In this document: positions 1-64,000 of the stretch, one piece after another
Numbering within the stretch: position 1 is the first letter of the stretch
Layout: each line of letters begins with the position of its first letter
Origin: Candidatus Scotarchaeum otlingeri
GTDB lineage: Archaea > Thermoproteota > Nitrososphaeria > Geothermarchaeales > JDFR-13
Length of the DNA stretch: 64,000 bases
NCBI GenBank assembly: GCA_002011075.2
Contig: MTMA02000006.1
Location: 1,480,599-1,544,598, forward strand
Reading direction: 5' to 3'
The notes under the pieces: model-generated
The model's database searches: none
What the model was told of the DNA's origin: nothing
The model's input: only the letters and a program-made list of their open reading frames with translations
Made by a program: the position numbers and the translations under genes

Positions 1-209
1 TCTACATCGCTATATCCTTTAACCATAGTTTTCTTGGCCAAAGAACCCGCAAGAATTACTTCTCCCTCAATACCCTTGTTTTCCAGCCACGAAACCACTT
101 TTTCCTTTATCTCCTCCGCCACTAAATATAATTTTTCATATTCTTCATCTAGGTAGATTAATTTTTTCTTAGCTTTTTCTAATACTTTAATATACTTATC
201 TTTACTCAT
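1..209 (-). CDS. cca: CCA-adding enzyme (archaeal tRNA nucleotidyltransferase), N-terminal part, truncated by window edge
   Basis: Reverse-strand reading gives MSKDKYIKVLEKAKKKL...VILAGSLAKKTMVKGYSDV, the nucleotidyltransferase GS..K.T...SDvD motif; lies next to thpR. Confidence 0.7.
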   Translation of the reverse strand, partial: MSKDKYIKVLEKAKKKLIYLDEEYEKLYLVAEEIKEKVVSWLENKGIEGEVILAGSLAKKTMVKGYSDV

Positions 210-214
210 AGCTT

Positions 215-766
215 TCACTCTAATGGCACAATATGAATATCACTATATATAGCTCCGCTAGGGGTTAATGTGCTTTTTTTCAATCTTACATCATTAATTT
301 GTATTTTTTCCTGTACAGAGAAATGTAGTAGAAAATTATATAGTTTCTCGTTTAATGGCCTAAAGCTTTTAATTCTCGCTAATGTTATGTGAGGCTTGAA
401 TCGCCTAGACTCTTTGGGAAAACTTATGTTAGCCATGAATTCTTCTACTTGCCTAAAGATAACTGAGAGTTCTTCAGATTCAGCTACATCAAAAAAGATG
501 ACTCTTGGTCTTCTTAGATTTGGGAAACCACCAAGACCATTTATATATATCGTAAAAGGTCTACCCCTTATCTTATCAAGTGATTCTTTAATAATGGTCA
601 GTCTTTCATCCGATACCTCACCCAAAAACTTGAGGGTTATGTGTAGTGTATGTGGATCGGGGAAGCTTGCCCTTATCTTACTCTCTTTTATCGCACCCTG
701 AATTCTAATGGCCTCATTGATTAATCTTGGGCTTTGCGTATCAACAGCGATAAAGCAACGAACCAT
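215..766 (-). CDS. thpR: RNA 2',3'-cyclic phosphodiesterase / 2'-5' RNA ligase family
   Basis: Two HxT motifs (LHITLKFLG, PHITLARI) and RCFIAVD N-terminus. Confidence 0.9.
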   Translation of the reverse strand: MVRCFIAVDTQSPRLINEAIRIQGAIKESKIRASFPDPHTLHITLKFLGEVSDERLTIIKESLDKIRGRPFTIYINGLGGFPNLRRPRVIFFDVAESEELSVIFRQVEEFMANISFPKESRRFKPHITLARIKSFRPLNEKLYNFLLHFSVQEKIQINDVRLKKSTLTPSGAIYSDIHIVPLE

Positions 767-849
767 TTTGCATATTCACCATAAAAAAGTTAATAGTTAA
801 TCGTCAATTTATAACGCTATGAATACAGATTATTATTTTAGATTGAGGG

Positions 850-1449
850 GTGCATACAGTGAGCCAAAAGATAACTATATGTACAACTGGGCTACCAGGG
901 TCCGGAAAAGGGATTTTCATTAGAGCTGCCGAAAAAATTGGTTTGCCGACTTATATTATGGGTGACTATGTCAGGAGAGAGGCAAGCAAATTATTTGGAC
1001 GTGCTGATAGCGAAACAACAGGCAAGACTATGCTAATGTTAAGAGAAAAATTTGGAAAGGATATCATAGCTAAATTGGTCTCTGGAGACGTGGAAAGAGA
1101 TGGACATAAGTATTTTCTTATTGATGGAGTTAGGAGCATGGACGAACTTGAATATTTTAGAAACATGGGATGGAAAACAATTTTAGTATGTGTATTAGCT
1201 TCTCGTAAAACTAGGTTGAAGAGACTTGTTATCCGTAATAGAATCGATGATATTAAAGATATATTTGGGTTTTTGAAAAGAGAGGAGAGAGAGGGAGGTG
1301 TAGGTTTATACGAGTTACTGTGGGCTGCTGATTATTATTTTTACAACGAAGATCTAGATGAGGCTGAAGCTATTATACGTGCAGAGGAATTATTGAGGCA
1401 TATACTCTTAACCGTTGGTGTGAAAAATTGGGAAGAAAAAGAAGTATAG
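850..1449 (+). CDS. AAA/nucleoside-kinase-like P-loop protein (UPF0200 / dephospho-CoA-kinase-like)
   Basis: Walker A GLPGSGKG; MGDYVRREA typical of the archaeal UPF0200 family. Confidence 0.8.
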   Translation: MHTVSQKITICTTGLPGSGKGIFIRAAEKIGLPTYIMGDYVRREASKLFGRADSETTGKTMLMLREKFGKDIIAKLVSGDVERDGHKYFLIDGVRSMDELEYFRNMGWKTILVCVLASRKTRLKRLVIRNRIDDIKDIFGFLKREEREGGVGLYELLWAADYYFYNEDLDEAEAIIRAEELLRHILLTVGVKNWEEKEV

Positions 1450-1874
1450 ATGATATAAAGGAAGAATACTATCTGATGAAGATGCTGGAAAATAGCACGA
1501 TCCAGATACATACATATCTATATCCCTGTGAAGATAAAGATAGAGTTATTATAGCTTTGAAGAATGTGCTTGAGGGAGAGGTTGAAGAGGAATACCATGG
1601 AGAACTTACTAGAATTGTTGTTAAGGGAAGAGGAAAGGAGCCCGTCCGTAAGCTCTTTAATCAATTTCGTAATAGAAGGGTATTAGCTGCTGTGAGAAAA
1701 CATATAATGAAGTATATAGATAAAGATAGAATCAGAATATATCTACATAAACAATCTGCCTTCGCAGGAGTTTATTCCATTTGCGATCCAGGGGATTCGC
1801 CTCTTGGAGAGATAGTTGTTGATATATATGTTGATGATCCTAGATCAATAACCATGTGGATAACTAGATTCTAG
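1428..1874 (+). CDS. UPF0201-type RNA-binding-like protein
   Basis: 148 aa ORF overlapping the UPF0200 gene; IQIHTYLYPCEDKDRVIIALKNVLEG pattern. Confidence 0.65.
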   Translation: MGRKRSIDDIKEEYYLMKMLENSTIQIHTYLYPCEDKDRVIIALKNVLEGEVEEEYHGELTRIVVKGRGKEPVRKLFNQFRNRRVLAAVRKHIMKYIDKDRIRIYLHKQSAFAGVYSICDPGDSPLGEIVVDIYVDDPRSITMWITRF

Positions 1875-2789
1875 ATGTTTCTTAGGTAATGGCACCTCTA
1901 TCCTCATAAAATCTTCAGCGGCAAAAACAGCTGGGAATATCTTTCTGGCCTCTTCCACCAAAATAGAAGCGTCTTCATATCTAGCGCTAAAATGTGTTAA
2001 TATTAGGACCTTAACGTTGGCCGCTTTTGCTATCTTAGCTGCTTCGATAGCCGTCGTATGCTTTGTCTCTATACTTCTATCTATCTTATCATTTGCGAAG
2101 GTAGCTTCGTGAATAAGTACGTCCGCCTCTTTTGAGAACTTGATCATCTTACGAAATGGCCTTGTATCACCGGAGATAACTATTTTTCTCCCTCTATAAG
2201 GAGGGGAGACATAGTTCTTAGCATAATAAATCTTTCCATTAATTTCTATATCCTCACCTTTTTTTAATCGCCCCCAATATTCTACAGGTATCCTATCTTT
2301 GGATGCTTTCTCTGGATTAAATTTTCCTGGACGGGGTTTTTCCACAATAGCGATGGAATAGCTATATTTACAATGTTCATTTTTTATTGCGTGGAGGGTA
2401 TATTCACCCATGTCGTATATTGATCCGTCTGAGAGATAATGTATATTTATCATGAATTCTGGTTCGATATCTAGAAGACTCATATTTATGTTAAGGAATT
2501 GCTTGATTCCTCTGGGACCATATATGTCTAGAGGAATGTCTCTTTTAAAGAGGCATAAAGTTTGTAACATTGGAATTAGCCCAAGTACGTGATCACCGTG
2601 AAGATGAGATATTATTATTTTCATGTTTCTCCTTATCCCTATTCCCGCTTTAACCGCTTGTCTTTGTGTACCCTCACCAACATCAATAAAGAGATATTCT
2701 CCTCCTCTTCGAATAACAATGCTAGAGACGTTTCTCTTCTTGGTTGGTATACCGGCCGATGTACCTAAGAATAATATTTCCATAGACAT
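1845..2789 (-). CDS. rnz: Ribonuclease Z
   Basis: Metallo-beta-lactamase ISHLHGDHVLG; LGTSAGIPTKKRNVSS; GDTRP. Confidence 0.93.
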   Translation of the reverse strand: MSMEILFLGTSAGIPTKKRNVSSIVIRRGGEYLFIDVGEGTQRQAVKAGIGIRRNMKIIISHLHGDHVLGLIPMLQTLCLFKRDIPLDIYGPRGIKQFLNINMSLLDIEPEFMINIHYLSDGSIYDMGEYTLHAIKNEHCKYSYSIAIVEKPRPGKFNPEKASKDRIPVEYWGRLKKGEDIEINGKIYYAKNYVSPPYRGRKIVISGDTRPFRKMIKFSKEADVLIHEATFANDKIDRSIETKHTTAIEAAKIAKAANVKVLILTHFSARYEDASILVEEARKIFPAVFAAEDFMRIEVPLPKKHLESSYPHGY

Positions 2790-2915
2790 TTAACTGAGTA
2801 TCACCCGTCATTCTACTGATATATCTCTATAATTAATATGCCATATTTAGATATAGATATGATTAAATATCAAAAGATATTTTATGGGGGGTATGAAACA
2901 TCTGATTAATAATGG

Positions 2916-3962
2916 TTACTCTATATATCTCATGACGTATAATAGTCGGGTTAGCGATCTATGGACCGGAATAATATATTTTGCAAATGATTTAAAGCCA
3001 TATTTTAGGCCTATTTGAGTAATATCCATCTTTTGCGAAGACATTATAACGATTCTGCCCTCGGAATCTATTATGTGAGATAAGTTTTTTAGAAAACAAT
3101 TATATAATGATATTACATTTCTCCCGAATGTACTTGTAATTCGTCCATATGGAGGGTCGGTTACAACTAAAAAAGCTTTTCTTAATGGAAGCTTACACGC
3201 ATCTCCAATTATTAGATGAGAATAAGTGAGATTATCATCTATCCATTTAAGATTCTCCCTAGCACCCATTACTAATTTTCCTTTGATATCGATACCTATA
3301 CACTCTCTTTCATTAAGACATGATTCTATCAATATTCCTCCCACGCCGCAAAATGGGTCGATTATTATACCATCTTTAATTTCGGCTAGGTTTATCATTG
3401 TTCTTGCGATCTTAGGCTGTAGGCTATACGGGGAAAAGAAAGGTCTTGACCCTGGTCTACGTTTGATAAAAAGCTTTCTCGAATCATCTATTAACAATTT
3501 ACCAAGAATGCAATATTCATTATAAAGAATTAAGGATATAATGACGTCGGGAGAGCTAAGACTTATCTTGAGATTTCCGAGCTCTTCACTAAATAATTTA
3601 TCTGCAAACATAGATTCAAACTCTCTAGTCGAGTCCACAATATATTTTGATCCCATGTTGTACACTTTGAGCCTATAGGAGAGCTCCTTATCTATATAGC
3701 TGAGAAGCTCTTTACGATAGGAACTTATCAAATTCATGGGTGAATCCTTATCCACCCTATATATTCTAAAGGCCATCTTAGCTGTCGCAGATCGTTTTAC
3801 TATCTCTACTATCAAATCCTCTTTAGCGTCTACCTCGAGAATATATAATTTTTTGAAAAACCATTTGGGGCTCCACTCTAATGAATATGATTTCAATATA
3901 CTTACAAGCTCCGAAAAGGAAAGCTCAGGATTTTCTAGCGATAATCTGAAACCGTAGATCAT
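2916..3962 (-). CDS. tRNA (guanine-N2)-methyltransferase, Trm-G10/Trm11-like (THUMP + Rossmann MTase)
   Basis: DPFCGVGGILIES and TDPPYGR motifs. Confidence 0.82.
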   Translation of the reverse strand: MIYGFRLSLENPELSFSELVSILKSYSLEWSPKWFFKKLYILEVDAKEDLIVEIVKRSATAKMAFRIYRVDKDSPMNLISSYRKELLSYIDKELSYRLKVYNMGSKYIVDSTREFESMFADKLFSEELGNLKISLSSPDVIISLILYNEYCILGKLLIDDSRKLFIKRRPGSRPFFSPYSLQPKIARTMINLAEIKDGIIIDPFCGVGGILIESCLNERECIGIDIKGKLVMGARENLKWIDDNLTYSHLIIGDACKLPLRKAFLVVTDPPYGRITSTFGRNVISLYNCFLKNLSHIIDSEGRIVIMSSQKMDITQIGLKYGFKSFAKYIIPVHRSLTRLLYVMRYIE

Positions 3963-3967
3963 TATTA

Positions 3968-4855
3968 TTACACTATCTCTTTTGCTATATAAGGTTCTAC
4001 TTCAAGAATTGCATACTTATTTGGTATTGTATTAGAGCCAAATATATTGTCAACACCGCTATTAAACAATTTCTTCTCTGCGTCTTTAACAAGCAATAAA
4101 TGTGTAGCTACGGCCTGAACCCTATTAATACCCTGTTTCTTTAGATAATCTGTTGCAAGAGCCATCGTGCCTCCTGTGGATATCTCATCGTCAAGAAGTA
4201 TTACAGGTATATTAGGCCTAAGATCCCCTACTATACCCTTCATTGATACGGTTCCGGTCTCTAAGTCCCTTATTTTCATTATATATCCGGAGGGAAGGTC
4301 TAGTGCTTTTGCTATCATATTTACTGTATCCCATCTTCCCTTATCTGGGGCCATTAGGAATACTTCACTATTTCCTAATGAATCAATTACCTTCTTCACC
4401 AAATCTACGCCTATAGAGAGATTTGTGAAAGTAAAGTCGGCATATTTGTATATGACTTGAGGATTGTGTACTTCAAATGATATCAATCTAGAAATTTTAT
4501 AAAAATTTAGTATTTCTATTAACATCTTTATGGTTATAGGTTCGCCTGGTCTAAACCTTTTATCTTGGCGGGAATACGATAAATATGGAATCATTAATGT
4601 TATATTATCTACGCCATAATGGTTAACTATCTCCAATAATTCTAAAAGCTTGATAATCTGACTATTCGTATCAGGATAAGTTTCTATAAATATGTGTACA
4701 GCATTATTTCTAAACGCCTTAGGATTTTCTACATATACTAAGACTTCGCCGTTTGGAAAGACGCGTTCCTTATACAGTAAGTATCTATAACCGGTCAACT
4801 GTGCCAGTTTTAGAATTCTATTACTACTTTTTTCGGAGCCTATAATTATCGTCAT
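3968..4855 (-). CDS. prs: Ribose-phosphate pyrophosphokinase
   Basis: PYLSYSRQDKRFRPGEPIT, LLDDEISTGGTM. Confidence 0.93.
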   Translation of the reverse strand: MTIIIGSEKSSNRILKLAQLTGYRYLLYKERVFPNGEVLVYVENPKAFRNNAVHIFIETYPDTNSQIIKLLELLEIVNHYGVDNITLMIPYLSYSRQDKRFRPGEPITIKMLIEILNFYKISRLISFEVHNPQVIYKYADFTFTNLSIGVDLVKKVIDSLGNSEVFLMAPDKGRWDTVNMIAKALDLPSGYIMKIRDLETGTVSMKGIVGDLRPNIPVILLDDEISTGGTMALATDYLKKQGINRVQAVATHLLLVKDAEKKLFNSGVDNIFGSNTIPNKYAILEVEPYIAKEIV

Positions 4856-5074
4856 CTTAACCCTCCATCAATAGGTGAAATAGCCAATTAAATAGTTAGC
4901 TGATGTAGATATTTTAGTCTGTCCATAGATGTTTGAGTATATAAAGAGAATAGCTAATCATTTATACTTCTGGAGCCAGATTGCTGAAATCATATCTATA
5001 AGAGTCTTCATTTAATATTTTGAATCCATATATAATTCGGAGTTAATGGATTGATTTAAGGTGATACATATATA

Positions 5075-5521
5075 ATGAGAAATAAAAAGGCGGTTAATCG
5101 GCTCCTTATGGACCCTATGTATAGGGGGATATTATATTATTTATTAGATAATGAAACGGTAACTCCGGATGAAATAGCTAATTTATTTGGCTTTACACGT
5201 CAAGCCGCGGATTATCGTTTAAAAAAGCTCCATGAATATAAGCTTATAATAAAATTTTATGATGATGAAGGAAGAGTTTTATATAAACTCTCAAAGGATG
5301 CTGTTCAAAAACTAAAATTGGAGAAAGCCAAGAGAGTAACCAAGGAAGAGATATATAGGACAATAAAGTACTTGCCTCTTATCCCCTTTGCTATAGGATT
5401 AATAGGTCTGGGTAACTTTGTAGCATCAGGAGAGATTGCCAGAGGCTTCGTAAGCTTTAGCGGTTGGATAGCCGTGTCCTTCATTGTATATGTAGCCTTA
5501 GCTAGATATTTTAAGAGGTAG
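5075..5521 (+). CDS. Winged-helix (ArsR-like) regulator with C-terminal TM segments
   Basis: N-terminal HTH TPDEIANLFGFTRQAADYRLKKL, two hydrophobic C-terminal segments. Confidence 0.65.
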   Translation: MRNKKAVNRLLMDPMYRGILYYLLDNETVTPDEIANLFGFTRQAADYRLKKLHEYKLIIKFYDDEGRVLYKLSKDAVQKLKLEKAKRVTKEEIYRTIKYLPLIPFAIGLIGLGNFVASGEIARGFVSFSGWIAVSFIVYVALARYFKR

Positions 5522-5522
5522 T

Positions 5523-6515
5523 TTAGATATATGTATTCTTTCTAATGTATTTTTCCGCTTCTATAGCAGCCATGGCGCCATAGGCCGCCGCAGTAACTGC
5601 TTGACGATATTTATAATCAGCCACATCACCAGCAGCAAATACCCCGGGAACACTTGTTTTAACAAAGTCCTTCACTTTTATATGCCCAGAGTCCCTCAAT
5701 TCAATTTGATCCTTAAATATATCAGAAGCGGGTACATGTCCAATAGCAATAAATACGCCTTCACATTCGATATAGCCTTCTTCTCCGGTCTTAACGTTTT
5801 TTATTTTCACTCCTTCTACCTTATCCTTACCAACTATATCTATAACTATCGTATCAAAAACTACTTTGATCTTTGGATTATTGAATACCTGCTCTTGTAA
5901 ATATACTTCACCTCTAAATTTGTCTCGCCTATGAATTATGGTGACTTCTTTGGCTAGATTGGATAAGAATAATGCATCATGGAGAGCTGAGTCGCCGCCT
6001 CCGACGACAACTACTCTTTTATCTCTAAAAAAGTAACCATCGCAAACTGCACAGTATGAAACTCCTTTAGCGGCTAACCTTGATTCAGATTCTAATCCTA
6101 ATTTTCGGTATGTAGCCCCTGTAGCTATAATAATGGATTTAGCTTTATACTCTTTTTCTTCGGTAAATATCCGAATCGGCTTAACATGTAGATTAACTTT
6201 TACTACATCCTCATATAGTATTTTGGCACCGAACCTTTCAGCCTGTTTCTTCATATTAGCTATTAAGTCCGGTCCAAGAATGCCTTCGGGAAACCCCGGG
6301 TAATTATCAACAGTAGTGGTGGTCATCAATTGGCCTCCCCAAGAACTACCTGCAAATAACAGCGTGCTCAGTCGAGCTCTCGTAGTATATATTGCAGCTG
6401 TGAAGCCAGCGGGTCCGGAACCTATTATTATTACATCCCAGATCCCATCTTTGGGTTCCAATTTGGGCTTAACTCTTACTTCAGCCTCTTTCTTTGGGGG
6501 TTTGAGTGTAAACAT
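5523..6515 (-). CDS. trxB: Thioredoxin-disulfide reductase
   Basis: GSGPAGFTAAIYTTRA, CAVCDGYFFRDK, VVGGGDSALHDALFL, GVFAAGDV. Confidence 0.93.
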   Translation of the reverse strand: MFTLKPPKKEAEVRVKPKLEPKDGIWDVIIIGSGPAGFTAAIYTTRARLSTLLFAGSSWGGQLMTTTTVDNYPGFPEGILGPDLIANMKKQAERFGAKILYEDVVKVNLHVKPIRIFTEEKEYKAKSIIIATGATYRKLGLESESRLAAKGVSYCAVCDGYFFRDKRVVVVGGGDSALHDALFLSNLAKEVTIIHRRDKFRGEVYLQEQVFNNPKIKVVFDTIVIDIVGKDKVEGVKIKNVKTGEEGYIECEGVFIAIGHVPASDIFKDQIELRDSGHIKVKDFVKTSVPGVFAAGDVADYKYRQAVTAAAYGAMAAIEAEKYIRKNTYI

Positions 6516-6626
6516 AATACTTCACTCTCCAACAATGAATCTTAATTCATCAAGACAAATGAAGGGAGATATATAAATTAGTTATTTATGAATATAAGAG
6601 AATATATTTATAGAAAAAAGGTTATT

Positions 6627-7322
6627 TTAGACTCTATATCCAAGAAACCTCCTTATCATATCTAGAAGTTTTACTGACACTACCACTGATAATACTGTAT
6701 GTATCGCATTATAGACCGCTGTTATAATCAATGCTGCTATAATAGCTTGCATAAATCCAACGTCACCCATTATCGGCGATAATAGTGAGGCGATGTAATC
6801 CACAAATCCAGGTACGAATATTAGGAATAAAGCAAGGTTATAGACGGTCATAATGATAATTCTAATCACTGTCCCCAGAATAACCATACCAAATATACTA
6901 TTGCTATTAGACATTCTCCGATACATAGATATACCTATCATCATAGATACAACAGCTAAAAACTTGGCTAATGGTCCGAATATAGGGTTGGCTGCAGATA
7001 TATTTAGTATAGTTCCGTGGATAAAAGCTGTTAAAACACCGACATACATCCCCCCTATTAGATACGCTAGTAAATCAGGTATCTCTGCCAAATCAAACTT
7101 CAGATATACCAAAATAACCATGGGAAAGCTGAACTTCATCAATGAAATCACCGCGGCTAATGCTCCGAAAACAGCTGCCAGTGAAATCTTTACGTATATG
7201 CTTTCACGAACACCTTTTATAGGAAAATCTTGCTCTCCGCTCATTGCAGAAAGGACATTAAAATTATTATACAAATATTTTACTACTCTAAAATAGGTAT
7301 ATATAGAGGGCTTACTAGTCAA
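6627..7322 (-). CDS. ECF-type transporter substrate-binding S component (membrane)
   Basis: Multi-TM; FDLAEIPDLLAYLIGGMYVGVLTAFIHG typical of ECF S components. Confidence 0.6.
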   Translation of the reverse strand: MTSKPSIYTYFRVVKYLYNNFNVLSAMSGEQDFPIKGVRESIYVKISLAAVFGALAAVISLMKFSFPMVILVYLKFDLAEIPDLLAYLIGGMYVGVLTAFIHGTILNISAANPIFGPLAKFLAVVSMMIGISMYRRMSNSNSIFGMVILGTVIRIIIMTVYNLALFLIFVPGFVDYIASLLSPIMGDVGFMQAIIAALIITAVYNAIHTVLSVVVSVKLLDMIRRFLGYRV

Positions 7323-7345
7323 TACTTGTATTTGGTGATATAAAC

Positions 7346-8122
7346 TTGGATTGCTGGCTTATATCAGTTGGAAATGAGTTGCTAATAGGGAAAGTCATAA
7401 ACACAAATGCTTCTTGGCTAGCTCAAAGACTAACAGAAATGGGAATAAAGATAAGAAGAATATTATCCGTCCCTGATGAGGAAGGGGAGATTATAGAGGT
7501 AATAAGAGCCGGGCTATCTAAATGTCGAATTATAATTTTGACCGGGGGGTTAGGGCCAACCTATGACGATATTACCAATATAGCATTAGCTAAGGCTCTA
7601 AATAGGAAACTAGTCATAAATCCAGATGCATTTAGAGAGATAGAGGAAAAATATAGAGCACAGGGATTGCCGCTTACGGACGTAAGAATTAAAATGAGCA
7701 AGATGCCTGAAGGATCCATCAGTCTCTATAATCCTGTGGGCACTGCTCCAGGAATATTGATAGAAATAAATAATAAGCTTATTGTAGCCCTTCCTGGTGT
7801 ACCCGCTGAGATGAAAGCAATATTTCAAGAACATCTACTTGGCAGACTAACAAATTATACAGATAGTATTTATCTAGAAGATAGATTTATAGTCAAAGGA
7901 ATACCCGAATCAAAAGCAGCACCTGTATTAAGGGATGCATATCAAGCAAACCCATCAATATATATCAAAAGCCACCCCAAAGGAGCGGAATTCAATATCC
8001 CGATACTCGAAATACATCTCTCAACCATCGGTAAAGATAAGGAAAAACTTAAAAAAGGATTACAAGAAACAAAGGAGATGCTTATTAGACGGCTGCAAGA
8101 TATAGGAGGAAAAATAGAATAA
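7346..8122 (+). CDS. CinA/MoaB-type molybdopterin-binding domain protein
   Basis: SVGNELLIGKVINTNASWLAQRL, LTGGLGPTYDDIT, ALPGVPAEMKAIF. Confidence 0.9.
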   Translation: MDCWLISVGNELLIGKVINTNASWLAQRLTEMGIKIRRILSVPDEEGEIIEVIRAGLSKCRIIILTGGLGPTYDDITNIALAKALNRKLVINPDAFREIEEKYRAQGLPLTDVRIKMSKMPEGSISLYNPVGTAPGILIEINNKLIVALPGVPAEMKAIFQEHLLGRLTNYTDSIYLEDRFIVKGIPESKAAPVLRDAYQANPSIYIKSHPKGAEFNIPILEIHLSTIGKDKEKLKKGLQETKEMLIRRLQDIGGKIE

Positions 8123-8165
8123 AAAACCATATAAGACTCTATACAAAAAAATATTTGGAAAATAG

Positions 8166-8299
8166 GCGGGGGTTCCCCTAGCCTGGCCAACGGGGTCGGA
8201 CCCTAAATAATAGGGGGCTAAACTGAGGCTCCGATAATTGCATATTAGCGATCGGGAGGCCGAAGGGCTTCGTGGGTTCAAATCCCACCCCCCGCACCA
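8166..8299 (+). tRNA. tRNA-Leu(GAG), class II, apparently two introns; 3' CCA encoded
   Basis: Acceptor GCGGGGG/CCCCCGC (8166-8172/8289-8295), T arm GTGGGTTCAAATCCCAC, loop CTGAGGC (8223-8229) before TCCGA (8230-8234), which pairs TCGGA (8196-8200); about 22 nt extra between, and an oversized variable region 8235-8271. Confidence 0.82.
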
Positions 8300-8640
8300 C
8301 CATTCAATTTCAACGTTTGTATGTTTATCCTACTTTCCTCTGAAGTGATCAACTCAAGCACACTCCCTATTCAATTTAGATTTTATGAAGTTAAATACCT
8401 ATCTGTTAACCTTAAGTCAATTAATAGAAAGGGTTATTTTCGTCAATAGCGTATCAAAGTCAAAAGCATGAGACCTATTTGGTATTAATGCACCATATCT
8501 CCTCAGATTTACAGCGGATAATAAGTTTCAAGGTCTATTAAAGAACAACAAGTTTCATTCTAAACATGTAATAAATTATTCTCTAATCTGAAAATTCAAA
8601 TAATTTAACCTTGTAGATTACATTAGGAAGGTGAACACTT

Positions 8641-9216
8641 ATGCCTACCAATCGATGGTACATATGGGATGGAACAAAGAACTGCTTTATGCCCACTAGA
8701 CGCCCCCTACAAGATCCAGAGATAGCCAAAGCGATACAGCAACTTAAGATCCGAGTTGCAGAAATAAATGATCGTCAGAAACTCTTTGAATTTCGTCGTG
8801 AAGCCCTCGAAACCGAGCCCGATATTTGGCTTCCAGATGAACTTGATTTGAATATGATCCGGAGAAATACTGATCAATGGAAACCATCTGAATATCCTAA
8901 TGATTTCATCATAATCGCCGAGTTTAATGGAAAAATCATAGGCTTTCTACATTTATCCATTTGTTATAGGTTATTCGATGGCGGCCCTTCGGCATGGATT
9001 GAAGATCTATTTGTGCTGAAAAAGTTCCGTGGATATAAGGTAGGGACAAAACTTGTGGAATTTGCGAGAGAAATAGCCGAGAAAAGGGGATGTAAAACCA
9101 TAAGGCTGATAGTGGGTTTAGAAAATATGGCAGGACTAAGCTTTTATAGGAAATGCGGCTTTAAGATCAGTAAGATAGGCTTAGCAACTATAAAATTAAA
9201 TAAGTTTAATAAATAG
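8641..9216 (+). CDS. GNAT-family N-acetyltransferase
   Basis: IEDLFVLKKFRGYKVGTKLVEFAREIAEKRGC...GLSFYRKCGF. Confidence 0.88.
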   Translation: MPTNRWYIWDGTKNCFMPTRRPLQDPEIAKAIQQLKIRVAEINDRQKLFEFRREALETEPDIWLPDELDLNMIRRNTDQWKPSEYPNDFIIIAEFNGKIIGFLHLSICYRLFDGGPSAWIEDLFVLKKFRGYKVGTKLVEFAREIAEKRGCKTIRLIVGLENMAGLSFYRKCGFKISKIGLATIKLNKFNK

Positions 9217-9414
9217 GAAGATAGATATAAATAACGTTCATAATTTTAAAGAAACATTAAATTATAAGTAAACAATAAGATTCAATATTTTGTTCTAAAA
9301 TCTGAGAAAAATTTTTATAACAACCGCCGTAATTGAAATCAAGTTTGTTAAATTTCCATAGTCAGGTCCTCAGAAATTCCTTTAAATATTATTTTAGTAT
9401 AACTTAGAAGTGAA

Positions 9415-10161
9415 ATGATTAGGTTATATCCGATAAGAGTAGGTGTCATAACAGAAAAAGACCGTTTCATCGATAAATTATTGGATTCGATGCCCTTGAG
9501 ACCTAGGGATTCTGATATTCTGGTTGTGTCTTCCAAACCGCTTTTCGTATCTTATGGAAACATCATAAATATAGATGATATTACTCCTAGTGGAGTCGCA
9601 TTAGAAACTGCAAGTAGGTATGACTTAGACCCTAAATATGTCCAGCTCATATTGGATAGAGCGGATATGATTCTAGGGGGCGTAGCCGGCGTATTATTGA
9701 CGATTATAGACGGTATCCTTCTTCCTAATGGTGGAATTGATTACAAGAATTCTCCCGGAAATACTGTAGTAATTCCTCCGAGGAATATTAGGCATCTAGC
9801 TGAAAAAATATACTTTGCGGTCAAAAAAAGGTATAAAGCTAAAGTAGGAGTAGTAATTAGTGATAGCTTCATATCTCCGCTAAGAAGGGGTACAGGCGCT
9901 GTGGCTATTGCTACATATGGATTTTACCCGGTGATTGACTTTAGAGGCAAGAGAGACCTGTTTGGACGGGAAATAAAGTTCACTCTCCAATCCTTGGGAG
10001 ACGATTTTGCCAGTGCTGCCCATATTTTAATGAAGGAAGCTGATGAGGCGGTTCCAGGAGTATTAATAAGAGGAGTTAAAGTTGAGTTAATTGAGAGAGA
10101 TACTAGTGATATGTTGAGGATGCCTTATGAAAAATGTCTGTATAATAGACTTTATCGATAG
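9415..10161 (+). CDS. cofE: Coenzyme F420-0:L-glutamate ligase-type protein
   Basis: VVISDSFISPLRRGTGAVAIATYGFYPVIDFRGKRDLFGREIK. Confidence 0.85.
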   Translation: MIRLYPIRVGVITEKDRFIDKLLDSMPLRPRDSDILVVSSKPLFVSYGNIINIDDITPSGVALETASRYDLDPKYVQLILDRADMILGGVAGVLLTIIDGILLPNGGIDYKNSPGNTVVIPPRNIRHLAEKIYFAVKKRYKAKVGVVISDSFISPLRRGTGAVAIATYGFYPVIDFRGKRDLFGREIKFTLQSLGDDFASAAHILMKEADEAVPGVLIRGVKVELIERDTSDMLRMPYEKCLYNRLYR

Positions 10162-10490
10162 TGGTCGCCTATACCGGTCGCGGGATGTAGGTTCATCCCA
10201 CCATCTCTCGTTGACCCAGGGTCTACTCAGCTTTCCATACGCTATAGTTGTTAGGGATCTGGATCTATGGCGAAGCCAATTAAGTCTTTGGGTTCTATAG
10301 GTCTTTGAGCTTCTCGAGGGTCTCCGGGTTCAGATATTTCAATACTAAGAGGACGCTGATTCCGTGTGTTTATCAAGTCCCAGGTCTATGTGTATCTCCG
10401 TCGCTATCCTCGATGTGTAGCTAGGATTAACTATGCATATCTTTAGCCCGCTCCTCAACCCTATGTTGACACCGTAATAAAAAATATTTC
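10162..10490 (-). pseudogene. Decayed IS200/IS605-type OrfB/TnpB C-terminal remnant
   Basis: Reverse strand reads YYGVNIGLRSGLKICIVNPSYTSRIATEIHIDLGLDKHTESA then, after a frame change, LLVLKYLNPETLEKLKDL*; resembles archaeal TnpB C-termini. Confidence 0.5.
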
Positions 10491-10532
10491 AAATTTCTTC
10501 ATTAACATCAGGAAATGGAATTAGCTTCGTTT

Positions 10533-11258
10533 TTATCGGTAAATAATTTGTGGATAGAGTTTGTTTATTATTCTGTATATAGGGATTATTGCTAATGTTG
10601 CAAGAACAGCTATAACAAGTCTTTCAATAGGATATATGAAAGTTGTGGTTATCCATATTATTCTGAAGCCTTCCACCGTAGATATCATTGTGGGATAATA
10701 CATAGCCTGGAATAACGTTGCTCCTAGAAGTTGCCCCGTGATTGTGGATAATAAGGATGTAGCAAAGATTATTATGATATTTTCTCTTTCCTTGGGGCCT
10801 CTAAATCTATATAAGAATGTTATTGAAAAGGTATATAAGATAAAAGCTACTATATGAAACCACGTATTATAAGGGAAAAGCCAGATAGGCCCGACATTTG
10901 GATACAAAAAATAGGAGGCCCATAGAATAAGAAATACGGCCAAAACACCTTTTTTGTATCTTATGGATAACCCTGAAACAAAAGCAGAGATATATGCTGG
11001 AAGGAAATTTAATTGATAAAAAGGTGGGGTAATAGTGATACTTGACGATATAAATCCACCTATACCCACTGCCAAAGACCCTAGAACAGGTCCAAATAAA
11101 TAGCCATATAATATGGCTATAAACTGTGTAACCTGTATGGGTCTAGCGCTCTCCAGACCTATTATTGGAAAACCTATGGGATATAGACTTATCACAGCAT
11201 ATAGTGATGAAAATATGGAAAGTAGAGAGATATATAGAACCGGATGCTCCTTATACAC
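10533..11258 (-). CDS. ECF-type transporter S component / multi-TM membrane protein
   Basis: Multi-TM; ESARPIQVTQFIAILYGYLFGPVLGSLAVGIGGFISS. Confidence 0.55.
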   Translation of the reverse strand: MYKEHPVLYISLLSIFSSLYAVISLYPIGFPIIGLESARPIQVTQFIAILYGYLFGPVLGSLAVGIGGFISSSITITPPFYQLNFLPAYISAFVSGLSIRYKKGVLAVFLILWASYFLYPNVGPIWLFPYNTWFHIVAFILYTFSITFLYRFRGPKERENIIIIFATSLLSTITGQLLGATLFQAMYYPTMISTVEGFRIIWITTTFIYPIERLVIAVLATLAIIPIYRIINKLYPQIIYR

Positions 11259-11367
11259 CTCTGTTCACCAACCCATATGGTTCATCTATATTAGAATCAT
11301 TATTTAAGGTTATTCACCGCACATGCAAATAATTATACTATCCATTTTGGTTTAATACACCGATTGT

Positions 11368-11444
11368 TGGTGGACCGGGTGGGAGTTGAACCCACGACCT
11401 CCGCGATGCCAACGCGGCGCTCTACCAGCCTGAGCTACCGGCCC
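11368..11444 (-). tRNA. tRNA-Ala(GGC)
   Basis: GGGCCGGTAGCTCAGGCTGGTAGAGCGCCGCGTTGGCATCGCGGAGGTCGTGGGTTCAACTCCCACCCGGTCCACCA, full cloverleaf. Confidence 0.95.
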
Positions 11445-11471
11445 GTAAAATGTATCTATACTATTAAATAA

Positions 11472-12380
11472 TTATCTAATATTTAGTTTTTTTAGTTTAT
11501 CTAGTGTCTCTAACAGCTCACAGGTTTTACATATCTTACTTGAAGTGGGATATCCGCATTTGCTACATGCTTTGAGCTTAAGTTGACGGCCATATTCTAT
11601 CTTTAGTTTTTCACCTAGCCTTAGAATGTTAAAGGTTATCCCGGGATGCCTCCACTCCATATCACTTAGAAAATTCCTCACCTCACTCCTAAGAGCATAT
11701 CTTGCATAGGGACAAGGATTATCATAATAGTTTATTTTTCTTAAATAAGCATATAGAACGATTTCCTGTTCAATCAAATTATGTAAGGGATAAATTCTTG
11801 GGATAAAACCGTTATTTGGCTCCATCTGCATAATTAAATGTTTAATATTTCCTTGGAGTACGTTCAGTAATATAGTCTCAGAAATATCGCTGGCATTATG
11901 CCCTGTAAATATGACTTCTATCTTATTTTTCCTTCCAAGGATTTCTAATACACGTCTCCTGAATACACCGCAAAAAGTACATGGTAAGGGTGAATCGGCT
12001 ATTTCCATCACATCATCAATATTCACATATAAATATTCTTTCATAGCTCCAATGACATAAGGGATTTTTAAATCATCTAATAGTTGTTTTGCAAATTCTA
12101 TGGATTTATCTCTATATCCAGATATACCTTCATCGACTATAAGACCATAAATATGTGGTCCACCTGGCTTAACAAGATTATTAACTATATAAGCCATAAC
12201 TAAGCTATCCTTTCCTCCTGATACAGCTAACCCTATTCGCTTATATTTCCCTAGATATCTCGAAATGTTTTTTCGTACTTTTCCCTCTATTGACTTTATG
12301 AAATGTTTTTTACAGAGATTTTCACCTGAATACCTACGGCGATAGAAAACAGGTTTATCGCAGTAGCTACACATCATCAA
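11472..12380 (-). CDS. TtuA/Ncs6-family tRNA sulfurtransferase
   Basis: CSYCDKPVFYRR zinc motif, AVSGGKDSLV PP-loop, TGHNASD, CPYARYALRSEVRNFL, C-terminal CxxC pairs. Confidence 0.88.
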   Translation of the reverse strand: MMMCSYCDKPVFYRRRYSGENLCKKHFIKSIEGKVRKNISRYLGKYKRIGLAVSGGKDSLVMAYIVNNLVKPGGPHIYGLIVDEGISGYRDKSIEFAKQLLDDLKIPYVIGAMKEYLYVNIDDVMEIADSPLPCTFCGVFRRRVLEILGRKNKIEVIFTGHNASDISETILLNVLQGNIKHLIMQMEPNNGFIPRIYPLHNLIEQEIVLYAYLRKINYYDNPCPYARYALRSEVRNFLSDMEWRHPGITFNILRLGEKLKIEYGRQLKLKACSKCGYPTSSKICKTCELLETLDKLKKLNIR

Positions 12381-13564
12381 GTTATCAACCTCAGTAATAT
12401 ATGAGCAGACAAATTTAGTATTAATAATGTTAGTGAAATAGCTGTCAATGTAAGCATTATAACTTTTCTCTTACTTTTAACCACTCCAAAGTATTCTAAG
12501 AGGGAGTCCATAAAACCATATCCATCCAGCAAATAGATTGGTAACATATTAATTATACCTATATTAAGAGAAAGAAAGAATATCCAGAATAAGACCTCAT
12601 ACAATACTGAGGGGAGATAGAGAGGCAGCCCCTCGATTTTCGGCGGATAATAATTTGCAGGTATATATCCTAATATACCTCGCCCGGGTGAATCAGGATC
12701 TTCCCCCACAGTTATATTTACTGTATAAACCGCTCCATCGTCTAAATCGAGATATGTAACTAGTACAATATCACCTGGTGATAATGGAATCTGCCTAACA
12801 TCTTGAATATTTTTGATAGGTATACCATTTAATTTTAATAAAACATCTCCTTCAGATATCGATGATTGATTGGCCAATGCGCTACCTGGAAGAATATCTG
12901 TTATTATCACCCCTGAAGGCGGTCCATACAAAGGAGAAATCATCGCATTATATAGAAGGGGATTTAATACAGGGCCCATGAATAACAATGCGATTAGAAT
13001 ATTTACATATGACCCAGCTGCTAAGACCTTCATACGGAGACGTGGATCACTATTTCTAAATTTTTCTTCATCTGGCTCTACAAAGGCACCAGGTATAGCG
13101 AAAAGAACAAGAAAACCGACACTCTTGACATCTATATTTGTGAGATGAAGAGTGATCTTATGGCTAAGTTCATGAGGAAGAAACACAAGTATCAATCCAG
13201 GGATCATTTTTAATAATGTCGCACCAGTGACAGTCACACCGGGTATCAGTAGCTGGGCGGGTGGTCCACCCCCAGGCCTCTGAATAAAGTATACTAACAG
13301 GTTTTGGATTAGTAATACCTCTGCAGATACTAATAGTATGATGCCTGAGAGCACACCAATATTATAAAATAATGTGAGTTTCTTCCTATGTCTCTTTACG
13401 AAGTCCACAAATAAATCGTTAATTCGCCTACTCTTTAGCATGAGATAAACTGGACCTATTTCGATATTTTCTAACCTTTCATTTATACGCAGTATCTTAG
13501 CGAAGATATATGCTAATATCCATGCTTCAAAAAGCACCAGTATCCATGTATATTCTCCGTTCAT
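12377..13564 (-). CDS. Site-2-protease family (M50) zinc metalloprotease with PDZ
   Basis: LPHELSHKI (HExxH), PDZ-like GSALANQSSISEGDVLLKLNG, NMLPIYLLDGYGFMDSL. Confidence 0.88.
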   Translation of the reverse strand: MNGEYTWILVLFEAWILAYIFAKILRINERLENIEIGPVYLMLKSRRINDLFVDFVKRHRKKLTLFYNIGVLSGIILLVSAEVLLIQNLLVYFIQRPGGGPPAQLLIPGVTVTGATLLKMIPGLILVFLPHELSHKITLHLTNIDVKSVGFLVLFAIPGAFVEPDEEKFRNSDPRLRMKVLAAGSYVNILIALLFMGPVLNPLLYNAMISPLYGPPSGVIITDILPGSALANQSSISEGDVLLKLNGIPIKNIQDVRQIPLSPGDIVLVTYLDLDDGAVYTVNITVGEDPDSPGRGILGYIPANYYPPKIEGLPLYLPSVLYEVLFWIFFLSLNIGIINMLPIYLLDGYGFMDSLLEYFGVVKSKRKVIMLTLTAISLTLLILNLSAHILLRLIT

Positions 13565-13690
13565 TTTTGATCATCACTTTTTCGGTGTCCATCTAAAATT
13601 ACTAGATAAAATATAATTTAGCTTCTTTGTTAAATATTAGAATATAATAGCCATCAACGACATCGTTTATGGGTATTTAAATACTGATTC

Positions 13691-14035
13691 ATGTCCATGG
13701 TTGGTTGGGGACTTTACAATATGCCTCCACTGGAGACCATAGTTTATGATATTTCAAATCAGAGTCTTATTGAAGAGTATAAAGGAGCTATAGAATATAT
13801 GGCATCTCAATTTAGCGATATGTTTATATACTTTCTTAAATTGCTTATGGGGTCTCTTTGGATGATCTCCAGACCGCTCTATATTACGATATTCATGATA
13901 GGCCTAATTATGTATCTTTCTAGGTTTAATAGATGGGTAGGTAGGGACTTGATGATGGGAGGTGTAATTTTAGCATTAGTCACTGAATTCATATTTCCCG
14001 CTGTGATTGAATATCTAAATACCAATTATCCTTAG
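13691..14035 (+). CDS. Hypothetical small membrane protein
   Basis: 114 aa ORF with hydrophobic segments. Confidence 0.5.
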   Translation: MSMVGWGLYNMPPLETIVYDISNQSLIEEYKGAIEYMASQFSDMFIYFLKLLMGSLWMISRPLYITIFMIGLIMYLSRFNRWVGRDLMMGGVILALVTEFIFPAVIEYLNTNYP

Positions 14036-14206
14036 TATTTTTTTATCCCCATCCTAATTTACAACTTTATTCTATGTGTTCCATATTCTATCATCTCTAC
14101 ATAATTAGGTATCTGGATATAGAGAATTATTGTATAGCTAGACCTGGGACTAACAAGAAGTGGAGGGATGAACCATATTTGATAGGTATATATGAGACAT
14201 CTCAAA

Positions 14207-15214
14207 TTAGAGTAGTCCTATAATTCCTCCATATTTTTCAACTGTATATCCTAGTGGATTTGTCAGCGGGACGATGGAGACTGTTTTTCCTCGTCTAATC
14301 ATTTGAAAGTTATAATTGACAGCTTTTTCTATATTCTTAACCACATATCTTGTCGACATCATGAGGATGTTAATCTTTATTATCTGTGAATCAATATATT
14401 CATCTCCATATACCACTCTCTCGTTATATATTCCTCTATGAAGCCTATCCAGCATTACACGGTATTTTACCATCTTATTATCTTTAAATTGTCTCTTTAT
14501 TCTTTCTTTACCCAGTATCTGTATAAGTCCTTCTAGACCTCCAGCATCTACATCGATGATCATTATATCCTTCTTCAGCCTAAGACGCTTCTTGATATAG
14601 CTATATAAAGAGCCTGGAATACCTATTATGCAAGGAATTTTCCTTTCCTCTGCTATCGATATTCCTTTCTTTATGAAATCTGTCACCGCCTTGGGTTTGT
14701 CAACCGATGAGAGATAGAACTTGCCTCCCCCAAAATATGCATCCTCCAATATGTTTAATGTATCGCTTATGAGTGCTATAGTGCCAAAAGAATTGTTTAC
14801 CGATATTGCTAGAAAATCCATACTATCTGTAGGTTTTGCATAAGCTATAATCTCTAAGGCGGACTTATCTATCTCCATCCCAACGGGATTGTTCATCTTA
14901 ATATCTATACCCAATCTCTTCCCTAACACACCGCTTTCTATGGAAGCTTCTATAATCCTACCAGTAACTCTCAGTGCGTCAACCTTTTCACTTAGGAAAT
15001 ATTTTTCTGGTTTAAGTTTTATTTTAACCCTGACCCTTGAAAGCCTTTTTGTAGATGTAGATGTAACGGATTTAAATTGCCAATCCACTTCGGTTATGAA
15101 ATTAACTTTATCCAGAAATTTATCTAATAGATATAAAATGAGGAGGATATCAGACTCATCCTCGGGTGTAACCACATATGTATTTGGTGAATCGATGACT
15201 TCTTTTACCCTCAA
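14207..15214 (-). CDS. Divergent Pelota/Dom34-like mRNA surveillance protein
   Basis: Pelota-like N domain (EDESDILLILYLLDKFLDKVNFITEVDWQFKS...KVDALRVTGRIIEA), middle DVDAGGLEGLIQIL, C-terminal GYTVEKYGGIIGLL like eRF1 domain 3. Confidence 0.62.
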   Translation of the reverse strand: MRVKEVIDSPNTYVVTPEDESDILLILYLLDKFLDKVNFITEVDWQFKSVTSTSTKRLSRVRVKIKLKPEKYFLSEKVDALRVTGRIIEASIESGVLGKRLGIDIKMNNPVGMEIDKSALEIIAYAKPTDSMDFLAISVNNSFGTIALISDTLNILEDAYFGGGKFYLSSVDKPKAVTDFIKKGISIAEERKIPCIIGIPGSLYSYIKKRLRLKKDIMIIDVDAGGLEGLIQILGKERIKRQFKDNKMVKYRVMLDRLHRGIYNERVVYGDEYIDSQIIKINILMMSTRYVVKNIEKAVNYNFQMIRRGKTVSIVPLTNPLGYTVEKYGGIIGLL

Positions 15215-15215
15215 C

Positions 15216-16352
15216 CTAGTCTCCCGATTTTAATGGATATAAAATCATGTTTTCAGGTACCCTTGCAAGTTGCCTTATACGATTTCCGATTATAATATTC
15301 ACTCCCTTCTGCTCTGCTAGGTCAACGAGTCTTTGTGTAATTATGCCGTCCATTATAATAGTATCGATCTCTCCTTTATCAATGTCATTTAGAGTATCTA
15401 TTAGTTCACCCACACTTACTTTTTTAATTATTTCTTCTCCTTTGATCAATAAGGCCTCTAGTGTACCTACTATTTCATTAACATAATTTAGGTACGGCTT
15501 CAATTCTGGGCGTTCTATTTTAGCGGCTTCCTCAAAGGGCTTCAGATTCTTGAGCGCCTCGAATATTTCTTCGGGCTTTAAGTCCTCCACTTCCTTTCCT
15601 TCCGGGGCAAATGCCACGTAATCGATTCTCTTCACTATGTTTGCGAGTTTCTTTAAATTTAAGTATCCACTTCTATCGCCATCCAAGAAGGCTATAATTT
15701 TCTTTTTATTTTTCAATAACTCCTTTACGCGGTCAGGTATTTTTCCTCCACCGATACTAGCTACATTCTCTATGCCATACTTAACCAGATTTATTACGTC
15801 AGCTCTACCTTCAACCAGTATGATCTCATTAGATGACAATGCCTGGGGTCCTATTGTAATGCCGTTTAACTCTTTAACCTGCCTAGGCACCATGTGATTC
15901 TCCAGTTCTTTAAGGACATCTTCTACAGCAGGGATTTTTTCTATCTTCCAGCTCTCAAGTATCTTCTTCGCTCTAGACACTATGGCCTTCAATTTCTCCT
16001 CTCGAAAATCCTTTATACTCTTCAGTTTAATTGTTGACCTAAATGGACCTACTTGATCGACAGTTTCTATCATGGCTGCTATTAGAGAGGTTCCAACTAT
16101 ATCAAGGCTACTTGGAACCTTTATTATACCTGTTGTTCTTCTATCTCGGGACTTTATTTCAACTTCTATACGCCCTATTTTTCCTGTTTTGGCCATCTCT
16201 CTAAGGTCAAATGTAGGTCCGAATAAACCCTCTGTCTGTCCAAATACAGCTCCGATTATATCACTTCTCTCTACATTACCATCTATATCCATTGTAAATT
16301 CCAATATATATTTTGTATATCTAATTTCTGCACCTTCATTACTAATATTCAT
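15216..16352 (-). CDS. dnaG: Archaeal DnaG primase-like protein
   Basis: TOPRIM EIILVEGRADVINLVKYGIENVASIGGGK...IIAFLDGDRSGYLNLKKL. Confidence 0.92.
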   Translation of the reverse strand: MNISNEGAEIRYTKYILEFTMDIDGNVERSDIIGAVFGQTEGLFGPTFDLREMAKTGKIGRIEVEIKSRDRRTTGIIKVPSSLDIVGTSLIAAMIETVDQVGPFRSTIKLKSIKDFREEKLKAIVSRAKKILESWKIEKIPAVEDVLKELENHMVPRQVKELNGITIGPQALSSNEIILVEGRADVINLVKYGIENVASIGGGKIPDRVKELLKNKKKIIAFLDGDRSGYLNLKKLANIVKRIDYVAFAPEGKEVEDLKPEEIFEALKNLKPFEEAAKIERPELKPYLNYVNEIVGTLEALLIKGEEIIKKVSVGELIDTLNDIDKGEIDTIIMDGIITQRLVDLAEQKGVNIIIGNRIRQLARVPENMILYPLKSGD

Positions 16353-16406
16353 GAGTATTATACACCTCCTTTACCACATTTAATTACAAATCAACGTTAT
16401 AAATAC

Positions 16407-16820
16407 TTATCTGGAAAGACCGCTTATCTCCTTATATATTCGGCTTAACTTCGCATTAAGACCTTCGATAGTGTCACCGAAGTACTTAAATATCTCCCTA
16501 GACCTTTTTCTGTAATAGTCATCTACAAAAATACCATAGTTTTCCAGCTCTATACGTATACGTCTATTTAATTCCTTACCTTCAGCATCCCAATCTGTAA
16601 GTATAATGACTTTTTGGAAATCAGACTCAATTATATTATTATGAAATCCGGGATCATTATAACATATTATTGGGAGAGTCAAACCTAAGTTTTCTAATGC
16701 CGCCTTATCCCTTTTACCCTCTACTATTATAAAATACTTATTATCCTTAAGCCTATTGAGATCGTCTACTAATTTTCTGGTTCTCTCTATCAATTCAACG
16801 TAGTCTCTCTTCTTCAACAA
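16407..16820 (-). CDS. Small TOPRIM-domain protein
   Basis: KYFIIVEGKRDKAALENLGL...VIILTDWDAEGKELNRRI. Confidence 0.85.
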   Translation of the reverse strand: MLKKRDYVELIERTRKLVDDLNRLKDNKYFIIVEGKRDKAALENLGLTLPIICYNDPGFHNNIIESDFQKVIILTDWDAEGKELNRRIRIELENYGIFVDDYYRKRSREIFKYFGDTIEGLNAKLSRIYKEISGLSR

Positions 16821-17868
16821 TCTTTCTCATCTCATTCAATATTCCACTATGCTTGTCGAAATATCTTCGTATAGGATTCAATATATCGTTTAGATTATCA
16901 ATAATCGATAACTTTAGATCTAATGGATGAATAGAGCCATTCAGATAATCCGACTCTAGCACAGTTAATGTATTATAAACCTTTTCACCACTTTTGGTTT
17001 TAACTATAAACTGACCATCCGAATCACGGAGATAAGGGAATATAATATATCTAAGGAGATAGAACAGGGGATTTGTCACGACGTCTTTAGGTGGGCAGTA
17101 AGCCTTCATAATTTTTTTCTTGACAGCTTCTTCCTCGTCATGTATAGTAATTACTGTCTCGGGTCTGCTCTTGGACATCTTCGTATATATTTTTTCATCT
17201 TTGGCCCTAGGCACAGGTATATCCAGAGAAGGCAATAGAGGTACATGAATACTAACAGGCGACTTATATCCTAGCGGCTTAGCTACATCCCTAGCCAACA
17301 TATGGGCCTTCCTCTGGTCGATACCAGCGAAGACCACATCAAGTCCCATAGTAAATATATCTGCTACCTGCATTAACGGGTATATCAACCATGCAAACTC
17401 ATTTATTTCTTCTGATTCTTTACGGCCAATGATCGGTAGAGACCTTAATACACGTCTTAAACTTGCACTTTTACCTATTCTAATTACGAGCTCCCAATAA
17501 TGCTTATCTGAGACGATATCATCTGCCCATAGATATGTGACTTTATCTCTAGGCACACCGATAGCCGTAAATCCATGTTTAAAATATTCTCCGGCAAGCC
17601 TGATATTTTCCATCTTTCCCCCTAATTTGTTATTTATCCATGAATGCCAATCAGCCAAAAAGATTATGAAATCTAACCCGGCATTTACTGCATCAATAAT
17701 TTTTCTACCCGTTATAAGACCCATTCCGATATGGATGAAGCCTGAACACTCGTATCCCCAATATGCTTTGGGCCTGTCCTGTGACTCAAGAAGTTGCTTT
17801 AACTCATTTTTGGTAACGACCTCTATAGTATCCCTTACTATCAAATCCATCCTTTCATCTATGTTCAT
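16795..17868 (-). CDS. tyrS: Tyrosyl-tRNA synthetase (archaeal type)
   Basis: YECSGFIHIGMGL (HIGH), YTKMSKSRPE (KMSKS), FLADWHSWINNKLGG. Confidence 0.9.
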   Translation of the reverse strand: MNIDERMDLIVRDTIEVVTKNELKQLLESQDRPKAYWGYECSGFIHIGMGLITGRKIIDAVNAGLDFIIFLADWHSWINNKLGGKMENIRLAGEYFKHGFTAIGVPRDKVTYLWADDIVSDKHYWELVIRIGKSASLRRVLRSLPIIGRKESEEINEFAWLIYPLMQVADIFTMGLDVVFAGIDQRKAHMLARDVAKPLGYKSPVSIHVPLLPSLDIPVPRAKDEKIYTKMSKSRPETVITIHDEEEAVKKKIMKAYCPPKDVVTNPLFYLLRYIIFPYLRDSDGQFIVKTKSGEKVYNTLTVLESDYLNGSIHPLDLKLSIIDNLNDILNPIRRYFDKHSGILNEMRKIVEEERLR

Positions 17869-17987
17869 CTGTATACACCGATCGTTGCCCTAATAATTAT
17901 AGATAATATCAAAATAAATTACTTAAATTCATGTTCAAAAATCTATCAAAGCCCTCATATCGTTTGTAACCTTATATTTTTATTGTC

Positions 17988-18131
17988 GCCCGCGTCTAAC
18001 CCTTTGACCCTCACAGTGGGCGGAGCGCCCTCTCAGGCCAGGCTCTCACGCGGGCTCTGGGTACCCATCTATATTGTTCCATGCCTGGGTGACCAGCCAT
18101 CATCAGGTTCAGGCCGGTCCGTCTGACATGG
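17988..18131. ncRNA. Candidate structured ncRNA of unknown family, strand unresolved
   Basis: GC-rich island in AT-rich DNA; perfect 8-bp stem GCCCGCGT/ACGCGGGC (17988-17995/18048-18055) enclosing GGGCG-GAG-CGCCC (18018-18030); second hairpin GACCAGCC/GGCCGGTC (18091-18098/18112-18119, one A-C mismatch) inside CCATG/CATGG (18079-18083/18127-18131). Confidence 0.5.
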
Positions 18132-18159
18132 CGGGTAATCCCATATAGAATCATATTTA

Positions 18160-19806
18160 TTAGCCTATAAATCTTGATAAATTCAGTTCGAAACCTACTG
18201 CTGGTTGTTCTAGCCCAAAGTTTTCTAGTACAGCAGGATGTATCTCACCTATAAGACCTGCCTCCTTATTATCAATGAATATTGAACCGACACGGCCCCT
18301 TATAAAGCTAGGATGCTCTATGGCCCTAACTGATAGACTCACTTTTAGAGACTCAAATAAATTATCTAAAATAGACTTTATTTCAGAATATTTTGCTCTG
18401 CTATGGCTGATAACTACTGCTAAATGTATCTTGCTATCTATATCATAATCTTCAAATACATATCCAATTTCAAATAATCTTTGAGGATACGGCTCTTTCT
18501 TAGATATGTATAGGCACTTTAGTAGTTGAGGCAAGATCCATCTACGAAGAATCCTATGTTCCCTACTTTTGGGACTCTCAACCTCAATATACTTATCAAT
18601 TTTAATATTCATCTTGTCAAACTGCTCTTCTGGACTGGTCAAGATAAAGTTCATTACTTCAGTCATGCCGTGGCCAATCATCAATTCCGCTATACATTCA
18701 AGCACTTTTGATTTATTACTCATTTGCCCAACTGAATATCGATGTGGCAGAGAAGGCTCTATATTCCAAAATCCATACCCAATAGCAATTTCCTCAACTA
18801 TATCTATCAGGTGCAGTATATCTATCCTATAAGAAGGAATGTAAATTTTAGCCTTTCCACCTTCTTCCTTGACGGCGAATCTAGCCTTTTCTAAGGCTGT
18901 TCTTATAGAAGGCATATCGAGCTTTATGCCGAGCATTTTTTTAGCATAGCTTATTAACTCCTCTTTATCGATACTAATAATGCTAGGTGATAGATCAGGA
19001 GTTTCCATAACCCTATCTGGATATATAATCTTTAAGGAGTAGAGCTTTCCTTGATAATCTGCCAATGTGGTCATAAGTATATTTAGAACCTGGATGGCTC
19101 TATCCAAATCTGTAGCAGTAACATCAATAAATAAATTCTTTGTTGATTCTGTAACCCGGGTATACTCTGAATTTATAATTGGAGGAAAGGAAAGAACATT
19201 ACCATCTGCATCCACTAAAAGAGGGAACTTTTTAAAGCCCTCTACCAAGTCTTTATATTCTACTCCAGTTGGATGTTTACTTAGTATCTCGTTAATACTC
19301 ATTTCTGACTCCATATTAAGAGGAACAAATCTATAGGCTCCACCGACACCAAGGTATTTAACTGGAAACGAAATAACATCGAGGTTATGTATACCTATAG
19401 ACACCCGGCGCCTTTTACGGCCCAAGCCATTATGTAAATCCTCTTGAAGATTTATAATCTCTACGAGTGTCGCTTCATCCATATCTAAGCCTTTCACCAC
19501 CCCACCTACAATATATGGCCTTATATCTTTCACGGTAGAATCAACAGTTATCTCCGCATTGTAGGGCTTCACCAAATAGTTTATTATACCTGTTTCATAA
19601 CCATAGAGTCCCTTAAATGCTTTGATAATACCCCTGGGGGACCCCAAGTCCGGTCGATTAGGATTATATTCTATTTTTACATACTTATCCCCTACATCCT
19701 CTAGATCTACACCGATCCACGGGATTTTCTCAGCTAATTCATCGACAGATATTTCGATTCCTGACAACTTTCTAAATCTATCAATATCTAAGGTTAATAC
19801 AGGCAT
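18160..19806 (-). CDS. pheT: Phenylalanyl-tRNA synthetase beta subunit
   Basis: B3/B4 and B5 domain pattern (RYSVGQMSNKSKVLECIAELMIGHGMTEVMNFILTS), archaeal length. Confidence 0.93.
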   Translation of the reverse strand: MPVLTLDIDRFRKLSGIEISVDELAEKIPWIGVDLEDVGDKYVKIEYNPNRPDLGSPRGIIKAFKGLYGYETGIINYLVKPYNAEITVDSTVKDIRPYIVGGVVKGLDMDEATLVEIINLQEDLHNGLGRKRRRVSIGIHNLDVISFPVKYLGVGGAYRFVPLNMESEMSINEILSKHPTGVEYKDLVEGFKKFPLLVDADGNVLSFPPIINSEYTRVTESTKNLFIDVTATDLDRAIQVLNILMTTLADYQGKLYSLKIIYPDRVMETPDLSPSIISIDKEELISYAKKMLGIKLDMPSIRTALEKARFAVKEEGGKAKIYIPSYRIDILHLIDIVEEIAIGYGFWNIEPSLPHRYSVGQMSNKSKVLECIAELMIGHGMTEVMNFILTSPEEQFDKMNIKIDKYIEVESPKSREHRILRRWILPQLLKCLYISKKEPYPQRLFEIGYVFEDYDIDSKIHLAVVISHSRAKYSEIKSILDNLFESLKVSLSVRAIEHPSFIRGRVGSIFIDNKEAGLIGEIHPAVLENFGLEQPAVGFELNLSRFIG

Positions 19807-21353
19807 TTCTTAAACCCCCTTAATAATCCTATATCACTAGTATAGATGGTTCTTATATCGTCCCATCCATACCGCAACATCAGTATCCTCTCAATACCGA
19901 TTCCCCAAGCAAGAACTGGCCACTTAACGCCGAGAGGTATGGTCACCTCCGGTCGAAATATGCCTGACCCCGCCATCTCTAGATATTTGCCTAGTTCATC
20001 TACATATACAGAGACTTGAACAGATGGCTCAGTATAGGGAAAGTAGCTGGGCCAAAATACTATTTTCTTAAACCCAAGTTTTTCGTAGAAAGTCTTAAGT
20101 ATCCCTAAAAGCTCCTTTAGGTTTGTATCCGGATCTATTACTATTCCATCCACCTGATGAAGCTCGGCGAGATGCTTATAATCAATAGACTCGTTCCGAA
20201 AAACTTTACCTATTGAAAATATCTTTGCTGGAGTTTCTCCATATTCATAGACCATCCTAACAGTTACTGAGGTTGTATGTGTCCGTAGAACCAATTTACG
20301 GGCCTCATTTATATCCCATTTGTATCCCCAACCCCTTGACCCTGTTTCCCACCCTGACTCGTGGGTTATCTTTACCTTATCTACAGGTATGTCCTTACCT
20401 ATATCACCATATCTTGGCATCTTCAAATAGAAAGTGTCATGCATATCTCTGGCGGGATGGTCCTGTGGTTGGAAAAGAGCATCGAAATTCCAAAAGGCTA
20501 ACTCTATAAGAGGGCCGTCTTCCTCAACAAAGCCCATAGAAGTGAAGATCTCCCTTATCTCCTTTAACAATTCTCTCATCGGATGCCTTCGACCACCAAA
20601 TCTTGGTGGGCCTGGTAAGGAGACATCGTATTCTTTAAAGACCTTATCCCTCCACTCTCCCGTCCTGATTAAATCTGGTGTTAAATCTGAAAGATATTCC
20701 TTTTCTTCCACTTCACCTATCTTCTTAGATAGTTGTATTCCCCGCTGTGTTATCGAAACCCACTCCCTTTTTTCAACAACGGTATCTATAAAACCCGGTC
20801 TATCCGATAACATCGTGATAATGTCTCTATATTCTGATGCATCTTCCTCATATATCCCATCCTTTTTCATTAGAAGATTAATAACATTCCTAAGTTCATC
20901 GGGGAAACTCCGGTTCAACTCAAGTATTCTCCCTTTATCCAATCCTGTTATACGTATAATACCATTTTTTACCAGATATCCTATCCCTGCCGTTATGTCG
21001 TCAGACGATAAATTATATCTCTTTGACGCCCTTTTCCTTGCTTCAGCTATCTCTACTCTGCCTCCAGCATCATCGATAACCTTATAAATATAATATTCAG
21101 GTAGATTACCTACTTCCTTAAGTTTGCCGCCAGCGTAATATTTAGTTCTAACTTCTTTTTTATGTTCGATCAATCCCTTATTCTTTAGAAGCTCGATATA
21201 ATATCTTATATAATCAACATTATGGCCTAGTAATTTAGCGAGTTCTGTTATATCGAGAACCTTCTCTTTAGATAATATCTTTAATATTTGGGCTTCTACT
21301 TCGGATATACCTGATATACTCATTTTGGCTCTACCATATATGAAGACTAACAA
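19794..21353 (-). CDS. pheS: Phenylalanyl-tRNA synthetase alpha subunit
   Basis: HPMRELLKEIREIFTSMGF, FDALFQPQDHPARDMHDTFYL, GMGIERI-like AWGIGIERILML; N-terminal wHTH domains. Confidence 0.95.
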   Translation of the reverse strand: MLVFIYGRAKMSISGISEVEAQILKILSKEKVLDITELAKLLGHNVDYIRYYIELLKNKGLIEHKKEVRTKYYAGGKLKEVGNLPEYYIYKVIDDAGGRVEIAEARKRASKRYNLSSDDITAGIGYLVKNGIIRITGLDKGRILELNRSFPDELRNVINLLMKKDGIYEEDASEYRDIITMLSDRPGFIDTVVEKREWVSITQRGIQLSKKIGEVEEKEYLSDLTPDLIRTGEWRDKVFKEYDVSLPGPPRFGGRRHPMRELLKEIREIFTSMGFVEEDGPLIELAFWNFDALFQPQDHPARDMHDTFYLKMPRYGDIGKDIPVDKVKITHESGWETGSRGWGYKWDINEARKLVLRTHTTSVTVRMVYEYGETPAKIFSIGKVFRNESIDYKHLAELHQVDGIVIDPDTNLKELLGILKTFYEKLGFKKIVFWPSYFPYTEPSVQVSVYVDELGKYLEMAGSGIFRPEVTIPLGVKWPVLAWGIGIERILMLRYGWDDIRTIYTSDIGLLRGFKKCLY

Positions 21354-21418
21354 TTAATGTAGAAGAACTGGGTATTTATTATTTATTACATTCGATAGAC
21401 CAAAATATTTAATTATTG

Positions 21419-21640
21419 ATGGTCACTTATATCCCCCGGCTCGTTATACGTTCATCCCATCTGTTTTAGGTTTCTCCGATTCTGGCGGTTATGCGCCTCC
21501 CATTACATCTCTACAAGTCTCAGTACCCAGACCCATGTAATCCTCATCCTCGAGATAGACCCTGCCAACAAAAGCTCCATGCTTTAGATCCTCATTCCCT
21601 TTATGGTGAGTGGGTACATATCTATAAAATTTATCTTGGG
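21419..21640 (-). pseudogene. Probable decayed mobile-element remnant
   Basis: Reverse strand YRYVPTHHKGNEDLKHGAFVGRVYLEDEDYMGLGTETCRDVMGGA then stops; its 3' end (GATGGGATGAACGTATAACGAGCCGGGGGATATAAGTGACC) resembles the end of the 10162-10490 remnant. Confidence 0.35.
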
Positions 21641-22154
21641 GTTAGAGCCACCTATTATCAAAATAACCTATTCATACAGTTGCCAATAAATACCGTTCCT
21701 TTATATATAAACCTACATTTCGAACCTTAGAGGAAGATTCCAAGGCCTAATGAAGATAACTATAGAGGCGATAATTACTGGGTAATTATCAACTGTCCAA
21801 AATATGAAAAATAACTCATTATGAGAGACTAGGGATAAAGAATAACCACCTAGAGATCAGGCTGGAATGCACATAGATAAGATAGAGATATAGAGGCAAA
21901 GAGGCTATGATGCCACCGCTATGGGATGCAGAGAGGATAATAAAGTAGAGAATAATGAATTGAGTGATATACCGGAAAATAGGGAAGGAAGATAGATATA
22001 ACGACTCTCCACTTAACCTGGGCATACTACAACTAAATTTAAATTTTAGTGGTAATATACCTATTGGCTTTAAATATAAAATCAGTTGCATATTATATTT
22101 TTAATATTATTAATGAGTACACCGTCTATGGATAAGTGAAGGGGGAAAAGTGAA

Positions 22155-23321
22155 TTGGAAGACGAATTTTATATTACACCTTGGGAGGTAAGAGGAGAGG
22201 TAGACTATAATCGGCTAATTAAGATGTTCGGAGTAAAGGTTATAGACCGCAGTATGATAAGATTAGTTAAGAAGGTCTTCGGCGAGGTACCGCTACATAT
22301 CAGGAGAGGAGTATTCTATAGTCATAGAGATCTAGATAGGGTACTAAAGGAATATTTAGACGGAAAACCTTTCTATTTGTATACTGGTAGAGGGCCTTCT
22401 GGGCCGATGCACTTAGGCCACATTCTACCCATGATATTCACTAAATATCTACAGGAGAAGCTTGACACCTTATTATTACTCCAATTAACTCCAGATGAGA
22501 AATATATGTACCACGAAAATATGAAGAAAGAAGAGATTTTTGAATATACAATTGACAATATAAAGGATATCTTGGCTATTGGCTTCAAACCCGATAAAAC
22601 AATATTAGTAGATGATTTTAGACATATAGATTATTTATACCAATTAGCCGTATCAATAGCAAGAAAGGTTACATTTTCTACAGCCAGGGCCACATTCGGC
22701 TTCACAAGTGAGACAAATATCGGGCTGATATTTTATATGGCTATTCAGGCAGCGCCATGTTTCTTAGGATATATTATTGATGATGCCTATGCAAATTGTC
22801 TTATACCAGCCGCTATAGACCAAGATCCTTATTGGAGGGTAACGAGGGATATAGCGGGAAAACTAGGTTTTCCTAAACCGTCGCAGATACATGGAAAGCT
22901 TCTACCAGGTTTAGAGGCGTCCGGAAAAATGTCTACATCAGATCCGGAGACAGCCTTATATCTATCAGACAAAGAGGAGGCGGTTGAAAGAAAAATTAAG
23001 AATGCGTTCACTGGAGGACAACCTACTGCCGAGCTACAAAGAAAACTAGGAGGAAACCCGGATATTTGCACAGTATTCTCCTATTATGCATATATCTTCG
23101 AAGACAAAGATGAAAAGTTAAAGGAGAGATATGAGGATTGTAAGACCGGTAGGCTTCTCTGTGGCGACTGCAAAGCCGAACTTATTAGCCGTATAAATAG
23201 TTTCCTAATTAAACATAGAGAAAACAAGAAGAATATCGACAATGAAACAATCGAGGAGTATATGTTAGATAATAGGGTGGATATAGGAGATCTAATTAAT
23301 AACTATGATCTCCTTAGGTGA
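22155..23321 (+). CDS. trpS: Tryptophanyl-tRNA synthetase (archaeal type)
   Basis: TGRGPSGPMHLGHILP, DQDPYWRVTRDIA, GKMSTSDP. Confidence 0.95.
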   Translation: MEDEFYITPWEVRGEVDYNRLIKMFGVKVIDRSMIRLVKKVFGEVPLHIRRGVFYSHRDLDRVLKEYLDGKPFYLYTGRGPSGPMHLGHILPMIFTKYLQEKLDTLLLLQLTPDEKYMYHENMKKEEIFEYTIDNIKDILAIGFKPDKTILVDDFRHIDYLYQLAVSIARKVTFSTARATFGFTSETNIGLIFYMAIQAAPCFLGYIIDDAYANCLIPAAIDQDPYWRVTRDIAGKLGFPKPSQIHGKLLPGLEASGKMSTSDPETALYLSDKEEAVERKIKNAFTGGQPTAELQRKLGGNPDICTVFSYYAYIFEDKDEKLKERYEDCKTGRLLCGDCKAELISRINSFLIKHRENKKNIDNETIEEYMLDNRVDIGDLINNYDLLR

Positions 23322-23769
23322 TGGGTCTGCCCCAATAGTCTATAACGCCCAATTTTATGAATGTAGAATTTACTGGATAGCCAGATTCGTTAGATATATA
23401 ATCAGTAACAAATATTTTGAGGGGCTTCATTCCTTTATCGACCCTAATACTATTTATTTTTATAGCCATGGGATAGGTCTCTGGCGTGACAACCAATATA
23501 TCTATATCTTCTATTTTGATTGTTGGTCCATATGGTTCATTCAAAGGGAAAAAGCGTAAACTTCCCTTCCATCCTTGAGATTCAATAAATTCTTTCACCT
23601 TCTCTAGTCTTGTTTCATAATCTGAAAGAGTATAACATTTGTATTTTTCGGCGAATCTATTTGTAGTTATCCCGATATACAACTCATCTGCCAATTCCAT
23701 CGCTATTGTTAATAAATACATATGGCCTATATGGAGAACCTCGAAAGTACCACCTAATGCAACCTTCAT
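23314..23769 (-). CDS. coaD: Phosphopantetheine adenylyltransferase (archaeal)
   Basis: VALGGTFEVLHIGHMYLLTIA (HxGH), VVTPETYPMAIKIN. Confidence 0.9.
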   Translation of the reverse strand: MKVALGGTFEVLHIGHMYLLTIAMELADELYIGITTNRFAEKYKCYTLSDYETRLEKVKEFIESQGWKGSLRFFPLNEPYGPTIKIEDIDILVVTPETYPMAIKINSIRVDKGMKPLKIFVTDYISNESGYPVNSTFIKLGVIDYWGRPIT

Positions 23770-23829
23770 CAGTAAAATATTAGTTCACAAATCAAATTTA
23801 AACTATCCCCAGCCATTAAATATTATTAT

Positions 23830-24738
23830 ATGATTAGCGATGAAGTCATAGAGAAATATGTAAAGGCAGGTAAAATAGCCAAGGGAGCCATATCATTCGC
23901 TAGGGACTATGTTTCTAGTAAGAAGAAAGTTAATCTCTATGTTTTAGCTGAGGAAATAGAGAAATTTATATTAAGAAAAGGGGCTAAGCCCGCTTTTCCC
24001 TGTAATATCAGCGTAGATAATATAGCTGCACATTATACTCCACTATCTAATATGGATGGTATGATTGATACGACGGGAATAATAAAGATTGACATAGGAG
24101 TTCATATTGACGGATATATCGCTGATACAGCTATATCGATATCGAACTCAAAAAGACATCGAGATATACTAAAACTAAATAAAAGGATTTTGGATGAGAT
24201 TCTAAGAATGATGAAGCCTGGCGTCAAGACCGGGACAATAGGTGAATATGTGGAATCTACTGCTAAAGCCAGAGGCTATAAACCAATATCGAATCTATCC
24301 GGACATTTAATAGATAAATATAGTTTGCATGCGGGCAAGCATATACCTAATGTAAAACAATTCATAAGCCCCACCATCAAGGAAGGAGAGGTTTATGCCG
24401 TTGAACCTTTTCTAACTTATCGGGAAGGCGCTGGGTCCGTCGAGGAAGCAAAGGACGATATAAGAATATATAGTTTAGTCAAAATAAAAAAGGAGAAAGA
24501 CCCTGATTTGGAGAAGATGCGGAGCTATATTTTTAAGAATTTTAGTAGGTTACCATTCACTCCTAGATGGCTATATAATGAGTTCGGCGACAACGCCGTT
24601 GACTATATCCATAAACTATATATAAAGAAGGCGATTAGAGGATATCCAGTATTAATAGAAAGAAAAGGAGCCCCCGTCTCACAATTTGAACATACAGTAA
24701 TAATTCTAGAAAAAGAAAATATTGTTATTTCGAGGTAG
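23830..24738 (+). CDS. map: Methionine aminopeptidase, type II
   Basis: FPCNISVDNIAAHYTP, KIDIGVHIDGYIADTAI, SGHLIDKYSLHAGKHIPN, YAVEPF. Confidence 0.95.
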   Translation: MISDEVIEKYVKAGKIAKGAISFARDYVSSKKKVNLYVLAEEIEKFILRKGAKPAFPCNISVDNIAAHYTPLSNMDGMIDTTGIIKIDIGVHIDGYIADTAISISNSKRHRDILKLNKRILDEILRMMKPGVKTGTIGEYVESTAKARGYKPISNLSGHLIDKYSLHAGKHIPNVKQFISPTIKEGEVYAVEPFLTYREGAGSVEEAKDDIRIYSLVKIKKEKDPDLEKMRSYIFKNFSRLPFTPRWLYNEFGDNAVDYIHKLYIKKAIRGYPVLIERKGAPVSQFEHTVIILEKENIVISR

Positions 24739-25039
24739 ACTCTTTAGGGGGAGGGGTATATATAGCTATAATCTTCAGGTCTTCACCACATTTTTTACAT
24801 TTTTCACCAGTAACTTTGGATATATAGTCATCTTCCTGGAAATCCCTTATTTCTTTTAGTCCACATGAAATACATTGAAGCTCAGTCTTTATTTTAGGCA
24901 GCTCGAGCCGAAACTTTTTCCGTCTTCGGCTGGTATCAAGCATTGTAAATAGTAAGGCAAATACTAATACAAGTCCTATAAGAAAAAGAAAGTCTGATGT
25001 ATTCATTTGTAGCGGAAATATTTTATTCATATTTTTCAC
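24725..25039 (-). CDS. Membrane-anchored zinc-ribbon-like hypothetical protein
   Basis: N-terminal TM, CISC...CKKC pair. Confidence 0.6.
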   Translation of the reverse strand: MKNMNKIFPLQMNTSDFLFLIGLVLVFALLFTMLDTSRRRKKFRLELPKIKTELQCISCGLKEIRDFQEDDYISKVTGEKCKKCGEDLKIIAIYTPPPKESTSK

Positions 25040-25048
25040 CCTTATTCT

Positions 25049-26164
25049 CTATGGTATTCCTATCGTATTACCTATGCCTGCTATTATAACTGAATCCCCT
25101 TCTTTTGTGTTTTCGACAAGTATCTTCTTAACCCTATTATGGACCTCTTCAACTGCATCAACAATATTCTTATTCATTACTGATATAGCTTCAGGTAGGG
25201 ATTGTTTTATGACTATTGCAAAGATAGGTATATTGTATTTAGTAACAACCTCCTCTATCTTGAATTTTTCAACCCCTATGCCTCCTATAGCGGCGCCTAT
25301 ACCATCAGCAACGCTTCCGCTTTTTTCACCTTCGAGTTTTAAGGCAGCGTCAATCATTATAACAGCTTTAACATTTCCATCTTCCTCTATAATTTTACCT
25401 ATTGCATCGCTGGGTTTACCGACGTTGCCTCCGGGGCCCGATGCTTTTACAATATATGTTCTTCTACCCTCAAGGCTGGTCTCATAAACATCAGTATCCT
25501 TCGCCATGGATCGCTTTGATTCTTCCCCCTTAAGTAGCTTATGTACAGATAAGGGGCCTATGCCGTCTCCTACCGGCGCCCCTGATTTAAATGCAAATAC
25601 AGCGCTCAGATATGCCTTGGCTTCATTGTATATTAGTGGAAGAAGCATTTGAAGCTGTATAACTAACATTAGATTTCCCATTTTCTTAGCCAATAAATAA
25701 AAGTGCCGAATAACTTTGTATATGATCTCTAGAGCCATTGTAGCTTCCACCATTATCTCGATGTTTCTCACTTTTGACATCTCTAACTCGTCTTTTAATA
25801 GCCGTTTTACCTGATTAAGCAGCTTATCTTGTCTTACATCTACTATATGCTCGACCTTTTTTACTATTCCTGCGGGGTCCATCGACTCAGGCATAATCAT
25901 GAAAGACTCCAGTATACTGTTTAGACCGGGCTCAACTATCTTTTCGTCTTTTGCAAATTTCCGGAGGACGTTTGATGTCTCGAATTTCGCGATATTCCTC
26001 ATTCTTTCTAATCTGTTTAACATTCCTCCTATTTCTATTAGAGCCATCTGAAATTGTATCTTTTGTCCATATAATAGGAATAGGAGGAATGGGATGTAGA
26101 ATAATAATATTGTGAATAGGCTTTCGTCCCCAAAAGGTAATTGTTGAATAATAATATTATCCAT
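25049..26164 (-). CDS. DUF1512-type archaeal conserved protein
   Basis: N-terminal TM then GAPVGDGIGPLSVHKLL...GRRTYIVKASGPGGNVGKPSDAI. Confidence 0.75.
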   Translation of the reverse strand: MDNIIIQQLPFGDESLFTILLFYIPFLLFLLYGQKIQFQMALIEIGGMLNRLERMRNIAKFETSNVLRKFAKDEKIVEPGLNSILESFMIMPESMDPAGIVKKVEHIVDVRQDKLLNQVKRLLKDELEMSKVRNIEIMVEATMALEIIYKVIRHFYLLAKKMGNLMLVIQLQMLLPLIYNEAKAYLSAVFAFKSGAPVGDGIGPLSVHKLLKGEESKRSMAKDTDVYETSLEGRRTYIVKASGPGGNVGKPSDAIGKIIEEDGNVKAVIMIDAALKLEGEKSGSVADGIGAAIGGIGVEKFKIEEVVTKYNIPIFAIVIKQSLPEAISVMNKNIVDAVEEVHNRVKKILVENTKEGDSVIIAGIGNTIGIP

Positions 26165-26391
26165 TTCGCGTTTAATACCTCCTTCTACCTAGGCATAGAG
26201 CCTTATATACATATCTAACAAATAAGAGATTATTATCCATTTCCTAAATTTATTATATAAGCATCTTTATTAATTTTAATAACAATAATCCCTGCGATAA
26301 GAGATAACTTGAAGTCGTATAATCCATTATATACCTTTTAGACAATTCTGTAGAATATCTTAACTCGGATATGCTAAGATATCTATTAAAG

Positions 26392-26514
26392 TGGAGAGCA
26401 GCACTGAGGTCTCGCAGGCCCTCCCGGAGCCTACTAATCCCCCAGCGTGGCGGGGCTTAGCTTCGGAGTTCGGAATGGGATCCGGCGTTTCCCCCGCCCT
26501 ATGGCCGCTCTCCA
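26392..26514 (-). rRNA. 5S rRNA
   Basis: Reverse complement GGAGAGCGGCCATAGGGCGGGGGAAACGCCGGATCCCATTCCGAACTCCGAAGCTAAGCCC...CTCTCC; conserved 5S core and terminal helix. Confidence 0.96.
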
Positions 26515-26642
26515 CCTAATATCAATGGATAACAACTCCTTTTTAAGTTTTATAGATTAAAGACCGCAGTGTTTGCACATTCGGTTGATAGAACCGTATA
26601 AATATATAGAATATTTATATTGTTAATTTAGTGTAAACGGCC

Positions 26643-27029
26643 TTGAATGTGGTCCATGAACTCAATAAGATATTTGGACGTATATATAAAACTAAGTTAA
26701 TTTTGATAGAGGACGCATTTAAGATTGAGGAACTTACAAATTATACTATGGAAAAACTCTTAACTGATGCAAGAAGTCATAGAGCAAAAAGGTATATATT
26801 TCAACCTAGTGGGATAGAAGTAAACTTTTATACTGGTAGAGAAAAAGAGTATCTGATTTTGCCAAATGTATGGTATTGTAGTTGTATGTCACAGTATCCG
26901 TCAAATATGATGAAGAGAAGAGTATGTTATCATCTCTTAGTTTATATGATATGTGATGCTCTAGGGCTAATAGATAATTATAATGTTGAAGACGAATATT
27001 TCCAGTTGATAATGCAAGAACTGAAATAA
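26643..27029 (+). CDS. SWIM-type zinc-finger protein
   Basis: CxCx(n)CxH signature WYCSCMSQYPSNMMKRRVCYHLL; TTG start. Confidence 0.7.
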   Translation: MNVVHELNKIFGRIYKTKLILIEDAFKIEELTNYTMEKLLTDARSHRAKRYIFQPSGIEVNFYTGREKEYLILPNVWYCSCMSQYPSNMMKRRVCYHLLVYMICDALGLIDNYNVEDEYFQLIMQELK

Positions 27030-27074
27030 ATATATATCTCTGGGATGTAATCTACTAAATAATTGGTAGGAGGA

Positions 27075-27197
27075 ATGATTACGATGAGTATTCAGGATTT
27101 ATATGGACTTTTAAATATAATCATATTCATCATATTGATACTTTCCTTGATAATGATATTTTATTATGAATATTATCTTAAGAAAAGGGAGAAATAA
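27075..27197 (+). CDS. Candidate 40-aa single-TM microprotein
   Basis: MITMSIQDLYGLLNIIIFIILILSLIMIFYYEYYLKKREK*, preceded by purine-rich GGTAGGAGGA; not in supplied ORF track. Confidence 0.5.
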   Translation: MITMSIQDLYGLLNIIIFIILILSLIMIFYYEYYLKKREK

Positions 27198-27215
27198 TTC
27201 AACATTATAAGAGAA

Positions 27216-28721
27216 TTACATTTTCTTTTTTATCCTAGAGTAGGCTCTTAATCTAACTACAGGTATCTTCATCGGAAACAATAGTGATGAGACATCGACA
27301 AAGGCGCCGTAAATCTTTATATAATCACCTAAATGTATTGATGTATCCGTGTAGAGCGATATATCTCCTCTATAAGAGATGCTTATAGGGTCTCCATCGT
27401 CATCCTCAATTATGAATTCGTACATCTCAGCCATAGTTTCAGTTGCGGGAAGAAGCATCTCAGGCTCTTTTACCACCCGACCCTCAATATCAACTATCTT
27501 GTCTGTTATAGTTAGCTCTTTTGCTTTTCTTAATGGTACATTATATTCTGGCAGAGGTAATGATACATCTAAGGGATTAAGCTCTAGAGAAGAGCCGGAA
27601 TCGCAGAAGATAAATGTCTGGTCTGCTCTCTGTGATACTCTAAAATTTGATATCTTTAATATATCACCAGGTTTAACTGCCACCATCTTTTCAACAGCAT
27701 CATCATCTCTAAATATAATTGTAGCTTCGCCTGTGGAATCAATTCCAAATATACTTAGCGATTTTTGGCCTGTTGAGAGATTTATTTTTTCCCTTCCCTT
27801 AGCTAAAACTCTAATGTATATTGTTTTGAGGTTATAACCAGGCTCTAGCTCAGAGAGAGTGGCTTTTCGGTAGTATACTTCTATTTTCTGGCCAGGCAGA
27901 AAATCAATATGGGATGATCTTGTTATATGAATTTCATATTCACCTCTTAATCCTCTTTTAACCCTACCATTGAATATTGATATTACATCGCCTGGCTTGA
28001 TCCAGTCATATTCCTTCACGGAGGCATCCCATATTGTTACCCTATATGCTTTATCTCCGGCTCCTAATAGAAAGCTTGCGACAACGCCTTTTCTATCTTT
28101 CGTTTCAAAAGACCGCTGCATCATGGAAGTTAAGACTTTCCCATAAACATGAATATAATCATCCTCAAAGTTAGCTTGATCTACTCTAGTTAAGTAACTG
28201 ATAACACTAGGATATTCCTCGTCCTTTTCATAATCGACTTTAATTACTGCTCTATCACCAACATGTATTTCGATTAGCCCACTCATGCTTTTTTTTGTAT
28301 AAGCGCCATTGATGTCGATTATAACACCCGGCATTATACCCATCTCATCAAGCTTGTCTCTTGTATAACCCCAAAAGAGTATATTTGCCACGCCGGTTCT
28401 ATCTCCTAACCCAGCCCTTACATAATATCGCTTGCCATACACTGGAGATTCATAATAATCCTCGTTCTTAATCCACAATATTCTACCTATTATTCTAATT
28501 CTAGATAAATCGCTTCGTAACCGATTTATCTCGATAAAATCCGAGACCCCCGACTCTAGTTTAACACCCAGCTCCATACAAACGAGATATAGAGCTGTCT
28601 TAGAAGACATATGTAGAGAAGACATCTTCTCTTTAACTAAACGCTCTATGTCTTCATACCTTAATTCCGGTCTTTGCCTAAGAATTTCTCTTACAATCGA
28701 CTGATCCAATTCCTTACTCAA
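27216..28721 (-). CDS. Replication protein A-like ssDNA-binding protein, multiple OB folds
   Basis: Repeated OB signatures (VYGKVLTSMMQRSFETKDRKGVVASFLLGAGDKAYRVTIWD; GDVISIFNGRVKRG). Confidence 0.85.
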   Translation of the reverse strand: MSKELDQSIVREILRQRPELRYEDIERLVKEKMSSLHMSSKTALYLVCMELGVKLESGVSDFIEINRLRSDLSRIRIIGRILWIKNEDYYESPVYGKRYYVRAGLGDRTGVANILFWGYTRDKLDEMGIMPGVIIDINGAYTKKSMSGLIEIHVGDRAVIKVDYEKDEEYPSVISYLTRVDQANFEDDYIHVYGKVLTSMMQRSFETKDRKGVVASFLLGAGDKAYRVTIWDASVKEYDWIKPGDVISIFNGRVKRGLRGEYEIHITRSSHIDFLPGQKIEVYYRKATLSELEPGYNLKTIYIRVLAKGREKINLSTGQKSLSIFGIDSTGEATIIFRDDDAVEKMVAVKPGDILKISNFRVSQRADQTFIFCDSGSSLELNPLDVSLPLPEYNVPLRKAKELTITDKIVDIEGRVVKEPEMLLPATETMAEMYEFIIEDDDGDPISISYRGDISLYTDTSIHLGDYIKIYGAFVDVSSLLFPMKIPVVRLRAYSRIKKKM

Positions 28722-28804
28722 TATTTATATCCCCAATACTAACATAGATTACCTAAAATTTAGTTTCCTATAATTATACCCATAAGATATGCTATAAATA
28801 ATTT

Positions 28805-29155
28805 CTATTCTCTATTTAGATAGATTCTTATTCTCGATACATATTTGGGTAATCCTCTTACTACATCTTTACTTACAAGATCTAGTTTAATATTATTTAT
28901 CGCTATTCTACCGCGTTTATAGAATTTCGTCAAAAAGTTAGCTACATCCGCTGCTTTAACAACGTTGGAGCCCATACCCTCTAAAATTAGTTCAGATTTA
29001 CCTCCATCGAATAGTCGTATACATACATTAAGATAATATGACATATTCTTCCTGCCAACATAGACTATAGGTAGCTCCTTCTCTTCTATACCGGATTCAT
29101 CTATATTCATTTTATCTATACACCTATATTGATGGCGGCTGATACTATATAACAA
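28805..29155 (-). CDS. Alba-family chromatin/RNA-binding protein (start probably internal, MNIDESG)
   Basis: IVYVGRKNMSYYLNVCIRLFDGGKSELILEGMGSNVVKAADVANFL. Confidence 0.85.
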   Translation of the reverse strand: MLYSISRHQYRCIDKMNIDESGIEEKELPIVYVGRKNMSYYLNVCIRLFDGGKSELILEGMGSNVVKAADVANFLTKFYKRGRIAINNIKLDLVSKDVVRGLPKYVSRIRIYLNRE

Positions 29156-29194
29156 TTATAATGATGAATATATTTTAAAGGTTGAATTTTTTCA

Positions 29195-30946
29195 TCACCA
29201 CAGTAATAGGATACTTGTAAATATAGCGAGTGAATATAATGCTAATGCCAGTATCTTAGAGTATCTAAAGCTTATTCTTATTAGAGACCTTGTCTTATCT
29301 ATTATATCCTCACCTAAAACTTTAACACTAGTTTTTCTTGATCTATACATAGCTTTACAATTCTCCGCCGTATCTCTAAGCCTTTCTAATTCATCTATTA
29401 GCCTTGGTATAACCTTATAATTATTTTCTCTGGAGCCCCAGATAACATACCCCCTGTTTTCCACCCCCCGTGCAGTAACCTCATGAGTATCAGTGCTTAT
29501 AATAATTATATTATCTATTTCCAGCTGCTTCTTCACCTCCTCTTCTAAAGCTAGCCTAAATTTAGGGTCTAGATTATTAGAATCGAAACATATGATAACA
29601 TTATCAATGGACCCGGCTTCCCAATAAAATATAGATACCCCTCCGTTTCCCAATCCATCTTCTAAGGTAAACTCTGGGAAAGAAAGGGAGGACATAGAGG
29701 CTCTAAATTCATATAATTTAGTATCCTTCAACTTATCAAGAACTTCCTTGCCTGCTTTAAGCAGTTCATCCAATTTATTTTTGTCTATAAATGTCAGTAT
29801 CGAGATAAGGGAATTATGCGCATCGATTACTGAAACAGTTTTAAAGCCTAGTTTCTTTCCATATACTCTAAGGCACTCAACAATTTCATATGGAATATCC
29901 TCCATTTCTTTATATGATAAAATTAAAATGGCATTATCATCAAATCTAAAGCCATATGCAACGGCATCATTAAATTTATATGAATAAATGGGGGATGCCC
30001 TATTTAATTCCTGACAGTCTGCGTCTGTTAGAAGCATATCTATAACACGGTACATATAGGATGCTGATGATAGGTCAAGGTCATGTGAAACTGGTGTATG
30101 AACCACCATAGATAATTCCCCTTTTAACATGTATAGAGCTCTCTTAAAATCTGACGGGAAAGAGGAGCTTCCTACATTTCTAAAGGGCCCAAAATGGAAG
30201 TACGGGAAAATTACTCGAAATTTATTGTCTCCACTAAATATGTATTCTTCAACCTCTACATCCCGTTTCACAGAAAACGAATCTATCAAGGCTTCCATTG
30301 GCCCCGGATCATCTTCTGACCAACTAGCTATATAACTACGTAAATAAGTTATAGCGCCTCTACCACTATATTGTAATGTTATTCTGTTTATTAGATAGAT
30401 ATAGGCAGCTGAGGCAAGAATATAAACTGTAGGTATAATTACTACAAACGGAGATAACGAAGAATTTATAGTGAAAACAGCTATTACAATCCCTACCCCC
30501 GCTGCTGCAGGTATTAATCCTTTTGCAAAACCTTCAAATGTTAGAGTTAGAAACACTATGGTCTTAAATCCGATAAAAACACCTGAAAATAGATATAGAA
30601 CATATTCACCTGGAATAATCTCTTTAAAGATAGTTCCTATAATCAATGGAATAATAGAGAATCCTAGGGCTATACTATTTGTTCCCAAGAGCCTCCTCAT
30701 ATTCAATAATTTATGGCTATAGGTCAAGTAATACCTATATAGTAAGTATTCTGCAACATAGCTGAGTATTACAATGGGTATAATAATAGTATAAAACTGT
30801 GGATTTATGCTCCAAGCTAAAAACCCGCTAATTAGAGTCATAATCAAGAAAAGGAGAATGTTTTTTCTAAGTGAACCCAATCTGAAGAGCTTGGCATAAA
30901 ACCTAGAAATCTCGTCTATATTGTTCTCCACATCAGACCCCATCAA
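29195..30946 (-). CDS. DUF2070-family membrane protein
   Basis: Multi-TM N-terminus; RVIFPYFHFGPFRNVGSSSFPSD and DAHNSL typical of DUF2070. Confidence 0.85.
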   Translation of the reverse strand: MMGSDVENNIDEISRFYAKLFRLGSLRKNILLFLIMTLISGFLAWSINPQFYTIIIPIVILSYVAEYLLYRYYLTYSHKLLNMRRLLGTNSIALGFSIIPLIIGTIFKEIIPGEYVLYLFSGVFIGFKTIVFLTLTFEGFAKGLIPAAAGVGIVIAVFTINSSLSPFVVIIPTVYILASAAYIYLINRITLQYSGRGAITYLRSYIASWSEDDPGPMEALIDSFSVKRDVEVEEYIFSGDNKFRVIFPYFHFGPFRNVGSSSFPSDFKRALYMLKGELSMVVHTPVSHDLDLSSASYMYRVIDMLLTDADCQELNRASPIYSYKFNDAVAYGFRFDDNAILILSYKEMEDIPYEIVECLRVYGKKLGFKTVSVIDAHNSLISILTFIDKNKLDELLKAGKEVLDKLKDTKLYEFRASMSSLSFPEFTLEDGLGNGGVSIFYWEAGSIDNVIICFDSNNLDPKFRLALEEEVKKQLEIDNIIIISTDTHEVTARGVENRGYVIWGSRENNYKVIPRLIDELERLRDTAENCKAMYRSRKTSVKVLGEDIIDKTRSLIRISFRYSKILALALYSLAIFTSILLLW

Positions 30947-31129
30947 CTAAATAATAGGGAAATATAGCAATAAGAAGGATAATACTAGGAATAAAACAGT
31001 TAGAATTATAATATATGTGGGCTGAATCCTAACTCCTGCTGTGGAATCCTCGAAAAACCTAAGTAGACCTGCCATTGTAGCCGGCGGAGGCGCTTCCTTT
31101 CTTCTACGGGAAGACATATCCACATACAC
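30947..31129 (-). CDS. Preprotein translocase Sec61-beta/SecG-type subunit
   Basis: MSSRRRKEAPPPATMAGLLRFFEDSTAGVRIQPTYIIILTVLFLV. Confidence 0.92.
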   Translation of the reverse strand: MYVDMSSRRRKEAPPPATMAGLLRFFEDSTAGVRIQPTYIIILTVLFLVLSFLLLYFPII

Positions 31130-31222
31130 CTCAAATATTACTCTACAACATCATAACGATATATATAAATAAATTTTTAGTCATTTATTATCTTTAAGTC
31201 AAAACTTGTAAAGCGTAATAGA

Positions 31223-31573
31223 TTATTCCGTCAACTCTATTAGCCATCGCCGCAATTCGTCCGATGGCTTCTCAACATATACTTCCGAATCTTTAATCTT
31301 CACATCCAGATTTTTTAGAGAGATTTTAGATAACCCCAACTTTGGAGAACCATCAAAAGGATCAAACTTTTCTTTATGACCCGGACATATGATATATCCA
31401 TTTATCAACTCTCTAATGCTTAGAATATGGAATTTATGGGGACAAACGGCAACATAAGCATAAAACACACCATCCTTATTAATAACATAGATAGGAACTC
31501 CACTTATCATCTTAACAGCCGCTTTCCCGGGCGGTACTGCTCTTGTCTTAATAAATCTAATATATTCTTTCAA
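31223..31573 (-). CDS. Stand-alone Rieske-type [2Fe-2S] protein
   Basis: CxH...CxxH: CPHKFHILSIRELINGYIICPGHKEKFDPFDGSP. Confidence 0.85.
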   Translation of the reverse strand: MKEYIRFIKTRAVPPGKAAVKMISGVPIYVINKDGVFYAYVAVCPHKFHILSIRELINGYIICPGHKEKFDPFDGSPKLGLSKISLKNLDVKIKDSEVYVEKPSDELRRWLIELTE

Positions 31574-31726
31574 TATTTAATCACCATATTCAACAGCTTT
31601 CACTAAATATTAGTCTGTCGGGTTAAAGGTATAAGCGGTATTATGAACTAATGCTACTTACGGCTATATTACGCCAAAAAATATAAATTAGGAAAACAAA
31701 AAACTGAAATGGATACTGTTTTTTGA

Positions 31727-31799
31727 GGGTCCGTGGTCTAGAGGTTATGACGCCTGCCTTACGCGCAGGAGGTCGCCGGTTCGAATCCGGCCGGACCCA
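31727..31799 (+). tRNA. tRNA-Val(TAC)
   Basis: GGGTCCGTGGTCTAGAGGTTATGACGCCTGCCTTACGCGCAGGAGGTCGCCGGTTCGAATCCGGCCGGACCCA, full cloverleaf, no encoded CCA. Confidence 0.95.
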
Positions 31800-32016
31800 T
31801 ATTTATCGTTGTAAGAAGCTACGTCCTCACGACTTAATTGGTTATAGGTAAATATTAAAAATAATTCAAGTTTCTTGTAAAACGTTCCTTATGAAAATAT
31901 CTAAGATTATCTTTTACGAATAAATTTTTATTTAGGTCTCTAAGCATCGTAATAATATTCTTACTAATGTCACCAGAGATCTCTTACGGAATTATAACTA
32001 TTGCGGAAAACAGGGG

Positions 32017-32217
32017 GTGCTATTGGCCGGGGCAGCTAAGGCGCCGATCACCCCTGGACAAATTGGAGGTACATCCATCTATCCCGATGAAAGCCCGGTG
32101 TTTCTAGCAGGATACGGTGGCTGGCCAGAGCCCGCTACATATACCATAATAAAGACCACACTAATGAGAATGCCGAGCGAGGTATTTGGTTGTGGAGAAA
32201 GCTATATCCTAATCTGA
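32017..32217 (+). pseudogene. Fragment resembling the N-terminus of a neutral/alkaline ceramidase-like protein
   Basis: LLAGAAKAPITPG...PVFLAGYGGWPEPAT resembles AGAAkvdITPp...lAGYg; ORF collapses after 66 aa. Confidence 0.4.
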
Positions 32218-32284
32218 TAATATATGGATACTCTGCGGAGCCTCTCTTTCCACCCTATTTTTTAATTCGGATGATGGAGTCGAC

Positions 32285-33151
32285 TTATGCTGGTTCAATA
32301 TGTATAACTATATCCCGAATCTCCCGGTATCTCTTTTTTATTTTCTCTTCTATACGATGGGCAACTTCATGTGCATCTATAATAGGATAATTGGGATCTA
32401 CCTCTATGTGCATGTCGACATAATAGTTATTACCTAATTTTCTACTCCTCACTTCATGGCAACTCCTGATTTCAGGCTCTTCTTTAGCCATTTTTACGAT
32501 ATCCCTAATTATCTCTGGTGACAAACCATAGTCCAACAAGATATATGAGGCGTCTTTAAGATTCCATGCCGCGGTAAATAAAATAAGCATAGAAAGAATA
32601 GAAGCGGATATCAAATCAAAAATATACGTAAGTGAAACCGCACCATAAACTCCCACTAATGTTATAATTGAATCCAAAAAATCAATAAATTGATGGCGTG
32701 CCTCAGCCGTAAACCCAATCTCTAAGTATTTATATGATAAGTATCTAAAATAAACGTAATTGATGAGGGGAGGAATTATACTTATCGGTGCGATATAAGC
32801 GGCCTCCATACTCACCATATATCCTAAATTGGCTTTATAATAGGCATTCATTATTATGTATACTGCTATAGCAACCATAGCAATTGAGGTCAAAACAGCC
32901 GAAAAAGCACTATACTTTTCATGGCCATATGGATGCTCTGCGTCTGGAGGCTGAGGGGTTAGGTATATAACTAGGTAAATAGTTAGAAAAAGAGTAATTA
33001 TATTTATTGTACTTTCTAGTCCATTTGCTATCAATACCAAGCTTTGGTATATAAAACCGCTGATTATTAAGATGATAGAGGCTATTATATTTATTAGGAT
33101 TATTAGAATTATTCTGCCAGTACCTCTATATTCATCAAGTCCCTTCTCCAT
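32285..33151 (-). CDS. Cation diffusion facilitator (CDF) transporter
   Basis: HPYGHEKYSAFSA, C-terminal VDMHIEVDPNYPIIDAHEVAHRIEEKIKKRY. Confidence 0.9.
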   Translation of the reverse strand: MEKGLDEYRGTGRIILIILINIIASIILIISGFIYQSLVLIANGLESTINIITLFLTIYLVIYLTPQPPDAEHPYGHEKYSAFSAVLTSIAMVAIAVYIIMNAYYKANLGYMVSMEAAYIAPISIIPPLINYVYFRYLSYKYLEIGFTAEARHQFIDFLDSIITLVGVYGAVSLTYIFDLISASILSMLILFTAAWNLKDASYILLDYGLSPEIIRDIVKMAKEEPEIRSCHEVRSRKLGNNYYVDMHIEVDPNYPIIDAHEVAHRIEEKIKKRYREIRDIVIHIEPA

Positions 33152-33235
33152 AAGTCCCCTCTCACATCATAATTAAGATTAAAATAATATAGATATTATT
33201 GATATCAAAAGATATTCTGCTGCATAAATCAACTC

Positions 33236-34924
33236 ATGTCTTATGTATCTCTTCCAATACTAAATAATTTTGGTGTTTATATGGATATAATTACTGGTTT
33301 TCCATCTACTATGATGGATGATTATCAATTGAATATAATTGATATCCTTAGATATGCTGCTGAGACCTATCATAGCCAGAAAGTTATTTCCAGGATCAGC
33401 GACAATAAAACGATTTCATATACATATAAAGAACTTCTAGAACGAGTCTCGAAGCTTGCACATGGATTAGTAGAACTAGGAGTAAAACAAGGGGAACGCA
33501 TAGGGATACTTGAATGGAATACTCATAGATTCCTTGAACTCTATTTTTCGGTTCCATGTATAGGCGGAGTATTAGTGGCACTAAATCCAAGGCTCCATAC
33601 TAATGAACTAGCCTATATAATCAAACATAGCGGTATAAAAAGAATCTTTTTCAACTCTGACTTTACAGATCTTATAACTAGTATAGATAGATATTTAGAC
33701 ATATCAGAATATATATTGCTAGATAGGCAAAGCGGGGACATTGATATAGAGCCCCTATTATTCTACGATGATCTTCTTAAAGAAAAGTCAAAATATTATA
33801 ATTTTCCAGTCTTAAACGAGAAATCTGCATACGCAGCTTGCTATACATCTGGAACAACCGGAAGACCTAAGGGAATATTCTATTCGCACAGATCAACGAT
33901 GTTGCATAGTCTAATATGGGCAATCCATCTTAACCTTTCAATAAGGGATGTACACCTACAGTTGACACCTATGTTCCATGCACTGGGATGGGGACTATGG
34001 CTTTCATTCATGATTGTCGGAGCAATGCAGATTTTTCCTGGAAGATGGATGGTGAAAAATCCCGCCCCCATTGTTGATATAATCTTGGATAAAGGGGTTA
34101 CGATATCTGAGGGTGTACCAACTATATGGCGTGCCATTCTAGACGAATTAGATAAAAGAAAGTTTAGCGGAGAGATCCATATGAAGGCGGTTCTGGGCGG
34201 CAGCTCACCGAATTTAAAGCTTATCCGTCGCCTTAGGTCCTATGGTATGGAAGTCATACATACATATGGATTCACAGAGGGCAACCCAATTACTCACAGA
34301 AGTATATTAATACCTTCGCTCAATAAAAAATGTCTCGAAAATGGTGATTATGCACTCTATCAAGGCCTACCTGCTTTTCTAGTAAGACAGGTACTTATCG
34401 ATAAAAAGGGAAATGAAATAAAGCATGGCGAAAATAAGGTTGGTGAATTGATAGTAAGAGGTCCTTTCATATCGAAAAATTATTATAATTATGAAGAAGA
34501 TGATAAAGCATTTATTGTGTGGCAATCACAACGGTGGTTCAGGACAGGTGATGCATGTATAATAAATGAATGCGGATACTTGAAGGTCGTAGATAGATAT
34601 AATGATATGATTAAAAGTGGCGGGGAATGGATATCAACCATTGAGCTCGAAAATTACTTAGTGAATCATCCTTATATTATGGAAGCATGTGTTATAGGTA
34701 TACCTCATGATAAATGGGGTGAAAGACCTCTTGCATTGATAGTTCCAGAGGATAGATTTAGAGGAAAACTTAGTGATGAGGATATATATAGTTATCTTCT
34801 AAGGAAATTTCCTAAATGGCAACTTCCTGATAAACTGATTTATCTGGATAGTATTCCTAAAACAGGAACAGGAAAATATCTTAAGAGGGTACTAAAAGAA
34901 AAATATGGTAAGGAGTATCGATAA
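33236..34924 (+). CDS. AMP-forming acyl-CoA synthetase / long-chain fatty acid-CoA ligase family
   Basis: YTSGTTGRPKGIFYSHRS, YGFTEGNP, WFRTGD, KTGTGKYLKR. Confidence 0.93.
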   Translation: MSYVSLPILNNFGVYMDIITGFPSTMMDDYQLNIIDILRYAAETYHSQKVISRISDNKTISYTYKELLERVSKLAHGLVELGVKQGERIGILEWNTHRFLELYFSVPCIGGVLVALNPRLHTNELAYIIKHSGIKRIFFNSDFTDLITSIDRYLDISEYILLDRQSGDIDIEPLLFYDDLLKEKSKYYNFPVLNEKSAYAACYTSGTTGRPKGIFYSHRSTMLHSLIWAIHLNLSIRDVHLQLTPMFHALGWGLWLSFMIVGAMQIFPGRWMVKNPAPIVDIILDKGVTISEGVPTIWRAILDELDKRKFSGEIHMKAVLGGSSPNLKLIRRLRSYGMEVIHTYGFTEGNPITHRSILIPSLNKKCLENGDYALYQGLPAFLVRQVLIDKKGNEIKHGENKVGELIVRGPFISKNYYNYEEDDKAFIVWQSQRWFRTGDACIINECGYLKVVDRYNDMIKSGGEWISTIELENYLVNHPYIMEACVIGIPHDKWGERPLALIVPEDRFRGKLSDEDIYSYLLRKFPKWQLPDKLIYLDSIPKTGTGKYLKRVLKEKYGKEYR

Positions 34925-34926
34925 TG

Positions 34927-35349
34927 TTATGTCTGAATAACCTCTAGAATAAAGCCAAGCTCTTCTTCAGTATTTAAATAAGCCCATTTTACACCATAAA
35001 TCTCGCCAGATTGTATAACATCAATACCTATTTCCTCAAATCTAGATATGGCGTCCTCTATATCATCAACATATATTCCTAAATGATGTATACCACTTCC
35101 CCTTCTATCAGTGAATTCTTTATAGATAGATTCGCCGCCAGCTTCTATAAGCTCTATTTGTATATTATGTATATGAGATAGTCCTATTTTGATGTCAATT
35201 ATAGCCTCTTTACCACGATAATATATCTTCAAACTTGGTATCTCTATAATATTAAAAGGAGGAAACCCGACTTTCTCTAAGAACTTCTTAACTCGATTTA
35301 TATTGTTAGTAACGATACCTATTTGATTTATCTCTTTAATCAGAGACAT
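34927..35349 (-). CDS. VOC-family protein, methylmalonyl-CoA-epimerase-like
   Basis: INQIGIVTNNINRVKKFLEKVG...GSGIHHLGIYVDDIEDAISRFEEIGI. Confidence 0.82.
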   Translation of the reverse strand: MSLIKEINQIGIVTNNINRVKKFLEKVGFPPFNIIEIPSLKIYYRGKEAIIDIKIGLSHIHNIQIELIEAGGESIYKEFTDRRGSGIHHLGIYVDDIEDAISRFEEIGIDVIQSGEIYGVKWAYLNTEEELGFILEVIQT

Positions 35350-35460
35350 GCTCGCATCACAATAATTTCTATTCTAATTTTTTAGAATAAGTATTTGAGA
35401 TTTCTAAAAAAACACGCTTTTAAACATGGTTTTTATCCTTATTATTAACGGGGGATAAAA

Positions 35461-37071
35461 ATGGGGAGATTGATAGGGTTGATATTAATTGGATTATTAA
35501 TATTTTCGTTGGTACCTTTAGAGGCGGCTGGAGAAATAAATAAAATGAAGATGGAAAAGCATGAAGGTCTTACTATGATTAGTAATGGTGTTATTACAGT
35601 AGCTATACCGACGGTTAAAGCGTTCCCAATGTATTTCTGGTGGTATAATGAGGATAATGATACCATATATAGTGGCAAGTATTTTGCTATTGCTGAGGCG
35701 TGGATACCTCCTATGAGCAATTTCAGTAGAGGACACTTATTTGGAAGAGGGGCTATAGCCAAACTAATTTTGAATAAATTGGTTGAAGAAGGGTTTGGAG
35801 CAGAGGCAAATATATCGATAATGGTGGAGAACATAACGGTGGATTTACAGGAGCAAGTTAGGCGTGGCGATATAACTACAGCTATTAATAGCGTGGAAGA
35901 TGCTATAGAAAAGCTACAGATGTATACAGAAGAAGATGCCATATATAATCTTCTTGATGCTCTAATTACTTTAAGGGATCTTCTCTATACTATTAGAGAT
36001 GAAGGGTTAAACCAAGTTAATATGGGTCTATTGATGCATGCGATAAAGGAGTTAAAGTCTGCCTTAATGGAATTTAGAGCAAGGATGGGTCACAAGATAT
36101 CGCAATTCATGGAAATAAAGACGGGGATTATGAGGGGAAATTATCATCCATTCCTCCTGCCATTCGCAGCATTAGAATGGAAATTATCTGGTCCTACTAA
36201 TATTACAGACACTGAAGGTAATGTAATAGGCATTTCATTCAGTTTTATAGCTGAAGAGGCACACGCAAAGGTCTTTGACTATTTTGATAAGATCGAGATA
36301 AGAAACCGGATATATACCGTGAATGTCGAAGAAATTGTTAACGGCGAAAATATAACGATAACAAGAGCAGAATTGAAGAACGATATTATAATTGAAGGAT
36401 GGCGATGGAATATGGATATTCTAAAAAAGGCGTTAGGTGAGTATTCAGGCATAATCGATGAGTATTTTGAGCCTACATTGACCGTTATCTCTCACTTCAC
36501 AGTACTGGATAAGATCAATGAATCTCTGGTAGAGTTTTCATATATAGGTGAGCCGATGGAAATTGAGCATATGAATGTAGAGATGTCTGTTATGAAGGGA
36601 TTTAGAGGAACAATTAAAGTTAAGGATATGGAGTTTACTAGTGAAATGGAGTACGAATCCGGTTTTGACGACAAACTGGAGATATTAACAGAAGAAGGGG
36701 TTGTGGCTGGATTCTATAAGTTTATACCCGTGGCTAATTTGCATTACCCCAACGGCAGCATCGACGAGGTGGAAGTGAAAGGAATATTTTGGATCACTAA
36801 TAATCATCTATGGATATTCCTAGTATACCCGTATTTTGATAATGCTACATTGCAACATGATCCTAGTATAGGAGTATCACTTACACAGATAGAAGACGAG
36901 GAGCCACAATATAAGGTGGAGGTCAGTGATGATCAAGTTCAAGTATCTGGACTGATAGAAATAGAAAAGAAGCAGAGGGAATTCCAATATACACGTGAGA
37001 TGCTAATGATAATTGCAGCTTTAATCATCATAGCAGTAATTGTGGCTATGTCTATATTCAGGAGAAAATAA
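35461..37071 (+). CDS. Hypothetical surface protein: signal peptide, large ectodomain, C-terminal TM anchor
   Basis: MGRLIGLILIGLLIFSLVPLEAAGE...; C-terminal MLMIIAALIIIAVIVAMSIFRRK. Confidence 0.7.
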   Translation: MGRLIGLILIGLLIFSLVPLEAAGEINKMKMEKHEGLTMISNGVITVAIPTVKAFPMYFWWYNEDNDTIYSGKYFAIAEAWIPPMSNFSRGHLFGRGAIAKLILNKLVEEGFGAEANISIMVENITVDLQEQVRRGDITTAINSVEDAIEKLQMYTEEDAIYNLLDALITLRDLLYTIRDEGLNQVNMGLLMHAIKELKSALMEFRARMGHKISQFMEIKTGIMRGNYHPFLLPFAALEWKLSGPTNITDTEGNVIGISFSFIAEEAHAKVFDYFDKIEIRNRIYTVNVEEIVNGENITITRAELKNDIIIEGWRWNMDILKKALGEYSGIIDEYFEPTLTVISHFTVLDKINESLVEFSYIGEPMEIEHMNVEMSVMKGFRGTIKVKDMEFTSEMEYESGFDDKLEILTEEGVVAGFYKFIPVANLHYPNGSIDEVEVKGIFWITNNHLWIFLVYPYFDNATLQHDPSIGVSLTQIEDEEPQYKVEVSDDQVQVSGLIEIEKKQREFQYTREMLMIIAALIIIAVIVAMSIFRRK

Positions 37072-37122
37072 TGAAGTAAGAAGAGTCTTGTAATTGATAT
37101 ATCAGTCAAAAACATATTTTTA

Positions 37123-38059
37123 TCAAAAATATTTAGATAACTCGTTTATAACACTATCTAGATTTAAATATAGTTTATCGGGTATCCATGATAATATATT
37201 CCCCAAATGAATATTCTCCTTAGCATTTAGAGGTATAACTTTCCATCCTTCATGCTCTATTAATTCTTTTTTCGTAGCTGGAAACTTCATATCTTTCATA
37301 AGTTCATATTTGACCGCGTCAAGACCATAGGGAGGCCTATTATCAGGAAAGCCTCCATATAGATGATAATAGCGTAGCCTCCCTGCATCCGTATACATCC
37401 TCACACCGTGGAAAGTGATAAATATCTGCTTTACCGGCGTATTTATAGCCTTCTTGTAGAGGGTTTTAAGCTCGCCATCTGTAAACTGATAGATATTGTT
37501 CTTACCTTTGCCAAATATCCTACTATAGTAGAAATCACGGTAGTAAGGCGGCTCATCTTTACTGAGGTTCTTTATATGAATTATACCTTTACTTTCCATG
37601 TAGGCGAGCGCATTAGAAGTAGCATTACCCCTAATTTCTATCGCCAGTGTATGGTCACCGAGACTTACATTCTTGATAAAATTAGCTATGAGAGCCCTGT
37701 CTATCATAAGGGTTGGAGGAGTCTCCAATACGAGAAACCGGCTCCTAAGAATATCCTCCCAATCCAAATTTATCCATAGCCAAGGAGAATCCATTATGGA
37801 GGTCTCTCGCTCCTCAATTGTAGGGGTGAGAGGACCAATATACACCTTAGGATATCCCCCATGAACCTATAAATATAGAGGGAGGGCTAGCTCCAAAAAG
37901 CTCTCTTTTATTAATTTTTTCCTTTATCTCCATAAATGATTTTGCTTTTATAAGTATTGGACAAATAGGTCTTCCACATAATCTCCAATATCCTCTACAT
38001 CTGGAGCAGATGCCCTCCGCACTTCTAAATTCAGGATATGTAGGCAGATACCTATACAT
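37123..38059 (-). pseudogene. NreA-like archaeal DNA-repair protein, split into ORFs 37847-38059 and 37123-37845 by a frame shift
   Basis: N part CSRCRGYWRLCGRPICPILIKAK...LFGASPPSIFIGSWG; C part (GYPKV)YIGPLTPTIEERETSIMDSPWLW; removing one base of the G5 run (37856-37860) restores ...PPSIFIGSWGYPKVYIGPLTP... Confidence 0.75.
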
Positions 38060-38172
38060 TCTCTCTATCTAAAAAAGGAAGATCGATAATTTAAGCTCCA
38101 TGGCTTTACATTTTGGAAATGAGGAAACTTATATGTGATATGCCACACATAGTGATATTATAGTGAAAAAAC

Positions 38173-40401
38173 ATGCATAGTGAAACAATGCATCATGACA
38201 TTGAGAGTATGATGATAAAGATAGATGAACACTTGATGCCGGACTGTTCTTGTATGATAGAAAACATAGTGCGTTCATTACCTCATGTAATGGATGCTAG
38301 CTATGATTGTATGACTGGTGTTCTAAATGTAAGAATACATAAAGGCATGATAACGAAGAAGGAGATAATAGATTATATCAATGAGCAAGGAATAGATTGT
38401 AGAGACCATATAGTAGAAAAAGAAGTGAAGAAAGTCCATGTAGGTCATGACCATCATGCAATGATGGAGCGTGACCTAAAGAATAAATTCTTAATAACCT
38501 TACTTTTATCTATTCCTCTCTTACTGTTAAGTCCATCAATCCAAAGGTGGCTAGGCTATAAATTCACTGTACCTGGTACAGAATATGTATTGACGCTCTT
38601 GGCCACTATAGTCGTTCTTTATGGAGGGCTATTCTTTTATAGAGGAGCGTTTAAATCATTGAAACAAAAATCAGCTGATATGAATGTATTAGTTTCGATA
38701 GCTGTGCTATCCGGATATATCTATAGCATAGGAGCTACATTTATATTCGAAGCTGCAGATTTCTACTGGGAAGTAGCTACACTAATAGTATTTCTATTAT
38801 TTGGGCATTGGATGGAGATGAGGGCTGTTAAGGGAGCAAGCGGAGCCCTCAGAGAGCTTATGAAACTCCTCCCCCTAAAAGCGAATAAGATAGTCAATAG
38901 CGATATAATAGAGGTAAATATATCCGATCTAAAGAAAGGCGATTTAGTGCTTGTGAGGCCTGGAGAAAAAATACCGGCTGATGGCGTTGTTAAAGAAGGG
39001 GAGGGATCTGTTAATGAAGCTATGATTACAGGTGAAAGTAAACCTGTTTACAAGAAGATTGGCGATAGAGTTATAGGAGGTACAGTTAATCTGGAGGGAC
39101 TTTTAAAAATCGAGGTAGATAAGGTTGGTGAAGAAAGCGTATTAGCGGGAATAATTAGAGAGGTAAAGAGGGCGCAAGCGACAAAACCGCATATACAAAG
39201 AATAGCTGATAGAGCGGCATCCTATTTAACATTGATTGCAGTGGCTACCGCACTGGTTACATTCCTCTATTGGTACTCATTTATAGGTTTAAGCGGGGTC
39301 TTAGCACTCACATTTGCTATAACAGTCCTAGTTATAGCATGCCCACATGCATTAGGCTTAGCTATCCCTACAGTAACAACAATATCGACTACATTGGCTG
39401 CACAGAATGGAATGTTCGTTAGAGATATGACAGCTGTTGAACGTGCATTAAAACTTGATATGGTGATGTTTGACAAGACAGGTACATTGACAAAAGGAGA
39501 ATTCGGTGTAAGTGACATCGTATCTCTATCTGACAAAGATGGAAAATATATTATTATTCCAGCTGCCGCTGTAGAAGTAAATTCTGAGCATGTAATTGCG
39601 CGTGCTATAGTTAATAAGGCTAAAGAAATGGGAAAAATACCGCATGCCAAAGACTTCAAAGCATATCCAGGTAAAGGTGCTGCAGCGATAGTAGATGGTA
39701 AACGAATTATTGTGGGTAATAAGACGCTGATGCAGGATATGAATATCGATATTTCTATGGCTGATGAGAAGGTAAGTGAATTAGCTAGTCAAGGAAAAAC
39801 AGTTGTATATGTGGCTATCGATGGGAAATTGATGGGGATACTGGGGCTATCAGATATTATAAGAGATGAGAGTCGTGAAGCTGTTAAAGAACTGAAGAAG
39901 ATGGGTATTAAGGTAGCTATGTTGACAGGTGATAGGAGAGAAACAGCTGAATATGTGGCAAAAGAACTCGGATTAGATGAGTATTTTGCGGAGGTTTTGC
40001 CTGAAGAAAAGTCTGCTAAAGTTAGAGAATTACAAGACAAGGGTTATGTGGTGGCTATGGTGGGCGATGGGGTAAATGATGCGCCGGCATTAGTACAAGC
40101 AGATATAGGGATAGCTATTGGTGCAGGAACTGATGTCGCAGTTGAAAGCGCAGACATCGTTCTCGTCAGAAATGACCCAAGAGATATAGTTAAGCTAGTT
40201 CGATTAAGTAGATATACTATGAGGAAGATGAAGGAAAACCTTGTCTGGGCTACAGGATATAACTCTGTAGCCATCCCCCTAGCAGCAGGTATCGCATACC
40301 CCACTATAATCTTCAGGCCGGAATGGGGCGCTATACTTATGACACTTTCCTCAATAATTGTGGTTGCAAATGCATTATTATTAAAGAAAAAACAGATATA
40401 G
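38173..40401 (+). CDS. copB: CopB-type (P1B, CPH motif) copper/silver-translocating ATPase with degenerate N-terminal HMA-like domain
   Basis: [52 protein letters not shown]. Confidence 0.88.
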
Positions 40402-40481
40402 ATAGTTTCTATCATAATTTTATTTAAAACTTCATAGAACCTTATTGCTATTCTATAATTTTAGGCTACTTGGATTTATTG

Positions 40482-40738
40482 GTGAGTAACGTGGCGGTGG
40501 AGATAACACCCGTTGAAGCAGGGAAGGAAGAAAAATAGCTATAATAATTAACATTATATTAATACTCGTATTAGTAATCCAAGGCATAACTGGTTATAGG
40601 GAACTTATCGCAGACGCTGAACTCGCAGGCGACGCGGCTACTTATCTATATACTATGGTTGCGCTAATTATTGCTCCTATCATAATCCTATTAGTATACA
40701 ATTTTAGATATACATTAATCACGAAATACCCTACTTAA
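40482..40738 (+). pseudogene. Small two-TM membrane protein interrupted by a 1-nt frameshift
   Basis: MSNVAVEITPVEAGKEEK then stop; one extra A in A5 (40531-40535) gives ...KEEKIAIIINIILILVLVIQGITGYRELIADAELAGDAATYLYTMVALIIAPIIILLVYNFRYTLITKYPT*. Confidence 0.5.
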
Positions 40739-40796
40739 TCAGTATTCCAGCTTTTTATATGAAGATACTTAATCTACCACCAGAGAATAGGGGAAA

Positions 40797-41000
40797 ATGG
40801 ATAGATATTTCAGAGCAATTCTTTATCTAGGGATATTTATAACAATTGATATGATAATCACATATAGACTGATATATCTCAGTATAATAGAGGGAGAAAT
40901 TCCGTTTCTCTTATTAATACTCATCATAGTCTATCCTATCCTATTGATAATAGGATTCCTATTGTATCTATGGTATATATATAAACAAATACCAGACTAA
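40797..41000 (+). CDS. Small two-TM hypothetical protein
   Basis: 67 aa, two hydrophobic segments. Confidence 0.55.
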   Translation: MDRYFRAILYLGIFITIDMIITYRLIYLSIIEGEIPFLLLILIIVYPILLIIGFLLYLWYIYKQIPD

Positions 41001-41025
41001 TAATGCTTCATATCTCTGCCTCTAT

Positions 41026-42237
41026 TTAATATTCTCTTCCAATTACATATTCCTTTCTTTTACCTATCTCTCCAGCTCTGCCCAAGGCATATTTAACCAT
41101 AATGGGGCCTATCAACAGAAGCATTAGTACCGCCACTATCAAGATATTCATGAACCTCGTTGCGAGAGCATGTTGCTCAATGTGTATCAGCTCGAAATAC
41201 ATTTCAGACCCGAGCCCCAACGCTATCCCGGCTTGTGAGTAAAGGGTAAATCCTATATTTCTAGATATTACAGACTCAGCCTTCGATATAAGCGCACCGA
41301 AGGTCGATCCAAGCGTCTTACCTGACAAGGCGGCTATTAGATATACTAGACCTGCCGAATACATAATTAGGAAGATGTCTAGCCTAAGCTTCGCTCCAAT
41401 TAGAACGAAGAAGAGGGTAAATATGGGTGCGGATAGATCCCTAATGGCATCAACGGAATCCTCTGATCCACGGTAATAATTAGAGAATATCATTCCTAAA
41501 ATAATATTTGATAGTATTTCTGATGCATTAAATATTTCAGCTATCCCGCTGGCTAAGATAATTAACCCCAATATGATAATATATATTTCCCGTGTCCTCT
41601 TAAAGAAGCGAGATAATAATATGAATATTCCTCCAAAAAACAACCCTATAACTACCGCTATGATTATATGGTCCGCAAGAAACACCAAGGCATTAAATAT
41701 ATTTATCGTAGAGCCGAGAAGTGAGTTGATAATAAAGGTTCTGGAAAAGGAGTATATTAATACCGTGGCTACATCATCGAATGCTACTATAGCTAGTATA
41801 GTGAAAGTCAATGGACCCGTGGCCTTATACTCCCATATTACATCGGCTGTTGCAGCTGGAGCTGTTGATACTGCGAGTGAACCTAACAGAAGAGATAAAT
41901 AAAATTCCCGTGTGAATATGTATAGACTTAATAGGACAACCGTAAAAGTAAATAATACTTCGAAAAATAAAATAGAGAGTATTACATACTCTAACTCCTT
42001 CAATTTCTCAAACTTCAGCTCTACACCTATAAAGAAGCCGAAGAAGGCTATCGCCAGATCGATTAGGGGTCTGTAGAAAGCCAACTTGTCAGTAGTTATC
42101 AGATTAAGAATTGATCCTCCCATTACTACGCCAACAAGTACGGTGCCTATCACTTCGGGTAGTCCTAGTCTATCAAACAATCTCCCAATAAGTATTCCTG
42201 CAAATATCGCTATACCGAGTAAAGCGAAATCATTCAT
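41026..42237 (-). CDS. Cation:proton antiporter (CPA2/Kef-like)
   Basis: LFDRLGLPEVIGTVLVGVVMGGSIL, multi-TM throughout. Confidence 0.88.
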   Translation of the reverse strand: MNDFALLGIAIFAGILIGRLFDRLGLPEVIGTVLVGVVMGGSILNLITTDKLAFYRPLIDLAIAFFGFFIGVELKFEKLKELEYVILSILFFEVLFTFTVVLLSLYIFTREFYLSLLLGSLAVSTAPAATADVIWEYKATGPLTFTILAIVAFDDVATVLIYSFSRTFIINSLLGSTINIFNALVFLADHIIIAVVIGLFFGGIFILLSRFFKRTREIYIIILGLIILASGIAEIFNASEILSNIILGMIFSNYYRGSEDSVDAIRDLSAPIFTLFFVLIGAKLRLDIFLIMYSAGLVYLIAALSGKTLGSTFGALISKAESVISRNIGFTLYSQAGIALGLGSEMYFELIHIEQHALATRFMNILIVAVLMLLLIGPIMVKYALGRAGEIGKRKEYVIGREY

Positions 42238-42348
42238 CCAAAAAATAATTTCTTTTTTGAATTAAAAGTTATTCAAGTATGATATTAGCATGTTTATAGC
42301 TCAAAAATGCTTTTAAATAGATATTATAAAGAAAAAATTTTGCTTAAT

Positions 42349-43734
42349 CTATGGCTTTTTAGAACGTAATATATAATGGATAGGTCTCTCTAGAGCCAAT
42401 TCAGCCGCTTCCTTAATCGACTCTGATATTGTAGGATGGGGATGCATAGTGAGAGTGATATCGTCTAGGCTTGCACCCATTTCTATGGCCAGAGCCGCCT
42501 CGCTTGAGAGCTCAGATGCATGTGGGGATGCTATATGTATACCTAGGACCTTTTTCGAATATTCGTCATACACGATTTTAACAAAGCCCAGGGTACTCTG
42601 TTCTATCACCGCTTTAGCAAGACCTCCAATAGGATATTTTATTTCACGAGGCTTATAACCAGCTTTTATTGCTCTATCAACAGTATATCCTATCGATGCT
42701 AATTCAGGCTCCGTATAGATAACTGCCGGAACAGCATTCGGATTATAAACACTATTTAAGCCCGCGGCGTTCTCCGCTGCAGTTATTCCTTGGAGAAATG
42801 CTTTATGTGCTAAGAGTGGGTCGCCTGTTACATCACCCGAGGCATATATATTTTTCTTTGACGTTTTCATTGTGTTATCCACACTGATATACCCATTGTC
42901 ATCTATCTTTACACCAGCATTTTCTAAACCCAGGTTACTGGTGTTGGGTTTTCTACCTACTGCTAGTAGAGCTAATGAAGTTTCAATCAATATATTGCCA
43001 GTAATCTTTGCTTCAATATAATTCTCTTTCTTAGTCAGGTCTTCTACTCTCGATGATGTGTATATCTTAACTCCAAGCTTCTTCAATCTTCTTTCTATAA
43101 TTCTTGAAAAGTCCTTGTCCATACCTGGTAGAAGACGGGGCAGTAACTCTATGAGGTAAACCTCTATGCCGAGTTTAGCCATTATATTAGCATATTCGAC
43201 ACCTATATATCCGCCGCCTATTATAAGTATGCTTTGAGGTATGTCCCTTAGCCCTAATATACTCCTATTATCATGAATCAGTTCTCCATCAAATTGTATG
43301 TTGGGTAGTGAAGAAGGATGTGTTCCTGTGGCAATAATAATGTTATCACCTTTGATGATGCCTATGTTATCTATATCTACTGTGAGACTATCAATCATCT
43401 TAGCCTTTCCACTATATAATTCTACTCCATATCCTTTAAGGAGATTTGCGACCCTCTTTGAGACATCTGTGGCTATCTTCCTAGCCCATTCGAAGAGACC
43501 GATTTTATCGATAGAGATGTCTCCTTTAATAAATTGATAATTTCGAGTCTTCCAATAAGTTTCTATAGGGTGAATCAGGGCCTTTGTAGGTATACATCCA
43601 TAGTTAGCACATTCACCTCCAGGTTTATCCATTTCAACTAATGCTACACTTAACCCAAGTTGGGAGCCCCTAATCGCTGCTGGATACCCGCCCGGGCCGC
43701 CTCCTATAATTATAAGGTCATATTTCTCAGTCAT
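42349..43734 (-). CDS. Dihydrolipoyl dehydrogenase-family flavoprotein
   Basis: GGGPGGYPAAIRGSQLGLSVALVEMDKPGGECANYGCIPTKALI, C-terminal HPHPTISE. Confidence 0.9.
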   Translation of the reverse strand: MTEKYDLIIIGGGPGGYPAAIRGSQLGLSVALVEMDKPGGECANYGCIPTKALIHPIETYWKTRNYQFIKGDISIDKIGLFEWARKIATDVSKRVANLLKGYGVELYSGKAKMIDSLTVDIDNIGIIKGDNIIIATGTHPSSLPNIQFDGELIHDNRSILGLRDIPQSILIIGGGYIGVEYANIMAKLGIEVYLIELLPRLLPGMDKDFSRIIERRLKKLGVKIYTSSRVEDLTKKENYIEAKITGNILIETSLALLAVGRKPNTSNLGLENAGVKIDDNGYISVDNTMKTSKKNIYASGDVTGDPLLAHKAFLQGITAAENAAGLNSVYNPNAVPAVIYTEPELASIGYTVDRAIKAGYKPREIKYPIGGLAKAVIEQSTLGFVKIVYDEYSKKVLGIHIASPHASELSSEAALAIEMGASLDDITLTMHPHPTISESIKEAAELALERPIHYILRSKKP

Positions 43735-43898
43735 ATAATCACCAGATTCGCTACGAAAGCTACTAATAATATTATAGGATAATCAAGATAATCTTTACAA
43801 ATTGGCGGTTTTAGGGCTATCCCATTTTTACCAGATATCCAATATTTTTTCTGGTCAAAGAAAAAATATTATCTAATATTCACATTGATTTAACTAGT

Positions 43899-44489
43899 AT
43901 GTATAAAAGCATATGGAGTTGGGATAAAGTCTCGGATGTAATTAGTGGATTAGGAGGGAAATTAGGTTTCCCAACAGGTGACAAGCTCAGATTTATCGGA
44001 TTTGAGTTAGACCTTAAGACAGGGAAACTATATGATACATTTTTATCGAGAGTTAGGGATGACATAGCGCCTAGCGTATATTTTGTGTTATACAGATATG
44101 CACAGTCAGATGAAGTTCCTGAAACAGGGGAATTAATAGTTTTTAGACAGTTATATGGAGGAGATCTGTATTTCCAGAATTATAAGAATAACGTGTTAAA
44201 TAGACTTAATCGGGAATTTAGTGAGAATATCGATTTATTAGCCGAAGTTTCAAGTATACTTGGCGCCGCGAAAGCTCAGATACCAGGGTATGACTTATCA
44301 CTAAAGATCTATGTGTTCCCCTATATACCCATCTATATTGCTATTGATATTGGAGATGAAGAGTTCCCCCCATTGATAAACTTGTATTATGACTCCTCAA
44401 TAAAGAATTATTATACTGCTGAAGAAGCCGCCCATTTATCTGAGATACTCGCTATGAGGCTAGTCGAATTATCAACTGAGATAAAATAG
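43899..44489 (+). CDS. DUF3786-type protein
   Basis: VLYRYAQ...GELIVFRQLYGGDLYFQNY...FPYIPIYIAIDIGDEEFPPLINLYYDSSIKNYYTAEEAAHLSEIL. Confidence 0.65.
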   Translation: MYKSIWSWDKVSDVISGLGGKLGFPTGDKLRFIGFELDLKTGKLYDTFLSRVRDDIAPSVYFVLYRYAQSDEVPETGELIVFRQLYGGDLYFQNYKNNVLNRLNREFSENIDLLAEVSSILGAAKAQIPGYDLSLKIYVFPYIPIYIAIDIGDEEFPPLINLYYDSSIKNYYTAEEAAHLSEILAMRLVELSTEIK

Positions 44490-44571
44490 TCCGATCTTAA
44501 GTCTAGTATTATCCTTATTTATAAGGGTAAAAATTTAATATAGAATTATTGATACTTCCTATTGATTTATT

Positions 44572-45219
44572 ATGAACAGGAAAGTCAAGATAGCCATTAT
44601 TATTGCCATAATTCTAGGAGGAATTATAGGAGGATACCTTGTATATATCAATTACTTCTTAGAAGAAGAATTTAGGGGTATCGTGAGAGAACCCGAGCCT
44701 GCCTTCGACTTTACCTTAATTAATCAACATGGGGAAGTCATGTCTCTATCGGACCTTAAAGGAAAAGTAATAGCCCTTTCATTTGTATATACCCATTGTC
44801 CAGATATTTGCCCAGCGATAACATGGGGCTTCACCACGGCATATGAGACCTTAAAGGAATGGGGATTAGCTGATAAGGTAGCCATGGTCCTAGTTTCTGT
44901 TGATCCTGAGAGAGATACTATAGAACGCCTCCAATGGTGGGCTGATAAGTATGGAGCTGAAAATATAATTTTCTTCACAGGAGACCCTGGGGCTGTAGCC
45001 AAGGTATGGGAGGATTATGGTATCTATGTTAAGAAAGTAATGGGTAATATGAGTGATGATATGGGTCAGATGGAACATGAGGGTTATTTGGTGGAACATG
45101 CGGTTCTAATATATGTAATCGATAAAGACTTCAATATAAGGGTTGTCTTTATTGGTGCACCTCCAACTTGGAGCCCAGACGACCTAGCAAATGATATGAG
45201 GATACTAGCCAGAAAATAG
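44572..45219 (+). CDS. SCO1/SenC-family copper chaperone/thioredoxin-like protein
   Basis: YTHCPDICPAITW (CxxxC), VSVDPERDT, N-terminal TM. Confidence 0.9.
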   Translation: MNRKVKIAIIIAIILGGIIGGYLVYINYFLEEEFRGIVREPEPAFDFTLINQHGEVMSLSDLKGKVIALSFVYTHCPDICPAITWGFTTAYETLKEWGLADKVAMVLVSVDPERDTIERLQWWADKYGAENIIFFTGDPGAVAKVWEDYGIYVKKVMGNMSDDMGQMEHEGYLVEHAVLIYVIDKDFNIRVVFIGAPPTWSPDDLANDMRILARK

Positions 45220-45225
45220 AAATGT

Positions 45226-45873
45226 TTAGTTCCTTGTTCTGTATAATATGCTGATCCTCCATGTTAAAACCATAAACATAATAATATTGATAATTATACC
45301 TATTCCAAATGTGTAATACATGAATTGGATATACAACGAGGATAAACCATATGTAGACCCTGTCACGCCAGCTATAGCTAATGCCGCCAGCGTCGAAACG
45401 AAGGTAAAACTACATGCTGGACAGGAAAGTACCGCTGAAGAAGCAGAAGCAACTCCAGTTATTAAAAACGCGGAAGCCACAGATCCAACGCCTTTCTCTA
45501 ATCTACACCTTCCTTTCTTAAGCGATGAATAATGTAAAAGTTGAGCTATTGTTAGAGCTACAATCATCGATGACAGTAGTATTAGTAAGAATAAGGGCAA
45601 TGTTATTATAATAATCCAATTAATATCGCCTGTTAAGAACGGTATAACAACATCATATCTAGAGCTTATCCATAATACCACGATTTCACTTATATTTACA
45701 TATGGCGGAGGAGACAAGAAACCTATTGAGGAGGGAGGATGTTTAGTGACCAGCCATTGTATGGCTACCTGCATAAAGATTGTAAGTGAGAAAGTTACTA
45801 TAAAAGCTGCCAATAATATTTTTCTTAATCTTTTATCTTTGAATAGCGAATATATCACTCTATAGATATTCAT
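45226..45873 (-). CDS. Multi-TM membrane protein with CPAC motif
   Basis: Five or so hydrophobic segments; SSAVLSCPACSFTFVSTL. Confidence 0.6.
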   Translation of the reverse strand: MNIYRVIYSLFKDKRLRKILLAAFIVTFSLTIFMQVAIQWLVTKHPPSSIGFLSPPPYVNISEIVVLWISSRYDVVIPFLTGDINWIIIITLPLFLLILLSSMIVALTIAQLLHYSSLKKGRCRLEKGVGSVASAFLITGVASASSAVLSCPACSFTFVSTLAALAIAGVTGSTYGLSSLYIQFMYYTFGIGIIINIIMFMVLTWRISILYRTRN

Positions 45874-46067
45874 TTAAACCACTATACAGCCACTTCACTA
45901 TACTTATAAAGATTAGGCATTTTTTATGAATATATTTTAGTCATCAACTTATATAAGACCTCTTTCATCTTGAGTTGCCAGCAACCTTATGATATTATAG
46001 CCTACCGGTTAATAATTTAAAGAAGAAGAAATGACATCATAATTGTAAGCATTCATTATCATAGAGG

Positions 46068-47072
46068 TTGTCATTTATGGGACTCATATTTAACCTTGGT
46101 TTGATGATACTATGGCTGATAGAGTTAATGGCCGCAAGTTTCCTATTATCGATGGGGGCAGAGAGATTGTCATATTATTTAGGAGGACGATTTGTAGGTA
46201 GAACCATTCTTAGTATAACCACTACCCTACCAGAAATATTGATAGTTATATATGCATCCAAAATAGGGTTATTCGGATTATCATTAGGATCAGCTTTGGG
46301 TAGTAATATATTGATGATGAGTTTAGGATTAGCTATTATGACACTCATCGCCACTACATCATTATCTAGGCGACCGCTCCCAGAAATTAGGGTTGAGGGA
46401 TTTAAGCTCGACATTTCTTTTTTGATTTTTACAGCTATATTAAGCGTCATAATGTTTATAGACGGTTATAATATCATCGATGGACTAATATTTGCAGTTC
46501 TTTTTCTACTATATATTATCCTTGCATATATAGAAGCAAGACGCCGCCCTGATACCTATATAGAAATAGGCCACCTAGCCATAACTCGCAAAGGCACATT
46601 TATCAGCATTATCTTGTTTATTATAGGAGGCATAGGCTTATTAATAGGAGCAGAGCCGTTTGTAAAGTCTGTTGAAGAAATAGCTATTTCCATCGGTATA
46701 CCCGCTGCAATTGTCGCTATAATATTAAGTCCTATAGCCGGTGAATTACCTGAAAAGTTCTCTATGATGATACTTGCTAGTAAAGGTGGTGAAGCAGTAT
46801 CCATATCTATTGCTAACGTTTTAGGCTCCAAAATTCTAAACAACACTTTATTATTAGCATGCATGATATTTGGAGCAGTATATTTTTATGGGTATAGCTT
46901 AGTAATACAACCTAATGGGTTGTTGCTATTTATGGTTTACTGGACAGCCATTCTTACACTGATATCAACCTCCTTGATGTTCGATAGAAAATTAACTAGA
47001 TCAGATGGACTACTGTTGACTACCCTATATGTAGGAAGTATAGTATTTCAATTCTTATTACTGCCTATCTAA
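46068..47072 (+). CDS. Sodium/calcium exchanger (CaCA) family membrane protein
   Basis: Two alpha-repeat-like segments: RTILSITTTLPEILIVIYASKIGLFGLSLGSALGSNI and IILSPIAGELPEKFSMM...SISIANVLGSKILN. Confidence 0.85.
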   Translation: MSFMGLIFNLGLMILWLIELMAASFLLSMGAERLSYYLGGRFVGRTILSITTTLPEILIVIYASKIGLFGLSLGSALGSNILMMSLGLAIMTLIATTSLSRRPLPEIRVEGFKLDISFLIFTAILSVIMFIDGYNIIDGLIFAVLFLLYIILAYIEARRRPDTYIEIGHLAITRKGTFISIILFIIGGIGLLIGAEPFVKSVEEIAISIGIPAAIVAIILSPIAGELPEKFSMMILASKGGEAVSISIANVLGSKILNNTLLLACMIFGAVYFYGYSLVIQPNGLLLFMVYWTAILTLISTSLMFDRKLTRSDGLLLTTLYVGSIVFQFLLLPI

Positions 47073-47140
47073 TTTTTAGAATAAATATGATAAATTCAAA
47101 ATAATTTAGAAATAACATGGAGATTATGGTCTTAGAAATA

Positions 47141-47527
47141 CTATTCTTCATCTCTCTCTTTTGTAATCATTTTAGCAAAGGCCCATCCACCATATGCCAT
47201 TACATATACACCGGCGATTATTAGTAGTATCCCCCATAACCTTCTAGCTGTTATTTCACCGATTATCCCCAAAGACTCCAGTCCGATGGCTATTAATATT
47301 AAACCTGCTATAATGGAGAAGATTCCGGGGGTAAACCTAGGAAGAGATAATTTAATCACGCGTTTTTCAAGTTTTATTATCGATGCTAATATAAATCCTA
47401 TACCCATACCCATAATTACTCCAGCACCAGGTTCACCGACAGCCATGCCTATACCTAAACCTATAAACATTGCGCCTACAAACACTTCCCATGACCAACC
47501 ACTATGGCGATTCATTACTATACCCAA
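47141..47527 (-). CDS. Hypothetical membrane protein
   Basis: Glycine-rich hydrophobic segments GLGIGMAVGEPGAGVIMGMGIGFILA. Confidence 0.55.
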   Translation of the reverse strand: MGIVMNRHSGWSWEVFVGAMFIGLGIGMAVGEPGAGVIMGMGIGFILASIIKLEKRVIKLSLPRFTPGIFSIIAGLILIAIGLESLGIIGEITARRLWGILLIIAGVYVMAYGGWAFAKMITKERDEE

Positions 47528-47645
47528 TATTCAATGCACACTACTAGTAATAATCATTATCGCTGGTATTAAACATGACCGTGAGAAGTTATCTAGTTAT
47601 ACTATTTATGAGATATCTAATGTCTATTATTGTATAATCATGTAG

Positions 47646-48134
47646 CTAAGCGCTTAAGAACTCTCCTATCAATTTTTCATGTTTTTCTTGATCCGATTTT
47701 ATTAATATGAGTAGTTTTGTAAATACTTCTTTCTCTTCTCCGGTTAACCCTTGAACTATCCTATCAATTTCCGACTCCCCGAGAATTCTCTGCATCTCTT
47801 CGAGTCCTATAATGGCCTTCTTGATCTTCTTATCATCTGTAGCTTTTTTGACAGCTTCCCTAGCCTCCTTTAAACTTCCGATTAGTCCATAAAGTAATCC
47901 ACTTACTCTGGAACATTCGGACTCATTTATCCGCCACATCCCATACTGCTCAGCTATCATTCTAAATATATATTCATGTTTCCTTGAATCTATAGCCATG
48001 AATCTTAAAAGAGCCTTCAATGCAGGATCGTTGGCTTTGTTCGCCGCAAGGTCATAGATATCTGCCATTAACCTTTCCGATAGCGCATAACACAGTACTA
48101 TCTTTCTAATATCGGCACTCATAGATAACACCAA
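47646..48134 (-). CDS. Ferritin-like/rubrerythrin-like helical protein
   Basis: SERLMADIYDLAA...DSRKHEYIFRMIAE...SDQEKHEKLIGEF, four-helix E/ExxH spacing. Confidence 0.55.
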   Translation of the reverse strand: MVLSMSADIRKIVLCYALSERLMADIYDLAANKANDPALKALLRFMAIDSRKHEYIFRMIAEQYGMWRINESECSRVSGLLYGLIGSLKEAREAVKKATDDKKIKKAIIGLEEMQRILGESEIDRIVQGLTGEEKEVFTKLLILIKSDQEKHEKLIGEFLSA

Positions 48135-48339
48135 TAACTAATATTTAACATCACCATATTTAGGTAAAATCCTTAATATAAGTATTAAAGGACAAGATAA
48201 ACAAGATTTATGTAAAACCATCGTCTGTTGTAAAAACTATTTTTACGCTAAATATATGTGGTTTCCCCAAGAAAACTTTCCAATATGGAAGAAATAACTG
48301 TTAAATCAAAACAAGCCTATTGAGGTAATAGGATAAGAA

Positions 48340-49437
48340 ATGGTATCAATCGCTAGAAGAAATCTATTTCAAGAAAAAACTAGGTTCATTATTAGTATAA
48401 CCGGGGTAGCTGTCGCTATCATGTTAATACTATTTTTATCCGGTATTTTCCAAGGTTTTCTTGTGCTATATAAGAGCTATGTCCTTAATTCAGGAGCAGA
48501 TATTTGGGTTGCATCGGATGGTTGGAGAGATTTTCACAGTATATCAATGTTACCAAGAGATATTATTAGCGATATTAAGAAGATTGATGGTGTAAGAAAG
48601 GTAGATTATATTATTTTAATCCAATCTGCAGCGTTTAAATCCGGAGATGATGAAATAGCAGCCGTCTTGGTCGGATTTAATCCGGAGACTGGGTTAGGAG
48701 GACCTTGGAAAATCTATAAGGGCACAGCGGATATTGGTCAGGGAGAAGTAATCATAGATAGATACCTTGCTTATAAATATGGATTGGATATAGGAGATGA
48801 AATAGAAATCTCTTCAGAGAAATTAATTATAGCTGGTATATCAGAAGAGACAAATTTAGTTATTTATCAAATGATATTTCTACGTGAAGATGATGCATCA
48901 CGGATTCTAAATCTTGATGGAATAGTTACATTTATTCTAGTTAATGCCGATAACCCCTCAGAGGTCACAAAGAAGATTAATGAAGAAATACCTGGTGTCG
49001 CCGCATATACCTCCGAAGAATATGTGGAGAAAGGATTCGCATTTATGGAGAGCTTTAATCCTTTTTTGTACATTACAGCTGTCGCGGGGTCGATAGTAGG
49101 AATAGCTATAATCGGGATAACCATATATACCCTAACTACAGAGAGATTAAGAGAATTCGGTGTGCTTAAGGCGATCGGAGCTGAAAATAACCAATTATAT
49201 AAAATTGTGCTTAATCAAGCACTTATTGTAGCAATGACAGGCTTCTTTATTGGCGTGATATTACTTGAAATTTCTTCAGCCGCCATCTCCATGTTTATGC
49301 CTGAATTGATGATTTATGTAACCTTTGAGACTTTATTCTATACATTGATCGCTTCAGTTCTAATGGGCTTAGCCTCTTCATATCTCCCCATCAAAAGAAT
49401 AGCTGGTGTAGATCCAGCCATTGTATTTAAGTCATAG
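48340..49437 (+). CDS. FtsX/MacB-type ABC transporter permease
   Basis: Four-TM layout, TTERLREFGVLKAIGAENNQLYKIVLNQA, LASSYLPIKRIAGVDPAIVFKS. Confidence 0.88.
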   Translation: MVSIARRNLFQEKTRFIISITGVAVAIMLILFLSGIFQGFLVLYKSYVLNSGADIWVASDGWRDFHSISMLPRDIISDIKKIDGVRKVDYIILIQSAAFKSGDDEIAAVLVGFNPETGLGGPWKIYKGTADIGQGEVIIDRYLAYKYGLDIGDEIEISSEKLIIAGISEETNLVIYQMIFLREDDASRILNLDGIVTFILVNADNPSEVTKKINEEIPGVAAYTSEEYVEKGFAFMESFNPFLYITAVAGSIVGIAIIGITIYTLTTERLREFGVLKAIGAENNQLYKIVLNQALIVAMTGFFIGVILLEISSAAISMFMPELMIYVTFETLFYTLIASVLMGLASSYLPIKRIAGVDPAIVFKS

Positions 49438-49448
49438 GTGAAAAAATA

Positions 49449-50180
49449 ATGAGTCTTATAGACCTGAATAATGTCACCAAAATATATGGTAAAGGTAAAA
49501 CCGCTGTAACCGCATTAAAAAAGATTTCTCTAAGCGTAAATGAGAAAGAAATTGTTATAATTATGGGGCCCAGTGGTAGCGGTAAGACCACATTACTCTT
49601 GGTAATGGGTGGTCTTCTAAAGCCTACTATGGGTACTGTTAGGATTAACAGTATAGATATAACTAGTCTTTCAGAGAAACAGTTACCTAAAATCCGTAAG
49701 AAATACTTTGGATTTGTTTTCCAAAGTCCAAATCTATTATCTTCACTTACTGCGATTGAAAATGTGGAGATAGCTCTAAATCTAGCAGGCGTCAATGGAG
49801 AAAAAGCGAGAACTAGGGCAAAGACGCTTCTTGAGAAATTGGGTTTAGCCGAAAGACTGAATCATCTTCCATCCGAATTAAGCGGTGGTGAGCAACAGAG
49901 AGTATCCATAGCGAGAGCTCTAGCTAATAATCCCAAAATAATATTAGCTGATGAGCCTACCGCTAACCTAGATTCTAAAACGGGACGCGAAGTCACCGAA
50001 TTTCTATGTAGAATAGCCTGTGAAGAAGGTAAAGGAGTAGTTATTGTTACCCATGATGAGAGGATCAAGTATATAGCAGATAGAATATTGTATTTAGAAG
50101 ACGGAAAAATAATTAGAGAGATAAAGACTGGGAAGAAAAAGAGAGAGTGGATGAAACATACTGTGGAAACCCCATCCTAA
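49449..50180 (+). CDS. LolD/MacB-type ABC transporter ATPase
   Basis: GPSGSGKTTLL, LSGGEQQRVSIARAL, ILADEPTANLDS. Confidence 0.95.
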   Translation: MSLIDLNNVTKIYGKGKTAVTALKKISLSVNEKEIVIIMGPSGSGKTTLLLVMGGLLKPTMGTVRINSIDITSLSEKQLPKIRKKYFGFVFQSPNLLSSLTAIENVEIALNLAGVNGEKARTRAKTLLEKLGLAERLNHLPSELSGGEQQRVSIARALANNPKIILADEPTANLDSKTGREVTEFLCRIACEEGKGVVIVTHDERIKYIADRILYLEDGKIIREIKTGKKKREWMKHTVETPS

Positions 50181-50312
50181 ATATCTACATTTTAAACTGT
50201 TTTATGAAGTTTAGTTCTGGTTCAAAAATCTTTGAAAAGACAATAAAAAATCTTTGATTTTTCAAATGAACGCTCCATTTATTAATCTATAGAGTAGAGA
50301 CTATGAAACGTA

Positions 50313-51572
50313 ATGATAGGGAAAATCAATACAGAAATAATCGACTATAGTGTTAAGTTGGATATTTCAAGATATCGGTCCATACTTGTTGCCTCCTCAA
50401 GGGAAGATACTTTAATACCATTAATCATGAAGGCTTGTAAAATGGTTCAGTGTCCATTCATATTTATTGATCCCTGGGGGATATGGAGCAAGGTTAGAGT
50501 AAATGATATCAGGATATTAAGCCTTAAAGTAGGTGTCGACCTAAGGTTTAATCCTATTCTCCACCCGGAGAACATTTCACCGTCTCTACATACGGATCTA
50601 CTTCATCATCTAATTATAAACTTAAATCGCTATTTTAAACCCCGATTTCCAGGATACTGGAGTTTAGTCTTTTGTCAGACGATAGAGAAAGTTTCGAGCT
50701 CTCAAATGGATCTTTCCGAAGTCTTTCTCAAGATAGATGAATATACCGAGGCTTCCAGCGGTCTAGAGAAATATGCTTATGTCTCTCTAAGAAATATCGT
50801 TCGAGAAATCTTTTCTAGAGAAGAATTCAAATATTTCGATACTGACAAGAGACTAACCCTCGACATCTTATTAACAAGCTTATCCAATTTCGACGGAATA
50901 CTCTTAGAGCTATCGTTGATGAAGAACAGCTTAATAAGAAGCCTCCTCACCGGCATATTAACATATTATATACTTAATACCAATAACTCGCGTGTTGAGA
51001 TTACTCTTTTGTTAGGTGAACCTGAACCACTATATACATCACCTAGTTTATGTAATTTACTTGGTCCCAATAAAAGTAGGAGGCGCCTAATATTTTTTGC
51101 TGAAAGCCCAAGTCTACTAGATAGAAGCTTTTTAACCAAAATTGATCTAATTATAGGTGAAAGGTCCTATCGTACCTATTTCGCTCCCCGCAAAAGTAAC
51201 ATATCAAACAAGTACTTTCTACTTAAGGATGATGTGATTATCAACTTCAATACCGCAGATCTAAATTTAGAAGAATATGAAGAAAAGACTACTTATATAA
51301 CATCGGAAGAAGAAGATCTAATATCTCTATATAAAGAGCTTGTTGTCTCGATAATAAGCCTACTGCATAACCATGGGGGAATGGGGCTTAAAGGCATTAT
51401 AGCGTTAAACCCCTCATACGGGCCATCCACTATATATAGAGTTGTAAATCATCTCTTGGACCAAAATTATGTTAGGTTTAAACAAATCGGAAGTCAACGG
51501 ATCCTCACTCTCTCAGTTAAAGGACTTATGTATTATAGAAAAGTGATTAGGCATGGTGGTAAAGAGATTTAA
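50313..51572 (+). CDS. HerA/VirD4-like protein with no recognisable Walker A, C-terminal winged helix
   Basis: ILVASSREDTLIPLIMKACKMVQCPFIFIDPWGIWSK...VDLRFNPI resembles the HerA/TraG layout without GxxGxGKT; C-terminal HTH GLKGIIALNPSYGPSTIYRVVNHLLDQNYV. Confidence 0.5.
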   Translation: MIGKINTEIIDYSVKLDISRYRSILVASSREDTLIPLIMKACKMVQCPFIFIDPWGIWSKVRVNDIRILSLKVGVDLRFNPILHPENISPSLHTDLLHHLIINLNRYFKPRFPGYWSLVFCQTIEKVSSSQMDLSEVFLKIDEYTEASSGLEKYAYVSLRNIVREIFSREEFKYFDTDKRLTLDILLTSLSNFDGILLELSLMKNSLIRSLLTGILTYYILNTNNSRVEITLLLGEPEPLYTSPSLCNLLGPNKSRRRLIFFAESPSLLDRSFLTKIDLIIGERSYRTYFAPRKSNISNKYFLLKDDVIINFNTADLNLEEYEEKTTYITSEEEDLISLYKELVVSIISLLHNHGGMGLKGIIALNPSYGPSTIYRVVNHLLDQNYVRFKQIGSQRILTLSVKGLMYYRKVIRHGGKEI

Positions 51573-52563
51573 GCTAAACACGATACCTAAGTTGAACGTT
51601 GTTTTCCAAGGAGGTCTAGGTGAGGAGAGCATGATACATATTTATGGCCCTTATCAAGCTGGAAAGACCATCCTTTCCCTTCAATTAATATATGAGGTTC
51701 TAAGCCAAGAAAAAATCTCCGCCCTTTACATAGATGTAGAATCATCAATAAAAAACAACTTTATAGATGAAGGTTATATCGATAACTTCAATAACCGTTT
51801 CGATTTTAAGTTATTACATCAGGATGTCGCGATAGAAACATACGCCAAAAATAATAAAAAGAGGAAAAAGGAAATATCAGAAGTCAAAAAAGTATTTATG
51901 ACAATTCTAGATGAATTAGAGCTACAATATGACAAAGTGGATCTAGAGGATGCTCTTAAGGCATTTATCAAAGAGCTTCAGTTACGAGCAGATTCAAAGA
52001 AACAGAACTGTTTATACCTCCTAACAGGAATAGGGCTTGAAGATATGTTTAAACTTTTAGACATAGAGGCCAGCATATCTAGTGTAGGAGATAAGCTGGA
52101 GGTAAATGTAAAGTATTGTGGTGATCCCCTCAAAAGCCCCCTATCAAAGTTCATTAGAAAATACAATATAAAGCTCATTGTGATTGATAGCTTAGGTAGT
52201 TTAATCAAGAATATGCCCACAAAGCCACAATATCTACCCGCCAGAGCATCTGCTCTAAATCTTATGCTGACTAGTTTTATGAAGATGACAGCGGCCTATA
52301 AATTGATCATACTCGCAACAAATCACGAGTCTATAAACCCGATAGGAAAAGGATTCCCTGTCTTCTACGGAGGCATATCGGTAGGCTATAGCTTTAAATA
52401 TAGTCTGCATCTCACGAGAAAAGGCGTTAATAGGATATTGATAGTAGAAAGAGCGCCACACCTACCCGATAGATCCATTAAGATACCTCTAACTATAGGG
52501 AAAGACGGATTTCATGTCTTAAAGGAGAATGTGGAGGAAGCTTATGATGAAACTCATCAGTAA
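51553..52563 (+). CDS. RadA/RecA-like ATPase paralogue with a large insertion
   Basis: Walker A GPYQAGKTILS, ALYIDVESS, Walker B LIVIDSLGSL, ATNHESINPIG; about 110-aa insertion between them. Confidence 0.75.
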   Translation: MVVKRFKLNTIPKLNVVFQGGLGEESMIHIYGPYQAGKTILSLQLIYEVLSQEKISALYIDVESSIKNNFIDEGYIDNFNNRFDFKLLHQDVAIETYAKNNKKRKKEISEVKKVFMTILDELELQYDKVDLEDALKAFIKELQLRADSKKQNCLYLLTGIGLEDMFKLLDIEASISSVGDKLEVNVKYCGDPLKSPLSKFIRKYNIKLIVIDSLGSLIKNMPTKPQYLPARASALNLMLTSFMKMTAAYKLIILATNHESINPIGKGFPVFYGGISVGYSFKYSLHLTRKGVNRILIVERAPHLPDRSIKIPLTIGKDGFHVLKENVEEAYDETHQ

Positions 52564-52900
52564 ATTGATACTATTTATTATCATAGCGGGATTCCTTACT
52601 TTATTTCTAGCATCAGCTGTAAAGACAGGTAAACCATATAATATTGCTCTAGCGACATCCATAGTGATAGCAATCTTTGGTTATCTAATGCTAAAGCCTT
52701 TACATATTAGTCCATTAAGATATCCTAAGGCCTTCATAGGAGTTCTATTACTCCCCTTTATAATAATATATCCGCTTCTCCTCGTAATTTTAGTTATAAT
52801 CTTTATATTCTCAAAACCTGGAAGAACAGTGATAAATAGTCTAAGGCTCATCATGGGACTCATCATTATACGACTTATGAGTGATGATAATGATGAATGA
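52529..52900 (+). CDS. Small multi-TM membrane protein
   Basis: About three hydrophobic segments; overlaps both neighbours. Confidence 0.7.
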   Translation: MWRKLMMKLISKLILFIIIAGFLTLFLASAVKTGKPYNIALATSIVIAIFGYLMLKPLHISPLRYPKAFIGVLLLPFIIIYPLLLVILVIIFIFSKPGRTVINSLRLIMGLIIIRLMSDDNDE

Positions 52901-54209
52901 GAGGCAAAAAACCCACTGGTATTCTGGCTATGTTCATAACGATAATTTACATAATTTATTACAATACTTAGTTGCCCAGCCGAATCTAAATAGTTTAGTG
53001 TTATCATTAAACTATAGGAAAAAAGATTATATACTCGGTTTAAGGGGTAAATGTCTGGATAAAGTTCTAGATGATATATCCAAATCACATAAAAATCCGT
53101 TCATAGGCATAAAGGGAACGAGATGGCTGGAATTTGAAGAAAATAGATATGCATATATTGTTAAGTTAACTCATTATAACCCAGGAGTGATTCATGAATT
53201 ACTTACAAAACTTCATGATAAAATACGCGACTTAGGCATCGTTGTAGCTTATCATAGAAGAGAAGGAGACAATAAAAACGCAAAAACTTATCTATTAGCA
53301 TACACTCACAAAGAAAATATAAAACATGTATCCAGGGTTATAAAAAAACTTGGAGAAGAAAGCGAGTATACTTTAGTCTCTGCAAATATTCTGGATATAA
53401 CAATACTCAAAAATGAGTTAATTAAATGCACATGTATCCATCCTATAATGGGCTTTGAAGAGGCTCTAGAAGTAGTAGAGTCTTTTATAGATGGTCCAAT
53501 ATACCTCAGATATAACGAAATACCCAAATATATACAGAGAGGGCATAGAAGCCTATACTATGTAAATGCATTTATCAGTAAGCAAATCGATTCAGATGAA
53601 TATTTTATTATTAAAATATCTGATAAAAACGAAGGATCGCCCGCCAATTTATACAATTTATCAAGAAAAAATATTTTAGATATAATAGATAGTATGCCCA
53701 TAATATCTATTTCTAATGTAAATTTACGGCATATCTATAATGTTCTAAGTGAATTCATAACATTTCCCGATATCTATCTACTTCTCTATATGACTATGAC
53801 GAATATTAACATGGACAGCCACATCTTAAATCAGATAACTACTCAGCTAAAAAATACACGGATTTACACTAAAAATAATAATTTAAATCTGTGTACTGGT
53901 GAAGCGTCTATATTGGTTAGCTTACCAATCCTCTTTAATGCTATTAAAAAGGCGGTATCCAAATGTGTAGTCATAGAAGATAGGCTGGGAGTATTAGATA
54001 ATTTAGAAGAAAATATGTTGATTCAGCTACTACGATTTTTAAAGGGATTAACAGAAAAGGTTGTAATAGCTACTTCTAAATTCAATCCTCTCATTATGGA
54101 GGCATCTGACTATACGATAATAGCGGTAACCAATAAATATGTAAGAGATTATATTAAGAGAAGATACGGTATGACCTACTATTCATTTTCCGGATACATT
54201 TTAATCTAG
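52881..54209 (+). CDS. Hypothetical 442-aa protein, possible degenerate P-loop fold at C-terminus
   Basis: Long ORF overlapping upstream gene; KCVVIEDRLGVLDNLEENMLIQLLRFLKGLTEKVVIATSKFNPL resembles a Walker B-like strand. Confidence 0.7.
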   Translation: MMIMMNERQKTHWYSGYVHNDNLHNLLQYLVAQPNLNSLVLSLNYRKKDYILGLRGKCLDKVLDDISKSHKNPFIGIKGTRWLEFEENRYAYIVKLTHYNPGVIHELLTKLHDKIRDLGIVVAYHRREGDNKNAKTYLLAYTHKENIKHVSRVIKKLGEESEYTLVSANILDITILKNELIKCTCIHPIMGFEEALEVVESFIDGPIYLRYNEIPKYIQRGHRSLYYVNAFISKQIDSDEYFIIKISDKNEGSPANLYNLSRKNILDIIDSMPIISISNVNLRHIYNVLSEFITFPDIYLLLYMTMTNINMDSHILNQITTQLKNTRIYTKNNNLNLCTGEASILVSLPILFNAIKKAVSKCVVIEDRLGVLDNLEENMLIQLLRFLKGLTEKVVIATSKFNPLIMEASDYTIIAVTNKYVRDYIKRRYGMTYYSFSGYILI

Positions 54210-54323
54210 GATTTGAAATTAATAATGTCTCTATAATAATGCTATCTTAATCATGGTAACAGTTGAATCTAGATACTCATTATTTAAGGCTAAATATCTC
54301 ATTTTATATAATGAAAATATTGT

Positions 54324-55070
54324 ATGAAAGAGGAATGGTATACTGATTTTTTCGATAAGTTATATTACGAAACATATGCTCCTTTCGAGGAGGAAGAAAG
54401 AAATAGGAGGGAGGCAGAGTTTATAGCTAAGGCCCTCAATATAAAGCCAGGTGAATTAGTTTTAGATTTAGCATGTGGATATGGTAGGCATGCCTTAATC
54501 CTGTCTCAAATGGGGTATAGGGTAGTCGGGCTCGATCTTAGCGATACATTACTAGAAATCGCCATGAATACTGCAAAAGCAAAAAATATCCCCGAAGATG
54601 TACTCAGATTTGTCAAAGGAGACATGAGAAGCCTTCCCTGGAGGGAGGAGTTCGATGGAATATATTGCTTTTATACAAGCTTTGGTTATTTTTCCCATCA
54701 AGAGAATATTGAGGTATTATCTGAAGTAAATAAGTCTCTAAAAAGGGATAGGTGGTTTTTATTAGACATATGGAATAGGGAAAGAATGATAAGAGAATTT
54801 AGGGAGAGATACTGGTACGAGTCGGGGGGATACCTAGTTCTAGAAGATAGGAAGCTAGATCTTACAGAGATGGAGATGAGGGAAAGAAGAATATTTATAA
54901 AGGGTAATAAACAAATTGAACGACAAATCAAAATAAAGTTTTATAGCGCTAGAGAAATTATTGAGATGCTGAAAACAACTGGATTTAAAGAAATAAAACT
55001 ATATGGTGACTATAAGTTTAGTAAATATGATATTAATAGCCCTCGTATGGTGGTTGTAGCTAGGAAGTAA
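54324..55070 (+). CDS. Class I SAM-dependent methyltransferase
   Basis: VLDLACGYGRHALILSQMGYRVVGLDLSDTLLEIA. Confidence 0.92.
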   Translation: MKEEWYTDFFDKLYYETYAPFEEEERNRREAEFIAKALNIKPGELVLDLACGYGRHALILSQMGYRVVGLDLSDTLLEIAMNTAKAKNIPEDVLRFVKGDMRSLPWREEFDGIYCFYTSFGYFSHQENIEVLSEVNKSLKRDRWFLLDIWNRERMIREFRERYWYESGGYLVLEDRKLDLTEMEMRERRIFIKGNKQIERQIKIKFYSAREIIEMLKTTGFKEIKLYGDYKFSKYDINSPRMVVVARK

Positions 55071-55150
55071 TTAAAATATGGATCTATAGTGATTTTTTTA
55101 TAATCTTAAATTCATAGCAGGCGATTCATTTTCTAGAAGTTATACCTCAT

Positions 55151-55918
55151 ATGAGGCGACTCGATATGTATTGGGTTTTAAGTGATTTGAAGTGGCCTGA
55201 GGCTGAGAAAATAATTAAACAGATAGATTTAGCTATCATTCCCACGGGAAGCATAGAGCAACATGGTCCACATCTTCCTTTGATAAATGACTATGCCTTA
55301 GCAGAGGCTATTGCCAGAGCCGCGGCAGAAAAAAGTAAGTCAAAAGTCCTTATCGTTCCTGTAGTTATGGCCGGAGTATCGGAGCACCATATGAAGTTTC
55401 CGGGAACTATTACTATTAAGTCTGAAACTTTTATGTCCATACTATTTGACGTCGCAGAGAGCCTAAAGAGACATGGAGTAAAAAGGTTAGTTATTTTAAA
55501 TGGACATGGAGGAAACACTCCATCAATCCAATTAATATTGAGAAGAATAAGAGAAGAATTGGGTTTAACTGTTTCTGCAATAAATTATTGGCAATTAATT
55601 CCTGATGTTATAGATAAGGTTCTGGAAAGTAGAGTATGGGGGCATGCAGGGGAATTTGAGACATCTGTCGCCCTTTATATTTATCCAGATAAAGTGGCAA
55701 AAAAGAAGATACGAAAACCTAAGTTAAGAAAACTTTCTCTGCCATACTCTAATCCTAACGAAAAAGTTAGGGTATATCTACCTATAAATTGGGAGGAATA
55801 CACAGATAATGGAGTTTTAGGAGACCCCACATTAGCATCTGCAGAGAAAGGAGGAATACTTATAAATGCATTACTAGATAGAATTATACAGTTCATAGAA
55901 TCTTTTTCTTCATACTAG
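55151..55918 (+). CDS. Creatininase-family amidohydrolase
   Basis: AIIPTGSIEQHGPHLPLINDY, VILNGHGGNTPSIQLILR, WGHAGEFETS. Confidence 0.92.
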   Translation: MRRLDMYWVLSDLKWPEAEKIIKQIDLAIIPTGSIEQHGPHLPLINDYALAEAIARAAAEKSKSKVLIVPVVMAGVSEHHMKFPGTITIKSETFMSILFDVAESLKRHGVKRLVILNGHGGNTPSIQLILRRIREELGLTVSAINYWQLIPDVIDKVLESRVWGHAGEFETSVALYIYPDKVAKKKIRKPKLRKLSLPYSNPNEKVRVYLPINWEEYTDNGVLGDPTLASAEKGGILINALLDRIIQFIESFSSY

Positions 55919-56136
55919 ACCTTCATCTCTCTATCTTTATAATATATTTAATTATTATGAATCTATTTACCTCTTCAAAATCTATAATATTAGAAATTCC
56001 TTATTCAATGTAAAGGTATTACAGTGTAAATATTATTATGTATTACGTCGTTAATATTCTTAATACAATAAGTATTCCAATTTACGCTATAATTTTACAT
56101 TGTAATATAACAAAGTAATGTTAAGGTGAGAAGATT

Positions 56137-58629
56137 ATGGAAGAAACAGGGATGAATAGAAGAAAGTTCTTAAAAGTATCTGCACTAGCGACAACTACTT
56201 TGCCGATTATAATACAAGGAATAGAGGGGGTTAAAGGCGGCCCACAGGAATCTATTGCCGATCTGATCGCGGAAGGAGAGTGGAGTCCAACCGCATGTAT
56301 AATCTGTGGACAAGGATGCCCATTAAGAATTAGAGTATTTAATATTGAGGATCAGGAAAGAATACACCAAGAAAGCCACAATGTAGGTCCTGAATTACCC
56401 CAATACTTTGCAACTTGTGCTAGACCAAGAGCATTGGGCGATGTATGGAATCATCCCGATAGAATCAAGGGACCCATGATTAGAATTGGTGAACGGGGAG
56501 AGGGAAAGTTTAAGAAGGTAAGCTGGGATGAAGCGTTGGATTACTTGGCCGATAGGCTGAGTCAATATCTTGACGCACCTGAACAAATCGCGCTGTTTGC
56601 ACACCAAGGAGCGGAGAAAGGTATTTTATCTTCTTTCATAAAGATGCTTGGTTCCCCTAATATCACTGGACACGCCGATACATGTTATACCTCTTCAAGT
56701 GGTGGCAGATGGTTCGTCTTCGGCAAACATATAACTCCCGGCGCTGTCTATCCTGACTATGAAAATGCAAGATTCATCGTATTTATGGGAAGGAATCCGT
56801 ATGGAGGCTTTGTATCATCCCCCTGGGCAGCAGCCCTTTCGATGGGTTATAGAAATGGTTCCAGAATCGTCGTATTTGATGTAAGGTTCTCTGATATATG
56901 TGAGATTGCTGAGAAATACTATATAGTTAAGCCAGGCACAGATCTCGCTATATCTCTAGCTATAGCAAATTATATAATTAGCAATCAGTTATATAACGAG
57001 GAGTATCTAAGGCAATACACCAATTCTTCAATGCTTCTATACACTGATGATATGACGCCCGTTGCTACAACGACTATTGAAGATGGAAGTAGGTCAGGTA
57101 AACTAGACTATCTGGTTTATGACGAAGATACCGGCGACTATAAATATAAACTAAATGCATCGAAGCCAGCACTAATGTATAAAGGGACATACGAGGGTAG
57201 AGAAATTGCATCTGCGCTTCAGATTATAAGTGAAGCCATAGCAGATTATACACCTGAGTGGGCAGCAAGCATTACAGGCGTTGAAGCTGATGAGATCGTT
57301 TGGGTAGCGGAAGAACTTGTAAAATGGGCACCCAGAAGCTTTATTGACCATGGATATAAATCTGTAAGGTATTATAATGAGCCTATGTTCCACAGAGTTA
57401 ACGCTATGATAAATGCTCTCTTGGGATCTATAGGTGTAAAGGGGGGATGGGCATGGCCAAGGAAGTTAAAGCCGAGTTTGCCATTCAAATTTAAACCCAA
57501 GGATGTAGAAAGTGTATCGAAATATTGGACTAATAATGGGTATCCGCTTCTCTTTAGTAAGCACTATTCTATGTTAATGGTAAAGTCGATATTAGAGGAA
57601 AAACCCTACCCTATTAAGGCAGCAATAATATACCTAGAGAACCTCGTTTCGCATATGCCTAATGATGATATAGCAATCAAGGCCCTTAAGAAACTCGATT
57701 TGGTTGTCGTTATAGATGTGATGTGGAGCGAGACATGTAATTATGCCGATATAATTTTGCCAATACCATTCTTCTTCGAACACGATAATGCATCGTTATT
57801 CCCTGTTAAGAAGAGCCACATAGGTCAAATATGTGTTATGAAAAAGGCAGTTGATCCGCCGGAAGGTATAGACGTTAAGCCTACTTCTTGGATTGTATAT
57901 GAGTTAGTTAAAAGAATGAAGCCTGAGCATTTAGGAGACATCGAGATAGTTCTAAGGCCTACGGATATATGGATGAAACAGTGTGAGAAACTGGGTATAG
58001 ATTATGATAAACTCATGAGATACGGGACGCTAACCAAATATGAAGAACCAGCTTATAATCCATTGACATCCAAAGGGGCTTTACCAACCAAAACTGGCGA
58101 AATAGAGATGATAAGTATAGCTGGATTAGAAAAGTTCAAGGATTATCTAGGTAAAGAAAATAATCTGAATCCTATAATTACTTGGGTTAAACCAAAATGG
58201 ATGGATGGTGGATTGGCTGACGATGAATTTGTACCTGTTGACTATATGAATAGACTTGTGGCTATAAACACATGGGCCAGAAATACCAGGTTATTACTTG
58301 AGATGCTTAAATGGGAAGAAGGAGACTACGTCATTATACATACGGAAAGAGCCAAAAAATTAGGCATCAAGGATGGAGACATCGTGGAAGTATACAATCC
58401 TCAAGATGGTAGAAGCCTTAAAGTTAAAATCAAGACAACACACTTGATAAGTCCAGAATTGATTGCAGGTGTTCACGGCTTAACTCCAGGACGCCATATG
58501 AATGGAGATGTCAAGTTTACTTATATGCCTAAACACGGATTAAATACCAACTACCTTGCACCATTCACTATCATAGAGGGCATAGGTTCAGCTGCACTAT
58601 TCGATTATAAAGTTAAGATTAGGAGGTGA
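56137..58629 (+). CDS. Molybdopterin oxidoreductase catalytic subunit (DMSO reductase / PsrA-PhsA-type CISM)
   Basis: Tat-like MNRRKFLKVSALATTTLP; CIICGQGCPLRIRV [4Fe-4S]; HADTCYTSSSGG; MoCo-binding C-terminal domain. Confidence 0.9.
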   Translation: MEETGMNRRKFLKVSALATTTLPIIIQGIEGVKGGPQESIADLIAEGEWSPTACIICGQGCPLRIRVFNIEDQERIHQESHNVGPELPQYFATCARPRALGDVWNHPDRIKGPMIRIGERGEGKFKKVSWDEALDYLADRLSQYLDAPEQIALFAHQGAEKGILSSFIKMLGSPNITGHADTCYTSSSGGRWFVFGKHITPGAVYPDYENARFIVFMGRNPYGGFVSSPWAAALSMGYRNGSRIVVFDVRFSDICEIAEKYYIVKPGTDLAISLAIANYIISNQLYNEEYLRQYTNSSMLLYTDDMTPVATTTIEDGSRSGKLDYLVYDEDTGDYKYKLNASKPALMYKGTYEGREIASALQIISEAIADYTPEWAASITGVEADEIVWVAEELVKWAPRSFIDHGYKSVRYYNEPMFHRVNAMINALLGSIGVKGGWAWPRKLKPSLPFKFKPKDVESVSKYWTNNGYPLLFSKHYSMLMVKSILEEKPYPIKAAIIYLENLVSHMPNDDIAIKALKKLDLVVVIDVMWSETCNYADIILPIPFFFEHDNASLFPVKKSHIGQICVMKKAVDPPEGIDVKPTSWIVYELVKRMKPEHLGDIEIVLRPTDIWMKQCEKLGIDYDKLMRYGTLTKYEEPAYNPLTSKGALPTKTGEIEMISIAGLEKFKDYLGKENNLNPIITWVKPKWMDGGLADDEFVPVDYMNRLVAINTWARNTRLLLEMLKWEEGDYVIIHTERAKKLGIKDGDIVEVYNPQDGRSLKVKIKTTHLISPELIAGVHGLTPGRHMNGDVKFTYMPKHGLNTNYLAPFTIIEGIGSAALFDYKVKIRR

Positions 58630-58634
58630 GGTAA

Positions 58635-59429
58635 ATGAAGCCCGCTATGATCATAGATTTAAGACGTTGCACTGGATGCCTAGCTTGTGTAGAAGCCTGT
58701 ATGACTGAAAACATAGTTAGGTGGAGGGAGGATGGAACATATGTATTACCGGAGAATGTAGTTGCTTATACCAGGACAAGGAGCCGTACAGTTACATATG
58801 GAGACACTATGAGGAAAGTCTTTATCCAATGTTTACACTGCGAAGATCCACCATGTGTATTTGTGTGCCCTACCGGTGCATCCTATAAATCGGAGGAGGG
58901 AGTTGTACTGATTGATGATGAGATATGTATAAAATGCAAGTATTGTATCTATGCCTGTCCATATGGAGTAAGGACGATGTTAGAAACTCCAATGGAGGGA
59001 ACGATTCTCCATGAACATGCGTTGAAAGTTGGGGTTCCGGATAAGTGTACCTTCTGTTACCATAGAAAGAGGGGTGAATCACTTTGGACACCTGCATGCG
59101 TCGAGGGTTGTCCCTATCATGCTAGGTTATTTGGAGATCTTGATGATCCAGATGACACCGTTACCGTGTTAGTTGAGACGGGTATCGCCGCTATGCCAAG
59201 AGAAGACCTGGGAACGAGTCCTAAACTATTCTATATACCCAGAAGAGGCGCATTTGAGATAGTTAAATATCCAGTGAGGAGAAAAGATGAGTTAATAACT
59301 TATCCAGTATGGAGTAAGATTAAAGATACTTTTGTTAAGACTCTAGCAAATATCGCCATTGCAGCGGGGGTATTGCTTGGTGCTATTCACATAGTTAGAG
59401 AGAAGCTAAAGGAGGGAGGTGAGGAATAG
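58635..59429 (+). CDS. Four-cluster [4Fe-4S] electron-transfer subunit with C-terminal TM
   Basis: CTGCLACVEAC, CLHCEDPPCVFVCP, CIKCKYCIYACP, CTFCYHR...CVEGCP. Confidence 0.95.
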   Translation: MKPAMIIDLRRCTGCLACVEACMTENIVRWREDGTYVLPENVVAYTRTRSRTVTYGDTMRKVFIQCLHCEDPPCVFVCPTGASYKSEEGVVLIDDEICIKCKYCIYACPYGVRTMLETPMEGTILHEHALKVGVPDKCTFCYHRKRGESLWTPACVEGCPYHARLFGDLDDPDDTVTVLVETGIAAMPREDLGTSPKLFYIPRRGAFEIVKYPVRRKDELITYPVWSKIKDTFVKTLANIAIAAGVLLGAIHIVREKLKEGGEE

Positions 59430-60061
59430 TGAGTAGAGGATATGTATTGAGGTGGAGTATACTTGCTAGGATAACTCATTGGCTTCTATTTGTAGGTGTC
59501 ACTTTGGCGATATTAACAGGGTTGCCTGTATTAGATGGAGAAACCTTCAGATTCCTGTATACTTTGACTGGTGGAGAGGTGGGGAGAAAGATCATTCATC
59601 ACTATCTAGTTAGTGTACTATTAGTTATAGCGTTACCCCTCACTATCGCTCGAGGTATAGAAGCATTTAAGCGTGGAGAAGAAAGTTGGTGGCCTGGTTG
59701 GGCAGACATTAGGTCAATGATTAAAGTAAGCTTGAGATGGTTTGGATTGACGAAGGAATATCCGGTTATAGGGTTCCACCATCCAATGGAGAAATTGCTT
59801 TTACTATCGGTTCACATAGGTTTATTGCTCCTAGGCATATCAGGATTACCAATGGTATTTCTTAATATAGGTTATGAGTATAGAGCGCTGCTTCTTCTAA
59901 TCCATGAGATAGGGTTCTTATTAGTCTTAATACCTATAGTCGGACATTTCATGTTGGCTATAAACCCTGTGAATTGGCCTGTTTTGAAAGCGATGTTCAC
60001 TAATGGACAAGTACCTCAAAGATGGGCGGAAAAACACCATCCTGGCTGGAAACCCGAATAA
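59429..60061 (+). CDS. Cytochrome b-type membrane anchor (FdnI/PhsC-like)
   Basis: WSILARITHWLLFVGVTLAILTGLP, IGHFMLAINPVNWPVLKAMFTNGQVPQRWAEKHHPGW. Confidence 0.9.
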   Translation: MSRGYVLRWSILARITHWLLFVGVTLAILTGLPVLDGETFRFLYTLTGGEVGRKIIHHYLVSVLLVIALPLTIARGIEAFKRGEESWWPGWADIRSMIKVSLRWFGLTKEYPVIGFHHPMEKLLLLSVHIGLLLLGISGLPMVFLNIGYEYRALLLLIHEIGFLLVLIPIVGHFMLAINPVNWPVLKAMFTNGQVPQRWAEKHHPGWKPE

Positions 60062-60193
60062 CCATCAGTATAAATCCCTCTATTTTTATAATTTTTATCT
60101 TTTGGATATAGGGGATCCACTTTCTTTAGCTATTCGATAACCACAAATATATGAGAGCTCCATAAATTTCTTAAAAGGAGAGATGCTCTTGAC

Positions 60194-60592
60194 ATGAGAA
60201 AGTTATGTATCTATTTAGATTCTGAATTGCTTGAAGAAATATTGGAAAATACTAGGATTATCCATCCTAGAGAGATAATTTTATTGATAAGGGGTAAAAA
60301 AAGAAAGAAAAGTGATCTTACCGAAATTTATCTTAGGGAATATGTGGTGCCACCTTTACCTGTTCATGGAAAAACACTCGCCTCATATAGCTCTATGATG
60401 CTGCCATTCTATCTTGATATCGTGGGGACTTATCATTCTCATCCGAGTGGTAATCCACTTCCATCAATTCCTGACCTTAATAATTTCATAGGTTTATTCA
60501 TAGCTGTAGCGATACCACCATATCAATCTATAGATAATATTTACTTTTATAATAAGGATGGGAGAAAAATTCCTGTTAAGGTTATAGAATAA
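60194..60592 (+). CDS. JAMM/MPN+ metalloprotease-like protein
   Basis: JAMM motif GTYHSHPSGNPLPSIPDL. Confidence 0.9.
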   Translation: MRKLCIYLDSELLEEILENTRIIHPREIILLIRGKKRKKSDLTEIYLREYVVPPLPVHGKTLASYSSMMLPFYLDIVGTYHSHPSGNPLPSIPDLNNFIGLFIAVAIPPYQSIDNIYFYNKDGRKIPVKVIE

Positions 60593-60634
60593 TGTAAATT
60601 ATAAAAATGATGTGATACCGTGAAATGGACTCAC

Positions 60635-61858
60635 CTAATCTCCAGGCATTTCATCTTCATCCATCAATAACCGCATAGTCTCAGAATCAGGTGGCATTAA
60701 ATCTAGAAATTGCTGGGCAGCCCTATAGGGATCCTTACTTCTAATGATATACCTTCCTACTACGATTATATCGACACCTTGATTTATTGCTTTTAAGGCT
60801 GTATCTGGTGTAATGCCTCCTGCAACTGCAACGAGTAAACCATATTTCTTCTTTATGCCTTTAATATCACCCCAATATAGTTCTATACCTCTACCCTTCT
60901 CTGCGGCTGTTCTCTCAACATCCACACTTCTATGGAGAAGCAGGACATCGGGTTTCAACTTTAACGAAGCTAATTTAGCTTCGATGTCTTTTACTTCCAT
61001 CATATCTAGTATAGAATATATACCGTGTTTCTTGGCCTCAAATACTGCTCTCTCAATCGTTTCGTTCGAGGCTACACCTAAAATGCATATACCGTCTGCA
61101 GTGGCTTCGGCGGCTTCTTTAACTTCTATCCTACCCACATCCATAGTCTTTAGATCTGCAATGATAAATGCATCTTTCCTAACTTTCCTTAACTCCTCGA
61201 CCGCTTTAACGCCATGTGCTTTTATAAGGGGTGTGCCTACCTCAAGTATAAGCCTCTCACGTTTAGGTAATTGTTGAACAACCTTAATAGCGTCATTAAT
61301 ATTAAGAAGGTCTAAAGCTACCTGGAGATATGGAGGATTCCATAGTCTGGGCACCTTGAAGCCCATTATCGGGTGTACAGCCCTATCTTTCTCCCTAAGA
61401 ATCTTTTCCACTCCTGGATAATTCTCCAATGCCCTCATTAAAGCCGTTTTTGTCGCCCCATAATTGAATTGATAAATCTTCCTGTAGTCCTCCGCTTTAG
61501 GATGCACAAATACAGACACTATAACCACCCACTCATCACACTTATCCCCGGGAATTATCCCTTCTTCAACAGCATCTGCAACAGCCTTAGCAACCGCCGC
61601 TTGAGCAGGTCCAAAAATCTTATTAGCATCTTCCATTCCGACCACTGTAACTTTAGGAACAATCAATGTACTCGGTTTAGGGGGGAGATTCGGTCTTATA
61701 ACCGCAAGCATCGGAGTATGTCCTTGCTTTGGACTTGCTAATGCAGATGCGAATGCATGGCCAACTGGACCATCTTTACTGCCGATAATTAGATCTATGT
61801 GAGCAACCTCAAAGCCATCGCCAATCAAAGCTTCACCAATATAAAACTCGTAATCCAT
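60635..61858 (-). CDS. fae-hps: Bifunctional formaldehyde-activating enzyme / 3-hexulose-6-phosphate synthase
   Basis: Fae N-domain ([30 protein letters not shown]) fused to Hps C-domain ([17 protein letters not shown]...[28 protein letters not shown]). Confidence 0.95.
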
Positions 61859-61958
61859 TAGTGTCCACCAAAAATAAGAATATAATAAACTCTATTTATC
61901 ACTATAATTCTCTTGAGAATATTACCGATAGAAGCCTTTGTTATTCTTATAGTCTAAT

Positions 61959-62759
61959 TTACATTCGTCCTATAGCCTTGACGCCATGCTTCCTCGCATA
62001 TGCCTCTGCCCACCTCATCAACCAAAGTGAGAATATCCCCATCAATATAGAAATTGATAAGGCTATGAATGCAACTTGATCTATGGGTAGGTAAGGCTCT
62101 ATACCTGAAGCTCCATATCTAACCAGCTCAGAGGGGTATGAATAAGGGATTACTAGGGCGATATTCCTTATAGGGGGTGGAAGCATGCTGACTGGAGTGG
62201 CGATGCCGCCGATTATAAATACTATAAAGTTTGATATATCTAGTAAAACACCTGGAACACCTGTTCTAAAACTTAATGCCGATAATATTAAGCCATACGA
62301 TAAAGCCATAACTATGAATGATAATAGACCTAGCACTAAGAGTTGGATATGTATCTCTAGCCCCCATGTAACTGGAATAAGAGCGGACAGGACATAATAG
62401 ATCAGTATGATAGCTAGAGTAGATATGGAGAGGCCTGTAATCGCCCGCCCGACTAGGACTCTCGAAGAAGAAGTATTCACCAGAATATGCTCCTCCACAA
62501 AGCCCATGGAAACATAGAAATTTGTCCAACCACCTATAAGCCAGACGCAACTTGATAATATGGTCCATAAGGCTATACCCCAGAATGCCAACGGAACACC
62601 TCTAGGCAGATCCTCAGGCGCCATAAACATCAATGCCCCCAATATAAATATAGTTACCCAGAGGGTTGTGTTAAGGGCCATATTTACCGCTGAATACTTA
62701 TATCTCCATAGCCTAAGCAGGTGAAGCCAGATTACTGCCTTTAACTTATAGATAGACAT
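61959..62759 (-). CDS. ABC-2-type transporter permease
   Basis: Six-TM layout; stop/start adjacent to second permease and ATPase. Confidence 0.8.
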   Translation of the reverse strand: MSIYKLKAVIWLHLLRLWRYKYSAVNMALNTTLWVTIFILGALMFMAPEDLPRGVPLAFWGIALWTILSSCVWLIGGWTNFYVSMGFVEEHILVNTSSSRVLVGRAITGLSISTLAIILIYYVLSALIPVTWGLEIHIQLLVLGLLSFIVMALSYGLILSALSFRTGVPGVLLDISNFIVFIIGGIATPVSMLPPPIRNIALVIPYSYPSELVRYGASGIEPYLPIDQVAFIALSISILMGIFSLWLMRWAEAYARKHGVKAIGRM

Positions 62760-63569
62760 TTAGATAGCACCTACCTTTTTAACTCTCCTCTCAGCTCTAC
62801 CTATAGCCGATAAAGCGAGCAAATTATAGACTCCTCCCAGGATAGCTATTGCATATATGATCAACAATAAGGGTCTTGCCTCTGGTAGTAAGTAGGTTGA
62901 GACCAGTTTTGAAGCATCTATAACATACCTTGTTGGAACTACCTCTGAGACGGCCTGTAATATCCGAGGCAATATCTCTATGGGATAGAATACTCCGGAG
63001 GCTAATAGTATAAATGGAGATAGACTGCTAAGGATATTTGATTCCTCCTTTAATACTAGCAGTAAGGAAGCGAATAAAGAAGCGAAGCCAAGCATAGGAA
63101 GCATACCTAAGAATATTATTAATAGTACTAGTAGTGTTTTCGCTGCCCCTATAATACCCTCATAATATATTACCGCTGGAACTATACCCAACATTGTTAT
63201 AACCGGAGATATCAGCGAATCCGGTAATCCTGCCACTATAAGGATAACCGAAGTCTTAACGGGGGAGAGAATTATATATGGTAAGGTGCCAAGCCACCTG
63301 TTCCAAAGGGTAAACCCGGCTACCGCATCTACTATAAATAGACTGGACATGGCAACTACACTCGATGCAAATAGATATAGTGCGGGATTGGATATCCCCA
63401 TCTGAAGAGTATACTGCTCTATATCTCCATAAATAGTGCCTAAGGCATATATCATCCCAACCATGATATATGGCCATACAAACATTGAGAAGAACATGAA
63501 TCTGTTATTTTTATACCATGCTATTGAGGAGAATAGTTGGGCTCTAAATACGTCAGTCCAATTTGCCAT
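62760..63569 (-). CDS. ABC-2-type transporter permease
   Basis: Multi-TM; LASGVFYPIEILPRILQAVSEVVPTRYVIDA. Confidence 0.88.
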   Translation of the reverse strand: MANWTDVFRAQLFSSIAWYKNNRFMFFSMFVWPYIMVGMIYALGTIYGDIEQYTLQMGISNPALYLFASSVVAMSSLFIVDAVAGFTLWNRWLGTLPYIILSPVKTSVILIVAGLPDSLISPVITMLGIVPAVIYYEGIIGAAKTLLVLLIIFLGMLPMLGFASLFASLLLVLKEESNILSSLSPFILLASGVFYPIEILPRILQAVSEVVPTRYVIDASKLVSTYLLPEARPLLLIIYAIAILGGVYNLLALSAIGRAERRVKKVGAI

Positions 63570-63999
63570 GTGACCCCACCTCCCTTTTACTGGTTAGGGC
63601 TATAAATACATCTTCTAGACTAGGCTCGAGAATATCAACTCTATGTACTTTTCCGCCCGCCGCCCCTATCCTTCGTATAACCTCTGCTATCATGTCTTCC
63701 TCCTCTCCAGGGCTACACAATATTTTAACCCTTAACCTTCCCTCCTCGGTGTCGATAGTCCCTACAACCTCATCTCTAGTAAAACCTAACTTAGATAAGT
63801 CCGGGTCATGGCCAAGGTCTAACCCTCCAGCTACTACTTCAATAGAGACCTTTCCGGAGACATAACGCTTTAATTCTGGAACCGTTCCAATGGCAACTAT
63901 AACCCCTTCATTAATTATCGCAACTCGGTCGCAAATTAACTCTGCCTCAAACATATTATGGGTTGTGACTAAGACTCCCTTACCACGTGTTTTAGCCAT
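63553..63999 (-). CDS. ABC transporter ATPase, C-terminal part, truncated by window edge
   Basis: GKGVLVTTHNMFEAELICDRVAIINEGVIVAIGT, DUF4162-like C-terminus; coding continues past the window end. Confidence 0.9.
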   Translation of the reverse strand: MAKTRGKGVLVTTHNMFEAELICDRVAIINEGVIVAIGTVPELKRYVSGKVSIEVVAGGLDLGHDPDLSKLGFTRDEVVGTIDTEEGRLRVKILCSPGEEEDMIAEVIRRIGAAGGKVHRVDILEPSLEDVFIALTSKREVGSHGKLD

Positions 64000-64000
64000 A

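Follow-up and report, generated by a model that had tools for sequence, protein, structure and literature searches.

A RadA-related ATPase, a predicted HerA-type protein without an ATP site and a membrane protein form a conserved gene cluster in Nitrososphaeria, a candidate membrane-anchored DNA-handling complex

The four genes described here may encode one membrane-anchored DNA-handling complex, in which a predicted RadA-related protein (RAD) would be the ATPase and a catalytically dead protein of predicted HerA type (A) would be the DNA-binding scaffold, with a chromosomal task as its likely job. We regard this reading as plausible but tentative. The genes were found in a window of 64,000 nucleotides (the whole stretch of DNA that was analysed) from Candidatus Scotarchaeum otlingeri, the assembly of which has a size of 1.69 Mb. 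As claimed in a first-pass annotation made from the letters of the window, positions 50313-54209 carry four consecutive + strand open reading frames, in the order A-RAD-C-D, which overlap at all three junctions. The features are as follows.

50313..51572, + strand: A, predicted HerA/VirD4-type fold without Walker A, with a C-terminal winged helix at approximately residues 341-413
51553..52563, + strand: RAD, predicted RadA-related ATPase without the RadA N-terminal domain, assigned from Pfam KaiC/Rad51 models, profiles and tree
51646..51669, + strand: Walker A of RAD (GPYQAGKT, residues 32-39), located by pattern search and present in 41 of 41 copies
52207..52245, + strand: loop-1-like stretch of RAD (K219-R231), aligned with the L1 loop of the RadA proteins that the RAD-bearing genomes encode
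52529..52900, + strand: C, small membrane protein with ca. four transmembrane helices, predicted N-in/C-in from hydropathy, charge count and position in RAD-bearing family members
52881..54209, + strand: D, soluble protein of 442 aa without detectable homologue

The A/RAD, RAD/C and C/D overlaps measure at most 20, 35 and 20 nt, respectively; these lengths are maxima, since C could also start in frame at ATG 52544 or 52547 and D at ATG 52884, 52890 or 52893. Upstream, an ABC transporter gene ends at 50180, leaving a gap of 133 nt before A, and downstream a separate methyltransferase gene begins at 54324. The stretch TTTATTAA at window positions 50277-50285, ca. 30 nt 5' of the A start codon, is TATA-like and would fit a leaderless transcript. 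A creatininase-family gene is situated near the module (window 55151-55918), and such a gene is also found beside the module, on the opposite strand, in loci of another host family, f3 (cluster c4, L054-L058); this proximity is likely due to chance.

The core of A showed no match to Pfam, NCBIfam or PDB sequences, while its winged helix gave weak matches, the C-terminus resembling DNA-binding winged helices including AspA and MarR/PadR-like ones. An AF2 model of A built from 13 sequences (pLDDT 69.7, pTM 0.64) had TrwB (E = 2.1e-5), HerA (3.4e-5) and VirB4 (9.5e-5) as its top Foldseek matches, with a probability of 1.00 and TM-scores that were modest (0.36-0.47). An independent sequence profile test agreed with the structural match to HerA: the A profile hit HerA-type proteins of the same genomes at 7e-7, and the control comparisons with KaiC, RadA and RAD gave 0.35, 0.065 and 0.094 (all single-comparison E-values). 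The A profiles of different families were connected with each other (f1-f3, 1.9e-5; f5-f11, 1.3e-6; f3-f5, 2.9e-4), and the identity among A proteins was 10-21%, reflecting quick divergence. On the basis of the model, A is predicted to have the core fold of the HerA/FtsK superfamily. None of the 39 copies of A that were tested has a Walker A motif (0/17 and 0/22), and the f11 copies carry a TEAH remnant at the place of Walker B. The earlier label 'HerA-like' is thus apt for the fold, from AF2/Foldseek and from the profile, and does not extend to a P-loop. The same genomes encode, at other places, DUF87/HerA-type ATPases with intact motifs; in the window's genome, five matches of this type exceed the cut-off, all at other places and none of them A.

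RAD matched the Pfam KaiC/Rad51 models and remained far below the NCBIfam equivalog cut-offs (38 bits with the RadB model, the cut-off of which is 172); its matches to the KaiC and ArlH models were partial. Compared as profiles, RAD and the RadA of the same genomes matched at E = 4.5e-23 over 236 columns, as against a 67-column match with KaiC. In the trees, RAD formed a separate clade (support 100) that was placed, on a long stem and with moderate support (81/83), next to RadA rather than KaiC, and it did not cluster with the RadA that the same genomes also encode. The marks of the RecA/RadA superfamily, namely Walker A, the Glu after strand 2 and Walker B, are all present, and Walker A, the DTE glutamate, which we take to be the catalytic one, and the Asp-Ser of Walker B are conserved in 39 of 39 sequences. 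Positions identical in all 39 are G32, G37, K38, D61, E63, D212, S213, K219, P229, R231, H258, P263, G273, G274, K282, R300 and G319, and the invariant positions total some two dozen. Families f3, f5, f8 and f11 have retained the Glu of the Walker A form GE..GKS, and f1 has Pro, Ala or Arg in its place. According to the alignment with RadA, RAD begins at the RecA core, the N-terminal helix-hairpin-helix domain and the polymerisation motif being absent; its DTE motif and Walker B are set apart by additional, inserted segments; and its K219 and R231 occupy the aligned positions of two arginines in the RadA L1 loop. The L1 arginines of RecA/Rad51 contact DNA. Judged from its sequence, RAD constitutes a distinct family of RadA-related ATPases, and calling it a RadA paralogue, as was done at first, proved right in view of the profile match to RadA and the separate, RadA-adjacent clade.

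Two other proteins of this superfamily were observed. G095, a genome of the same class, encodes a RadB-like protein of 243 aa with a long branch in the tree (L085:1411-2139), though RadB has been described as euryarchaeal only (PMC5480776). The window's genome (G000) encodes a further divergent RadA/KaiC-like protein of ca. 264 aa (G000:C6:26611-27108; L093), and a similar-looking protein occurs in G003 (L106).

The hydropathy of C, with about four hydrophobic segments, confirms its description as a small membrane protein. In 16 of 18 proteins, small and fused forms of C taken together, K/R residues are more numerous on the N-terminal side, which favours an N-in/C-in topology. In f3, f5, f8 and f11, the membrane part runs on into a soluble domain within one fused gene; in f1, the window's family, a gene of its own encodes the soluble part (210-442 aa), D in the window being the longest. 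The term 'orphan' was well chosen for D: no homologue of it was detected in 150 other related genomes, and its profile gave no significant match to D of relatives, A, HerA or fused C; both C and D diverge fast. Position, size and topology suggest that D is the counterpart of the soluble part of fused C, with profiles that do not match. A HerA-like look of the D C-terminus was dropped after the profiles of D against A and HerA gave nothing, and the fold in the AF2 model of fused C (pLDDT 41.6) was not used.

A membrane-tethered signalling or transcription module, with RAD as a KaiC/ArlH-like switch, A as a winged-helix regulator and C/D as a membrane sensor, would be in keeping with the MarR/PadR-like end of A, the partial KaiC and ArlH matches of RAD and the fast, sensor-like divergence of C and D. 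We consider it unlikely, since RAD groups with RadA and not with KaiC both in the trees and in the far longer profile alignment, RAD retains the L1 basic residues, and the core of A is predicted to be of HerA type.

RAD homologues were located by an alignment-based scan; a single-sequence peptide-pattern scan of the genome contigs gave none. Of 400 genomes sampled from the class, 45 matched the RAD profile at a threshold of E < 1e-25, and all carriers belong to families f1, f3, f5, f8 and f11. In a sample of 400 genomes drawn from the phylum, RAD was present only in G000 and G095, both of the same class. Outside the window's family, carriers in the class are labelled Nitrososphaeria or Thaumarchaeota MAGs, and the record of one has the prefix JACIWG01, which is the name of the deepest-branching order of the class (PMC10833072). 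The first-pass annotation had named conserved co-occurrence across relatives as its test and scattered or unlinked genes in relatives as its refutation. Strong co-occurrence was found in place of scattering: RAD is immediately preceded by A in 40 of the 41 loci examined, that is, in 18 of 19 loci of a first set, with the exception of L061, which has RAD and C without A, and in 22 of 22 further loci, 20 of which have C by profile and one more (L062) by tblastn. A membrane protein follows RAD in nearly all 41 loci, often overlapping it. The same gene order, usually with overlaps, was seen in the 10 RAD-carrying genomes of f1, and the A-RAD-C core recurs in families other than f1; because of this recurrence, the arrangement is beyond chance and is not an accident of one genome. 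Genes outside the core vary between families and are metabolic or housekeeping; OGT, rhomboid and class-V aminotransferase genes, which are conserved outer neighbours in part of the family, were judged to be housekeeping and not parts of the module.

The RAD tree contained one clade per host family, indicating vertical descent. Since, in addition, a phage search with RAD gave no match and a plasmid search gave only a short RadB match, RAD is host-encoded and vertically inherited. Two irregular cases were observed. At L055:8071-9226, two overlapping ORFs of 234 and 175 aa take the place of an intact A, suggesting a frameshift in the MAG or a pseudogene, and three f11 genomes (G628, G657 and G721) have two or three RAD matches each, which may be contamination, fragments or real duplication.

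RAD and A might instead be a soluble recombination-mediator pair, to which C and D are loosely connected and in which RAD acts on RadA in the manner of RadB, a RadA paralogue and mediator that has been reported only from Euryarchaeota (PMC5480776). RAD is without the RadA N-domain and RadA is present in the same genomes, as such a pair would have it; nevertheless, the position of C after RAD in nearly all loci, often overlapping, argues that the membrane part belongs to the unit, and we think this alternative quite improbable.

The first-pass annotation had also drawn an analogy with Ced, and a DNA import or exchange machine working like Ced/Ted, in which C/D form the membrane part and RAD loads incoming DNA, was weighed as well. 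Ced is composed of CedA, CedA1, CedA2 and CedB, and Ced and Ted have in common a VirB4-type ATPase, a channel and a pilin (PMC9905601, PMC11868833). The likeness lies in a HerA/VirB4-type protein, here A with its predicted fold close to VirB4 and TrwB, that is linked to small membrane proteins in an archaeon. However, A has no P-loop and is hence no active VirB4; C has ca. four transmembrane helices as compared with the 6-7 of a CedA-like channel and the two of the pilin; no channel or pilin gene was recognised in the loci; and a RadA paralogue is present. The analogy is therefore not supported, and we rate an import machine as improbable. A decaying or selfish remnant without host function is scarcely credible: the loss of the P-loop and the quick divergence of A would fit it, but the genes are intact and linked across several families and RAD keeps its invariant positions. 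A defence-system reading was rejected on the grounds that the PADLOC matches were only weak (best, mad8, E = 0.0017, in the P-loop region) and that the distribution is even and vertical.

A membrane-associated DNA-handling module is thus the leading reading, because the co-occurrence is conserved and the genes are not scattered in relatives. Where the first-pass annotation had left the choice between an uncharacterised membrane-associated module for DNA processing or transfer and one for signalling, it is the membrane DNA-handling part that is now favoured. In the proposed complex, C would anchor the assembly at the inner membrane face and present a cytoplasmic domain, fused in most families and separate as D here. 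A would be a scaffold of HerA-like form that binds DNA with its winged helix, and RAD, bound to A as the sole ATPase of the complex, would hydrolyse ATP and contact DNA through its L1-like loop. The task would likely be chromosomal: DNA would be held, loaded or moved at the membrane in the course of recombination or segregation, in analogy to an FtsK-type machine that has passed its ATPase duty to a separate RadA paralogue. Counting against this complex are the modest TM-scores of the A model, the missing profile match between split C+D and fused C, and the locus that lacks A; besides binding DNA, winged helices can serve in protein binding or regulation.

It is possible, yet more doubtful, that the module represents a membrane DNA machine of a new class, which Nitrososphaeria lineages use to recombine or segregate their chromosomes or to exchange DNA, and in which a HerA/FtsK-type protein without ATP hydrolysis serves as scaffold and DNA reader and a RadA-derived ATPase does the work. 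If this is true, the scaffold and the motor of a HerA/FtsK-type DNA machine lie in different proteins, the one catalytically dead and the other of RecA type, and an archaeal recombinase paralogue is tied to the membrane. How deep-branching Nitrososphaeria segregate their chromosomes and exchange DNA is poorly understood. For these little-known, heat-loving archaea, the module offers a defined, testable gene set that is spread over a large family, one member of which has a single-contig genome.

All recognisable parts of the module belong to known superfamilies. A description of the A-RAD-C-D gene set was not found in the libraries or open-access papers searched, subscription journals being mostly outside the search, and we know of no described system with this composition. 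The module lacks tested defining features of Ced/Ted, active HerA, FtsK and RadA. RAD resembles RadA/Rad51 and RadB in the RecA core, the Walker motifs, the L1-like basic residues and the C-terminal strands, and differs from them in the absent N-terminal helix-hairpin-helix/polymerisation region, the inserts, the fixed linkage with A and C and the separate clade. A shares the predicted core fold and an all-helical insertion with HerA of the HerA-NurA helicase, whereas it has no Walker A, ends in a winged helix and has no recognised NurA gene adjoining it. The TrwB/VirD4 coupling protein and VirB4 are the best structural matches of A, which differs from them in being without an ATP site and in having no recognised relaxase or secretion genes nearby. 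FtsK has four membrane helices, a HerA-FtsK fold and a winged helix. In FtsK/SpoIIIE, by analogy, the same elements of four transmembrane helices, a HerA-FtsK-type fold and a C-terminal winged helix make up one functional unit; unlike the single protein that combines membrane helices, motor and winged helix, the module has its parts on separate genes, its motor fold appears dead and a RadA paralogue has been added. FtsK would thus be the closest working analogy, with the motor duty moved to RAD.
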